Below, one piece after another: positions 1 to 26,628 of a stretch of 26,628 bases of DNA. The notes beneath the pieces were generated by a model, which saw nothing but the letters and a program-made list of their open reading frames with translations, had not been told where the DNA came from and did not search any database. A program made the position numbers and the translations under genes. How positions within the stretch are numbered: position 1 is the first letter of the stretch; every line of letters begins with the position of its first letter. This stretch comes from a virus. Where the stretch lies: positions 1 through 26,628 of the IMG/VR virus record IMGVR_UViG_3300033154_000226; one strand, 5' to 3'.

Positions 1-16
1 CCTGGCCTTATCGGTA

Positions 17-444
17 TTATTCGAGCGCTTCCAACCGGAGAATTTCTATCGCTACCGCAATATCAACTGCGGGAGTCCGGTCATATTGTTCGAACGTCCA
101 ATGCATTTTCTCGCAAAATTTAAGTCGCGTTACCTCGCTTGGAAACGGGGTCTCGGAATCGAATTTTGCTTTTAGGTATTGTCGACCTACTGCTTGAGCG
201 CGTTTCCCATGCTTTCAGTAATTCCCGTTACGATTTGGTTGAATTCGGTCATCGTTAGATTATCCCAACTTTCCGAATCGCTTGGGCTTCCGTCGAGCGG
301 CCAGGATGAAACAATTTCGGCAAGGACCTCGATGATCCCGTCTAGTGTTCCGTCTTGAACCGACATACGGCGTACTTGTCCTACGGATAGTTCCGAGTCG
401 AATACGATATCACCTGAGTCGATTTTAATTACTTGGTCTGCCAC
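17..444 (-). CDS. Tail assembly chaperone, -1 frameshift fusion (lambda gpGT-like)
   Basis: This is the long form of the tail assembly chaperone, expected to coat the tape measure protein during tail assembly. The first 81 codons are shared with the short form. At the slippery heptamer GGGAAAC (202-208) a -1 shift opens a second frame that runs to TAA at 17-19 and adds 61 residues, giving about 142 aa. The added part contains the WTFEQYDRTP stretch and ends in an amphipathic helix, as in downstream chaperone domains of other siphoviruses. It lies just after the major tail protein, the usual place, and the tape measure gene should follow beyond the left edge. The shift is inferred from sequence; the heptamer, reading frames and position all agree with the family. 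Confidence 0.85.
187..444 (-). CDS. Tail assembly chaperone, short form (lambda gpG-like)
   Basis: This is the unshifted 85-aa product, made by most ribosomes. It is acidic, as is usual for these chaperones, and begins MADQVIKID after a purine-rich AAGGAAGG ribosome binding site. It stops at TAG 13 nt after the slippery site. It follows the major tail protein gene by 22 nt, so the two are almost certainly in one transcript from the promoter near 927. The function comes from position, size and the frameshift architecture, because the primary sequence of this family is poorly conserved. Confidence 0.8.
   Translation of the reverse strand: MADQVIKIDSGDIVFDSELSVGQVRRMSVQDGTLDGIIEVLAEIVSSWPLDGSPSDSESWDNLTMTEFNQIVTGITESMGNALKQ
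202..208 (-). other. Slippery heptamer GGGAAAC for -1 frameshift
   Basis: On the minus strand the zero-frame codons ATG GGA AAC place a perfect X-XXY-YYZ heptamer (G GGA AAC). The lambda G/GT slippery site is the close relative GGGAAAG. Slipping back one base joins the short chaperone frame to the open frame that ends at 17. Confidence 0.85.
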
Positions 445-466
445 GTCTTACCTTCCTTTATTTCGT

Positions 467-865
467 TTATGGAACGGTTGATTCTGTAACGGTTCCGGAC
501 AGTTCAAAACTGACGGAAACGGTAGAAACGTCATCATACGGAACGCTCAACGAGCGAGCCGTGACAATTGCAGCGGCCGAAACCTTACGCATGCCAGATG
601 AGTTTCCTTCGGGGTACACGTCGAGCGTCCCCGCAGTACCTGGTTTCATAGATTGCCATTCAGCAGCCCATGCCCCGGTTGTGTCGATTGCTTCGAATGA
701 AGCAGACCCGTCGGTTAGACCCGCGATTTTCTCGCGTGCGGCCATTCCCACTGTGGTCGAATCGAGCGCATCGCCCGACTCCTCGAATGATACAGATCGA
801 CCATCACCGGAAACGTCTTGGGTGTCGAATACGACAGCCAGGTCTTTTCCTCTATATGCGGGCAT
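467..865 (-). CDS. Major tail protein
   Basis: This 132-aa protein is the probable tail tube subunit. It begins MPAYRGKDLAVVF. The rest is rich in small and beta-forming residues (Asp, Ser, Thr, Val, Gly), typical of the short major tail proteins of siphoviruses. It comes directly before the frameshifting tail chaperone, which is the conserved order. Its transcript appears to start at the TATAAT promoter at 927-932, with a 7-bp hairpin between promoter and start codon, as suits a highly expressed structural gene. The weak GGA ribosome site at 875-878 sits 9 nt before the ATG. The call rests on composition and context. Confidence 0.75.
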   Translation of the reverse strand: MPAYRGKDLAVVFDTQDVSGDGRSVSFEESGDALDSTTVGMAAREKIAGLTDGSASFEAIDTTGAWAAEWQSMKPGTAGTLDVYPEGNSSGMRKVSAAAIVTARSLSVPYDDVSTVSVSFELSGTVTESTVP

Positions 866-888
866 GTATTCACAATCCTGCTATAAAC

Positions 889-908
889 GCCGAAGTAAAC
901 CCTTCGGC
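889..908 (-). promoter_or_regulatory. 5' leader hairpin of the major tail protein mRNA
   Basis: A perfect 7-bp stem (GCCGAAG with CTTCGGC) and 6-nt loop lies about 11 nt downstream of the predicted transcription start and 24 nt before the start codon. It has no T-run, so it is not a terminator. A role as a 5' mRNA-stabilising structure is an inference. Confidence 0.5.
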
Positions 909-926
909 AGTGGTGTTCTTACCTTG

Positions 927-937
927 ATTATAGCCCG
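927..937 (-). promoter_or_regulatory. Late-type promoter, GGGCTATAATC
   Basis: The minus strand reads GGGCTATAATC with a perfect TATAAT -10 box at 932-927. The same 10-mer GGCTATAATC occurs near 8987, 10788 and 14858, each time in front of a gene. No convincing -35 hexamer is visible. It should drive the major tail protein and chaperone genes. Confidence 0.65.
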
Positions 938-1005
938 TTAGCTAGCCGTTGCTGCCGCAGTTCTGCCGCTACCGGATTCGGGACCTTAATCCGTATAAAG
1001 GACCA

Positions 1006-1042
1006 CAAAAAACCGCCGGTAGCGCTACGACTACCGACGGTT
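1006..1042 (-). terminator. Rho-independent terminator
   Basis: Arms 1031-1041 and 1012-1022 form an 11-bp stem with one G-U pair and an 8-nt loop. They are followed on the minus strand by six T residues. It sits 20 nt after the stop of the zinc-ribbon gene 1062-1850 and separates that operon from the major tail promoter. Confidence 0.85.
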
Positions 1043-1061
1043 AGAACTGGTTCGGGTACGT

Positions 1062-1850
1062 TTAACTTACGTTCGAAGCCTTAGTTGGGCGCTTGTAGAA
1101 CCCGAACCCGAAATCGTCCGACGGCGTAACCGCTGCCGTAAACGAAACCCGACTTCCCCGCATGTCGTATCCGTCGATGGCGGCGGGTACGGAACCCCAA
1201 ACCTTAAACCGCTTCGAACCGACTTCGGCGAGGACGAGCATCTTGTGGACGCTTCCGTAAACGGTTTCGTCCCAACGGTCGGAAAGAACCGTGCCGATAA
1301 TTTCGACTCGCCCTTCCGGAACGTCGGTGAGAAGTTCGTCTTGCGCCGCTTTCGCTTCGAGTCGAGCTGTGTGCTCCTTAGCGATTTTGAAAACGAGCTC
1401 GATTTGCGGGAGGGAAAGTTGACCCTTCCGGCGAAGCTGGTATCCGATGTCTTCGATAATGTAATGCTCGACCTCAAGCGCTTCTTCGAATCCGGGAATA
1501 TCGGAAGCGAACATCCGCGCCCGTCGAACTCGTGCTTCGGCTCGCTTTGCGATGTCGGAAGCGGTCGCCGCTGCGAAGTACTTTTCGCCGCAAACCTGAC
1601 CGACGAGAACGATTTCCTCGTTACGTTCGAAAATCATTCCGTGGAGGTATCGGGTCCCGCAAGACTCGCATTTGCCGACTCCCGGCGCTTCGAGAATGTC
1701 GATGCCAAGTCCGAGTTCCGCGAGGCGCCCTTCGAAGTAGAAATGCTCGAATGCGTATTCGTCCATAATGCGACCGCTGTTGCCGATGTAAAAGGCGCCG
1801 AGAAGGTTGTACTCGGAAGGGTCGAAATCCGTTTGTGTATGAATCGCCAT
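1062..1850 (-). CDS. Zinc-ribbon plus OB-fold-like DNA-binding protein
   Basis: This 262-aa protein has an N-terminal knuckle with C61, C64 and C87, in a layout (CxxCG, then VGxxC) seen in many actinophage proteins. From about residue 178 a beta-rich section (VEIIGTVLSDRW to GFYKRPTKAS) resembles an OB fold. Nucleic acid binding, perhaps single-stranded DNA or a replication role, is inferred from that pairing; no enzyme motif is visible. The start at 1850 is chosen because it lies one base after the previous stop (TAA C ATG). An upstream in-frame alternative would overlap that gene. It is an accessory gene placed between the portal/MuF block and the tail genes, and a terminator follows it. 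Confidence 0.6.
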   Translation of the reverse strand: MAIHTQTDFDPSEYNLLGAFYIGNSGRIMDEYAFEHFYFEGRLAELGLGIDILEAPGVGKCESCGTRYLHGMIFERNEEIVLVGQVCGEKYFAAATASDIAKRAEARVRRARMFASDIPGFEEALEVEHYIIEDIGYQLRRKGQLSLPQIELVFKIAKEHTARLEAKAAQDELLTDVPEGRVEIIGTVLSDRWDETVYGSVHKMLVLAEVGSKRFKVWGSVPAAIDGYDMRGSRVSFTAAVTPSDDFGFGFYKRPTKASNVS

Positions 1851-1851
1851 G

Positions 1852-2013
1852 TTATACAACTTCCGAAATCTTTTGGATTTGAACGACGTTGTGGCCGTCG
1901 ATAATGTAAACGATTGAGTCTTCGAAAAAGTCGATAACTACGGCTGAAACGTCGTATCGGCAGATGAACTTGTCCCCGATTTTGAGGGCTTTTGCGGTAG
2001 TGGATGTTGCCAT
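1852..2013 (-). CDS. Small conserved-fold protein, KIGDKF family
   Basis: This 53-aa protein begins MATSTTAKALKIGDKF and is followed by alternating hydrophobic strands, consistent with a small beta-barrel (SH3-like). It resembles the products at 18239-18436 and 19983-20177, which share the G-D/Q-K/E-F start and a later TIV or VIVY strand. The ribosome site AAAGGA lies 7-12 nt before the ATG. The stop is one base before the start of the next gene. Function is unknown. The reading frame is supported by coupling and by a full class 2 promoter 31 nt upstream. Confidence 0.7.
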   Translation of the reverse strand: MATSTTAKALKIGDKFICRYDVSAVVIDFFEDSIVYIIDGHNVVQIQKISEVV

Positions 2014-2043
2014 TTTGTGGTTCCTTTCGTTGAACGTACCGTA

Positions 2044-2073
2044 ATGTTACCACACGTTTTCGATAGTGGGCAG
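2044..2073 (-). promoter_or_regulatory. Class 2 promoter CTGCCC-N12-GTGTGGTAACAT
   Basis: The minus strand shows CTGCCC, 12 nt, then GTGTGGTA and a -10 box TAACAT preceded by TG (extended -10). Sequence and spacing match the copies at 11402, 12386, 18659 and 25441. It overlaps the last codons of the gene 2047-2445 and faces the genes at 2013 and 1850. Confidence 0.65.
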
Positions 2074-2445
2074 CTTATTGCGGGAAATTTCCTGGATTAG
2101 TTCCGAGGCCTTTCCGGTGCCCCCGACCCGTTCGTTGTCCAAGTACACGACGCGCTGCTCGCCCTCGTACGCGATGACCATTCGCGGCGAATGTAATCCC
2201 TCCAGGATGTCGATTTGATATTCCGACGGAGCGAACGCCGGGACCTTCTCCCCCGAACGAGCGCGACGCTCTGCGTCGGGAGCAAAAACGCCGCGCTCGA
2301 TGAGGCGATTTACGGACTTATGGAGTTTATGCTTCGGATTCCAAATCGGGTCATCCGTCAACGGGTCGTGCGGGTCGGCCGCAGCAATCCGCTGGGCGAA
2401 CTTCGTCCGAATATCCTTATCCGGCGCATATATGCTTATGACCAT
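2047..2445 (-). CDS. Hypothetical protein, 132 aa
   Basis: No family is recognised. The protein is mixed alpha/beta and has a motif-free basic centre (residues 45-70). Its start overlaps the end of the upstream gene by 10 nt, so it is probably translated by coupling. Its last codons are also part of a promoter for the next gene. It belongs to the accessory block between MuF and the tail genes. Confidence 0.65.
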   Translation of the reverse strand: MVISIYAPDKDIRTKFAQRIAAADPHDPLTDDPIWNPKHKLHKSVNRLIERGVFAPDAERRARSGEKVPAFAPSEYQIDILEGLHSPRMVIAYEGEQRVVYLDNERVGGTGKASELIQEISRNKLPTIENVW

Positions 2446-2624
2446 TTAGCGATGAACGCTTTGGCCTCGGGTGTTAGCGGCGTCCCGTACAGGGAGTATT
2501 CCACGGCGGATTGCTTAATGAAATACGTGCGCGATAAATCCGCTTTTGCATTTCGAGCGGCTGCGAAAGCAGCGCTTATTGTTCTATCGACTTTAGCCTG
2601 CTCGGCCAGCGTAGGTTGTGCCAT
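2436..2624 (-). CDS. Hypothetical protein, 62 aa
   Basis: This is a small helical protein rich in alanine and lysine (MAQPTLAEQAKVDRTISAAF). A strong ribosome site GGAGG lies 8 nt before the ATG, and a weak extended -10 promoter sits at 2645. It is the first gene of the accessory block after MuF. No function can be assigned. Confidence 0.7.
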   Translation of the reverse strand: MAQPTLAEQAKVDRTISAAFAAARNAKADLSRTYFIKQSAVEYSLYGTPLTPEAKAFIAKWS

Positions 2625-2644
2625 TGTCAGACCTCCTTACTTAT

Positions 2645-2653
2645 ATTGTACCA
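2645..2653 (-). promoter_or_regulatory. Possible extended -10 promoter TGGTACAAT
   Basis: The minus strand reads GTGGTACAATATAAG in the 34-bp gap upstream of the gene 2436-2624. The -10 part matches class 2 promoters, but the CTGCCC box is missing, so this copy is weaker evidence. Confidence 0.4.
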
Positions 2654-2658
2654 CATTT

Positions 2659-3993
2659 TTACGTGCCGTCTCCCCACGTCGGTTTCTTCCAATACGATTC
2701 GAACGGCTTCCAATCTCGCGTTACGTTTGTTGCTGCTCGATTCAAAACTACGTTGTATTGAGTTTCCTGGACAATAATCCCGTCGTATCCCATAGCGGTT
2801 GCGAGTTCGCCTAAATCGAATATACCCGCTTCGCTCATCTCCTTGTAAAACGTATTTTCGAGGGCTTGAAGGTCTTTGAAATCTATAATCCTAGCGCCGC
2901 GTTTCCATTTAATCGCTATGATTTCTGCGTCACGTCCGCCGAATACTCTAGCGATTTCGACTCCTGAATTACCTTGCAAGTGCGCAAATTCGCTTACGTC
3001 GGATAACGCCATGTAAGTTCCGTCGCCGTAAACCCCAGCGCCGCCCCTGTGGATTGAATCATCCACATAACTTTTTACGAACCGTTTTTCGGGGACTCCC
3101 CGCAAATACGCTGGACCAGGTGTCGCTTCCAGTTCTGCTGCCGTCATGCTCGTAGGTTTTCCGTGGTATCCCTGACGTTTGTAAAGGCGCTCCAAGTTTC
3201 CGTTCGCTGCGTGATCTGATCCCGGAGTATACCCGCGTCGTCCGTCGGGATGTTTATGGCGGTTTAACATCGCCCTAAATTGCTCACGGGTTGAACCCAC
3301 CGGAGTAAAGTCATCGGCTAAAAACGATATATCGTCGGAAACGAAACGAGGCTCTGCAACGCCCGACTGGCGCTTCTTCGGGAACTTGTTCCGCTGGGCA
3401 ACCTGGCCAAATCGTTTCGACACAAGTTGGCCTCGCTGGATTTTACCGTCCAACAGCATTTGCCCCAGGTGCGCATCTCGCCCGCCTCGTTGGACCAACT
3501 GGTTACCGATTTCCTTCGAAGTCAGTTTCCGAGCCTTCCCAGGAGCGTCGGGGAAACAGAGGCAGGACGGATGCAACGGACTAAAAACTTCGTGCGCCCT
3601 GGACTTGCGCCCGTGCTCAAGCAAGCACGCTGCGCACGCGGACGAGTTGGCTGTCCAAACCCAAAAATCGGGAGCGGCCTGTCGGATGGGCTCCATAATG
3701 TCGGCGGAAAACTGGGACAAAACCGAGGCCTTAGCGTAACGCGCACTCGAGCCTCGGAGCGCTTTCAACGTCCTTGCGCCGAGCGGTTTCGGAGCAGACA
3801 ACGGGCTAATTCCCGTCAACTGAGTCACACGTTTTCGAGCGTTACGGTCCAGCGCATCGAGGAAACGAACCTCCTGATTGATGCCCTTAATCGAACCTGC
3901 CTCCAGGTGGATTATTAGGCGGTCAACAGAACCGCGAGCCGCATCACGAGCGACCCTTGCGACGCGGACGGCCTCGCCCGGATTCGTCGCCAT
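2659..3993 (-). CDS. MuF-like minor head protein fused to an ADP-ribosyltransferase-like domain
   Basis: This 444-aa protein joins two parts. Residues 1-150 are a MuF/SPP1 gp7-like head morphogenesis domain with the typical C120-xx-C123 and the HPSCLC cluster (141-146). Residues about 240-430 look like an ADP-ribosyltransferase fold: LRG at R298, the G-x-G-x-Y strand GDGTYMA (323-329), and a final GYDGIIVQ strand running into YNVVLNRAA (402-421). Such domains in MuF proteins are thought to be carried in the capsid and act on host targets. A canonical ExE pair is not clear (Q409, E410 are nearest), so catalytic activity is uncertain. The start overlaps the portal stop as TAATG, so translation is coupled to the portal. 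Confidence 0.8.
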   Translation of the reverse strand: MATNPGEAVRVARVARDAARGSVDRLIIHLEAGSIKGINQEVRFLDALDRNARKRVTQLTGISPLSAPKPLGARTLKALRGSSARYAKASVLSQFSADIMEPIRQAAPDFWVWTANSSACAACLLEHGRKSRAHEVFSPLHPSCLCFPDAPGKARKLTSKEIGNQLVQRGGRDAHLGQMLLDGKIQRGQLVSKRFGQVAQRNKFPKKRQSGVAEPRFVSDDISFLADDFTPVGSTREQFRAMLNRHKHPDGRRGYTPGSDHAANGNLERLYKRQGYHGKPTSMTAAELEATPGPAYLRGVPEKRFVKSYVDDSIHRGGAGVYGDGTYMALSDVSEFAHLQGNSGVEIARVFGGRDAEIIAIKWKRGARIIDFKDLQALENTFYKEMSEAGIFDLGELATAMGYDGIIVQETQYNVVLNRAATNVTRDWKPFESYWKKPTWGDGT

Positions 3994-5447
3994 TAGAATT
4001 CAGCGGCCAGTCCACCAGTCGTGGTTTCTACGGCCGGATTATCGAGCGAAGAAAGCGAATTTTGCGCTGCGGTATTTGCCGCCTCGACTTCGATGAGGAC
4101 TTCCTCTTCCCGCTGTTCTTTCATGACTTCGATTTCGTCCATGGTGTAACCCATTTCCTTCCAAGCCTGTTCCTGTGGTATACCCAAAACTTCGACTTTC
4201 AATTTCATCTCCTCGAGTCGTTCCATGGTTGCGAACGGTGCATTCGGAGGCAGCCAAAGTAGGTCGATGTCCCAGAAGTCCTCGGTCGAACCTTCGATGG
4301 AAAGCGCTAGCGCAATGACCTTTTGCCAGGTCGAATTGAATGCCTTCTGATGGTCGCTGACTCGAGAACGGAGCGGGTTTTCGGTAAGGCGAAGATTCTC
4401 GCCCGAACTGTTTTTGTTTTCCCCGCCGAGTTCATACTTCGGAGTTCGGGAAACGTAGACCAGGTGGTCAACCAGAGCGTCAATCGCGGAACGATAGGAC
4501 TGGAGGGCGCCAGGTGCGAACTGGCCGAACTTGGCCTGCTCGTTAGCGGCGGTCCACAGTTGATCGGCGCCTGAGGCGTACGATTGAATCGGTTTACCTG
4601 TAGACGGGTCCAGCGGGATTTCCACGCCAGTAGCCCAGCGCTGCGGAGCGGCGGTATATTCCGACGCAACCATCATATCCAAAAACGTTTTGTTGATAGC
4701 GTCGATCAGCGGCGCTGCGTCCTCGAGGTCCGAGCGTGACGCCTGCGAGGTCATATCCCAGTTTGCGCGGAATTCGAACATCGGAACTTCGTCCAAATCG
4801 TGGCGCTGGATTGCGTCGCCTCCGTCGCCTGTGTAATACTCGTAATTGTCGAAATTCTTGGTAATCGTCCGACCAGAACGGGTGCTGATAAATCGTTCAA
4901 TACGATCATCGAAATACACGTTGACCCGAACTTTCCATTCGCCGTTAGCCTGCTCGGTATCGTATTCGATTCCACCAGGTGTCGCCATTTGCTCCGACCA
5001 GAATTTCATCGCGGCGACCTTTTTGCGAGGGTTGATTTCGCTGTATTCGATGGCGCAATTTCGGCTTTGCTGCGGCCAAATGCCAGCAACGTTACCTTCC
5101 GATTCGTCGTCGGGGAAAACGATCACGTAAGACTGACCCATAACCATTGCATCGGTATGGACCAATTTCGATTCCGCGGGCATTTCGTTTCGCTTCCAAA
5201 TCTTCAGCGCATTCTCGTTCGGCGTAATATCCTGAATTCGAACGCGAGATTCGGCGGAGTCGATAATCGGACGAGCGAGGTTATCCCGAAAGTTTGCGAA
5301 GTTGATACCGAATTTGCTGCTCAACTCGTTCGTATCGAGCGGGAGGTCCTGCTCGGCCATGTAATATTCCCACATGTTTGTCATGTATGCGTTCCGGTCC
5401 ATCATTTGCTGGACTAACGGAACCCAAACTTCGGCTGTTTCCGTCAT
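3993..5447 (-). CDS. Portal protein (SPP1 gp6-like)
   Basis: This 484-aa protein forms the dodecameric ring through which DNA enters the head. It matches the SPP1/actinophage portal type: a helical N-terminus, a central beta-rich clip/stem region, and an acidic glutamate-rich tail (about residues 445-475). The start at 5447 is preferred over an ATG five codons earlier, because it has a GGGAG ribosome site 10 nt upstream and forms an ATGA overlap with the previous gene. The MuF gene follows directly, as usual. Its place is unusual: it lies after the capsid, connector and tail terminator genes instead of between terminase and capsid. Confidence 0.9.
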   Translation of the reverse strand: MTETAEVWVPLVQQMMDRNAYMTNMWEYYMAEQDLPLDTNELSSKFGINFANFRDNLARPIIDSAESRVRIQDITPNENALKIWKRNEMPAESKLVHTDAMVMGQSYVIVFPDDESEGNVAGIWPQQSRNCAIEYSEINPRKKVAAMKFWSEQMATPGGIEYDTEQANGEWKVRVNVYFDDRIERFISTRSGRTITKNFDNYEYYTGDGGDAIQRHDLDEVPMFEFRANWDMTSQASRSDLEDAAPLIDAINKTFLDMMVASEYTAAPQRWATGVEIPLDPSTGKPIQSYASGADQLWTAANEQAKFGQFAPGALQSYRSAIDALVDHLVYVSRTPKYELGGENKNSSGENLRLTENPLRSRVSDHQKAFNSTWQKVIALALSIEGSTEDFWDIDLLWLPPNAPFATMERLEEMKLKVEVLGIPQEQAWKEMGYTMDEIEVMKEQREEEVLIEVEAANTAAQNSLSSLDNPAVETTTGGLAAEF

Positions 5448-5866
5448 ATTGAACGCTCCCATTGGATTCGGGCATCGACGATAAAGTTAGACGCCTCTTG
5501 CTCGAAACGGGGCATAAACCCGACCAACTCCAAGTTGGTGGTTTGGTACCCGTCGTCAGTTGTAATATTCTTCTCGTTGTCGATCAAACCGCCTAACGCA
5601 TCGGTTAGGTTTTGAATCGCAGCGTCGAGGTTGTCAGCGTAACTGCTAATCAACCAATTCGAACGCAAAATCTTAGTCGAACCCGAACCAGGAGTTCCGT
5701 ACGGCGACCGTTCCACTTCCTGACGATAAACGATAAACGGAAGCGCGTACGCGTGCTCACCGGTATCATCCTGGTAGGACGTAACAGGTACAACTTGTAC
5801 GGTCGAGGCGGTATCGAGCGCAATATAAAGCGTTTCGTAATGTTCGAACAGGTCAGGCATACTCAT
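5444..5866 (-). CDS. Tail terminator / tail completion protein
   Basis: This 140-aa protein has the features of the lambda gpU / SPP1 gp17 group: YALPFIVYRQEVERSPYG near residue 40, a central helix with LDAAIQNLTDAL, and a closing beta strand VDARIQWERSI. It caps the tail tube for joining to the head. The gene overlaps its neighbours as ATGA on both sides, so the connector genes form a tightly coupled series. The assignment rests on order and length; sequence identity in this family is low. Confidence 0.65.
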   Translation of the reverse strand: MSMPDLFEHYETLYIALDTASTVQVVPVTSYQDDTGEHAYALPFIVYRQEVERSPYGTPGSGSTKILRSNWLISSYADNLDAAIQNLTDALGGLIDNEKNITTDDGYQTTNLELVGFMPRFEQEASNFIVDARIQWERSI

Positions 5867-6222
5867 TTGAGGAGCCCTCCGGTCGCGCGGATATCGGCCG
5901 CTACGGCATTCGTATTAACTACCAGGTCAATCGCCGGTTGCATAAACGGTCGAGCAGGTCGTCCGATTCCGTACTCGAGGATTTCGGGTACTGCGGGAAC
6001 GTCGCCGTCACGGTCTGCGATAACCTGGTGCCCTTTCTCAAACGGTTCGACGCGGATGCTGTCGTGCGTTTTCCCCGTGTCGTACGCCACGAAATCGCGT
6101 GCGTAATCCGCAACGTATCCCGCAGCCGTTTCTGTAATATCGGAACCGTCGTTGATAGCGGCTATCGACGCAGACAAGCGAGCGACTAAACGCCCGCCCC
6201 CGATTAGCGTTGCTTTAATCAT
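5863..6222 (-). CDS. HK97 gp10-like head-tail connector protein
   Basis: This 119-aa protein has the pattern of HK97 gp10-like minor tail/connector proteins: an N-terminal helix, then DFVAYDTGKTHDSIRVEPF, and the near-terminal EYGIGRPARPFMQPA, the family hallmark (E-Y-G, then RPF-xxPA). It acts at the head-tail joint during completion. The start at 6222 overlaps the previous stop as ATGA; longer upstream extensions of the frame are shadows of the previous gene. Confidence 0.85.
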   Translation of the reverse strand: MIKATLIGGGRLVARLSASIAAINDGSDITETAAGYVADYARDFVAYDTGKTHDSIRVEPFEKGHQVIADRDGDVPAVPEILEYGIGRPARPFMQPAIDLVVNTNAVAADIRATGGLLK

Positions 6223-6581
6223 GCGAGCCTCTGAATTGCGGCGGTTTGAATCGTTTCCCACGAGCGAGCGCGTTTGACGTTCTCGACCTCGTAGTCCTCG
6301 CCAGCGATAGTCACGGTATCCCGTTCCTGAAGGTCGGTCGTAATCTCGTAGCGGACAGTGAAAGCGTGAACGTCGATAGGTCGAGCCAGCTGCCCGCGCA
6401 TCGTTTGCATTTGACCAGGAAACAAGCGACATTTGACGCCAGCGGCGACCATCGCGGGGGCGCCAGGAATTCGACCACCGATAATGGATTCCGTCCCGGT
6501 TGGGCGCGAAATATCCATGAGGTCGGGGAGCGCCTCGTCCTGGGTCGCTCGCATTTTGGTGAGGTCGCGGATCGAAAGCAT
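6219..6581 (-). CDS. Head closure (stopper) protein
   Basis: This 120-aa protein matches the siphovirus head-closure type: it starts with short helices, then has a beta-rich domain with DVHAFTVRYEITTDLQERDTV and IAGEDYEVENV strands, as in small connector proteins that bind under the adaptor ring. It is preceded by the adaptor and followed by the gp10-like protein, the canonical order. It is coupled to both by TAATG and ATGA overlaps. Confidence 0.75.
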   Translation of the reverse strand: MLSIRDLTKMRATQDEALPDLMDISRPTGTESIIGGRIPGAPAMVAAGVKCRLFPGQMQTMRGQLARPIDVHAFTVRYEITTDLQERDTVTIAGEDYEVENVKRARSWETIQTAAIQRLA

Positions 6582-6928
6582 TAGGCGGGAGCGGTTCCGG
6601 AAGACCTGTACTTACTCATATCCGAATATCGTTTCGACTGGTCAAGCGCCATGCGATATTTCTGGCTGCGGTTAAACCGGCCGCCCTCGGCAGCAAAGTC
6701 GAATTCGTCCGCGAAGTTACCGGCTTTGATGCGCCACAATTCCGCGGCGATGAGGTAAATGTCGTAGGTATCGACATAGGATGCGTGCGAGGGCGCGTAC
6801 CCAGAAGAATCGACTACTTTGGCCATCGCGTCGCTAACGGTTTGTATATCGACATCAGAAAAAACGTCGTCCGTAGACTCGGAGACGAGGGAGCGGATGC
6901 GAGTAGTTTCAGCAGCGCTGAGAGCCAT
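6581..6928 (-). CDS. Head-tail adaptor (HK97 gp6 / SPP1 gp15-like)
   Basis: This 115-aa, mostly helical protein has the adaptor pattern: helix, DVFSDVDIQTV loop, then a long helix YDIYLIAAELWRIKA and a basic C-terminal helix. It would bind the portal underside. An AAAGGA ribosome site lies 5-10 nt before the ATG, just after the hairpin at 6941-6979. The overlap with the next gene is TAATG. Confidence 0.75.
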   Translation of the reverse strand: MALSAAETTRIRSLVSESTDDVFSDVDIQTVSDAMAKVVDSSGYAPSHASYVDTYDIYLIAAELWRIKAGNFADEFDFAAEGGRFNRSQKYRMALDQSKRYSDMSKYRSSGTAPA

Positions 6929-6940
6929 AAAAATCCTTTT

Positions 6941-6979
6941 AAAAAAGGGCTCGACCCGGATACCGAGCCGAGCCCTTTT
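6941..6979 (-). terminator. Rho-independent terminator between capsid and connector genes
   Basis: Arms 6969-6979 and 6943-6953 form a perfect 11-bp stem (AAAAGGGCTCG with CGAGCCCTTTT), with a 15-nt loop and a T-run at the end on the minus strand. It lies after the gene 7001-7333 and 12 nt before the adaptor gene. It may be partial, lowering expression of connector genes relative to the capsid, because no new promoter is visible after it. Confidence 0.8.
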
Positions 6980-7000
6980 CGTATTTAGTTACTGGTTAAA

Positions 7001-7333
7001 TCAACCAGCTGCGGGTGTTGGATCACCGGCGACCGTAAGGTCGAGGCCAGTAACCGCGGTTGTATTGACTTCTACGACTGCGAGAGCGTAGGAATCGGCG
7101 GGTACGTCTGGGATAACTGCAGAAGCGAGCAACTGGTCGGCAGTATCTACCCCAGTAACTTCGCTAATAACACCGGCCGAAGTAATCACGAGAAGTGATT
7201 TCTTAAACTCGGTGGCAGCGGCCAGCGTAAAGGTTTCGGAACCGTCGTCGATACGAACCTCATCCAAAGAACCGGAGTCCCAGGATACGTCGGTCGTGGC
7301 GTACGAAAGGTTCAAACCATGAATTGCAGGCAT
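7001..7333 (-). CDS. Possible head decoration protein, 110 aa
   Basis: This 110-aa protein is encoded directly after the major capsid gene with an 11-bp gap and a GGAGGG ribosome site. It is acidic, rich in Ser, Thr, Val and Ala, and likely all-beta. A highly expressed small beta protein next to the capsid gene and before a terminator suggests a decoration or head-fibre protein, but no family motif is recognised. Minor structural or unknown function remains possible. Confidence 0.5.
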   Translation of the reverse strand: MPAIHGLNLSYATTDVSWDSGSLDEVRIDDGSETFTLAAATEFKKSLLVITSAGVISEVTGVDTADQLLASAVIPDVPADSYALAVVEVNTTAVTGLDLTVAGDPTPAAG

Positions 7334-7344
7334 ATAAACCCTCC

Positions 7345-8361
7345 TTATACCGTGTCGGCGTTTTCAGGACCAACGATAGCGAACGGCATATCAGAAGCGC
7401 TTGTTACAGTGCCTCCGTCAGCGGTGTCGTCAGCGAGGACCTTAAAGCCATAGCGGGCGGTAACACGGAGTGCGATCATATCGTTCTCCATGAGCGAATA
7501 GGTAACGTTTCCTGCGCCGTCGGTGATAACGCCCTGGTCGAAGACCTTGTAATTGATGCCCTGACGGGTACCAAGAAGCAGCTGCGAGAAGTCGCCAAAA
7601 ATGGCGGACGCCTTAGCAGCAGGCATACGATCACCGAGCGTAGGTACGAAGGTTGCGGGGAGGCCGAACAAAGTGTTCGGAACACCAGCTTCGACTGCGT
7701 TACCAAAGATGTAACGACCGTCGAGGTCCTTCATATTACGAAGACGTGCCTTGAAAACGGAACGTGCTAGAATCGAAGACGGCTCGTAACCTGATTCCTC
7801 GATATAACTAAGCGCGCCGTCCTTAGCGACTGTACCGGTACCGGTGAAAAGCGTTAGCAATTCAGCGTCGGTCGGGGAAGCGTCCTCGGCGAAAATAGCC
7901 GAAGCAGTTTTCGCAATTTCGCGGAGCGAACCATCTACTGGACCGGTTGGGCTGTCCCAGGCGTTAGGCCAATCGGCGAGGCCGAATAGCGCTGCCTTGT
8001 CCAACTTACGGGCAATAGCGGTTTCGATTGAGGCCTGATAAAGTTCAAACAGGTCGACATTCGCGTCGTTGTAGACGTTCTCGTCGATCGGGATGATCAC
8101 GGCGATCTCAGCGGCGTCCATTGTCCAGGTAGCGGACGTCATTGCAGGAGCGTCGGTAGTCTTTCGATTACCCTCGCCAACCCAGAATACGTTCGCACCG
8201 GTGACTTCGGCTTCCGTCAGTTTCAATGTATTTGAAGACATTGGACGGGTCGCTGCAATGCTCTGAACGAGCGATTTTTCGGCAGCGCCGCGGAGTAGCG
8301 TTTCGCTAACTTCATCTGGCAAAACGAGGCTAGATACTCCAGCCCTGTTTACTTTTACCAT
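7345..8361 (-). CDS. Major capsid protein (HK97 fold)
   Basis: This 338-aa protein builds the icosahedral shell. It shows the HK97-fold series seen in actinophages: N-terminal arm with LPDEVSETLLRGAAEKS, the E-loop region ending in VFWVGEGNRKTTDAPAM, the spine helix with IPIDENVYND and LFELYQASIETAIARKLDKA, and the A-domain strand with QGINYKVFDQGV near the C-terminus. It follows the scaffold, as normal. The ribosome site TAGGAGAAA lies 7 nt before the ATG. Confidence 0.92.
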   Translation of the reverse strand: MVKVNRAGVSSLVLPDEVSETLLRGAAEKSLVQSIAATRPMSSNTLKLTEAEVTGANVFWVGEGNRKTTDAPAMTSATWTMDAAEIAVIIPIDENVYNDANVDLFELYQASIETAIARKLDKAALFGLADWPNAWDSPTGPVDGSLREIAKTASAIFAEDASPTDAELLTLFTGTGTVAKDGALSYIEESGYEPSSILARSVFKARLRNMKDLDGRYIFGNAVEAGVPNTLFGLPATFVPTLGDRMPAAKASAIFGDFSQLLLGTRQGINYKVFDQGVITDGAGNVTYSLMENDMIALRVTARYGFKVLADDTADGGTVTSASDMPFAIVGPENADTV

Positions 8362-8395
8362 GTGAATTTCTCCTATTGGTGGTGGTGGTTAGTTG

Positions 8396-8953
8396 TTATT
8401 CGAGTCCGCGGACGGACCTCGAAAATGCATCGGCTACGGTTCCTGGTTTCTTACCCTGAACGCGGCCAGCGTCTGAACTTCCACCCTGGTTCCAAGTCTT
8501 ACTTGCGAGCGCGGGATGTGCCCTGACTAGTACGTCGAAATCAACCTTTGTCGTTTCGATTGACTCACTTACTGAGTCGTATTCTCCGAACAAGCCATCT
8601 CGTTCGGCAACTAGGAGCGCAAGTTCGGTATCCGTAATACCGGCTTCCGCCGCCTCGGCTTTGAATTCGGAACGAGCAATACGGATCGCTGCGTTTCGTT
8701 TCAAAGTCAAAATCTCTGCATCGCGGTCGGAGAGCAAATCGAGTGCGGTTTTGTTCGCATCCTCGTCGGACTTCTCTTTCTTGCGATATTTCGCCAATTC
8801 CTTTTTCAGCTTTTCTTCGGACGCTCGTTGCGCCTCGATTGTGCGTAGGGCTCGTTCTGAATCGAACTCGCCTTCTGGCTGAATTTCATTAGGTATAACT
8901 GGTTCCTGGAGACCGGCGTCTTCAGTTCCAGATTCGTTTGCCGCATCGGCCAT
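8396..8953 (-). CDS. Capsid scaffolding protein
   Basis: This 185-aa protein, encoded just before the capsid gene, has a highly charged, helical middle (SEEKLKKELAKYRKKEKSDE and following) typical of coiled-coil scaffolds, plus an acidic N-terminus. It guides procapsid assembly and is then lost. The start at 8953 is preferred over an ATG eight codons upstream, because AAGGAG lies 6 nt before it. Transcription probably starts at the TATAAT promoter at 8987. Confidence 0.85.
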   Translation of the reverse strand: MADAANESGTEDAGLQEPVIPNEIQPEGEFDSERALRTIEAQRASEEKLKKELAKYRKKEKSDEDANKTALDLLSDRDAEILTLKRNAAIRIARSEFKAEAAEAGITDTELALLVAERDGLFGEYDSVSESIETTKVDFDVLVRAHPALASKTWNQGGSSDAGRVQGKKPGTVADAFSRSVRGLE

Positions 8954-8986
8954 CGTAACTCCTTGAGCTGTGGTCATTCACGTTAG

Positions 8987-8997
8987 ATTATAGCCCG
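8987..8997 (-). promoter_or_regulatory. Late-type promoter, GGGCTATAATC
   Basis: The minus strand has a perfect TATAAT at 8992-8987 within GGGCTATAATC, in the gap between terminase and scaffold. The shared 10-mer matches the copies at 927, 10788 and 14858. It should drive scaffold, capsid and 7001-7333. Confidence 0.65.
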
Positions 8998-9005
8998 AGC
9001 GGTCG

Positions 9006-10571
9006 TTAACTAACGGAAAGGAACTTCGATTTCAGTTCAGCGGCGCCCTCGACACCCATCACAAATGCATCGACCGGGTCATCCGCAGCCTCGGACGGGA
9101 AGCGAGCGACCGTTTCCCGAAGGATTCGAATCTTCGGGCCATCGACATCGAAATACACATGCCCCTGGCTGGCTCGTACCGCGACGGGAAGCGCACGGTC
9201 AACCTTGTTCTTAACCGAAACGAACTTACGAACCGGGATTCTGGACTGGCGCATAAACTCATCGGCGACCATAATCTGGGCAGCGATGGATTCGATAATG
9301 ACGATCCGCGATTTGTAAAATTCCGCTTGGCGCCTGGCCTCGGACACCTGGGAAACCCGGATGGATTCTCCGCGCTCCCACCAGGCCTCGCGAATGAAAT
9401 AATCGTTGTTGAATGCCGCTACGGTTACAACCGCAGCGTAGTCCTTACCTCCGAAGGCAGGGTCGAGCGCGGTCACGTGCGTGAGCAACTCCTCCCTAAT
9501 CCATTCAGCGGGGCTGGAATCCTGCGGTTTGCACCATCCGTCTTCGAACGTACACAGTTTCAGGGTTTCCCGATTGAACGCCTTATGCGCATCTGACATC
9601 GGGCGATTTCGCAGCTCGTACATGTACGAAATCTCGCCGAACTCGGCACGGTAATTGTCAATCCGAGCCTGCGGCCACAGCCCTGGCCAAAGGACGTGAT
9701 GCGTCAATTCGTCCTCGTCGAAATCGTGGGGCACCGTCGGGTCGATAACTACGCCGTCGGGTCCCGTATCCCACTCAGCCTCCAGACGGCGCACCGTCCA
9801 CGGCTTTGTCCAATCCTCCTGGTTACGAATCAGCGCACCCGCCACGGACGTCCAGTCGATCAGCGTGTTGAACAGATAAATGTCGCCGGCGGGAGCCAGC
9901 GCTGGTCCAAGAACTCGAGTCAACCAATGCCGCGTTTTCGGGTATTGCGTATCGCCAACCGAATCCTCGCCTTCCGCGTCATCCATAATTATGACATCGG
10001 GACGAGCCGCGCCACGGCGCAGACCACGGGTCGCCTTTCGCTTACCTCTGGCCGTAAGTCGAAACCCGGATTTTAGGACCAGGTCGCGGTCGGTGTATTT
10101 AACCAGGTTGCCTCGTGCGTCCTTCGCGGGCGCAAGGTGCGGGAAGTCGGTGAGCAGTTCCAAGTTTGAATCGAGTTCGTCGATAATCGAAGCGACCAAT
10201 TCCTCAACCTGGGAGGCGGTCTCGGATGTCCAAAGGACGAACTCGCGATACTGAAACGCTGCCCAGTACAAAACCACAATCGTGATTGCGGTCGACTTAG
10301 CGGAACCACGGGGCGCGAGAGTCGCATCGCGTGCTCCCACCGGTTTCGGCGTATCCGCATTTTCGTAGAATTCCAAGTGCCAATCTGCGAATGGAATCGA
10401 ATCGCCCTGGTTTACGATCACGTTTTTCTCGGTGTCGATAATATCCGTCTGCGCTTTCAGCAAATGGGAAAGGTAAACCCTCGCAAATGCGGCGGGTCCT
10501 TTCTTCGCAATCGCCACTCGTCGATCCGATGCGGACACAACTTGGGGTTCGTTCCGGTAAAGCTCGGCCAT
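9006..10571 (-). CDS. terL: Terminase large subunit
   Basis: This 521-aa packaging motor has an N-terminal ATPase and C-terminal nuclease. The Walker A variant is APRGSAKST (86-94), the Walker B is VIIMDD (193-198) with catalytic E200. Nuclease acidic residues are at D370 (TALDPAFGG), E427 (VIIES) and the D-D-P-V-D cluster at 497-501. Length is normal for actinophage TerL. The start overlaps the previous stop (TAAATG), so it is coupled to the small basic protein upstream. No small terminase is recognised next to it; the HGG protein at 14398 is a distant candidate. Confidence 0.95.
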   Translation of the reverse strand: MAELYRNEPQVVSASDRRVAIAKKGPAAFARVYLSHLLKAQTDIIDTEKNVIVNQGDSIPFADWHLEFYENADTPKPVGARDATLAPRGSAKSTAITIVVLYWAAFQYREFVLWTSETASQVEELVASIIDELDSNLELLTDFPHLAPAKDARGNLVKYTDRDLVLKSGFRLTARGKRKATRGLRRGAARPDVIIMDDAEGEDSVGDTQYPKTRHWLTRVLGPALAPAGDIYLFNTLIDWTSVAGALIRNQEDWTKPWTVRRLEAEWDTGPDGVVIDPTVPHDFDEDELTHHVLWPGLWPQARIDNYRAEFGEISYMYELRNRPMSDAHKAFNRETLKLCTFEDGWCKPQDSSPAEWIREELLTHVTALDPAFGGKDYAAVVTVAAFNNDYFIREAWWERGESIRVSQVSEARRQAEFYKSRIVIIESIAAQIMVADEFMRQSRIPVRKFVSVKNKVDRALPVAVRASQGHVYFDVDGPKIRILRETVARFPSEAADDPVDAFVMGVEGAAELKSKFLSVS

Positions 10572-10718
10572 TTAGTATCCCTGATTTCGGAGGCGCCGCT
10601 TAGCGGCTTGACGAATTCCTTTAATACGTCGGCGTTTCTGTTTCGGTCCATGGCATCTGCTGCAACAGTAAAAAGTCCATTTCCCGTCCGGTTCAACGTA
10701 CGTACGTTTTCCGTTCAT
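10572..10718 (-). CDS. Small basic zinc-finger-like protein
   Basis: This 48-aa protein has C18, C19 and C22 (YCCSRCHG) followed by a strongly basic tail (KQKRRRIKG and RRLRNQGY). Nucleic acid binding is likely. It is directly coupled to the terminase gene and has an AAAGGAG site 5-11 nt upstream. A packaging or regulatory role is inferred from position only. It resembles in size and charge, but not in cysteines, the 48-aa product at 26383. Confidence 0.75.
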   Translation of the reverse strand: MNGKRTYVEPDGKWTFYCCSRCHGPKQKRRRIKGIRQAAKRRLRNQGY

Positions 10719-10737
10719 ATCGCTCCTTTAGCCGCGT

Positions 10738-10780
10738 AAAAATGACGAGCGGGGCAAGAGACATCAAAAACCCGCCCGTC
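10738..10780 (-). promoter_or_regulatory. Leader hairpin with T-run before the terminase operon
   Basis: Arms 10771-10780 and 10744-10753 pair over 10 bp (one G-U), with a 17-nt loop, followed on the minus strand by ATTTTT. It begins at or next to the predicted transcription start of the promoter at 10788 and ends before the ribosome site. It could be an attenuator or a stabilising 5' structure. Confidence 0.5.
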
Positions 10781-10787
10781 ACGTTTG

Positions 10788-10797
10788 ATTATAGCCT
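10788..10797 (-). promoter_or_regulatory. Late-type promoter, GGCTATAATC
   Basis: TATAAT is at 10793-10788 on the minus strand, in the same 10-mer as at 927, 8987 and 14858. It lies 70 nt upstream of the gene pair 10572-10718 and terminase. Upstream, at 10811-10822, lies the 12-mer AACAACGGCAGG, which also occurs near 24195. Confidence 0.65.
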
Positions 10798-10865
10798 GGT
10801 TTTGCCGCCTCCTGCCGTTGTTCTATCGCCTTGGCCGTCCTCGGACGAGTCCTCGTTAAGCAAAC

Positions 10866-10890
10866 ACAAAACAACCGCCTAAAAGGCGGC
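10866..10890 (-). terminator. Rho-independent terminator
   Basis: The minus strand has CCGCC, a 5-nt loop and GGCGG (10885-10889 with 10875-10879), followed by TTGTTTTG. It lies 21 nt after the stop of the gene 10911-11210 and ends the operon before the terminase promoter. Confidence 0.75.
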
Positions 10891-10910
10891 TGCTTCGTGC
10901 TAGTTCGCGC

Positions 10911-11210
10911 TTAGAATTTGACCTGGGTGGCGCAATGGAACACCTTCGCGCCCCTGCCCCAATCCTTCGCTTCTTGGCGGACGGCTTCGTCGTCGTCTCG
11001 GTCAACGGTACCGTCGCCGTAATCGCAAGCGTCCAACCATTCTAGTCCGACCAAATCCGCGAGGTCGGTCAAACCCAACCGCTTGAACTCATCGACCGTG
11101 TCGGCCGCCCAGTAATCGGTACCGTGCTTGCGCTCATCGCGTGCGATGTCGGCGCATCCGGTTGCGTGAATTGCGGGTACGTCCCGGTTTGCTAGTGCTA
11201 TGTGAAACAT
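10911..11210 (-). CDS. Hypothetical protein, 99 aa
   Basis: This is an acidic protein without a recognised family (MFHIALANRDVPAIHATG at the start, a DRDDDE run near residue 71). A ribosome site AAAGG lies 7 nt upstream of the ATG. It follows the leaderless gene 11249-11395 by 38 nt and is closed by the terminator at 10866. Confidence 0.7.
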   Translation of the reverse strand: MFHIALANRDVPAIHATGCADIARDERKHGTDYWAADTVDEFKRLGLTDLADLVGLEWLDACDYGDGTVDRDDDEAVRQEAKDWGRGAKVFHCATQVKF

Positions 11211-11248
11211 TTCGTGCCTTTCGTGTTGCGGTTATTTTCGGGGTGAAT

Positions 11249-11395
11249 TTACTGGTCGCAGTCGCAGTCGCCGTCGTCGTCGGAATCGTCGGGGCAGTAG
11301 CAGTAGTCGGGAGTCGCGTCGTGGTCCTGAGCGTCGAATTCGGCGATGGCCCGTTTTTGCGCTGGCGTTAGTGAGTTTTCGTAGTTGTTGTTCAT
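11249..11395 (-). CDS. Small acidic Cys-rich protein, apparently leaderless
   Basis: This 48-aa protein begins MNNNYENSLTPAQKRA and ends in a run of Asp and Cys (YCYCPDDSDDDGDCDCDQ), which could bind metal. The -10 box TATAGT ends 7 nt before the ATG, so the predicted transcript starts at the start codon and there is no ribosome site. The same arrangement, with an identical -10 to ATG segment and a similar N-terminus, occurs at 25102-25434. Longer in-frame readings run through the promoter and are rejected. The function is not recognised. Confidence 0.7.
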   Translation of the reverse strand: MNNNYENSLTPAQKRAIAEFDAQDHDATPDYCYCPDDSDDDGDCDCDQ

Positions 11396-11401
11396 AGGAT
11401 A

Positions 11402-11431
11402 ACTATACCACACGATTTCCTGGATGGGCAG
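11402..11431 (-). promoter_or_regulatory. Class 2 promoter CTGCCC-N12-GTGTGGTATAGT
   Basis: The minus strand shows CTGCCC, 12 nt, GTGTGG and TATAGT, an extended -10 with TGG. The next bases are TATCCT and then ATG. This is a full match in sequence and spacing with the copies at 2044, 12386, 18659 and 25441. Confidence 0.75.
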
Positions 11432-11454
11432 TCTTTCGCGGGATTTGTTTCCAC

Positions 11455-11482
11455 GGAAAAACCGCCCCGAGGAGGAGCGGTT
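11455..11482 (-). terminator. Rho-independent terminator
   Basis: Arms 11474-11482 and 11460-11468 form a 9-bp stem with one G-U pair and a 5-nt loop, followed by a T-run on the minus strand. It follows the gene 11499-11696 by 16 nt and so ends the transcript that includes tRNA-Trp. Confidence 0.75.
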
Positions 11483-11498
11483 TCCCGATAGTTCGATT

Positions 11499-11696
11499 TT
11501 ATCCGGTCGGGATATGGACGAAATCCTGCGCTCGCCGAGCCGGACCTTGATGTCCGGACCATTGCCGCCCCCGGAATTGTGCGATGTCAGCTGCGACTTG
11601 CCGTTGAACCGCCCGCCCTGGATGCGGTGCAAAAATCGCGTCCCCGATATCCGGGTGGTCGATGATGTGTTGTACCCAATCTGGAATCCGTTGCAT
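11499..11696 (-). CDS. Hypothetical protein, 65 aa
   Basis: The frame starts MQRIPDWVQHIIDHPDIGD after an ideal AAAGGAG site 7 nt upstream, and closes just before a terminator. It directly follows tRNA-Trp by 38 nt and would be read from the same transcript or from a weak TGGTAGAGT box at 11718. It is rich in His, Arg and Gln, and no family is recognised. Confidence 0.6.
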   Translation of the reverse strand: MQRIPDWVQHIIDHPDIGDAIFAPHPGRAVQRQVAADIAQFRGRQWSGHQGPARRAQDFVHIPTG

Positions 11697-11734
11697 TTGA
11701 TTTCTCCTTTCGGAATAACTCTACCACGTTTCGC

Positions 11735-11809
11735 TGGCAGGCGCGGAAGGAATCGAACCCCCTAATCCGGTGTTGGAAGCCGGTGTTTTGCCATTTAAAC
11801 TACGCGCCC
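11735..11809 (-). tRNA. tRNA-Trp (anticodon CCA)
   Basis: The minus strand folds into a full cloverleaf of 72 nt plus an encoded CCA. The acceptor is GGGCGCG with CGCGCCT (one G-U at 1-72), and the D-arm is GTTT with AAAC. The anticodon stem CCGGC with ACCGG has one C-A mismatch at 31-39, the loop is TTCCAAC giving anticodon CCA, and the T-arm has TTCGATT. Discriminator G73 is right for tRNA-Trp, and the body resembles E. coli tRNA-Trp. tRNA-Trp is a common tRNA of actinophages. It is the last member of the RNA locus that starts at promoter 12386. Confidence 0.93.
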
Positions 11810-11821
11810 TGGAAAAGAAAA

Positions 11822-11953
11822 GGAAAATCCGGATTTGAACCGTGAACATCGGGAGCGAGTTTCGAACCTCTCTCCTCCTGCCTCGCCTACGCCGGTTGCA
11901 ACCAGCGTCGTATGTCGCCTACTTCTACGACTGTCGCTAAGCGATAATTTCCC
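11822..11953 (-). ncRNA. Putative tRNA-like multibranched RNA
   Basis: This 132-nt stretch lies between the tmRNA-like element and tRNA-Trp and has no credible gene. The ends GGGAAAT and ATTTTCC form a 7-bp acceptor-like helix with a G-U at position 3. Just inside the 3' strand is a T-loop-like CGG-TTCAAAT-CCG hairpin, and between them are hairpins GTCGTA/TACGAC, GCTGG/CCGGC (loop TTGCAA) and an 8-bp stem with one mismatch around TTCGAA. No D-arm or anticodon arm fits a standard tRNA. The helices are seen in sequence; calling it an RNA gene is inference. Confidence 0.4.
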
Positions 11954-11955
11954 AG

Positions 11956-12035
11956 TGGAGGTGCGGGGAGTCGAACCCCGGTCCTCGATAGTGCCCCGTT
12001 GAGGCCTTAAATCGAGTCGAAACCGCTTCACCCCC
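11956..12035 (-). ncRNA. tmRNA tRNA-like domain lacking the mRNA-like region
   Basis: This 80-nt element carries both ends of a tmRNA head. The acceptor stem is GGGGGTG with CACCTCC, with G3-U70 and discriminator A73, the alanine identity set. The D-loop reads GGTTTCGACT, as in actinobacterial tmRNA, and the T-arm is CGGGG-TTCGACT-CCCCG. A 6-bp helix CTCGAT/ATCGAG occupies the place of tmRNA P2. Normal tmRNA has over 250 nt here with the tag frame and pseudoknots; this one has 21 nt with a small GCCTC/GGGGC hairpin. CCA is not encoded. It could be an SmpB- and AlaRS-binding decoy, half of a split tmRNA, or a decayed gene. Confidence 0.75.
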
Positions 12036-12040
12036 GAGAT

Positions 12041-12215
12041 CGAAGATTTAGATAACGGGCGATGTGCGAGCCGTACCTTTAGGTCCCGCGCTTTTTACCG
12101 CCCCCGTTCAGTTGGACTTCCAGTTGCTCGCCCTGCATTCAGGCCTGTTTTAAGAGGTAACCTGTCCTCGAGTTATTTGGTAAAAGCGTGTTATCGCCCG
12201 TTAGTTAAATCTTCG
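12041..12215 (-). ncRNA. Structured RNA closed by a 23-bp stem
   Basis: Arms 12193-12215 and 12041-12063 pair over 23 bp with only a 2-nt internal mismatch, and enclose 129 nt. Inside are a 6-bp helix (12126-12131 with 12066-12071) and small hairpins such as CCTG-AATG-CAGG. A 19-codon frame beginning MQGEQLEVQL lies within, without a ribosome site. The element begins next to the long hairpin at 12216 and ends 5 nt before the tmRNA-like element. It has no match to RNase P, SRP or group I intron core motifs that I can recognise. Confidence 0.6.
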
Positions 12216-12342
12216 AATCGAAAAAGTTTAGCGAGCGGGCTTCGGCTGCGCGTCTAGCGGTCGTATCGCCGGGGACGTCTTGCGCCTCGCCCTGCTGGTT
12301 GTCGTAGATGGCCGGTGGCCCGCTCGATAAACCTTTTCGATT
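12216..12342 (-). ncRNA. Structured RNA closed by a 25-bp stem
   Basis: Arms 12318-12342 and 12216-12240 pair over 25 positions with one G-U and one mismatch, and enclose 77 GC-rich nt. Its 3' arm abuts the 5' arm of the next long hairpin with no gap, so the two stems could stack. It begins about 37 nt after the predicted start of the transcript from the promoter at 12386. There is no credible reading frame. Function is unknown. Confidence 0.6.
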
Positions 12343-12385
12343 TTCGGTTGGTCGTTATTTGGTTGTGAAGTTGCCTGTAGAAGAA

Positions 12386-12415
12386 ACGATACCACACGTT
12401 TCCGCGTTTGGGCAG
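12386..12415 (-). promoter_or_regulatory. Class 2 promoter of the RNA locus
   Basis: CTGCCC, 12 nt, then GTGTGG and TATCGT form a full class 2 match on the minus strand, starting 20 bp after the ribonucleotide reductase stop. The next 570 nt downstream hold no accepted protein gene, so its first product should be the structured RNAs and tRNA-Trp. Confidence 0.7.
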
Positions 12416-12434
12416 TCTATTTCGAGAATTTGTT

Positions 12435-14369
12435 TTATCGAACGGGACAGGCGCCGGTTGCGCATTCGTCGTCGGAGATTTCCAGCGAGGAAATTCCTTT
12501 GACGTGCTCGTGCGCATGCCCTTGGATGCGTGCGAGTCGTTCGTGATATTCGTCCTCGGAAATCGCTTCGAGCGGCGCCTGGTCAAAGCCATGATCGGTG
12601 TAACGGAGGAAACTAATAGTTTTGATTTTGTCCCAGTCGTCAACGAGGCGCTGCTTGATGTAATCTAGTTCTTCGGGACGGTAATAAACGGTGATCGAAA
12701 CCGCATTGTCGGACCATTCCCGCTGCATTCGAAGGACCATGTCGATCTGTTCCTCGGCGGTTGCCGTGTCGGCAAACCAGGTGTCCGACGGCATCGCCAC
12801 AGGGAATTCCACGATGACGGTCCTCGGATCGTCGTTGCCCTCAAAATCGCGAGCAAACTCGACCGAGTACCCGCGTAGCCGCGCCCAATCCACGAGCGAG
12901 TCGCTCGCGCTCATGCGCACGCGCCGGATGTGGAATTCGCTGAAACCAGGGTGCGCTCCAGGCGTAACACCAGCCACCAGGGACAGCGTACCGCTGGGCT
13001 TAACCGTGGTCAAACGAACCGACTCCGGGAGCCCGTGCATTGCGCTAAACGACTTGTCGAAATCTTCGATCAGTTCGTACGTCGGCGACAACCAGGACAT
13101 CTGCCTTTCCGAGGCCTGCGCTACGCCCGTGACGCTCAGACCCAGGCGCATGTTTTCGTGGACGATTGCTTCGGTTTTCGGATGGAGGTATGGCATCGCT
13201 GCGACGGCCTTCTGGATTTTGTAAAGGAGTTTCGCTGCGTCTTGCATTTGGCGCTTCGTTTCCATTCGGGGGAGAACCAGTTCCGCCAGGTTGCATGATT
13301 CGTAGGACGCCAGCCCGATTTCTGCGCACGGGTTGACGCCGACAATCGACTCGTCCAACCGGTACTCGCTCGTGCGCCCTTGCTCGCGCAGCGCTTCCAG
13401 GTTGATCAGTCCGTACGGTTCCCCGGTGCCCTCATACCCAGCCCAAAACTCGGCGGGGAGGTCACCAGGATGTTCCACGTAAACGCTGTTGTTCGACATG
13501 GCACGCCAGGCGGGAATCGTACCCAACGACCAGTTTTTCGCAGCGAGGTAATCGGTATCCTCGAAATCGCCCAGGGCGATCTGCGCACTGCGTCGCACGT
13601 TACCCGAAACGACAATCGAACCGATGATGTTCCCGATGTCGAGGATGTCCACGGACGTCAAAAATTCTCCCTGGCGGTTCAACATAATCGCGGTGATAGA
13701 ACGGATTCCGTTCACCAGGATTTCGGGACCCGAAGCGGTACCGCCAAACGTCGAAATCGGAGCGCCCTCAGGACGAATCGCGTCGGTCGAATACGTGAAG
13801 CGGCCGCTCGATAGGTTTGCTTCGATGCAGCGTTGCAACAGGGCTGCCCAACCCTCCCTGTTATCAGGGACAACCAGGTCAACGTCGAACCCCGGCATAC
13901 GTCGAATAGCGCCCATATCCACTCGCCCGAGCGCTTCGCCATTACCAATCCCGAACCCTACGCCGCCGCCCAACATCAACTCCTCGAAAAGGAATGCGAA
14001 GTCGGCGGGTTCCCGGATGTCCACGAACCAGCAGTTAACGAGCGAATCGCCGCCCAATCGGGCGTTGTTGTCGGTTCCGAGCTGCCACAACATTCGACCA
14101 GCGGGGAAAGCGCGGAGGTTATAGAAATGGTCGTACAGGCGGCGCATGTCCGACTGGGTCAGGTGCGCCCCTATCGCGACGGCGCCATTGATGACCCGCT
14201 CGATGGTTTCCCACCATTCTTCGGTGCGGTCCTCGGCGAAAATGGGTCTCGCGTACGTGCGCTTGTAGACGGCGTATCCGAGCCCTCCGTGCGCATCAAA
14301 TATGGGGCAGTCCCCGTTCTCGTATCGCTCACGATATTCCGCCACAAAATCCGGGGACAGCTCGCCCAT
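12435..14369 (-). CDS. nrdJ: Adenosylcobalamin-dependent ribonucleoside-triphosphate reductase (class II)
   Basis: This 644-aa enzyme makes deoxyribonucleotides for phage DNA synthesis, using coenzyme B12 to form the thiyl radical. It is of the monomeric Lactobacillus leichmannii type. NPCAE (346-350) carries the radical Cys C348 and E350, the disulfide pair is C113 (VNCWFV) and C359, and the C-terminal shuttle pair is C636 and C641 (ECATGACPVR). It is about 95 residues shorter than the L. leichmannii enzyme but keeps all five catalytic cysteines. The start has AGGAG 7 nt upstream. It needs host cobalamin. It acts together with the dNMP kinase at 24295 in nucleotide supply. Confidence 0.93.
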   Translation of the reverse strand: MGELSPDFVAEYRERYENGDCPIFDAHGGLGYAVYKRTYARPIFAEDRTEEWWETIERVINGAVAIGAHLTQSDMRRLYDHFYNLRAFPAGRMLWQLGTDNNARLGGDSLVNCWFVDIREPADFAFLFEELMLGGGVGFGIGNGEALGRVDMGAIRRMPGFDVDLVVPDNREGWAALLQRCIEANLSSGRFTYSTDAIRPEGAPISTFGGTASGPEILVNGIRSITAIMLNRQGEFLTSVDILDIGNIIGSIVVSGNVRRSAQIALGDFEDTDYLAAKNWSLGTIPAWRAMSNNSVYVEHPGDLPAEFWAGYEGTGEPYGLINLEALREQGRTSEYRLDESIVGVNPCAEIGLASYESCNLAELVLPRMETKRQMQDAAKLLYKIQKAVAAMPYLHPKTEAIVHENMRLGLSVTGVAQASERQMSWLSPTYELIEDFDKSFSAMHGLPESVRLTTVKPSGTLSLVAGVTPGAHPGFSEFHIRRVRMSASDSLVDWARLRGYSVEFARDFEGNDDPRTVIVEFPVAMPSDTWFADTATAEEQIDMVLRMQREWSDNAVSITVYYRPEELDYIKQRLVDDWDKIKTISFLRYTDHGFDQAPLEAISEDEYHERLARIQGHAHEHVKGISSLEISDDECATGACPVR

Positions 14370-14397
14370 TGGTAACTCCTAAAGGTTGGTTCGGGGA

Positions 14398-14850
14398 TTA
14401 CCCGAAAAGTTCTTGTTCTAAACTATCTAAGCGATCGAGTTCGACAGAATCGGCTTCGCGCTTGGACGCTTCTGCTTTCGCGCCCTTTTTCTCCCGTTTG
14501 TAACCCTTCAGGATGTTGTCGATTTTCTGGATTGAGCCAGTCAAATCGGTCATTTCCTTCGGGCTGTTATCCGGGTTGGACAGACGGGCTACGAGCTGCG
14601 CTCGCACCAGGGTCAATCCGGTATTCGACATATGATATAACTGCTCAATATCGTTCGGGGATAACGTATTTGCTTTCTCGATCATATCGACCAGGCCAAC
14701 TCGACGTAGGAGTTCATCCACGGAGTTTTGACCTGACGTATCGCCGCCATGGTACGAACACGAACCGGTGCCAACATGGTCGGTATTTTCGCCGGCGACG
14801 TTGACACAGAATCCGCTTGTGTGTGCGAGGGGTGCGTTACAGAGGGCCAT
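14398..14850 (-). CDS. Zinc-binding HGG-motif protein, possible small terminase
   Basis: This 150-aa protein starts with a Cys/His cluster (C4, C15, C31, then YHGG at 33-36). Such a C-C-C-HGG head occurs in phage proteins sometimes annotated as small terminase subunits. The rest is helical, with a lysine-rich stretch near residues 115-132. No ribosome site is present. The TATAAT box ends 8 nt before the ATG, so the mRNA may be leaderless. The small terminase idea fits the missing TerS near terL but remains a guess; the gene is followed by nrdJ. Confidence 0.6.
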   Translation of the reverse strand: MALCNAPLAHTSGFCVNVAGENTDHVGTGSCSYHGGDTSGQNSVDELLRRVGLVDMIEKANTLSPNDIEQLYHMSNTGLTLVRAQLVARLSNPDNSPKEMTDLTGSIQKIDNILKGYKREKKGAKAEASKREADSVELDRLDSLEQELFG

Positions 14851-14857
14851 ATAACCA

Positions 14858-14867
14858 GATTATAGCC
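14858..14867 (-). promoter_or_regulatory. Late-type promoter, GGCTATAATC, next to a terminator
   Basis: TATAAT is at 14863-14858 on the minus strand. Seventeen bp upstream is TTGTCC, a plausible -35, which lies inside the stem of the terminator that ends the tRNA-Gln transcript. The start codon of the downstream gene is 8 nt away. Confidence 0.7.
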
Positions 14868-14869
14868 CG

Positions 14870-14942
14870 TAAAAAAGAGGGGGACAAGCAGTTATCCACG
14901 AGGCGCGACCTCGAAGCCCTTACTTGTCCCCCAGGAGTAGAC
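14870..14942 (-). terminator. Rho-independent terminator after tRNA-Gln
   Basis: Arms 14933-14942 and 14879-14888 form a perfect 10-bp stem GGGGGACAAG/CTTGTCCCCC, followed by TCTTTTTT on the minus strand. The 44-nt loop holds a second hairpin CGAGG/CCTCG. It closes the operon that runs from the promoter near 17791 through the metallophosphoesterase and tRNA-Gln. Confidence 0.85.
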
Positions 14943-14986
14943 GGCGGATTTCTGGCCCGCATAGACTGCCGTCTCGACTACCCCAG

Positions 14987-15058
14987 CCCCGGAAGGAAGA
15001 TTCGAACTCCCAATTCCGGGTCCAAGGCCCGGCGTGTTCCCAATTACACCACTCCGGG
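14987..15058 (-). tRNA. tRNA-Gln (anticodon TTG)
   Basis: The minus strand folds as a 72-nt cloverleaf: acceptor CCCGGAG with TTCCGGG, D-arm GTGT/ACAC with the AATTGG loop typical of actinobacterial tRNA-Gln, anticodon stem CCGGG/CCCGG, and T-arm GGGAG-TTCGAAT-CTTCC. Discriminator G73 fits tRNA-Gln, and CCA is not encoded. The 7-nt anticodon loop reads CCTTGGA, so with the perfect 5-bp stem the anticodon is TTG and position 33 is C instead of the nearly universal T. Shifting by one would read TGG (Pro) but breaks the stem. Confidence 0.88.
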
Positions 15059-15064
15059 TCACCA

Positions 15065-15241
15065 TTAGTTAACCAAAACCCGCATCGCGTTAACAAATAC
15101 GATAAACGCAGCGAGGAACCCCGTAAACCAACTCGCCGTATAAGCGGAATCCTTCGCGTCGTCCTCGATACTAATTCCGATAAGGAAAAGCATCGCCCAA
15201 ATGGAAATGAACAGAACGCTCCATGCCTGAAATTCGTTCAT
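15065..15241 (-). CDS. Small membrane protein, two transmembrane helices
   Basis: This 58-aa protein has two hydrophobic helices (about residues 6-24 and 38-56) joined by an acidic loop (EDDAKD). The start at 15241 follows an AAGGAG site at 6 nt; a longer in-frame version would run into the upstream gene. It could be a holin-like or superinfection-type membrane protein, but there is no lysis gene beside it, so function is unassigned. Confidence 0.75.
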   Translation of the reverse strand: MNEFQAWSVLFISIWAMLFLIGISIEDDAKDSAYTASWFTGFLAAFIVFVNAMRVLVN

Positions 15242-15242
15242 A

Positions 15243-16082
15243 TTATTCTCCTTCGCCTTCGTTCGCACCGAACTCCTGAACCCAGAATATCTCGTCCCAG
15301 GACTCCGTGTCCCGGTTCAATCCTACGAACGTCGTTTCGAAGGTACGACCGAGGGCCGTCTCTTCGATAATCGTTTCGACCCGGTGCTGGTGGTGGTGCC
15401 CATAAAACCAAAACGCTGGAAGCGTCAGGTCGTATGCGTCCATCATTATCCCGTTTCGAAGCGCATCTGCGATGTCGCAATCAATCTTCGGGAATCCGTT
15501 GTTCGCCCCGTGGTGACCTTCGTCGTACCTCGGACCCGCAATAATCGGGACCTCGTGGGAAACCACGGCGTCAATATTCTTACCGCCGTACTCAACCCGG
15601 AGGCGCTGAACGCTTTCCGCGAGCGTCGCCAAATCGGCGTAGTTCGGGGCTTCCTGCTTCCACCAGGAGACGCCTTCCGTCCGATGTTGTCGGTCGAGCG
15701 AAGTACCGCCCCCGAAGAACGCAATGGCGGGTCCACCTTCCACGTTGAATATGGAACCGCGTGGCATGTGCTCGATGTTGGACATTACGGAATTACCGAA
15801 GTTGCCCTTCTCGAGTTTCGCCAGCTCGGTATGGTTCTCGTGGTTACCGTCCGCGAACAGAAGCGTTACGTTCCGGTTAACGAGAATGTTGTTAATCCGG
15901 TCCATCCCGCGTAAGCGGCTTAGCAGTGGCCATTCGTCACCCTGGTCGGGCCATGGCCAAAAGCCAAAGTCGCCCGCCTGCATGACGAATCCAATATCGG
16001 GGTTTTCTGAGAGGTAATAATCCAGCGGACCAGCGATTTCTCCCCAGTTGCCGTGGAAGTCCCCAGCGAATAGAATTTTCAT
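15243..16082 (-). CDS. Metallophosphoesterase (calcineurin-like)
   Basis: This 279-aa enzyme has all blocks of the metallophosphoesterase fold: GDFHGN (7-12), GDFG (37-40), GNHE (79-82), SHEVP with H176, and GHHHQH (228-233). It should bind two metal ions and hydrolyse a phosphoester; the substrate cannot be told. Related proteins are frequent in actinophages. The start at 16082 has an AGGAGA site and forms ATGA with the previous gene. Confidence 0.9.
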   Translation of the reverse strand: MKILFAGDFHGNWGEIAGPLDYYLSENPDIGFVMQAGDFGFWPWPDQGDEWPLLSRLRGMDRINNILVNRNVTLLFADGNHENHTELAKLEKGNFGNSVMSNIEHMPRGSIFNVEGGPAIAFFGGGTSLDRQHRTEGVSWWKQEAPNYADLATLAESVQRLRVEYGGKNIDAVVSHEVPIIAGPRYDEGHHGANNGFPKIDCDIADALRNGIMMDAYDLTLPAFWFYGHHHQHRVETIIEETALGRTFETTFVGLNRDTESWDEIFWVQEFGANEGEGE

Positions 16083-16327
16083 TTTTGGTCTCCTAACCAA
16101 ACGAGCTGCTCGGCCGCTATCGGCCAAACCTCCCGCATCTGTGCGGTTATATCTGTTAAGTCTTGTAACGCCGCCCGAAGTCCGTATGGACCGAGCGGAT
16201 AAACTAGACCCTCCCATATCATACCACGTTCCTGGTGGATTATCACGGGAATTAGTAATTTGTGCTGAACGTCGTCCTCGTCGCGAACAACCGCAACGGC
16301 GACATCCAACCCGAGGATGTTATCCAT
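16079..16327 (-). CDS. Hypothetical protein, 82 aa
   Basis: The protein begins MDNILGLDVAVAVVRDEDD and has an early beta strand pair followed by a helical end. No family is recognised. The start at 16327 overlaps the previous gene by 8 nt; the longer frame upstream is a shadow of that gene. It is coupled by ATGA to the metallophosphoesterase. Confidence 0.7.
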   Translation of the reverse strand: MDNILGLDVAVAVVRDEDDVQHKLLIPVIIHQERGMIWEGLVYPLGPYGLRAALQDLTDITAQMREVWPIAAEQLVWLGDQK

Positions 16328-16568
16328 CGACGAACTGGAGACGCGAAGCGTCCCAATACAGCGGGATATGCAGGTCGTCTCCACCTGGTGCAATCCCATC
16401 GAAAATCTTGACGTCCGAGAATATGTGCTCGACCCGGTAAATCCACTCGCCGACAATCGACGGTTCGCTCGGGACAATCACCCCCTCGAGGCCATCCCAA
16501 CCGTTTGTATTTTCCAAACCCAACGGGCCATAATCGCCCAGTACTTTACAGCGGTCTCCAATTTGCAT
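16320..16568 (-). CDS. Small SH3/KOW-like protein, 82 aa
   Basis: It begins MQIGDRCKVLGDYGPLG and continues with GWDGLEGVIV, a pattern of small barrel domains (IGDRVRV, then G-x-G-x-IV) common in phage proteins. A ribosome site AAAGGA lies 6 nt upstream. The cellular role is unknown. Confidence 0.7.
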   Translation of the reverse strand: MQIGDRCKVLGDYGPLGLENTNGWDGLEGVIVPSEPSIVGEWIYRVEHIFSDVKIFDGIAPGGDDLHIPLYWDASRLQFVDG

Positions 16569-16592
16569 TTCAAATCCTTTGTTAGTGTGCGA

Positions 16593-16919
16593 TCAGTCCC
16601 AAAACGCTGCGATGCGTCCAGGTGGCGCGTCGGTGAACGCGTCCTTACCTTCGGGGACTTTCCATCCGGTACGGTCACCCTTCGAAATCATCCAGACGTA
16701 ACCCCGGTAATATCCGATGGCCACGACCTCGTAATTTCGGACTAGCGGGGGCTCGATGCCGACCTCGACGAACAGTGCATCCGGAATAACCGCATATTCC
16801 TGAACCCATCTGTTAATCGTTCGTATCGAAACCCCCGCTGCCCTTGCGGCGGTGGTCTTAGTCATTCCGAAATCGTCCATTAAGTCCTGGACATTCGGGT
16901 AAAAGAGGCGCATTTGCAT
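16593..16919 (-). CDS. Helix-turn-helix DNA-binding protein
   Basis: This 108-aa protein has an N-terminal helix-turn-helix at residues 12-42 (DLMDDFGMTKTTAARAAGVS, then RTINRWVQE), which looks like a sequence-specific DNA-binding head. The remainder is beta-rich and rich in Tyr and Trp. It is the only clear HTH protein in this operon and could regulate one of the repeated promoter classes. The start at 16919 shares bases with the previous stop (TAATG). Confidence 0.75.
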   Translation of the reverse strand: MQMRLFYPNVQDLMDDFGMTKTTAARAAGVSIRTINRWVQEYAVIPDALFVEVGIEPPLVRNYEVVAIGYYRGYVWMISKGDRTGWKVPEGKDAFTDAPPGRIAAFWD

Positions 16920-17239
16920 TACGCAGTTTCGTCCCAGTAAAGAACGCCCGTCCAAGTACCCTGAACCACAATTTCGGTTTCGTCGGTACCGGGTGTAATC
17001 GCAATCACCCAATCGAACTCGCCGGGTGCGTCATCCTGCGCAGCGAACATCAGCTCCTTCTTCATTTCCTCGGCTCGACCCGACGCAATAATCAGGTGGT
17101 ACCCGAACGCATGCGCTTCGGCGCTACCCAAAATGGAAGGAATAGTTCCCGCCCCTTCGATGGTCACCCGCGCCCGGAAAATCTGGTCATACGGAATCGG
17201 TGTTCCGGCTTCGTCTTTACTCGCTGTTGTCGTCGTCAT
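16919..17239 (-). CDS. Hypothetical protein, 106 aa
   Basis: It begins MTTTTASKDEAGTPIPYDQ and has alternating strands (FRARVTIEGAG, FGYHLIIASG, FDWVIAITPG). No family is recognised. GGAGG lies 6 nt before the ATG, inside the end of the upstream gene, which it overlaps by 23 nt. Confidence 0.7.
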   Translation of the reverse strand: MTTTTASKDEAGTPIPYDQIFRARVTIEGAGTIPSILGSAEAHAFGYHLIIASGRAEEMKKELMFAAQDDAPGEFDWVIAITPGTDETEIVVQGTWTGVLYWDETA

Positions 17240-17765
17240 TGTCGCCCTCCAAAAGGTCGTTCACGTGTCCCCAAAAAGTATGCGGGATTGGCGTATTCAT
17301 TTCCTTGTGCTTGCGTCGAATTGCCGCCTCCAAAACGGCAGGCATATCCTCGTTAAGCTCTCGCGGCGTAAACAGCGCTAGCGAACGTTGCACCAGGTCT
17401 GCTCGTTCGTCTGACCACCCCATGACGGCCGCTGCCGCGTTAATGGACTCGGCGGCGTGTTCGACCACCGGGTCAACGGCGCCTTCCAAAAGCGCAATCG
17501 AAACCGAGACGCCCATGGCGCAGGATTTCAGCGACTTATGAACGTCGTAAAGGTCAGCGTCCTCCAAGTCCGCTTGCTCCAAATTCCGGAGCAACTTGAA
17601 AACCATTCCGAGGCCTTCCATAACGTCAATGTTTACATCGACGAGGCCGGGCATCAAATTGGCGGTCTCGTGAGCGGATTCGTCGATAACGAAACTCGCT
17701 TCGGGGTTGAGCAGCATCGTGGCGTGGTCATCGACGAACGCCATTTGCTCGGGTGAAAAAGTCAT
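17217..17765 (-). CDS. Hypothetical helical protein, 182 aa
   Basis: An all-helical protein with a very acidic C-terminal tail (DLLEGDNDDDNSE). No motif is recognised. AAGGAAGG lies 9 nt before the start. It is the first gene downstream of an ECF-like promoter copy at 17791, so it heads the operon that runs to tRNA-Gln. Confidence 0.75.
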   Translation of the reverse strand: MTFSPEQMAFVDDHATMLLNPEASFVIDESAHETANLMPGLVDVNIDVMEGLGMVFKLLRNLEQADLEDADLYDVHKSLKSCAMGVSVSIALLEGAVDPVVEHAAESINAAAAVMGWSDERADLVQRSLALFTPRELNEDMPAVLEAAIRRKHKEMNTPIPHTFWGHVNDLLEGDNDDDNSE

Positions 17766-17790
17766 GTGCGGTTACCTTCCTTGGGGACAT

Positions 17791-17821
17791 TACTTAGACG
17801 GCGATGCGCCTGATCCGTGAC
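17791..17821 (-). promoter_or_regulatory. ECF-like promoter GTCAC-N16-CGTCTAAGTA
   Basis: The minus strand reads GTCAC (17817-17821), exactly 16 nt, then CGTCTAAGTA (17791-17800). Three other copies have identical boxes and spacing (20256, 24159, 26353). It lies 26 nt upstream of the start codon at 17765. Confidence 0.75.
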
Positions 17822-17828
17822 CGTTATT

Positions 17829-18017
17829 TTAGTTCGCTCGGCGGTCGGCGCTTAACTCGGCGGGCGTCCATCGGTGCTCCCCGAACTCCATCCAAAACGA
17901 CCAATACAATTTTCCGATATTGACCTGGAGAAACGGGGACGGAATGCAATACCAATACCCGATGCGGAACCCGAACGAGTGAACTTCCCGCCGTTCGAAA
18001 TTGACGCGGGCCCGCAT
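17829..18017 (-). CDS. Hypothetical aromatic-rich protein, 62 aa
   Basis: It begins MRARVNFERREVHSFGFRIG and is rich in Trp, Phe and Tyr (KLYWSFWMEFGEHRW). The start at 18017 comes one base after the upstream stop (TAA A ATG). The longer frame upstream overlaps two better genes. The call is a small protein of unknown role. Confidence 0.65.
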   Translation of the reverse strand: MRARVNFERREVHSFGFRIGYWYCIPSPFLQVNIGKLYWSFWMEFGEHRWTPAELSADRRAN

Positions 18018-18018
18018 T

Positions 18019-18237
18019 TTAGAACCACCCGCCCTTCCGAACGGGACCTTTGCGAGCGCCGTAATAATCGCACTTGGTACATTCGACGGACGTGCGCTTG
18101 CGAACCTCTCGGCGCTGCCCATACCCGCCGTTGCCGGGACGCTCCTCCCGCCAAATGCTCCAATATTCGATGAGCTTTCCGCCGCATGTTTTCGGCGCGT
18201 GAACCCTTGTCGTCGGAAATTCCCAATCCATTCCCAT
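18019..18237 (-). CDS. Hypothetical protein with a CxxC motif, 72 aa
   Basis: It begins MGMDWEFPTTRVHAPKTCGG and is rich in Arg, Lys and Trp. C18 and the pair C53-C56 (VECTKCDYYG) suggest metal binding. It follows the stop of the gene 18239-18436 by a single base, and an AGGAGGG site overlaps that gene end. Confidence 0.7.
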   Translation of the reverse strand: MGMDWEFPTTRVHAPKTCGGKLIEYWSIWREERPGNGGYGQRREVRKRTSVECTKCDYYGARKGPVRKGGWF

Positions 18238-18238
18238 G

Positions 18239-18436
18239 TTAGCCCTCCTCGATAATCGAAACGGTGTCGAGCGGAGAGTACGTGCTCATCTGAACGGGGT
18301 ACTCCGGATTTGGTACGTGGAAAACCGTAACCAAAACGCCGTTGCTTTCGACGTTGACGATGGTGGAATCCCACCCTTGCTTTGTAAGGAACTCGTCGCC
18401 TTTGCGAAGCGAGTCTGCGGTAACTTCGGTAATCAT
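18239..18436 (-). CDS. Small conserved-fold protein, 65 aa
   Basis: The sequence MITEVTADSLRKGDEFLTKQ followed by a TIV strand and GVLVTVFHVP aligns by eye with the product of 19983-20177 (AGQKF, TIV, GIMVTKFLPI) and more loosely with 1852-2013. The three form a family of small, probably beta-barrel proteins. Function is unknown. It lies in a coupled run of small genes. Confidence 0.75.
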   Translation of the reverse strand: MITEVTADSLRKGDEFLTKQGWDSTIVNVESNGVLVTVFHVPNPEYPVQMSTYSPLDTVSIIEEG

Positions 18437-18437
18437 G

Positions 18438-18626
18438 TTATGCTCCTGGGTTTAGTTGGCGGGCCATAATTGCGTTGACTTCGTCGCTATTCGCAGCGAC
18501 GATAAGGCGAATCCGGGCGGACTCCATCTTTTCCTGCGCCTCGAGCCCGAAACGGTTATGCGAGTATCCGAGAAGGTCGATTAGCTCGTTGACTTCGCCT
18601 TCGGTGAATGTTACGGTTATGGCCAT
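18438..18626 (-). CDS. Hypothetical helical protein, 62 aa
   Basis: It begins MAITVTFTEGEVNELIDLLG and is helical thereafter. AAAGGA lies 8 nt before the ATG, and a class 2 promoter sits at 18659, giving a leader of roughly 25 nt. It is the first gene of its transcript. No family is recognised. Confidence 0.75.
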   Translation of the reverse strand: MAITVTFTEGEVNELIDLLGYSHNRFGLEAQEKMESARIRLIVAANSDEVNAIMARQLNPGA

Positions 18627-18658
18627 TTGCGGTTTCCTTTGTTGCGGTTATTGACGTA

Positions 18659-18688
18659 ATCGTACCACACGATTTCGAGGAAGGGCAG
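18659..18688 (-). promoter_or_regulatory. Class 2 promoter CTGCCC-N12-GTGTGGTACGAT
   Basis: The copy has both boxes and the standard spacing on the minus strand. It lies immediately after the stop of the gene 18691-18861 and upstream of the gene ending at 18438. Confidence 0.7.
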
Positions 18689-18690
18689 CC

Positions 18691-18861
18691 TCAATTCGGA
18701 ATTTGTTTCAGGCGTCCCGTCGCGTCGTGCCAATGCCACCGATTCGCACCGATATGATGAACCTGGTGCGACGTTTTCCACCGCCCGCTCCTCCACGCCC
18801 GAATGTTCGGCGTCCGCAACGCGGGTAACCCGCAACATTCCTTCGCCGGAAACAGGCGCAC
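18691..18861 (-). CDS. Hypothetical basic protein, 56 aa (GTG start)
   Basis: The frame starts with GTG one base after the upstream stop (TAA C GTG) and reads VRLFPAKECCGLPALRTPN, ending in a Trp/His-rich section (NRWHWHDATG). It fills the gap between two accepted genes in frame with good composition. The competing frame in this stretch runs through a promoter and a ribosome site. No function is recognised. Confidence 0.6.
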   Translation of the reverse strand: MRLFPAKECCGLPALRTPNIRAWRSGRWKTSHQVHHIGANRWHWHDATGRLKQIPN

Positions 18862-18862
18862 G

Positions 18863-19072
18863 TTACCGGGACGCATACTTCTTCTCCGGTTCCGGCAAAT
18901 CGAACGCATCATACCGCGTCGCCTCATAACGCCACAAATTCCGCTTATCCCAGCCCACATCCTCGGGACCGAACTGGCGCAAAAACTCTGTGACGCTCTC
19001 AATCGAATCGAACAAATACGACTCGTCCGCATCGAAATCCACGACCTCGTAAACCGTCGTCTTCGTGTACAT
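18863..19072 (-). CDS. Hypothetical acidic protein, 69 aa
   Basis: It begins MYTKTTVYEVVDFDADESYL, with DSIESVTEFLRQFG after it. The start at 19072 overlaps the previous stop (TAATG) and has a GGAGGGG site 9 nt upstream. Function is unknown. Confidence 0.75.
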   Translation of the reverse strand: MYTKTTVYEVVDFDADESYLFDSIESVTEFLRQFGPEDVGWDKRNLWRYEATRYDAFDLPEPEKKYASR

Positions 19073-19275
19073 TACCAACCCCTCCCCAGGATATTCCTGA
19101 CCGCCTCATCGAACGTAGCCGTTCCATCGAGGACGCTCTGCAAAGTCTCATCGTGCATATCGTCCTTCGAAAAGTACGAATGCCCCGAAATTTTCCCGGT
19201 GTCGTGGTCCCGTTGCGGCGAACCGCAAATCGAACGCGGGTCCTGCCACCTCGGGTTTTTCCAAACGCATGCCAT
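19072..19275 (-). CDS. Hypothetical protein, 67 aa
   Basis: It begins MACVWKNPRWQDPRSICGSP, with two Cys near the N-terminus, and a helical C-terminal half. The start at 19275 follows GGAGGGTGAG. A longer in-frame reading enters the previous gene. No family is recognised. Confidence 0.7.
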   Translation of the reverse strand: MACVWKNPRWQDPRSICGSPQRDHDTGKISGHSYFSKDDMHDETLQSVLDGTATFDEAVRNILGRGW

Positions 19276-19276
19276 G

Positions 19277-19435
19277 TTACTCACCCTCCACAATCAACTC
19301 GTAAATATGAACCATCTCATTATCCTCGTCCCAAATTTCCTGGCGCCTCGCCGTAGCGAGTTCCATCGTTTTGAAAGCGCTATCGACCCGCCACCCGAAC
19401 GCATCCGAATAACTCTGAACCAAAAAGACGACCAC
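19277..19435 (-). CDS. Hypothetical protein, 52 aa (GTG start)
   Basis: The frame begins VVVFLVQSYSDAFGWRVDSA and ends YELIVEGE. It starts at GTG one base after the upstream stop (TAA G GTG) and ends one base before the next ATG, so it fits exactly between two genes. GAAGGTGAG upstream can serve as ribosome site. Function is unknown. Confidence 0.65.
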   Translation of the reverse strand: MVVFLVQSYSDAFGWRVDSAFKTMELATARRQEIWDEDNEMVHIYELIVEGE

Positions 19436-19436
19436 C

Positions 19437-19640
19437 TTACTCACCTTCGCTCTCGTCGAAAATCGCTGGGTCGAACTGCCTCGTTTGGACCTTCACGGCC
19501 TCGACAGTCGCATTGTCGCCGGTACCCTGAACGCGGTTACGTGCCGCCTTCGCCAAAATCAGCGAATCGTAAATACCTTCCATCCGAGTCCACCCGACGC
19601 TGTGAGCGTGGACGACATAAACGGTGTTGTTAATAATCAT
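19437..19640 (-). CDS. Hypothetical protein, 67 aa
   Basis: It begins MIINNTVYVVHAHSVGWTRM and has a helical centre with an acidic end. AAAGG lies 6 nt before the ATG, in a leader that also contains the repeated element at 19661-19695. Function is unknown. Confidence 0.75.
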   Translation of the reverse strand: MIINNTVYVVHAHSVGWTRMEGIYDSLILAKAARNRVQGTGDNATVEAVKVQTRQFDPAIFDESEGE

Positions 19641-19660
19641 GTCTTGCCTTTCGTTGCGGA

Positions 19661-19695
19661 ACCTACGGTGGTTCCTGATCGGGGCTGACCTCCCC
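19661..19695 (-). promoter_or_regulatory. Repeated leader element, copy 1
   Basis: On the minus strand a GGGG-7nt-CCCC hairpin is followed by GATCAGG, CACCGTAGG and an AAAGG ribosome site before the ATG at 19640. The same order occurs at 19936-19973 in front of the gene 19712-19918. A shared translational or attenuation control is possible. Confidence 0.45.
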
Positions 19696-19711
19696 GTAAC
19701 CTTACCACGCC

Positions 19712-19918
19712 TTACCCGAAAATGCCGTCAAACAGCGGCTTCCCCGTGTGGTAGCTGTACTCGTTCTCGAACCCGCATTCGGGGCACGTCCAAAGCACGT
19801 CGTTCGACTCGTCGTAACGAACACTGACCCGAACCACGACCTTCGACTTGTCCCCCTGCACCTTGCACCTTTTATACGGGCGCTCCAGGTTCGGGACGTT
19901 TTGACAGGTAACGTTCAT
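19712..19918 (-). CDS. Zinc-ribbon-like protein, 68 aa
   Basis: It begins MNVTCQNVPNLERPYKRCKV and has a second Cys pair in WTCPECGFENEY (residues 44-47), giving two pairs (C5/C18 and C44/C47) that could hold one zinc ion. Such small zinc ribbons are common in phages; target unknown. AAAGGA lies 4 nt before the ATG. Confidence 0.75.
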   Translation of the reverse strand: MNVTCQNVPNLERPYKRCKVQGDKSKVVVRVSVRYDESNDVLWTCPECGFENEYSYHTGKPLFDGIFG

Positions 19919-19935
19919 AAATTCCTTTCGTCGGG

Positions 19936-19973
19936 CCTACGGTGACCCTGATCGGCCGGGGTTGCTAGCCCCG
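19936..19973 (-). promoter_or_regulatory. Repeated leader element, copy 2
   Basis: A CGGGG/CCCCG hairpin (19969-19973 with 19957-19961), then GATCAGG and CACCGTAGG, then the ribosome site of the gene ending at 19712. It matches copy 1 in order and motif. Confidence 0.45.
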
Positions 19974-19982
19974 ACCTGGCGG

Positions 19983-20177
19983 TTAGTAAAGTTCGACCGT
20001 AAGGTCGCCGAGAGGACCGTTAAGTACATCGTACTCGGCGGTCTGCCACTTGTCCTCCCAAATCGGAAGGAACTTCGTGACCATAATTCCCTCGGGGGAA
20101 TTCGAAACGATGGTGTGCTCCATGCCGTTCGTCGACATGAACTTCTGCCCCGCTTCCGCGTTTTTAAAAGTTGCCAT
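19983..20177 (-). CDS. Small conserved-fold protein, 64 aa
   Basis: MATFKNAEAGQKFMSTNG with a following TIV strand and GIMVTKFLPI aligns by eye with the product of 18239-18436. GGAGGTGA, an ideal ribosome site, lies 6 nt before the ATG. Two promoters (20216 and 20256) lie upstream. It is the first gene after the long non-coding region. Confidence 0.8.
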   Translation of the reverse strand: MATFKNAEAGQKFMSTNGMEHTIVSNSPEGIMVTKFLPIWEDKWQTAEYDVLNGPLGDLTVELY

Positions 20178-20215
20178 TAAATCACCTCCCGTTCGGACCT
20201 GGTTGGTCAAGACCT

Positions 20216-20244
20216 ACTCTACCACAACGGCCGGGAAAAGGCAG
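20216..20244 (-). promoter_or_regulatory. Class 2 promoter, variant
   Basis: CTGCC and TTGTGGTAGAGT are present with a spacer one nt shorter than in the other class 2 copies. It lies 12 nt downstream of an ECF-like promoter, so the gene at 20177 may have two start sites. Confidence 0.55.
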
Positions 20245-20255
20245 CCCCTATCCAA

Positions 20256-20286
20256 TACTTAGACGCCCGACGACGCGGAAAGTGAC
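20256..20286 (-). promoter_or_regulatory. ECF-like promoter GTCAC-N16-CGTCTAAGTA
   Basis: GTCAC is at 20282-20286 and CGTCTAAGTA at 20256-20265 on the minus strand, with exactly 16 nt between. It faces the gene cluster 20177-17829 and borders the long non-coding region. Confidence 0.75.
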
Positions 20287-20356
20287 CCCCTTCTCTATAG
20301 GGCTATGGTGTCCCAAATATAAGTAAGTAAAAACATAAAGGGTACGAGTAAAGAAT

Positions 20357-20491
20357 ACGGTGTGTCCCAATGTCCCAACCGGGGACACGGGGACATAGTA
20401 GTTAGATAGGGGTACCTAAAAACCATAGGCTAACCCAAACGAAAAAACGGCGTGTCCCAATGGAGACATCGGGGACGCTGGGACGCAGTAG
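20357..20491. repeat. Two 45-bp direct repeats, 90 bp period
   Basis: Copies at 20357-20401 and 20447-20491 share ACGG, GTGTCCCAATG, CGGGGAC, GGGAC and AGTAG at the same relative places, about three quarters of positions. Each copy has GTGTCCC facing GGGGAC, so each can fold on itself. A part copy (GGTGTCCCAA) is at 20307-20316, next to an AT-rich stretch. Confidence 0.7.
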
Positions 20492-21088
20492 GGGTTGCTC
20501 GCGAGCGTGCGTGCACATGCGCTGCGAGTACGAGTGGGCGCGGCATGCATGAGTGAGTGGGGAAAAGGCCTCGGGAATCCTGATTTTTCTGCCGCATTAG
20601 AAAGCCGCCTATGACCACTCCCATTTCGAGCGTGTTTTTGTTCCGGGATGCCACCGGCCGAGCCAAAAGTCGGGGGCAGGCTGGCTGGACTTCGCCTCGG
20701 TCGCAGTGAATTGACCAGGTGAAAGGTCGGTAGCACAAGCCAGTCGTGCAGTGTGCACGGTGGGTTGGCCTCGGATGGTAGCCTGGGTGGGAGCAAATGC
20801 ACGCACAGCAATGCTCAGGTGGGCTCAGCAGGGCCTACTGAATAGGGGTGTTTGCGAGCTAAATCTCCCAACCAGGGGGTAGATCAGCGTGTTCAGGCTG
20901 GGTTTTAGGTAGAACGCGGCGGAAAAGCCGTGGTGTAGGATGCGGGCAATGCTCTCACCGCTATAGGTCGGCTTCCTCTGTCCCCCTCCCTACCCAGCCC
21001 GTTGCCTACCCTCCCAGCCACGGTTTTTACGTTGGTTAGCGGTCTCTAGGCCTCGGATGGGGGTCTGTTGTCGGCCTTGGCACGTCAC

Positions 21089-21163
21089 AAAAGGCGGATC
21101 TAGCCGGTTCTAAACGCCTTTTTGCCACGGATTGGCGTTTGTGTGACCCGATCTAGCCGGTTC
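21089..21163. repeat. Direct repeat GATCTAGCCGGTTC with flanking inverted repeats
   Basis: The 14-mer occurs at 21097-21110 and 21150-21163. The first copy is the loop of an 8-bp hairpin AAAAGGCG/CGCCTTTT (21089-21096 with 21115-21122), and GTCACA (from 21084) and TGTGAC (near 21141) form an outer inverted pair. It looks like a protein-binding or recombination site, or a bidirectional terminator. Confidence 0.55.
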
Positions 21164-21443
21164 AGGCCGACTTTTGCCGTTCGGTTGCCGTTTCGGTGGA
21201 TTGCAACTGGCTGTTGTGTATCGCTAAGCATCGTTACTGGCTGTCGGGCTCCTGGCGGGCTTCGTCGTCTTCCGGTGTCTTTTTCAGTTTCCTGCGCTGA
21301 GATTCGTGAGAATCGGCGTCTTTTCATGATTCTGATCGTCATTTCTTGAGGATTCGTGTCATGAACCCGTCATGGAAACGTTTTTCGGGGGTTTTGGTGG
21401 CGGGGATTCGGCCAGCACCCCTAGGGACCTTTGTTCGTTCCGT

Positions 21444-21734
21444 TTATTGTACCACGATTTCGGTGCGTGTCGGGTTGGTCGGGCTTTTTTCGATGCATAC
21501 GCCGGGTCCCGTGTTTTCGCAGAGGTCGCATTCGATTTCGCGTATCGCTTCCAGTTTGGTGGTCGCGTCGGCCATTGAGAGGTCGAATTCGGTGCGGTCG
21601 AGGTAGTCGCGGGTCGCGATTAGGGCTTCGCCCAGGTCGATCATCGCCCTCGTGGTTTCGATTACAGCCCGTTCTAACCAGGTTGTAGTCGTCGCCCAAA
21701 TCCATCGTCGATAGAGACCAATGGTTCGTTTCAT
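21444..21734 (-). CDS. Hypothetical protein with Cys cluster, 96 aa
   Basis: A basic N-terminus (MKRTIGLYRRW) is followed by long helices and a CDLCENTGPGVC cluster near residue 70, which could bind zinc. The start overlaps the upstream stop as ATGA. Its last codons contain GTGGTACAAT, a possible but incomplete class 2 box. It is the last gene before the non-coding region. Confidence 0.7.
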   Translation of the reverse strand: MKRTIGLYRRWIWATTTTWLERAVIETTRAMIDLGEALIATRDYLDRTEFDLSMADATTKLEAIREIECDLCENTGPGVCIEKSPTNPTRTEIVVQ

Positions 21735-21964
21735 GCGCCGTCCTCGTCGAGTAAGTGGCGTTCTTCGTCGAGGCGTTTCGCCAGGTCCGATTTCGCCAGG
21801 ACCATCGCGTTGTAGTCGTCGTCCCAGGCGACTTCGAGTCCGTATTTGTTCGCTAACGCTCGTTGTGAGTCGGCTATGTCGCCGCCGTGTTCATCGAACG
21901 TGAAACTTTGGATAATGTTCGCCATTTCGGTTTCGGTTACGATTATTCCTATTTCGTCGGTCAT
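21731..21964 (-). CDS. Hypothetical acidic protein, 77 aa
   Basis: It begins MTDEIGIIVTETEMANIIQS and is acidic, with a helical C-terminal half. The start at 21964 has AAGGAG 8 nt upstream and an ATGA overlap with the previous gene. No function recognised. Confidence 0.75.
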   Translation of the reverse strand: MTDEIGIIVTETEMANIIQSFTFDEHGGDIADSQRALANKYGLEVAWDDDYNAMVLAKSDLAKRLDEERHLLDEDGA

Positions 21965-22134
21965 TTTCGTGCTCCTTGGCATCCTTCGTATCGTGTTCCG
22001 GCGAAAATATAATGGGGTAGGAGGTACCCGTGTTCACATGGTTCCGTTTCGGGGGCTATCGCTTCGTCCGGGTGGGTCATTTTCCATTCGTTGTATGCCC
22101 GTTCGTACGCTTCCAGTTGTTCGTCTTTGCTCAT
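21961..22134 (-). CDS. Hypothetical protein, 57 aa
   Basis: It begins MSKDEQLEAYERAYNEWKMT. One Cys-His pair (PCEHGY) and a final Cys could bind metal. The start at 22134 overlaps the previous stop (ATGA); the longer frame upstream is antisense-like and shadows the previous gene. Confidence 0.7.
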   Translation of the reverse strand: MSKDEQLEAYERAYNEWKMTHPDEAIAPETEPCEHGYLLPHYIFAGTRYEGCQGARK

Positions 22135-22475
22135 TCGTCCACGTCGATTCCGTTTATTGTCCCGTCCGTGTGGCCGTCGTTCGTATAGCACCAGGTTACT
22201 ATTGGTCGTTCCCAGGGCGCGATATACGGGGCGGTGTATGGCGGGGTGTATGGTGGCGGGTTCCACGGGTATGTGTACGTATAGTCGGGCGTTTCCGGGA
22301 AGTCCCAAACGATTTCGGTTGGGAGGTGGTCCCGGTACATTTCGCGGGCCTTTTTAAGGTTGCTTTTCGTAACCCCGAAGTCGCCACAGACACAGTAAAC
22401 CAGGAACAGTGGCATGTCGACCTCGGACACGACTATTGGTTCCGCTCGCATCGAATGTTCAGTCGTTGCAGTCAT
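22131..22475 (-). CDS. Hypothetical protein with Pro/Tyr-rich segment, 114 aa
   Basis: Residues 62-90 are a low-complexity Pro/Tyr/Thr stretch (TYPWNPPPYTPPY and on), unusual among the neighbours. A CVCG motif (28-31) lies before it. AGGAGA lies 10 nt before the ATG, which overlaps the zinc-finger gene upstream by 17 nt. Function is unknown; a binding or linker role is possible. Confidence 0.7.
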   Translation of the reverse strand: MTATTEHSMRAEPIVVSEVDMPLFLVYCVCGDFGVTKSNLKKAREMYRDHLPTEIVWDFPETPDYTYTYPWNPPPYTPPYTAPYIAPWERPIVTWCYTNDGHTDGTINGIDVDE

Positions 22476-22608
22476 GGGTTACGTCTCCTGTTTTGGTGGA
22501 TAAGATGGACCCGCGTCCGTCGCACGGTCGGCATATTTTGCGCCCTTCGGCAATACGTCCGCTTCCGTCGCAAATGTCGCAGTTGTCTTCGAACCAAATT
22601 ATTGTCAT
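22459..22608 (-). CDS. Small DnaJ-type zinc-finger protein, 49 aa
   Basis: The protein has two CxxCxGxG units, CDICDGSG (10-17) and CRPCDGRG (26-33), the hallmark of the DnaJ/Hsp40 central zinc domain, in half the number needed for two complete zinc sites. No J-domain is present. One zinc could be bound by the four Cys. It starts after AAAGG at 9 nt and overlaps its upstream gene by 4 nt. Phages use similar small domains in unknown contexts. Confidence 0.75.
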   Translation of the reverse strand: MTIIWFEDNCDICDGSGRIAEGRKICRPCDGRGSILSTKTGDVTHDCND

Positions 22609-22802
22609 GTTATTGACCTTTCCGGGTCGTGGTCGCATTTAAGGTTGCTTATATCGTCAGCGAATTGCTTAATTACGTTGACGATGTCCAGGATGTTACC
22701 AGGTTCCGGTGCTTGCCGTACGAGGAAGAATGGTTCTTCGTGTTCGCATACTCCGTCGAGACGTGCTCGTGGCGGGCTTATATCGAAATTAGTTAGTCGC
22801 AC
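22605..22802 (-). CDS. Hypothetical protein, 65 aa (GTG start likely)
   Basis: The frame reads RLTNFDISPPRARLDGVCEH and a helical part with NILDIVNVIKQFADDI. No ATG is available; GTG at 22802 is chosen, with TTG at 22808 as alternative. It overlaps the upstream gene by 14 nt. It has one Cys-His and one late Cys-Asp-His. Function is unknown. Confidence 0.65.
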   Translation of the reverse strand: MRLTNFDISPPRARLDGVCEHEEPFFLVRQAPEPGNILDIVNVIKQFADDISNLKCDHDPERSIT

Positions 22803-23007
22803 GGACAACCGTCTCGTAATGGTATTCGAGCATTTCGATGTTGGTTACGGGTACTGTTCGTGTTCGAAATTGGCCAAACGATTTGTCGGTCGTCCAGGTG
22901 CATTCATCCTCAATACGAACGAACGATTTCGCCTCGTTCGGGGTTACGTAAATCTGGCGCCCGCTTACCAGGCCAATTGTTATACCTGCGTTTCGTGTTT
23001 CGCTCAT
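22789..23007 (-). CDS. Hypothetical protein, 72 aa
   Basis: It begins MSETRNAGITIGLVSGRQIY and is mainly beta. The start shares a base with the upstream stop at 23007. No motif is recognised. Confidence 0.7.
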   Translation of the reverse strand: MSETRNAGITIGLVSGRQIYVTPNEAKSFVRIEDECTWTTDKSFGQFRTRTVPVTNIEMLEYHYETVVRATN

Positions 23008-23297
23008 CAGTCAATGCTCACTTTCACTCGAAAGTCGCCGTTCGTTTTGTCCCAGTGGACGTTCCCGCCCCAGGTCCCGGTGTCGACCAGGAGGAATACT
23101 TCCAGGGCGGTCCAGTTTTCCGGGTCGGGTACTTTTCCAACCACGGTGTAATTGTTGTGTCCCCATTCTTTTCGGCCGTAAATCCAGCCTTCCCGTTTCA
23201 GGACTTTTCGTCGTAGGTTTGCTCGGCGGGTTGCTACCGCTTTCGGCTTTTCGGCGTAACCCGGTATGGCGTAATATTCGCTGTTAAATGAGTTCAT
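23007..23297 (-). CDS. Hypothetical basic protein, 96 aa
   Basis: It begins MNSFNSEYYAIPGYAEKPKA, then a very basic stretch (TRRANLRRKVLKREGW) and a beta-rich C-terminal half. Nucleic acid binding is possible from charge only. The start at 23297 overlaps the upstream stop as ATGA. Confidence 0.7.
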   Translation of the reverse strand: MNSFNSEYYAIPGYAEKPKAVATRRANLRRKVLKREGWIYGRKEWGHNNYTVVGKVPDPENWTALEVFLLVDTGTWGGNVHWDKTNGDFRVKVSID

Positions 23298-23398
23298 CGT
23301 GTGCGCCCCGTCCAATATCCAAGCGCCCAGCCGAATACGTACCAAAACGGCGGCATCGACTTAAGCGCGGTTACGATTTCTCCAATTGTTGTGTCCAT
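23294..23398 (-). CDS. Very small membrane-like protein, 34 aa
   Basis: It reads MDTTIGEIVTALKSMPPFWY and a hydrophobic aromatic stretch (VFGWALGYWTG). It fits exactly between two coupled genes: TAATG upstream and ATGA downstream. A single membrane helix is likely. No function can be given. Confidence 0.65.
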   Translation of the reverse strand: MDTTIGEIVTALKSMPPFWYVFGWALGYWTGRTR

Positions 23399-23829
23399 TA
23401 CAGTCCTCGGCACTTTCCGCTAACTCGGTACGGGTTCCACGGACGATATCCGTATCGGTCGTACAGCGTTCTTGCGATAGTTGTGTTGATGGTCGGGTTG
23501 TAAAGTTGTTCGTACGTTACGCCGAAACTGTCAGCCCATAACGAGGCGAGGATTTGGAATAGTCCCCGTGCGGAACTGATTGGCGATTTAGCGTTCGGGT
23601 CGCCCCGCGATTCGTAATACATAATGCACAGCATCGTGTTGACGGCACCAGGTGGAAAGTGTTCGCTTACCAACGGGCGCCAATCGTCCACGGCGGCTAT
23701 CTGTTCGTCGTAGTTCGTCGTCTGTACCCGCACTACGCGATTGGCGAAAGCTTCCTCGATAGGTCCTTGGTCTTCGGGTAAAAACGGTCCTAGCGTTAAC
23801 AGTATCGACGCTATCAGGGCGTAAATCAT
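23398..23829 (-). CDS. Exported lytic transglycosylase-like protein
   Basis: This 143-aa protein starts with a signal peptide or membrane anchor (MIYALIASILLTLGPFL) and then has a short SLT/lysozyme-like domain: IMYYESRGDPNA with presumed catalytic E73, the GLFQI block (89-93), and a final TLYDRYGYRPWNPYR. It should act on peptidoglycan outside the membrane. The start at 23829 has GGAAGG 3 nt upstream and an ATGA overlap. Its place among small early-type genes rather than tail or lysis genes is unusual. Confidence 0.8.
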   Translation of the reverse strand: MIYALIASILLTLGPFLPEDQGPIEEAFANRVVRVQTTNYDEQIAAVDDWRPLVSEHFPPGAVNTMLCIMYYESRGDPNAKSPISSARGLFQILASLWADSFGVTYEQLYNPTINTTIARTLYDRYGYRPWNPYRVSGKCRGL

Positions 23830-23942
23830 TTGCCTTCCAGTATCGGTTCGGGTTCTTCGCACCAGATACAAAATACGAGTTCGTCTTCGTACAGAATGTT
23901 GCCGCATTTTTCCCCGGCGCATTCGGTTTGTTTCGTTATCAC
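23826..23942 (-). CDS. Tiny zinc-ribbon protein, 38 aa (GTG start)
   Basis: The frame VITKQTECAGEKCGNILYED has C8 and C13, and ends with CIWCEEPEPILEGK (C25, C28), giving two Cys pairs. It starts with GTG overlapping the upstream stop (GTGA) and ends ATGA at the next gene. Its exact fit between coupled genes supports it. Confidence 0.65.
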   Translation of the reverse strand: MITKQTECAGEKCGNILYEDELVFCIWCEEPEPILEGK

Positions 23943-24142
23943 TTTAGGAATCCCGTTACCGAAACCTCGGATTGGGTAATGTTAATCATCGCGGTTGCGC
24001 CGTACGATTGAGGTATAGCAGCGGCTTCGATTTCGCTAATTGCGGCCGCCAATGCGGGAATGTCGTCGAGGCGGAAACTGATTGTTCCTTCGCCGTTTCC
24101 TTTCCAGCGGGTCGCAATCGTCAGTTGTTGGTTTAAGGGCAT
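23939..24142 (-). CDS. Hypothetical protein, 67 aa
   Basis: It begins MPLNQQLTIATRWKGNGEGT, with a helix and final strands, possibly a small alpha/beta domain. The start at 24142 has AAGGAGA 6 nt upstream and lies 17 nt from an ECF-like promoter. First gene of the cluster 24142-21444. Confidence 0.75.
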   Translation of the reverse strand: MPLNQQLTIATRWKGNGEGTISFRLDDIPALAAAISEIEAAAIPQSYGATAMINITQSEVSVTGFLK

Positions 24143-24158
24143 TTGAGTTCTCCTTCTG

Positions 24159-24189
24159 TACTTAGACGGCCGAGGGCGCGTTATGTGAC
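24159..24189 (-). promoter_or_regulatory. ECF-like promoter GTCAC-N16-CGTCTAAGTA
   Basis: GTCAC is at 24185-24189 and CGTCTAAGTA at 24159-24168 on the minus strand, 16 nt apart. Upstream (24195-24218) is a direct repeat of AACAACGGCA. It faces the gene cluster that ends at 21444. Confidence 0.75.
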
Positions 24190-24294
24190 CTCGCCCTGCC
24201 GTTGTTTTGCCGTTGTTTCGTTTTGGTCGAGTACTTGTTAAGGCCTTTGTCCGCCCACCCGGTAGCAAAGCGGCCGGCGACGGGTAGACCAGGT

Positions 24295-24909
24295 TTAGTA
24301 ACGACTCGTTACGTTCGGGACAAGGTGAGTGGTTTGTAGGATAGACACGAAACGTTCTTTCGAATGCAAATTCATCGGCGTCAACACCTCATTTTTCGAT
24401 TCAATAATCGCATCGAAATGCGGATAATGGTCGAGCCCCGATTCCGAAACGTGTGAATCGAGCAGCGCCAAATCCTCTTTCGAAAGGTTTAGTCGCTCAC
24501 GGCGTACCGAATCCGGTGCCCAAATCCTCCAGGACTGCCCGCCGAATTCCTTAACGACTTCGATTTCATTTTGAAACCTCATGTCGGTTAGGAACACGGT
24601 CATATCCTCGGTACCCGGTTCGCTATCCATCTTTTGAAGGAACGCTCGCATGCGGGCAATCCAATAATTCGGGTCCTGTCCGCGTCGATAGTCGGTGCCC
24701 CACCATTGCAGGAGGGCGCGGGCTTCGGGGGTGTGCGGTTTCTCCCATAGCGCATTCAGGAACATCCCGTCAGATATATGTTCTTCGATGTCGAACCGTA
24801 CCGCATCGGCGAACGCCCGACGGGTCACAGAATATCCTTGTTCGTTGAACCAACCATGGACGAAATCCTTACCGCTCCCCATTTTGCCGCTTAGGCCAAC
24901 GACGTTCAT
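24295..24909 (-). CDS. Deoxynucleoside monophosphate kinase
   Basis: This 204-aa kinase has a P-loop GLSGKMGSGKD (5-15), a typical phage dNMP-kinase start, followed by substrate and lid helices (LLQWWGTDYRRGQDPNYWI) and the VFLTDMRFQNEIE strand (T4 gp1-like group). It phosphorylates dNMPs to dNDPs, in line with the class II reductase in this genome. The start overlaps the upstream stop as ATGA. Confidence 0.88.
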   Translation of the reverse strand: MNVVGLSGKMGSGKDFVHGWFNEQGYSVTRRAFADAVRFDIEEHISDGMFLNALWEKPHTPEARALLQWWGTDYRRGQDPNYWIARMRAFLQKMDSEPGTEDMTVFLTDMRFQNEIEVVKEFGGQSWRIWAPDSVRRERLNLSKEDLALLDSHVSESGLDHYPHFDAIIESKNEVLTPMNLHSKERFVSILQTTHLVPNVTSRY

Positions 24910-25067
24910 AGCGGGTACCGTTTCGTCATCGCATTATGCAAAGCTATACGGATTTCTAACGCATCGTTTTCTTCCCGGAGTTTTTGTGTGCCGTATACAC
25001 GGGCGACGTATGCGCCGTACGCCAAAGCGGATACGGTCGCAAGGATGAGAAATACAATTAAGGGCAT
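24906..25067 (-). CDS. Small single-pass membrane protein, 53 aa
   Basis: A hydrophobic N-terminal helix (MPLIVFLILATVSALAYGAY) is followed by a charged helix (KLREENDALEIRIALHNAM) with coiled-coil character. AAAAGGA lies 6 nt before the ATG. It is coupled by ATGA to the kinase. The layout resembles spanin or holin-like small proteins, but there is no other evidence for that. Confidence 0.7.
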   Translation of the reverse strand: MPLIVFLILATVSALAYGAYVARVYGTQKLREENDALEIRIALHNAMTKRYPL

Positions 25068-25101
25068 TTGGGTTTCCTTTTCGTTGTGGTGTTCGTCGGG
25101 T

Positions 25102-25434
25102 TTAAGCGACGAGTGCTTTGAGTGAACGGACCCGGTCGACCCGAAGGGCGGCGGGTGTGGATGGTTGTGTCGAACGACGAAGGAAAACGGTTGTGATTTT
25201 CCGGTTGCGAACGATTGCGTATACGGTGTCGCCGTTTGAGCGGTTGCCGTATGCGGCGTTGACCTGACCCTTAAGCGTTAGCGCCTTGATTGCGACGTTT
25301 CCGTTTTGGGTAGCGGCGACGTTGTCGAGGATTGCTGCGAGTGTGCGGATGTTCGCTTCTGCGATTCCGGCGTCTTCGAGGCGTTCCTGGATTCGTTCGA
25401 GTGAGTGGGTTGTGTGGTTGTTGTTGTTGTTCAT
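25102..25434 (-). CDS. Hypothetical protein, 110 aa, apparently leaderless
   Basis: The protein starts with an asparagine run (MNNNNNHTTHS), then helices and a beta-rich end with RNRKITTVFLRRS. The -10 box TATAGT ends 7 nt before the ATG and no ribosome site exists, so the mRNA probably begins at the ATG. The -10 to ATG segment is identical to that of 11249-11395, and both proteins start MNNN. Readings upstream of the ATG cross the promoter. Confidence 0.75.
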   Translation of the reverse strand: MNNNNNHTTHSLERIQERLEDAGIAEANIRTLAAILDNVAATQNGNVAIKALTLKGQVNAAYGNRSNGDTVYAIVRNRKITTVFLRRSTQPSTPAALRVDRVRSLKALVA

Positions 25435-25440
25435 AGGATA

Positions 25441-25470
25441 ACTATACCACGCGATTCTCGGTTTGGGTGG
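25441..25470 (-). promoter_or_regulatory. Class 2 promoter, GTGGTATAGT
   Basis: The minus strand shows CCACCC (variant of CTGCCC), 12 nt, GCGTGG and TATAGT. It drives the leaderless gene 25102-25434 and lies right after the stop of 25472-25657. Confidence 0.7.
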
Positions 25471-25471
25471 A

Positions 25472-25657
25472 CTATCCCGAGGATTTGTCCCGATAGAATC
25501 CCGACCCGGAATCCTCGCCAATAACGCCCGCTTCCCTGTCCGCCTTTCCGCCATCGCGGACGATGACTCGAGGACGATTCGGGTTCGACTCATGTTTGTC
25601 GCATCGGGCGGCTGTCCCGTCAATCCATTTGTCGTCGCAATAATGGCTAACGGACAT
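25472..25657 (-). CDS. Hypothetical protein, 61 aa
   Basis: It begins MSVSHYCDDKWIDGTAARCD and has C7 and C19 with His in between and after, a possible metal site, and a hydrophilic Asp/Gly/Arg tail. The start at 25657 overlaps the previous gene by 11 nt; earlier in-frame ATGs exist, so the start is uncertain. Confidence 0.65.
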   Translation of the reverse strand: MSVSHYCDDKWIDGTAARCDKHESNPNRPRVIVRDGGKADREAGVIGEDSGSGFYRDKSSG

Positions 25658-25868
25658 CGCCGTAAACCCCATAGTTGTTTCGTTCCTCGGTTTCGGGATA
25701 AGCAAAGTCGCCCATCACGACCACGTAACTACCGCGTCCGAGAACGCGTGCGCCTGGAATCTTGTTTTGGCGTACCAACTCCCGGAACTTTCTTTCCGTC
25801 AGGTTGGTTAGCGCCAGGAACGCCGCCTCGCTTAGGATGTCCTTTGTTGTCGCGAATGGTTTCTCCAT
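25647..25868 (-). CDS. Excisionase-like DNA-binding protein, 73 aa
   Basis: The stretch LTERKFRELVRQNKIPGARV followed by LGRGSYVVVMGDF has the form of excisionase/MerR-type winged helices (helix-turn-helix, then a wing with G-x-G). It may act as a recombination directionality factor or a small regulator. GAGGAAG lies 4 nt before the ATG. Its first 140 nt overlap the end of 25729-26139 in another frame. Confidence 0.7.
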   Translation of the reverse strand: MEKPFATTKDILSEAAFLALTNLTERKFRELVRQNKIPGARVLGRGSYVVVMGDFAYPETEERNNYGVYGDVR

Positions 25869-26139
25869 ATTCTTCCTCGAATTGAGCGATGATTTTCGGT
25901 ACGTCGGTGATGTGTTTCACCAATTCGAGCAGTTCGTCGGCGGGTAGGAACCAAATCCCAACCTCAATCAAACTGTCCGCGCTTAGGGTCTTCCAGGATT
26001 TGTATTTCTTATCGACGAACGCCGGTTCTCGGTATCCGCCTTTTACCTGGTCGAGGCCAAATTTGTCGTAATGCTTTTTTAGCCCAGCGAGGGTGGGCGG
26101 GGCGCCCGTGTCTTTTACCCAGTATGGAGTGGCGCTCAC
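25729..26139 (-). CDS. Hypothetical protein, 136 aa (GTG start)
   Basis: The N-terminal 95 residues (VSATPYWVKDTGAPPTLAGL at the start) look like a normal alpha/beta protein; the last 40 are hydrophilic and basic (KQDSRRTRSRTR) and come from the overlap with the excisionase-like gene. The GTG start overlaps the upstream stop (GTGA). A frameshift joining the two genes is an alternative to true overlap. Confidence 0.65.
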   Translation of the reverse strand: MSATPYWVKDTGAPPTLAGLKKHYDKFGLDQVKGGYREPAFVDKKYKSWKTLSADSLIEVGIWFLPADELLELVKHITDVPKIIAQFEEEYGETIRDNKGHPKRGGVPGANQPDGKKVPGVGTPKQDSRRTRSRTR

Positions 26140-26330
26140 TGAGCGAACGCTCGCAAAAGGGCATAGGTGGCGGCGAAGGACCCGAATAGGGTTAGGCCTT
26201 GCAGATAGGTTAGGGCTACCCCGACATCGTAAATTTCGAAGATGGCGTGAGCCGCCATCCTGGTGGTCAAAGCGCCGAACAATACGATTCCCAGTACCCC
26301 GACGGCCGTGACGTAAAACGGTTCTTTCAT
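26136..26330 (-). CDS. Small membrane protein, 64 aa
   Basis: Two hydrophobic helices are visible (residues 5-22 and 36-58, separated by a short polar turn). The start at 26330 has GGAGA 6 nt upstream; an in-frame earlier ATG lies in the promoter region. It is the first gene after the ECF-like promoter at 26353. Confidence 0.75.
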   Translation of the reverse strand: MKEPFYVTAVGVLGIVLFGALTTRMAAHAIFEIYDVGVALTYLQGLTLFGSFAATYALLRAFAQ

Positions 26331-26352
26331 GTAAATCTCCAGATAGGACAAA

Positions 26353-26383
26353 TACTTAGACGGCGAACCGGGGAAAATGTGAC
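26353..26383 (-). promoter_or_regulatory. ECF-like promoter GTCAC-N16-CGTCTAAGTA
   Basis: GTCAC is at 26379-26383, overlapping the stop codon of the upstream gene, and CGTCTAAGTA at 26353-26362, 16 nt apart. It faces the genes from 26330 to the left. Confidence 0.75.
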
Positions 26384-26529
26384 TACTTTTTGCGTCGGCG
26401 CTTAATCGCGTTCCGTTTCCTACGGGTCGCTGGGGCTCGCTTTTTGTTACGAGCCGCGTTCACGGCACCCTTTCGAGTTTTGTATCGGCGGCCGTTCGCT
26501 GTGTACGTCCCGTCTCTGTTCCGTTTCAT
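26383..26529 (-). CDS. Very basic small protein, 48 aa
   Basis: It begins MKRNRDGTYTANGRRYKTRK and continues with nearly half Lys/Arg to its end (RRKRNAIKRRRKK). DNA or RNA binding is very likely from charge; no fold is recognised. It is coupled by ATGA to the partial gene upstream. Confidence 0.75.
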   Translation of the reverse strand: MKRNRDGTYTANGRRYKTRKGAVNAARNKKRAPATRRKRNAIKRRRKK

Positions 26530-26628
26530 AATAGGTCCACGATGGTTTTGATTTCGTTGGTACGGTTTCGAATACCCGTTTCAGCTACGATCGGCCACTC
26601 TACCACCCCAGTTCGCCAAGCGTCCGGG
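26526..26628 (-). CDS. C-terminal end of a protein cut by the window edge
   Basis: An open frame enters from the right edge and ends in TGA overlapping the next ATG. The visible 33 residues include WPIVAETGIRNRTNEIKT and end VDLL. The ATGA coupling supports it as a real gene end. Function cannot be told from this piece. Confidence 0.6.
   Translation of the reverse strand, partial: PDAWRTGVVEWPIVAETGIRNRTNEIKTIVDLL

Follow-up and report, generated by a model that had tools for sequence, protein, structure and literature searches.

A tag-less tmRNA on a viral contig and its relatives in 82 phage groups

Nearly all bacteria rescue ribosomes by trans-translation. The locus described here raises the question of what a virus might do with the tRNA-like domain (TLD) of tmRNA when the part carrying the tag frame is missing. 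The window, i.e. the whole stretch of 26,628 nucleotides that was analysed, is an IMG/VR viral contig (26.6 kb) with genes that include those for the portal, the major head protein, the large terminase and ribonucleotide reductase. A complete TLD is encoded in 80 nt (12035-11956) between the ribonucleotide reductase gene and a tRNA-Trp gene, all three lying on the minus strand.

Anatomy and surroundings of the RNA

The RNA is composed, in order, of GGGGGUG, AAGCGGUUUCGA, CUCGAU, UUAAGGCCUCAACGGGGCACU, AUCGAG, GAC, CGGGG UUCGACU CCCCG, CACCUCC and A (Table 1). All 7 of the 7 acceptor pairs form, including G3-U70, and A73 is present; P2 consists of 6 and the T-stem of 5 base pairs. The D-loop, read directly from the sequence, is GGUUUCGA. 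The Rfam model RF00023 matches 12035-11953 of the minus strand with 68.6 bits (gathering score 47, E 5.3e-25), and the alignment spans model positions 1-374, 306 of which are represented by 15 nt. The predicted fold matches the TLD anatomy and contains an additional 5-bp hairpin, GCCUC-AAC-GGGGC, within the P2 loop; the stability of the fold by itself is modestly unusual (z -2.0). CCA is absent from the gene, in which CUG comes directly after CUCCA, and has to be supplied by the host. The original prediction had described joined TLD halves within 80 nt, with the 7-bp acceptor, G3-U70, A73, the D-loop, a 6-bp P2 and the T-arm, and the sequence, the Infernal search with RF00023 and the fold confirm each of these elements. 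It had missed the minus strand, the hairpin in the P2 loop and the unencoded CCA.

The RNA shares with standard tmRNA (SsrA, RF00023) the acceptor with G3-U70 and A73, the GGNTTCGAC D-loop, P2 and the T-arm. In contrast, the pseudoknots, resume codon and tag frame that make up the mRNA-like domain of standard tmRNA are all missing, and there is no second RF00023 match anywhere in the record. The RNA is not an ordinary tRNA either: nothing is listed for it at or above the gathering score of RF00005, tmRNA is the best match of the clan, and an anticodon arm and a tRNA D-arm were not found. ARAGORN makes no call at this position of the window. The sequence thus supports the predicted identity, a tmRNA head that lacks the tag and has the elements for putative alanine charging and SmpB binding.

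Table 1. Features of the tag-less tmRNA and tRNA genes in the window
Feature	Position	Strand	Basis
Tag-less tmRNA (TLD only), 80 nt without CCA	11956..12035	-	RF00023, 68.6 bits; model R1 built without the window, 75 bits
Acceptor 5' strand GGGGGUG, with G3 of the G3-U70 alanine identity pair	12029..12035	-	Sequence, 7/7 pairs
Linker and tmRNA-type D-loop AAGCGGUUUCGA	12017..12028	-	Sequence; GGNTT-GA common to the family
P2 helix 5' strand CUCGAU	12011..12016	-	Pairs with 11984-11989; P2 covaries in the family
P2 loop, replaces the mRNA-like domain; UAARRCC...GG..A family motif	11990..12010	-	Fold; motif
5-bp inner hairpin within the P2 loop	12001-12005 with 11993-11997	-	Fold
P2 helix 3' strand AUCGAG	11984..11989	-	Fold; family covariation
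T-arm CGGGG-UUCGACU-CCCCG	11964..11980	-	RF00023 match; T-stem pairing in the family
Acceptor 3' strand CACCUCC and A73, with U70; CCA not encoded	11956..11963	-	Sequence; no U70 alternative in IMG/VR
tRNA-Trp(CCA)	11735..11809	-	ARAGORN, Rfam; same strand, 147 nt downstream of the RNA
tRNA-Gln(TTG)	14986-15058	-	ARAGORN

Relatives of the window's terminase were not found in IMG/VR. The relatives of its ribonucleotide reductase, at 15 viral loci (52-57% identity) and in 2 named phages (43-45%), all lack such an RNA, and the RNA is therefore not tied to the reductase gene. Immediately ahead of the RNA on the minus strand, the stretch 12040-12342 contains a pair of long hairpins whose arms are related (24-25 nt, 92% complementary) and folds strongly (z -5.4); no RNA family matches it above chance.

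A widespread family and the conservation of its fold

Scanning IMG/VR with sequence patterns brought up at least 172 unique sequences of the same kind, in at least 215 loci. The strict pattern matched 15 contigs, a relaxed pattern gave at least 120 rows, and a pattern with the C of the D-loop changed matched 77 more contigs. Most family members are 77-80 nt long; among the matches listed there is also a short class of 61-70 nt without the inner hairpin, a marine-type class that has no match in named phages. Longer variants of 92-115 nt, extended in the P2 loop, match in a further 23 contigs. At least one member of this last set (L149) seems to be tRNA sequence matched by chance. In four others of 104-115 nt (L144, L148, L150 and L156) the P2 loop has an AAGCCCA-like stretch which resembles the start of P2/PK1 in ordinary tmRNA, and these may be intermediates. 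In nearly all relatives a short hairpin closes P2, and the UAARRCC...GG..A motif stands at the P2 end in 60 of the 82 phage groups defined below. One contig (G033) carries two tag-less copies.

The strict pattern has a single match in 257 Gb of prokaryote genomes, at 150-228 of a small contig from an archaeal metagenome bin (L020). To our knowledge SmpB is not expected in archaea, and this contig is for that reason likely to be a misbinned virus. The named carriers are the Streptomyces phages Shaeky, pSt2308, Riptide, BRock, LuckySocke, GiJojo, Alone3 and Tomas and the Pontimonas phage phiPsal1. All of them infect Actinobacteria, the named phages being a biased sample. The RNA is not annotated as such in the named-phage records examined, and ARAGORN calls none in the loci scanned.

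Conservation of the fold was assessed on 82 phage groups, represented by one sequence each, none of which has a protein in common with another at 50% or higher identity in the DNA examined. The six P2 pairs are formed in 85-98% of these sequences; pairs 2-6 are formed in 39-44% of shuffled sequences, and at each of these five pairs the real sequences show six pair types. In a gap-free alignment of 16 relatives, 97.6% of cells pair, compared with 66% after shuffling and 40-54% when slid, and both sides have changed in 117 cells, compared with 33 after shuffling. The covariation score of these relatives is 0.83, compared with 0.17 in the shuffled and at most 0.16 in the slid control; the controls leave some relatedness in place, and the slid control and the per-group count agree in direction. 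The T-stem is paired in all 114 family sequences compared. Taken together, the alignments indicate that the family structure is under selection and is kept by compensatory change.

A covariance model, R1, was built from 16 relatives of equal length with the window excluded, because in a diverse alignment of 52 sequences the acceptor was shifted by 1 or 2 columns in many rows. R1 matches the window with 75 bits (E 4.8e-16). Over 48 test loci, members score 45.4-93 bits and tRNA-Ala and other non-members at most 32.5; the named carriers score 52-79 bits. At E<=0.1 R1 has no match in 253 kb of phage DNA around the 17 reductase relatives. The match in the window and the silence of the model in these 253 kb exclude a chance origin of the RNA.

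The covariation also bears on the idea that the RNA is a decayed tmRNA gene or the remnant of an integration site (attP). Integrating elements are known to use the 3' ends of tmRNA genes, and such ends do occur in phages: judged from the matched part and the adjacent integrase, Gordonia phage BetterKatz carries the 3' end only, as does Pseudomonas phage PA_L9. However, an attP copy would consist of the 3' end alone, whereas the RNA has both halves, intact and joined, and its relatives show compensatory changes across the 82 groups. A remnant is refuted by these two observations and its probability is negligible. Absence of covariation in homologues was one of the results that the original prediction had named as fatal to it. 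P2 covaries strongly instead.

Hardly more credible is the proposal that the RNA is one half of a two-piece tmRNA, the tag part of which is a separate RNA such as the structured stretch at 12040-12342. The strong fold of that stretch would suit such a partner, but it has no tmRNA match, and the hairpin that closes P2 in nearly all relatives argues against a second piece. The separate tag RNA offered by the original prediction as an alternative is thus unsupported.

The alanine pair and the gene neighbourhood

The G3-U70 pair is the identity element by which alanyl-tRNA synthetase (AlaRS) recognizes its RNAs. As most of the patterns demanded U70, position 70 was tested separately by an exact-pattern scan. 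A pattern that kept GGGG, C69 and the D-loop constant and allowed any base but U at position 70 matched 0 loci in all of IMG/VR, compared with 72 unique sequences for a pattern much like it but with U70; relaxation of a single base of the D-loop, in place of position 70, gave 77 more loci. Acceptor pairs 4-69, 5-68 and 6-67 are free to vary and changes in the D-loop are tolerated, while no alternative was found at position 70, which is why G3-U70 appears to be fixed in the family. This apparent fixation seems to be new, as does the breadth of the family among many unrelated phages. Both argue that alanine charging matters.

The carrier records searched, in sets of 18 and 24 with two records shared and many of the records being fragments, contained no SmpB gene, so host SmpB would have to serve. 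A full tmRNA, annotated with the tag ANSKFAFALAA, accompanies the tag-less RNA in Streptomyces phage Riptide (L140, L267), and the two kinds also occur together in two IMG/VR contigs (G018 and G019). The heads of such full phage tmRNAs are like the tag-less RNA; their tag frame is the difference. A tRNA gene lies within 1 kb of 27 of the 114 unique sequences, most commonly tRNA-Trp (8), and CCA is encoded in 33 of 137 copies. At twelve loci the RNA is located 67-272 nt upstream of the major head protein gene on the same strand, in most cases with the head protease gene just before it; the order in phiPsal1 is identical. In another group the RNA starts 3-4 nt past an exonuclease gene.

Such same-strand placement within operons, often a few hundred nucleotides from the genes on either side, would suit a punctuation signal, in which the tRNA shape directs cutting by RNase P and RNase Z/E between mRNAs, for example between those of the head protease and the capsid protein. 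Yet punctuation would need neither G3-U70 nor the tmRNA D-loop nor the P2 helix, all of which are retained, and many copies lie in tRNA arrays; this explanation is quite improbable. Still less probable is the use of the RNA as an alanine donor for a reaction outside translation, e.g. by a tRNA-dependent ligase. Charging alone, through G3-U70 and A73, would suffice for such a donor, but the SmpB-type D-loop and P2 would be superfluous, and no neighbouring enzyme is conserved over the family.

Known tag-less tmRNAs and the possible action of the RNA

A TLD-only tmRNA has been described from Mycobacterium phage DS6A (tmID 11587), and PMC4131195 and PMC11915505, both citing earlier work, state that a molecule of this type is a strong inhibitor of tmRNA in E. 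coli; in the former, inhibition occurs whether or not the DS6A-like molecule can be charged. The kind is defined in PMC4131195 by a phage RNA with little beyond the TLD and with the halves in standard order. The RNA of the window has this composition and, likened to DS6A by that published description, is a TLD-only tmRNA of the DS6A kind. DS6A is the sole phage case named in the two papers (PMC4131195, PMC11915505), whereas the present family comprises 82 protein-distinct groups with a recurrent P2-loop motif. The 2025 tmRNA database contains 9 standard-order tag-less sequences in total (PMC11915505). Tag-less tmRNAs of organelles, permuted ones of mitochondria and genes of about 65 bp in the plastids of Mallomonadaceae, have likewise retained the TLD and lost the coding part (PMC11915505); they differ from the viral RNA in that they serve the organelle and, in mitochondria, are usually permuted.

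We infer, as follows, how the RNA would be processed and charged, how SmpB would bind it and how trans-translation would be affected. The RNA would be transcribed together with its neighbours, trimmed like a tRNA and given CCA by the host. Host AlaRS would charge it with alanine via G3-U70, and host SmpB and EF-Tu-GTP would bind the charged form. The RNA would then rival host tmRNA for SmpB and stalled ribosomes and would damp or divert host trans-translation during infection; it could not provide a degradation tag because it has no reading frame. That the RNA is such an alanine-charged, SmpB- and EF-Tu-bound competitor of host tmRNA is given slightly better than even credence. Competition is the best-supported mechanism because of the DS6A precedent and the inhibition reported with it, and by analogy the inhibition step rests on that molecule, as presented in the citing papers PMC4131195 and PMC11915505. 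The original prediction had allowed for a block of trans-translation, which agrees with this precedent, and its interpretation was largely right; the DS6A case and the size of the family went unmentioned in it.

Two observations are not explained by plain titration of SmpB. The apparent fixation of U70 suggests a further, ribosomal step, since pure titration would not need U70, and a full tmRNA alongside the tag-less one, as in three carriers, would defeat the purpose of a mere SmpB sponge unless the two were timed apart. These leave room for an action at the level of the ribosome. One form of it, which is rather unlikely, is untagged rescue: the charged RNA and SmpB would accept the nascent chain on a stalled ribosome, the complex would drop off and be hydrolysed, and ribosomes occupied by the phage would be freed with the phage proteins unmarked. 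We know of no route, however, by which a ribosome could be released once its peptide has passed to a TLD that has no reading frame. Untagged rescue would fit the apparent fixation of U70, which implies that charging and hence peptide transfer matter, the co-occurrence with full tmRNA in three phages, which suits a separate role, and the fact that in about a dozen phages the RNA immediately precedes the major capsid gene. In mitochondria, tmRNA that has lost its tag frame presumably continues to assist with incomplete mRNAs (PMC11915505); on the other side, the published outcome in E. coli is inhibition.

A broader proposal is put forward tentatively and with less confidence than competition itself: tag-less tmRNAs may be a common, separately evolving class of phage RNAs for which the alanine charge is essential and which accept nascent chains on the ribosome rather than merely soaking up SmpB. 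If true, such ribosome-level action would account both for the apparent retention of U70 and for tag-less copies beside full tmRNA. The breadth of the family, its structure maintained by compensatory change and the kept alanine pair point to a strategy that phages use recurrently, either against ribosome rescue or by way of it, and carriers with named hosts (Riptide, Shaeky, BRock, LuckySocke and phiPsal1) make this strategy testable now.

Permuted tmRNAs (RF04321, RF01849), such as that of Ruegeria phage RpAliso, are alike in the T-arm and acceptor end, with 29 nt identical. In these molecules the 3' half precedes the 5' half and a tag frame is present, whereas the 5' half comes first in the RNA of the window. 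The permuted model RF04321 reaches just 24.6 bits (cut-off 47) at 11862-11983, which overlaps the 3' end of the RNA and the stretch that follows it, and this may reflect just the shared T-arm; a permuted identity was rejected on the order of the halves and on this score. An apparent likeness of 11907-11935 to repeats of RpAliso failed inspection by eye. The RpAliso locus itself (L002) contains an unannotated permuted tmRNA at 2875-3181 (RF04321, 129.5 bits) and, at 3206-3809, four copies of a 24-nt repeat of the GCGCATGCAAGGGCATACTTCTAT type among interrupted-looking tRNA-like sequences, possibly an unrecognised intron or insertion.
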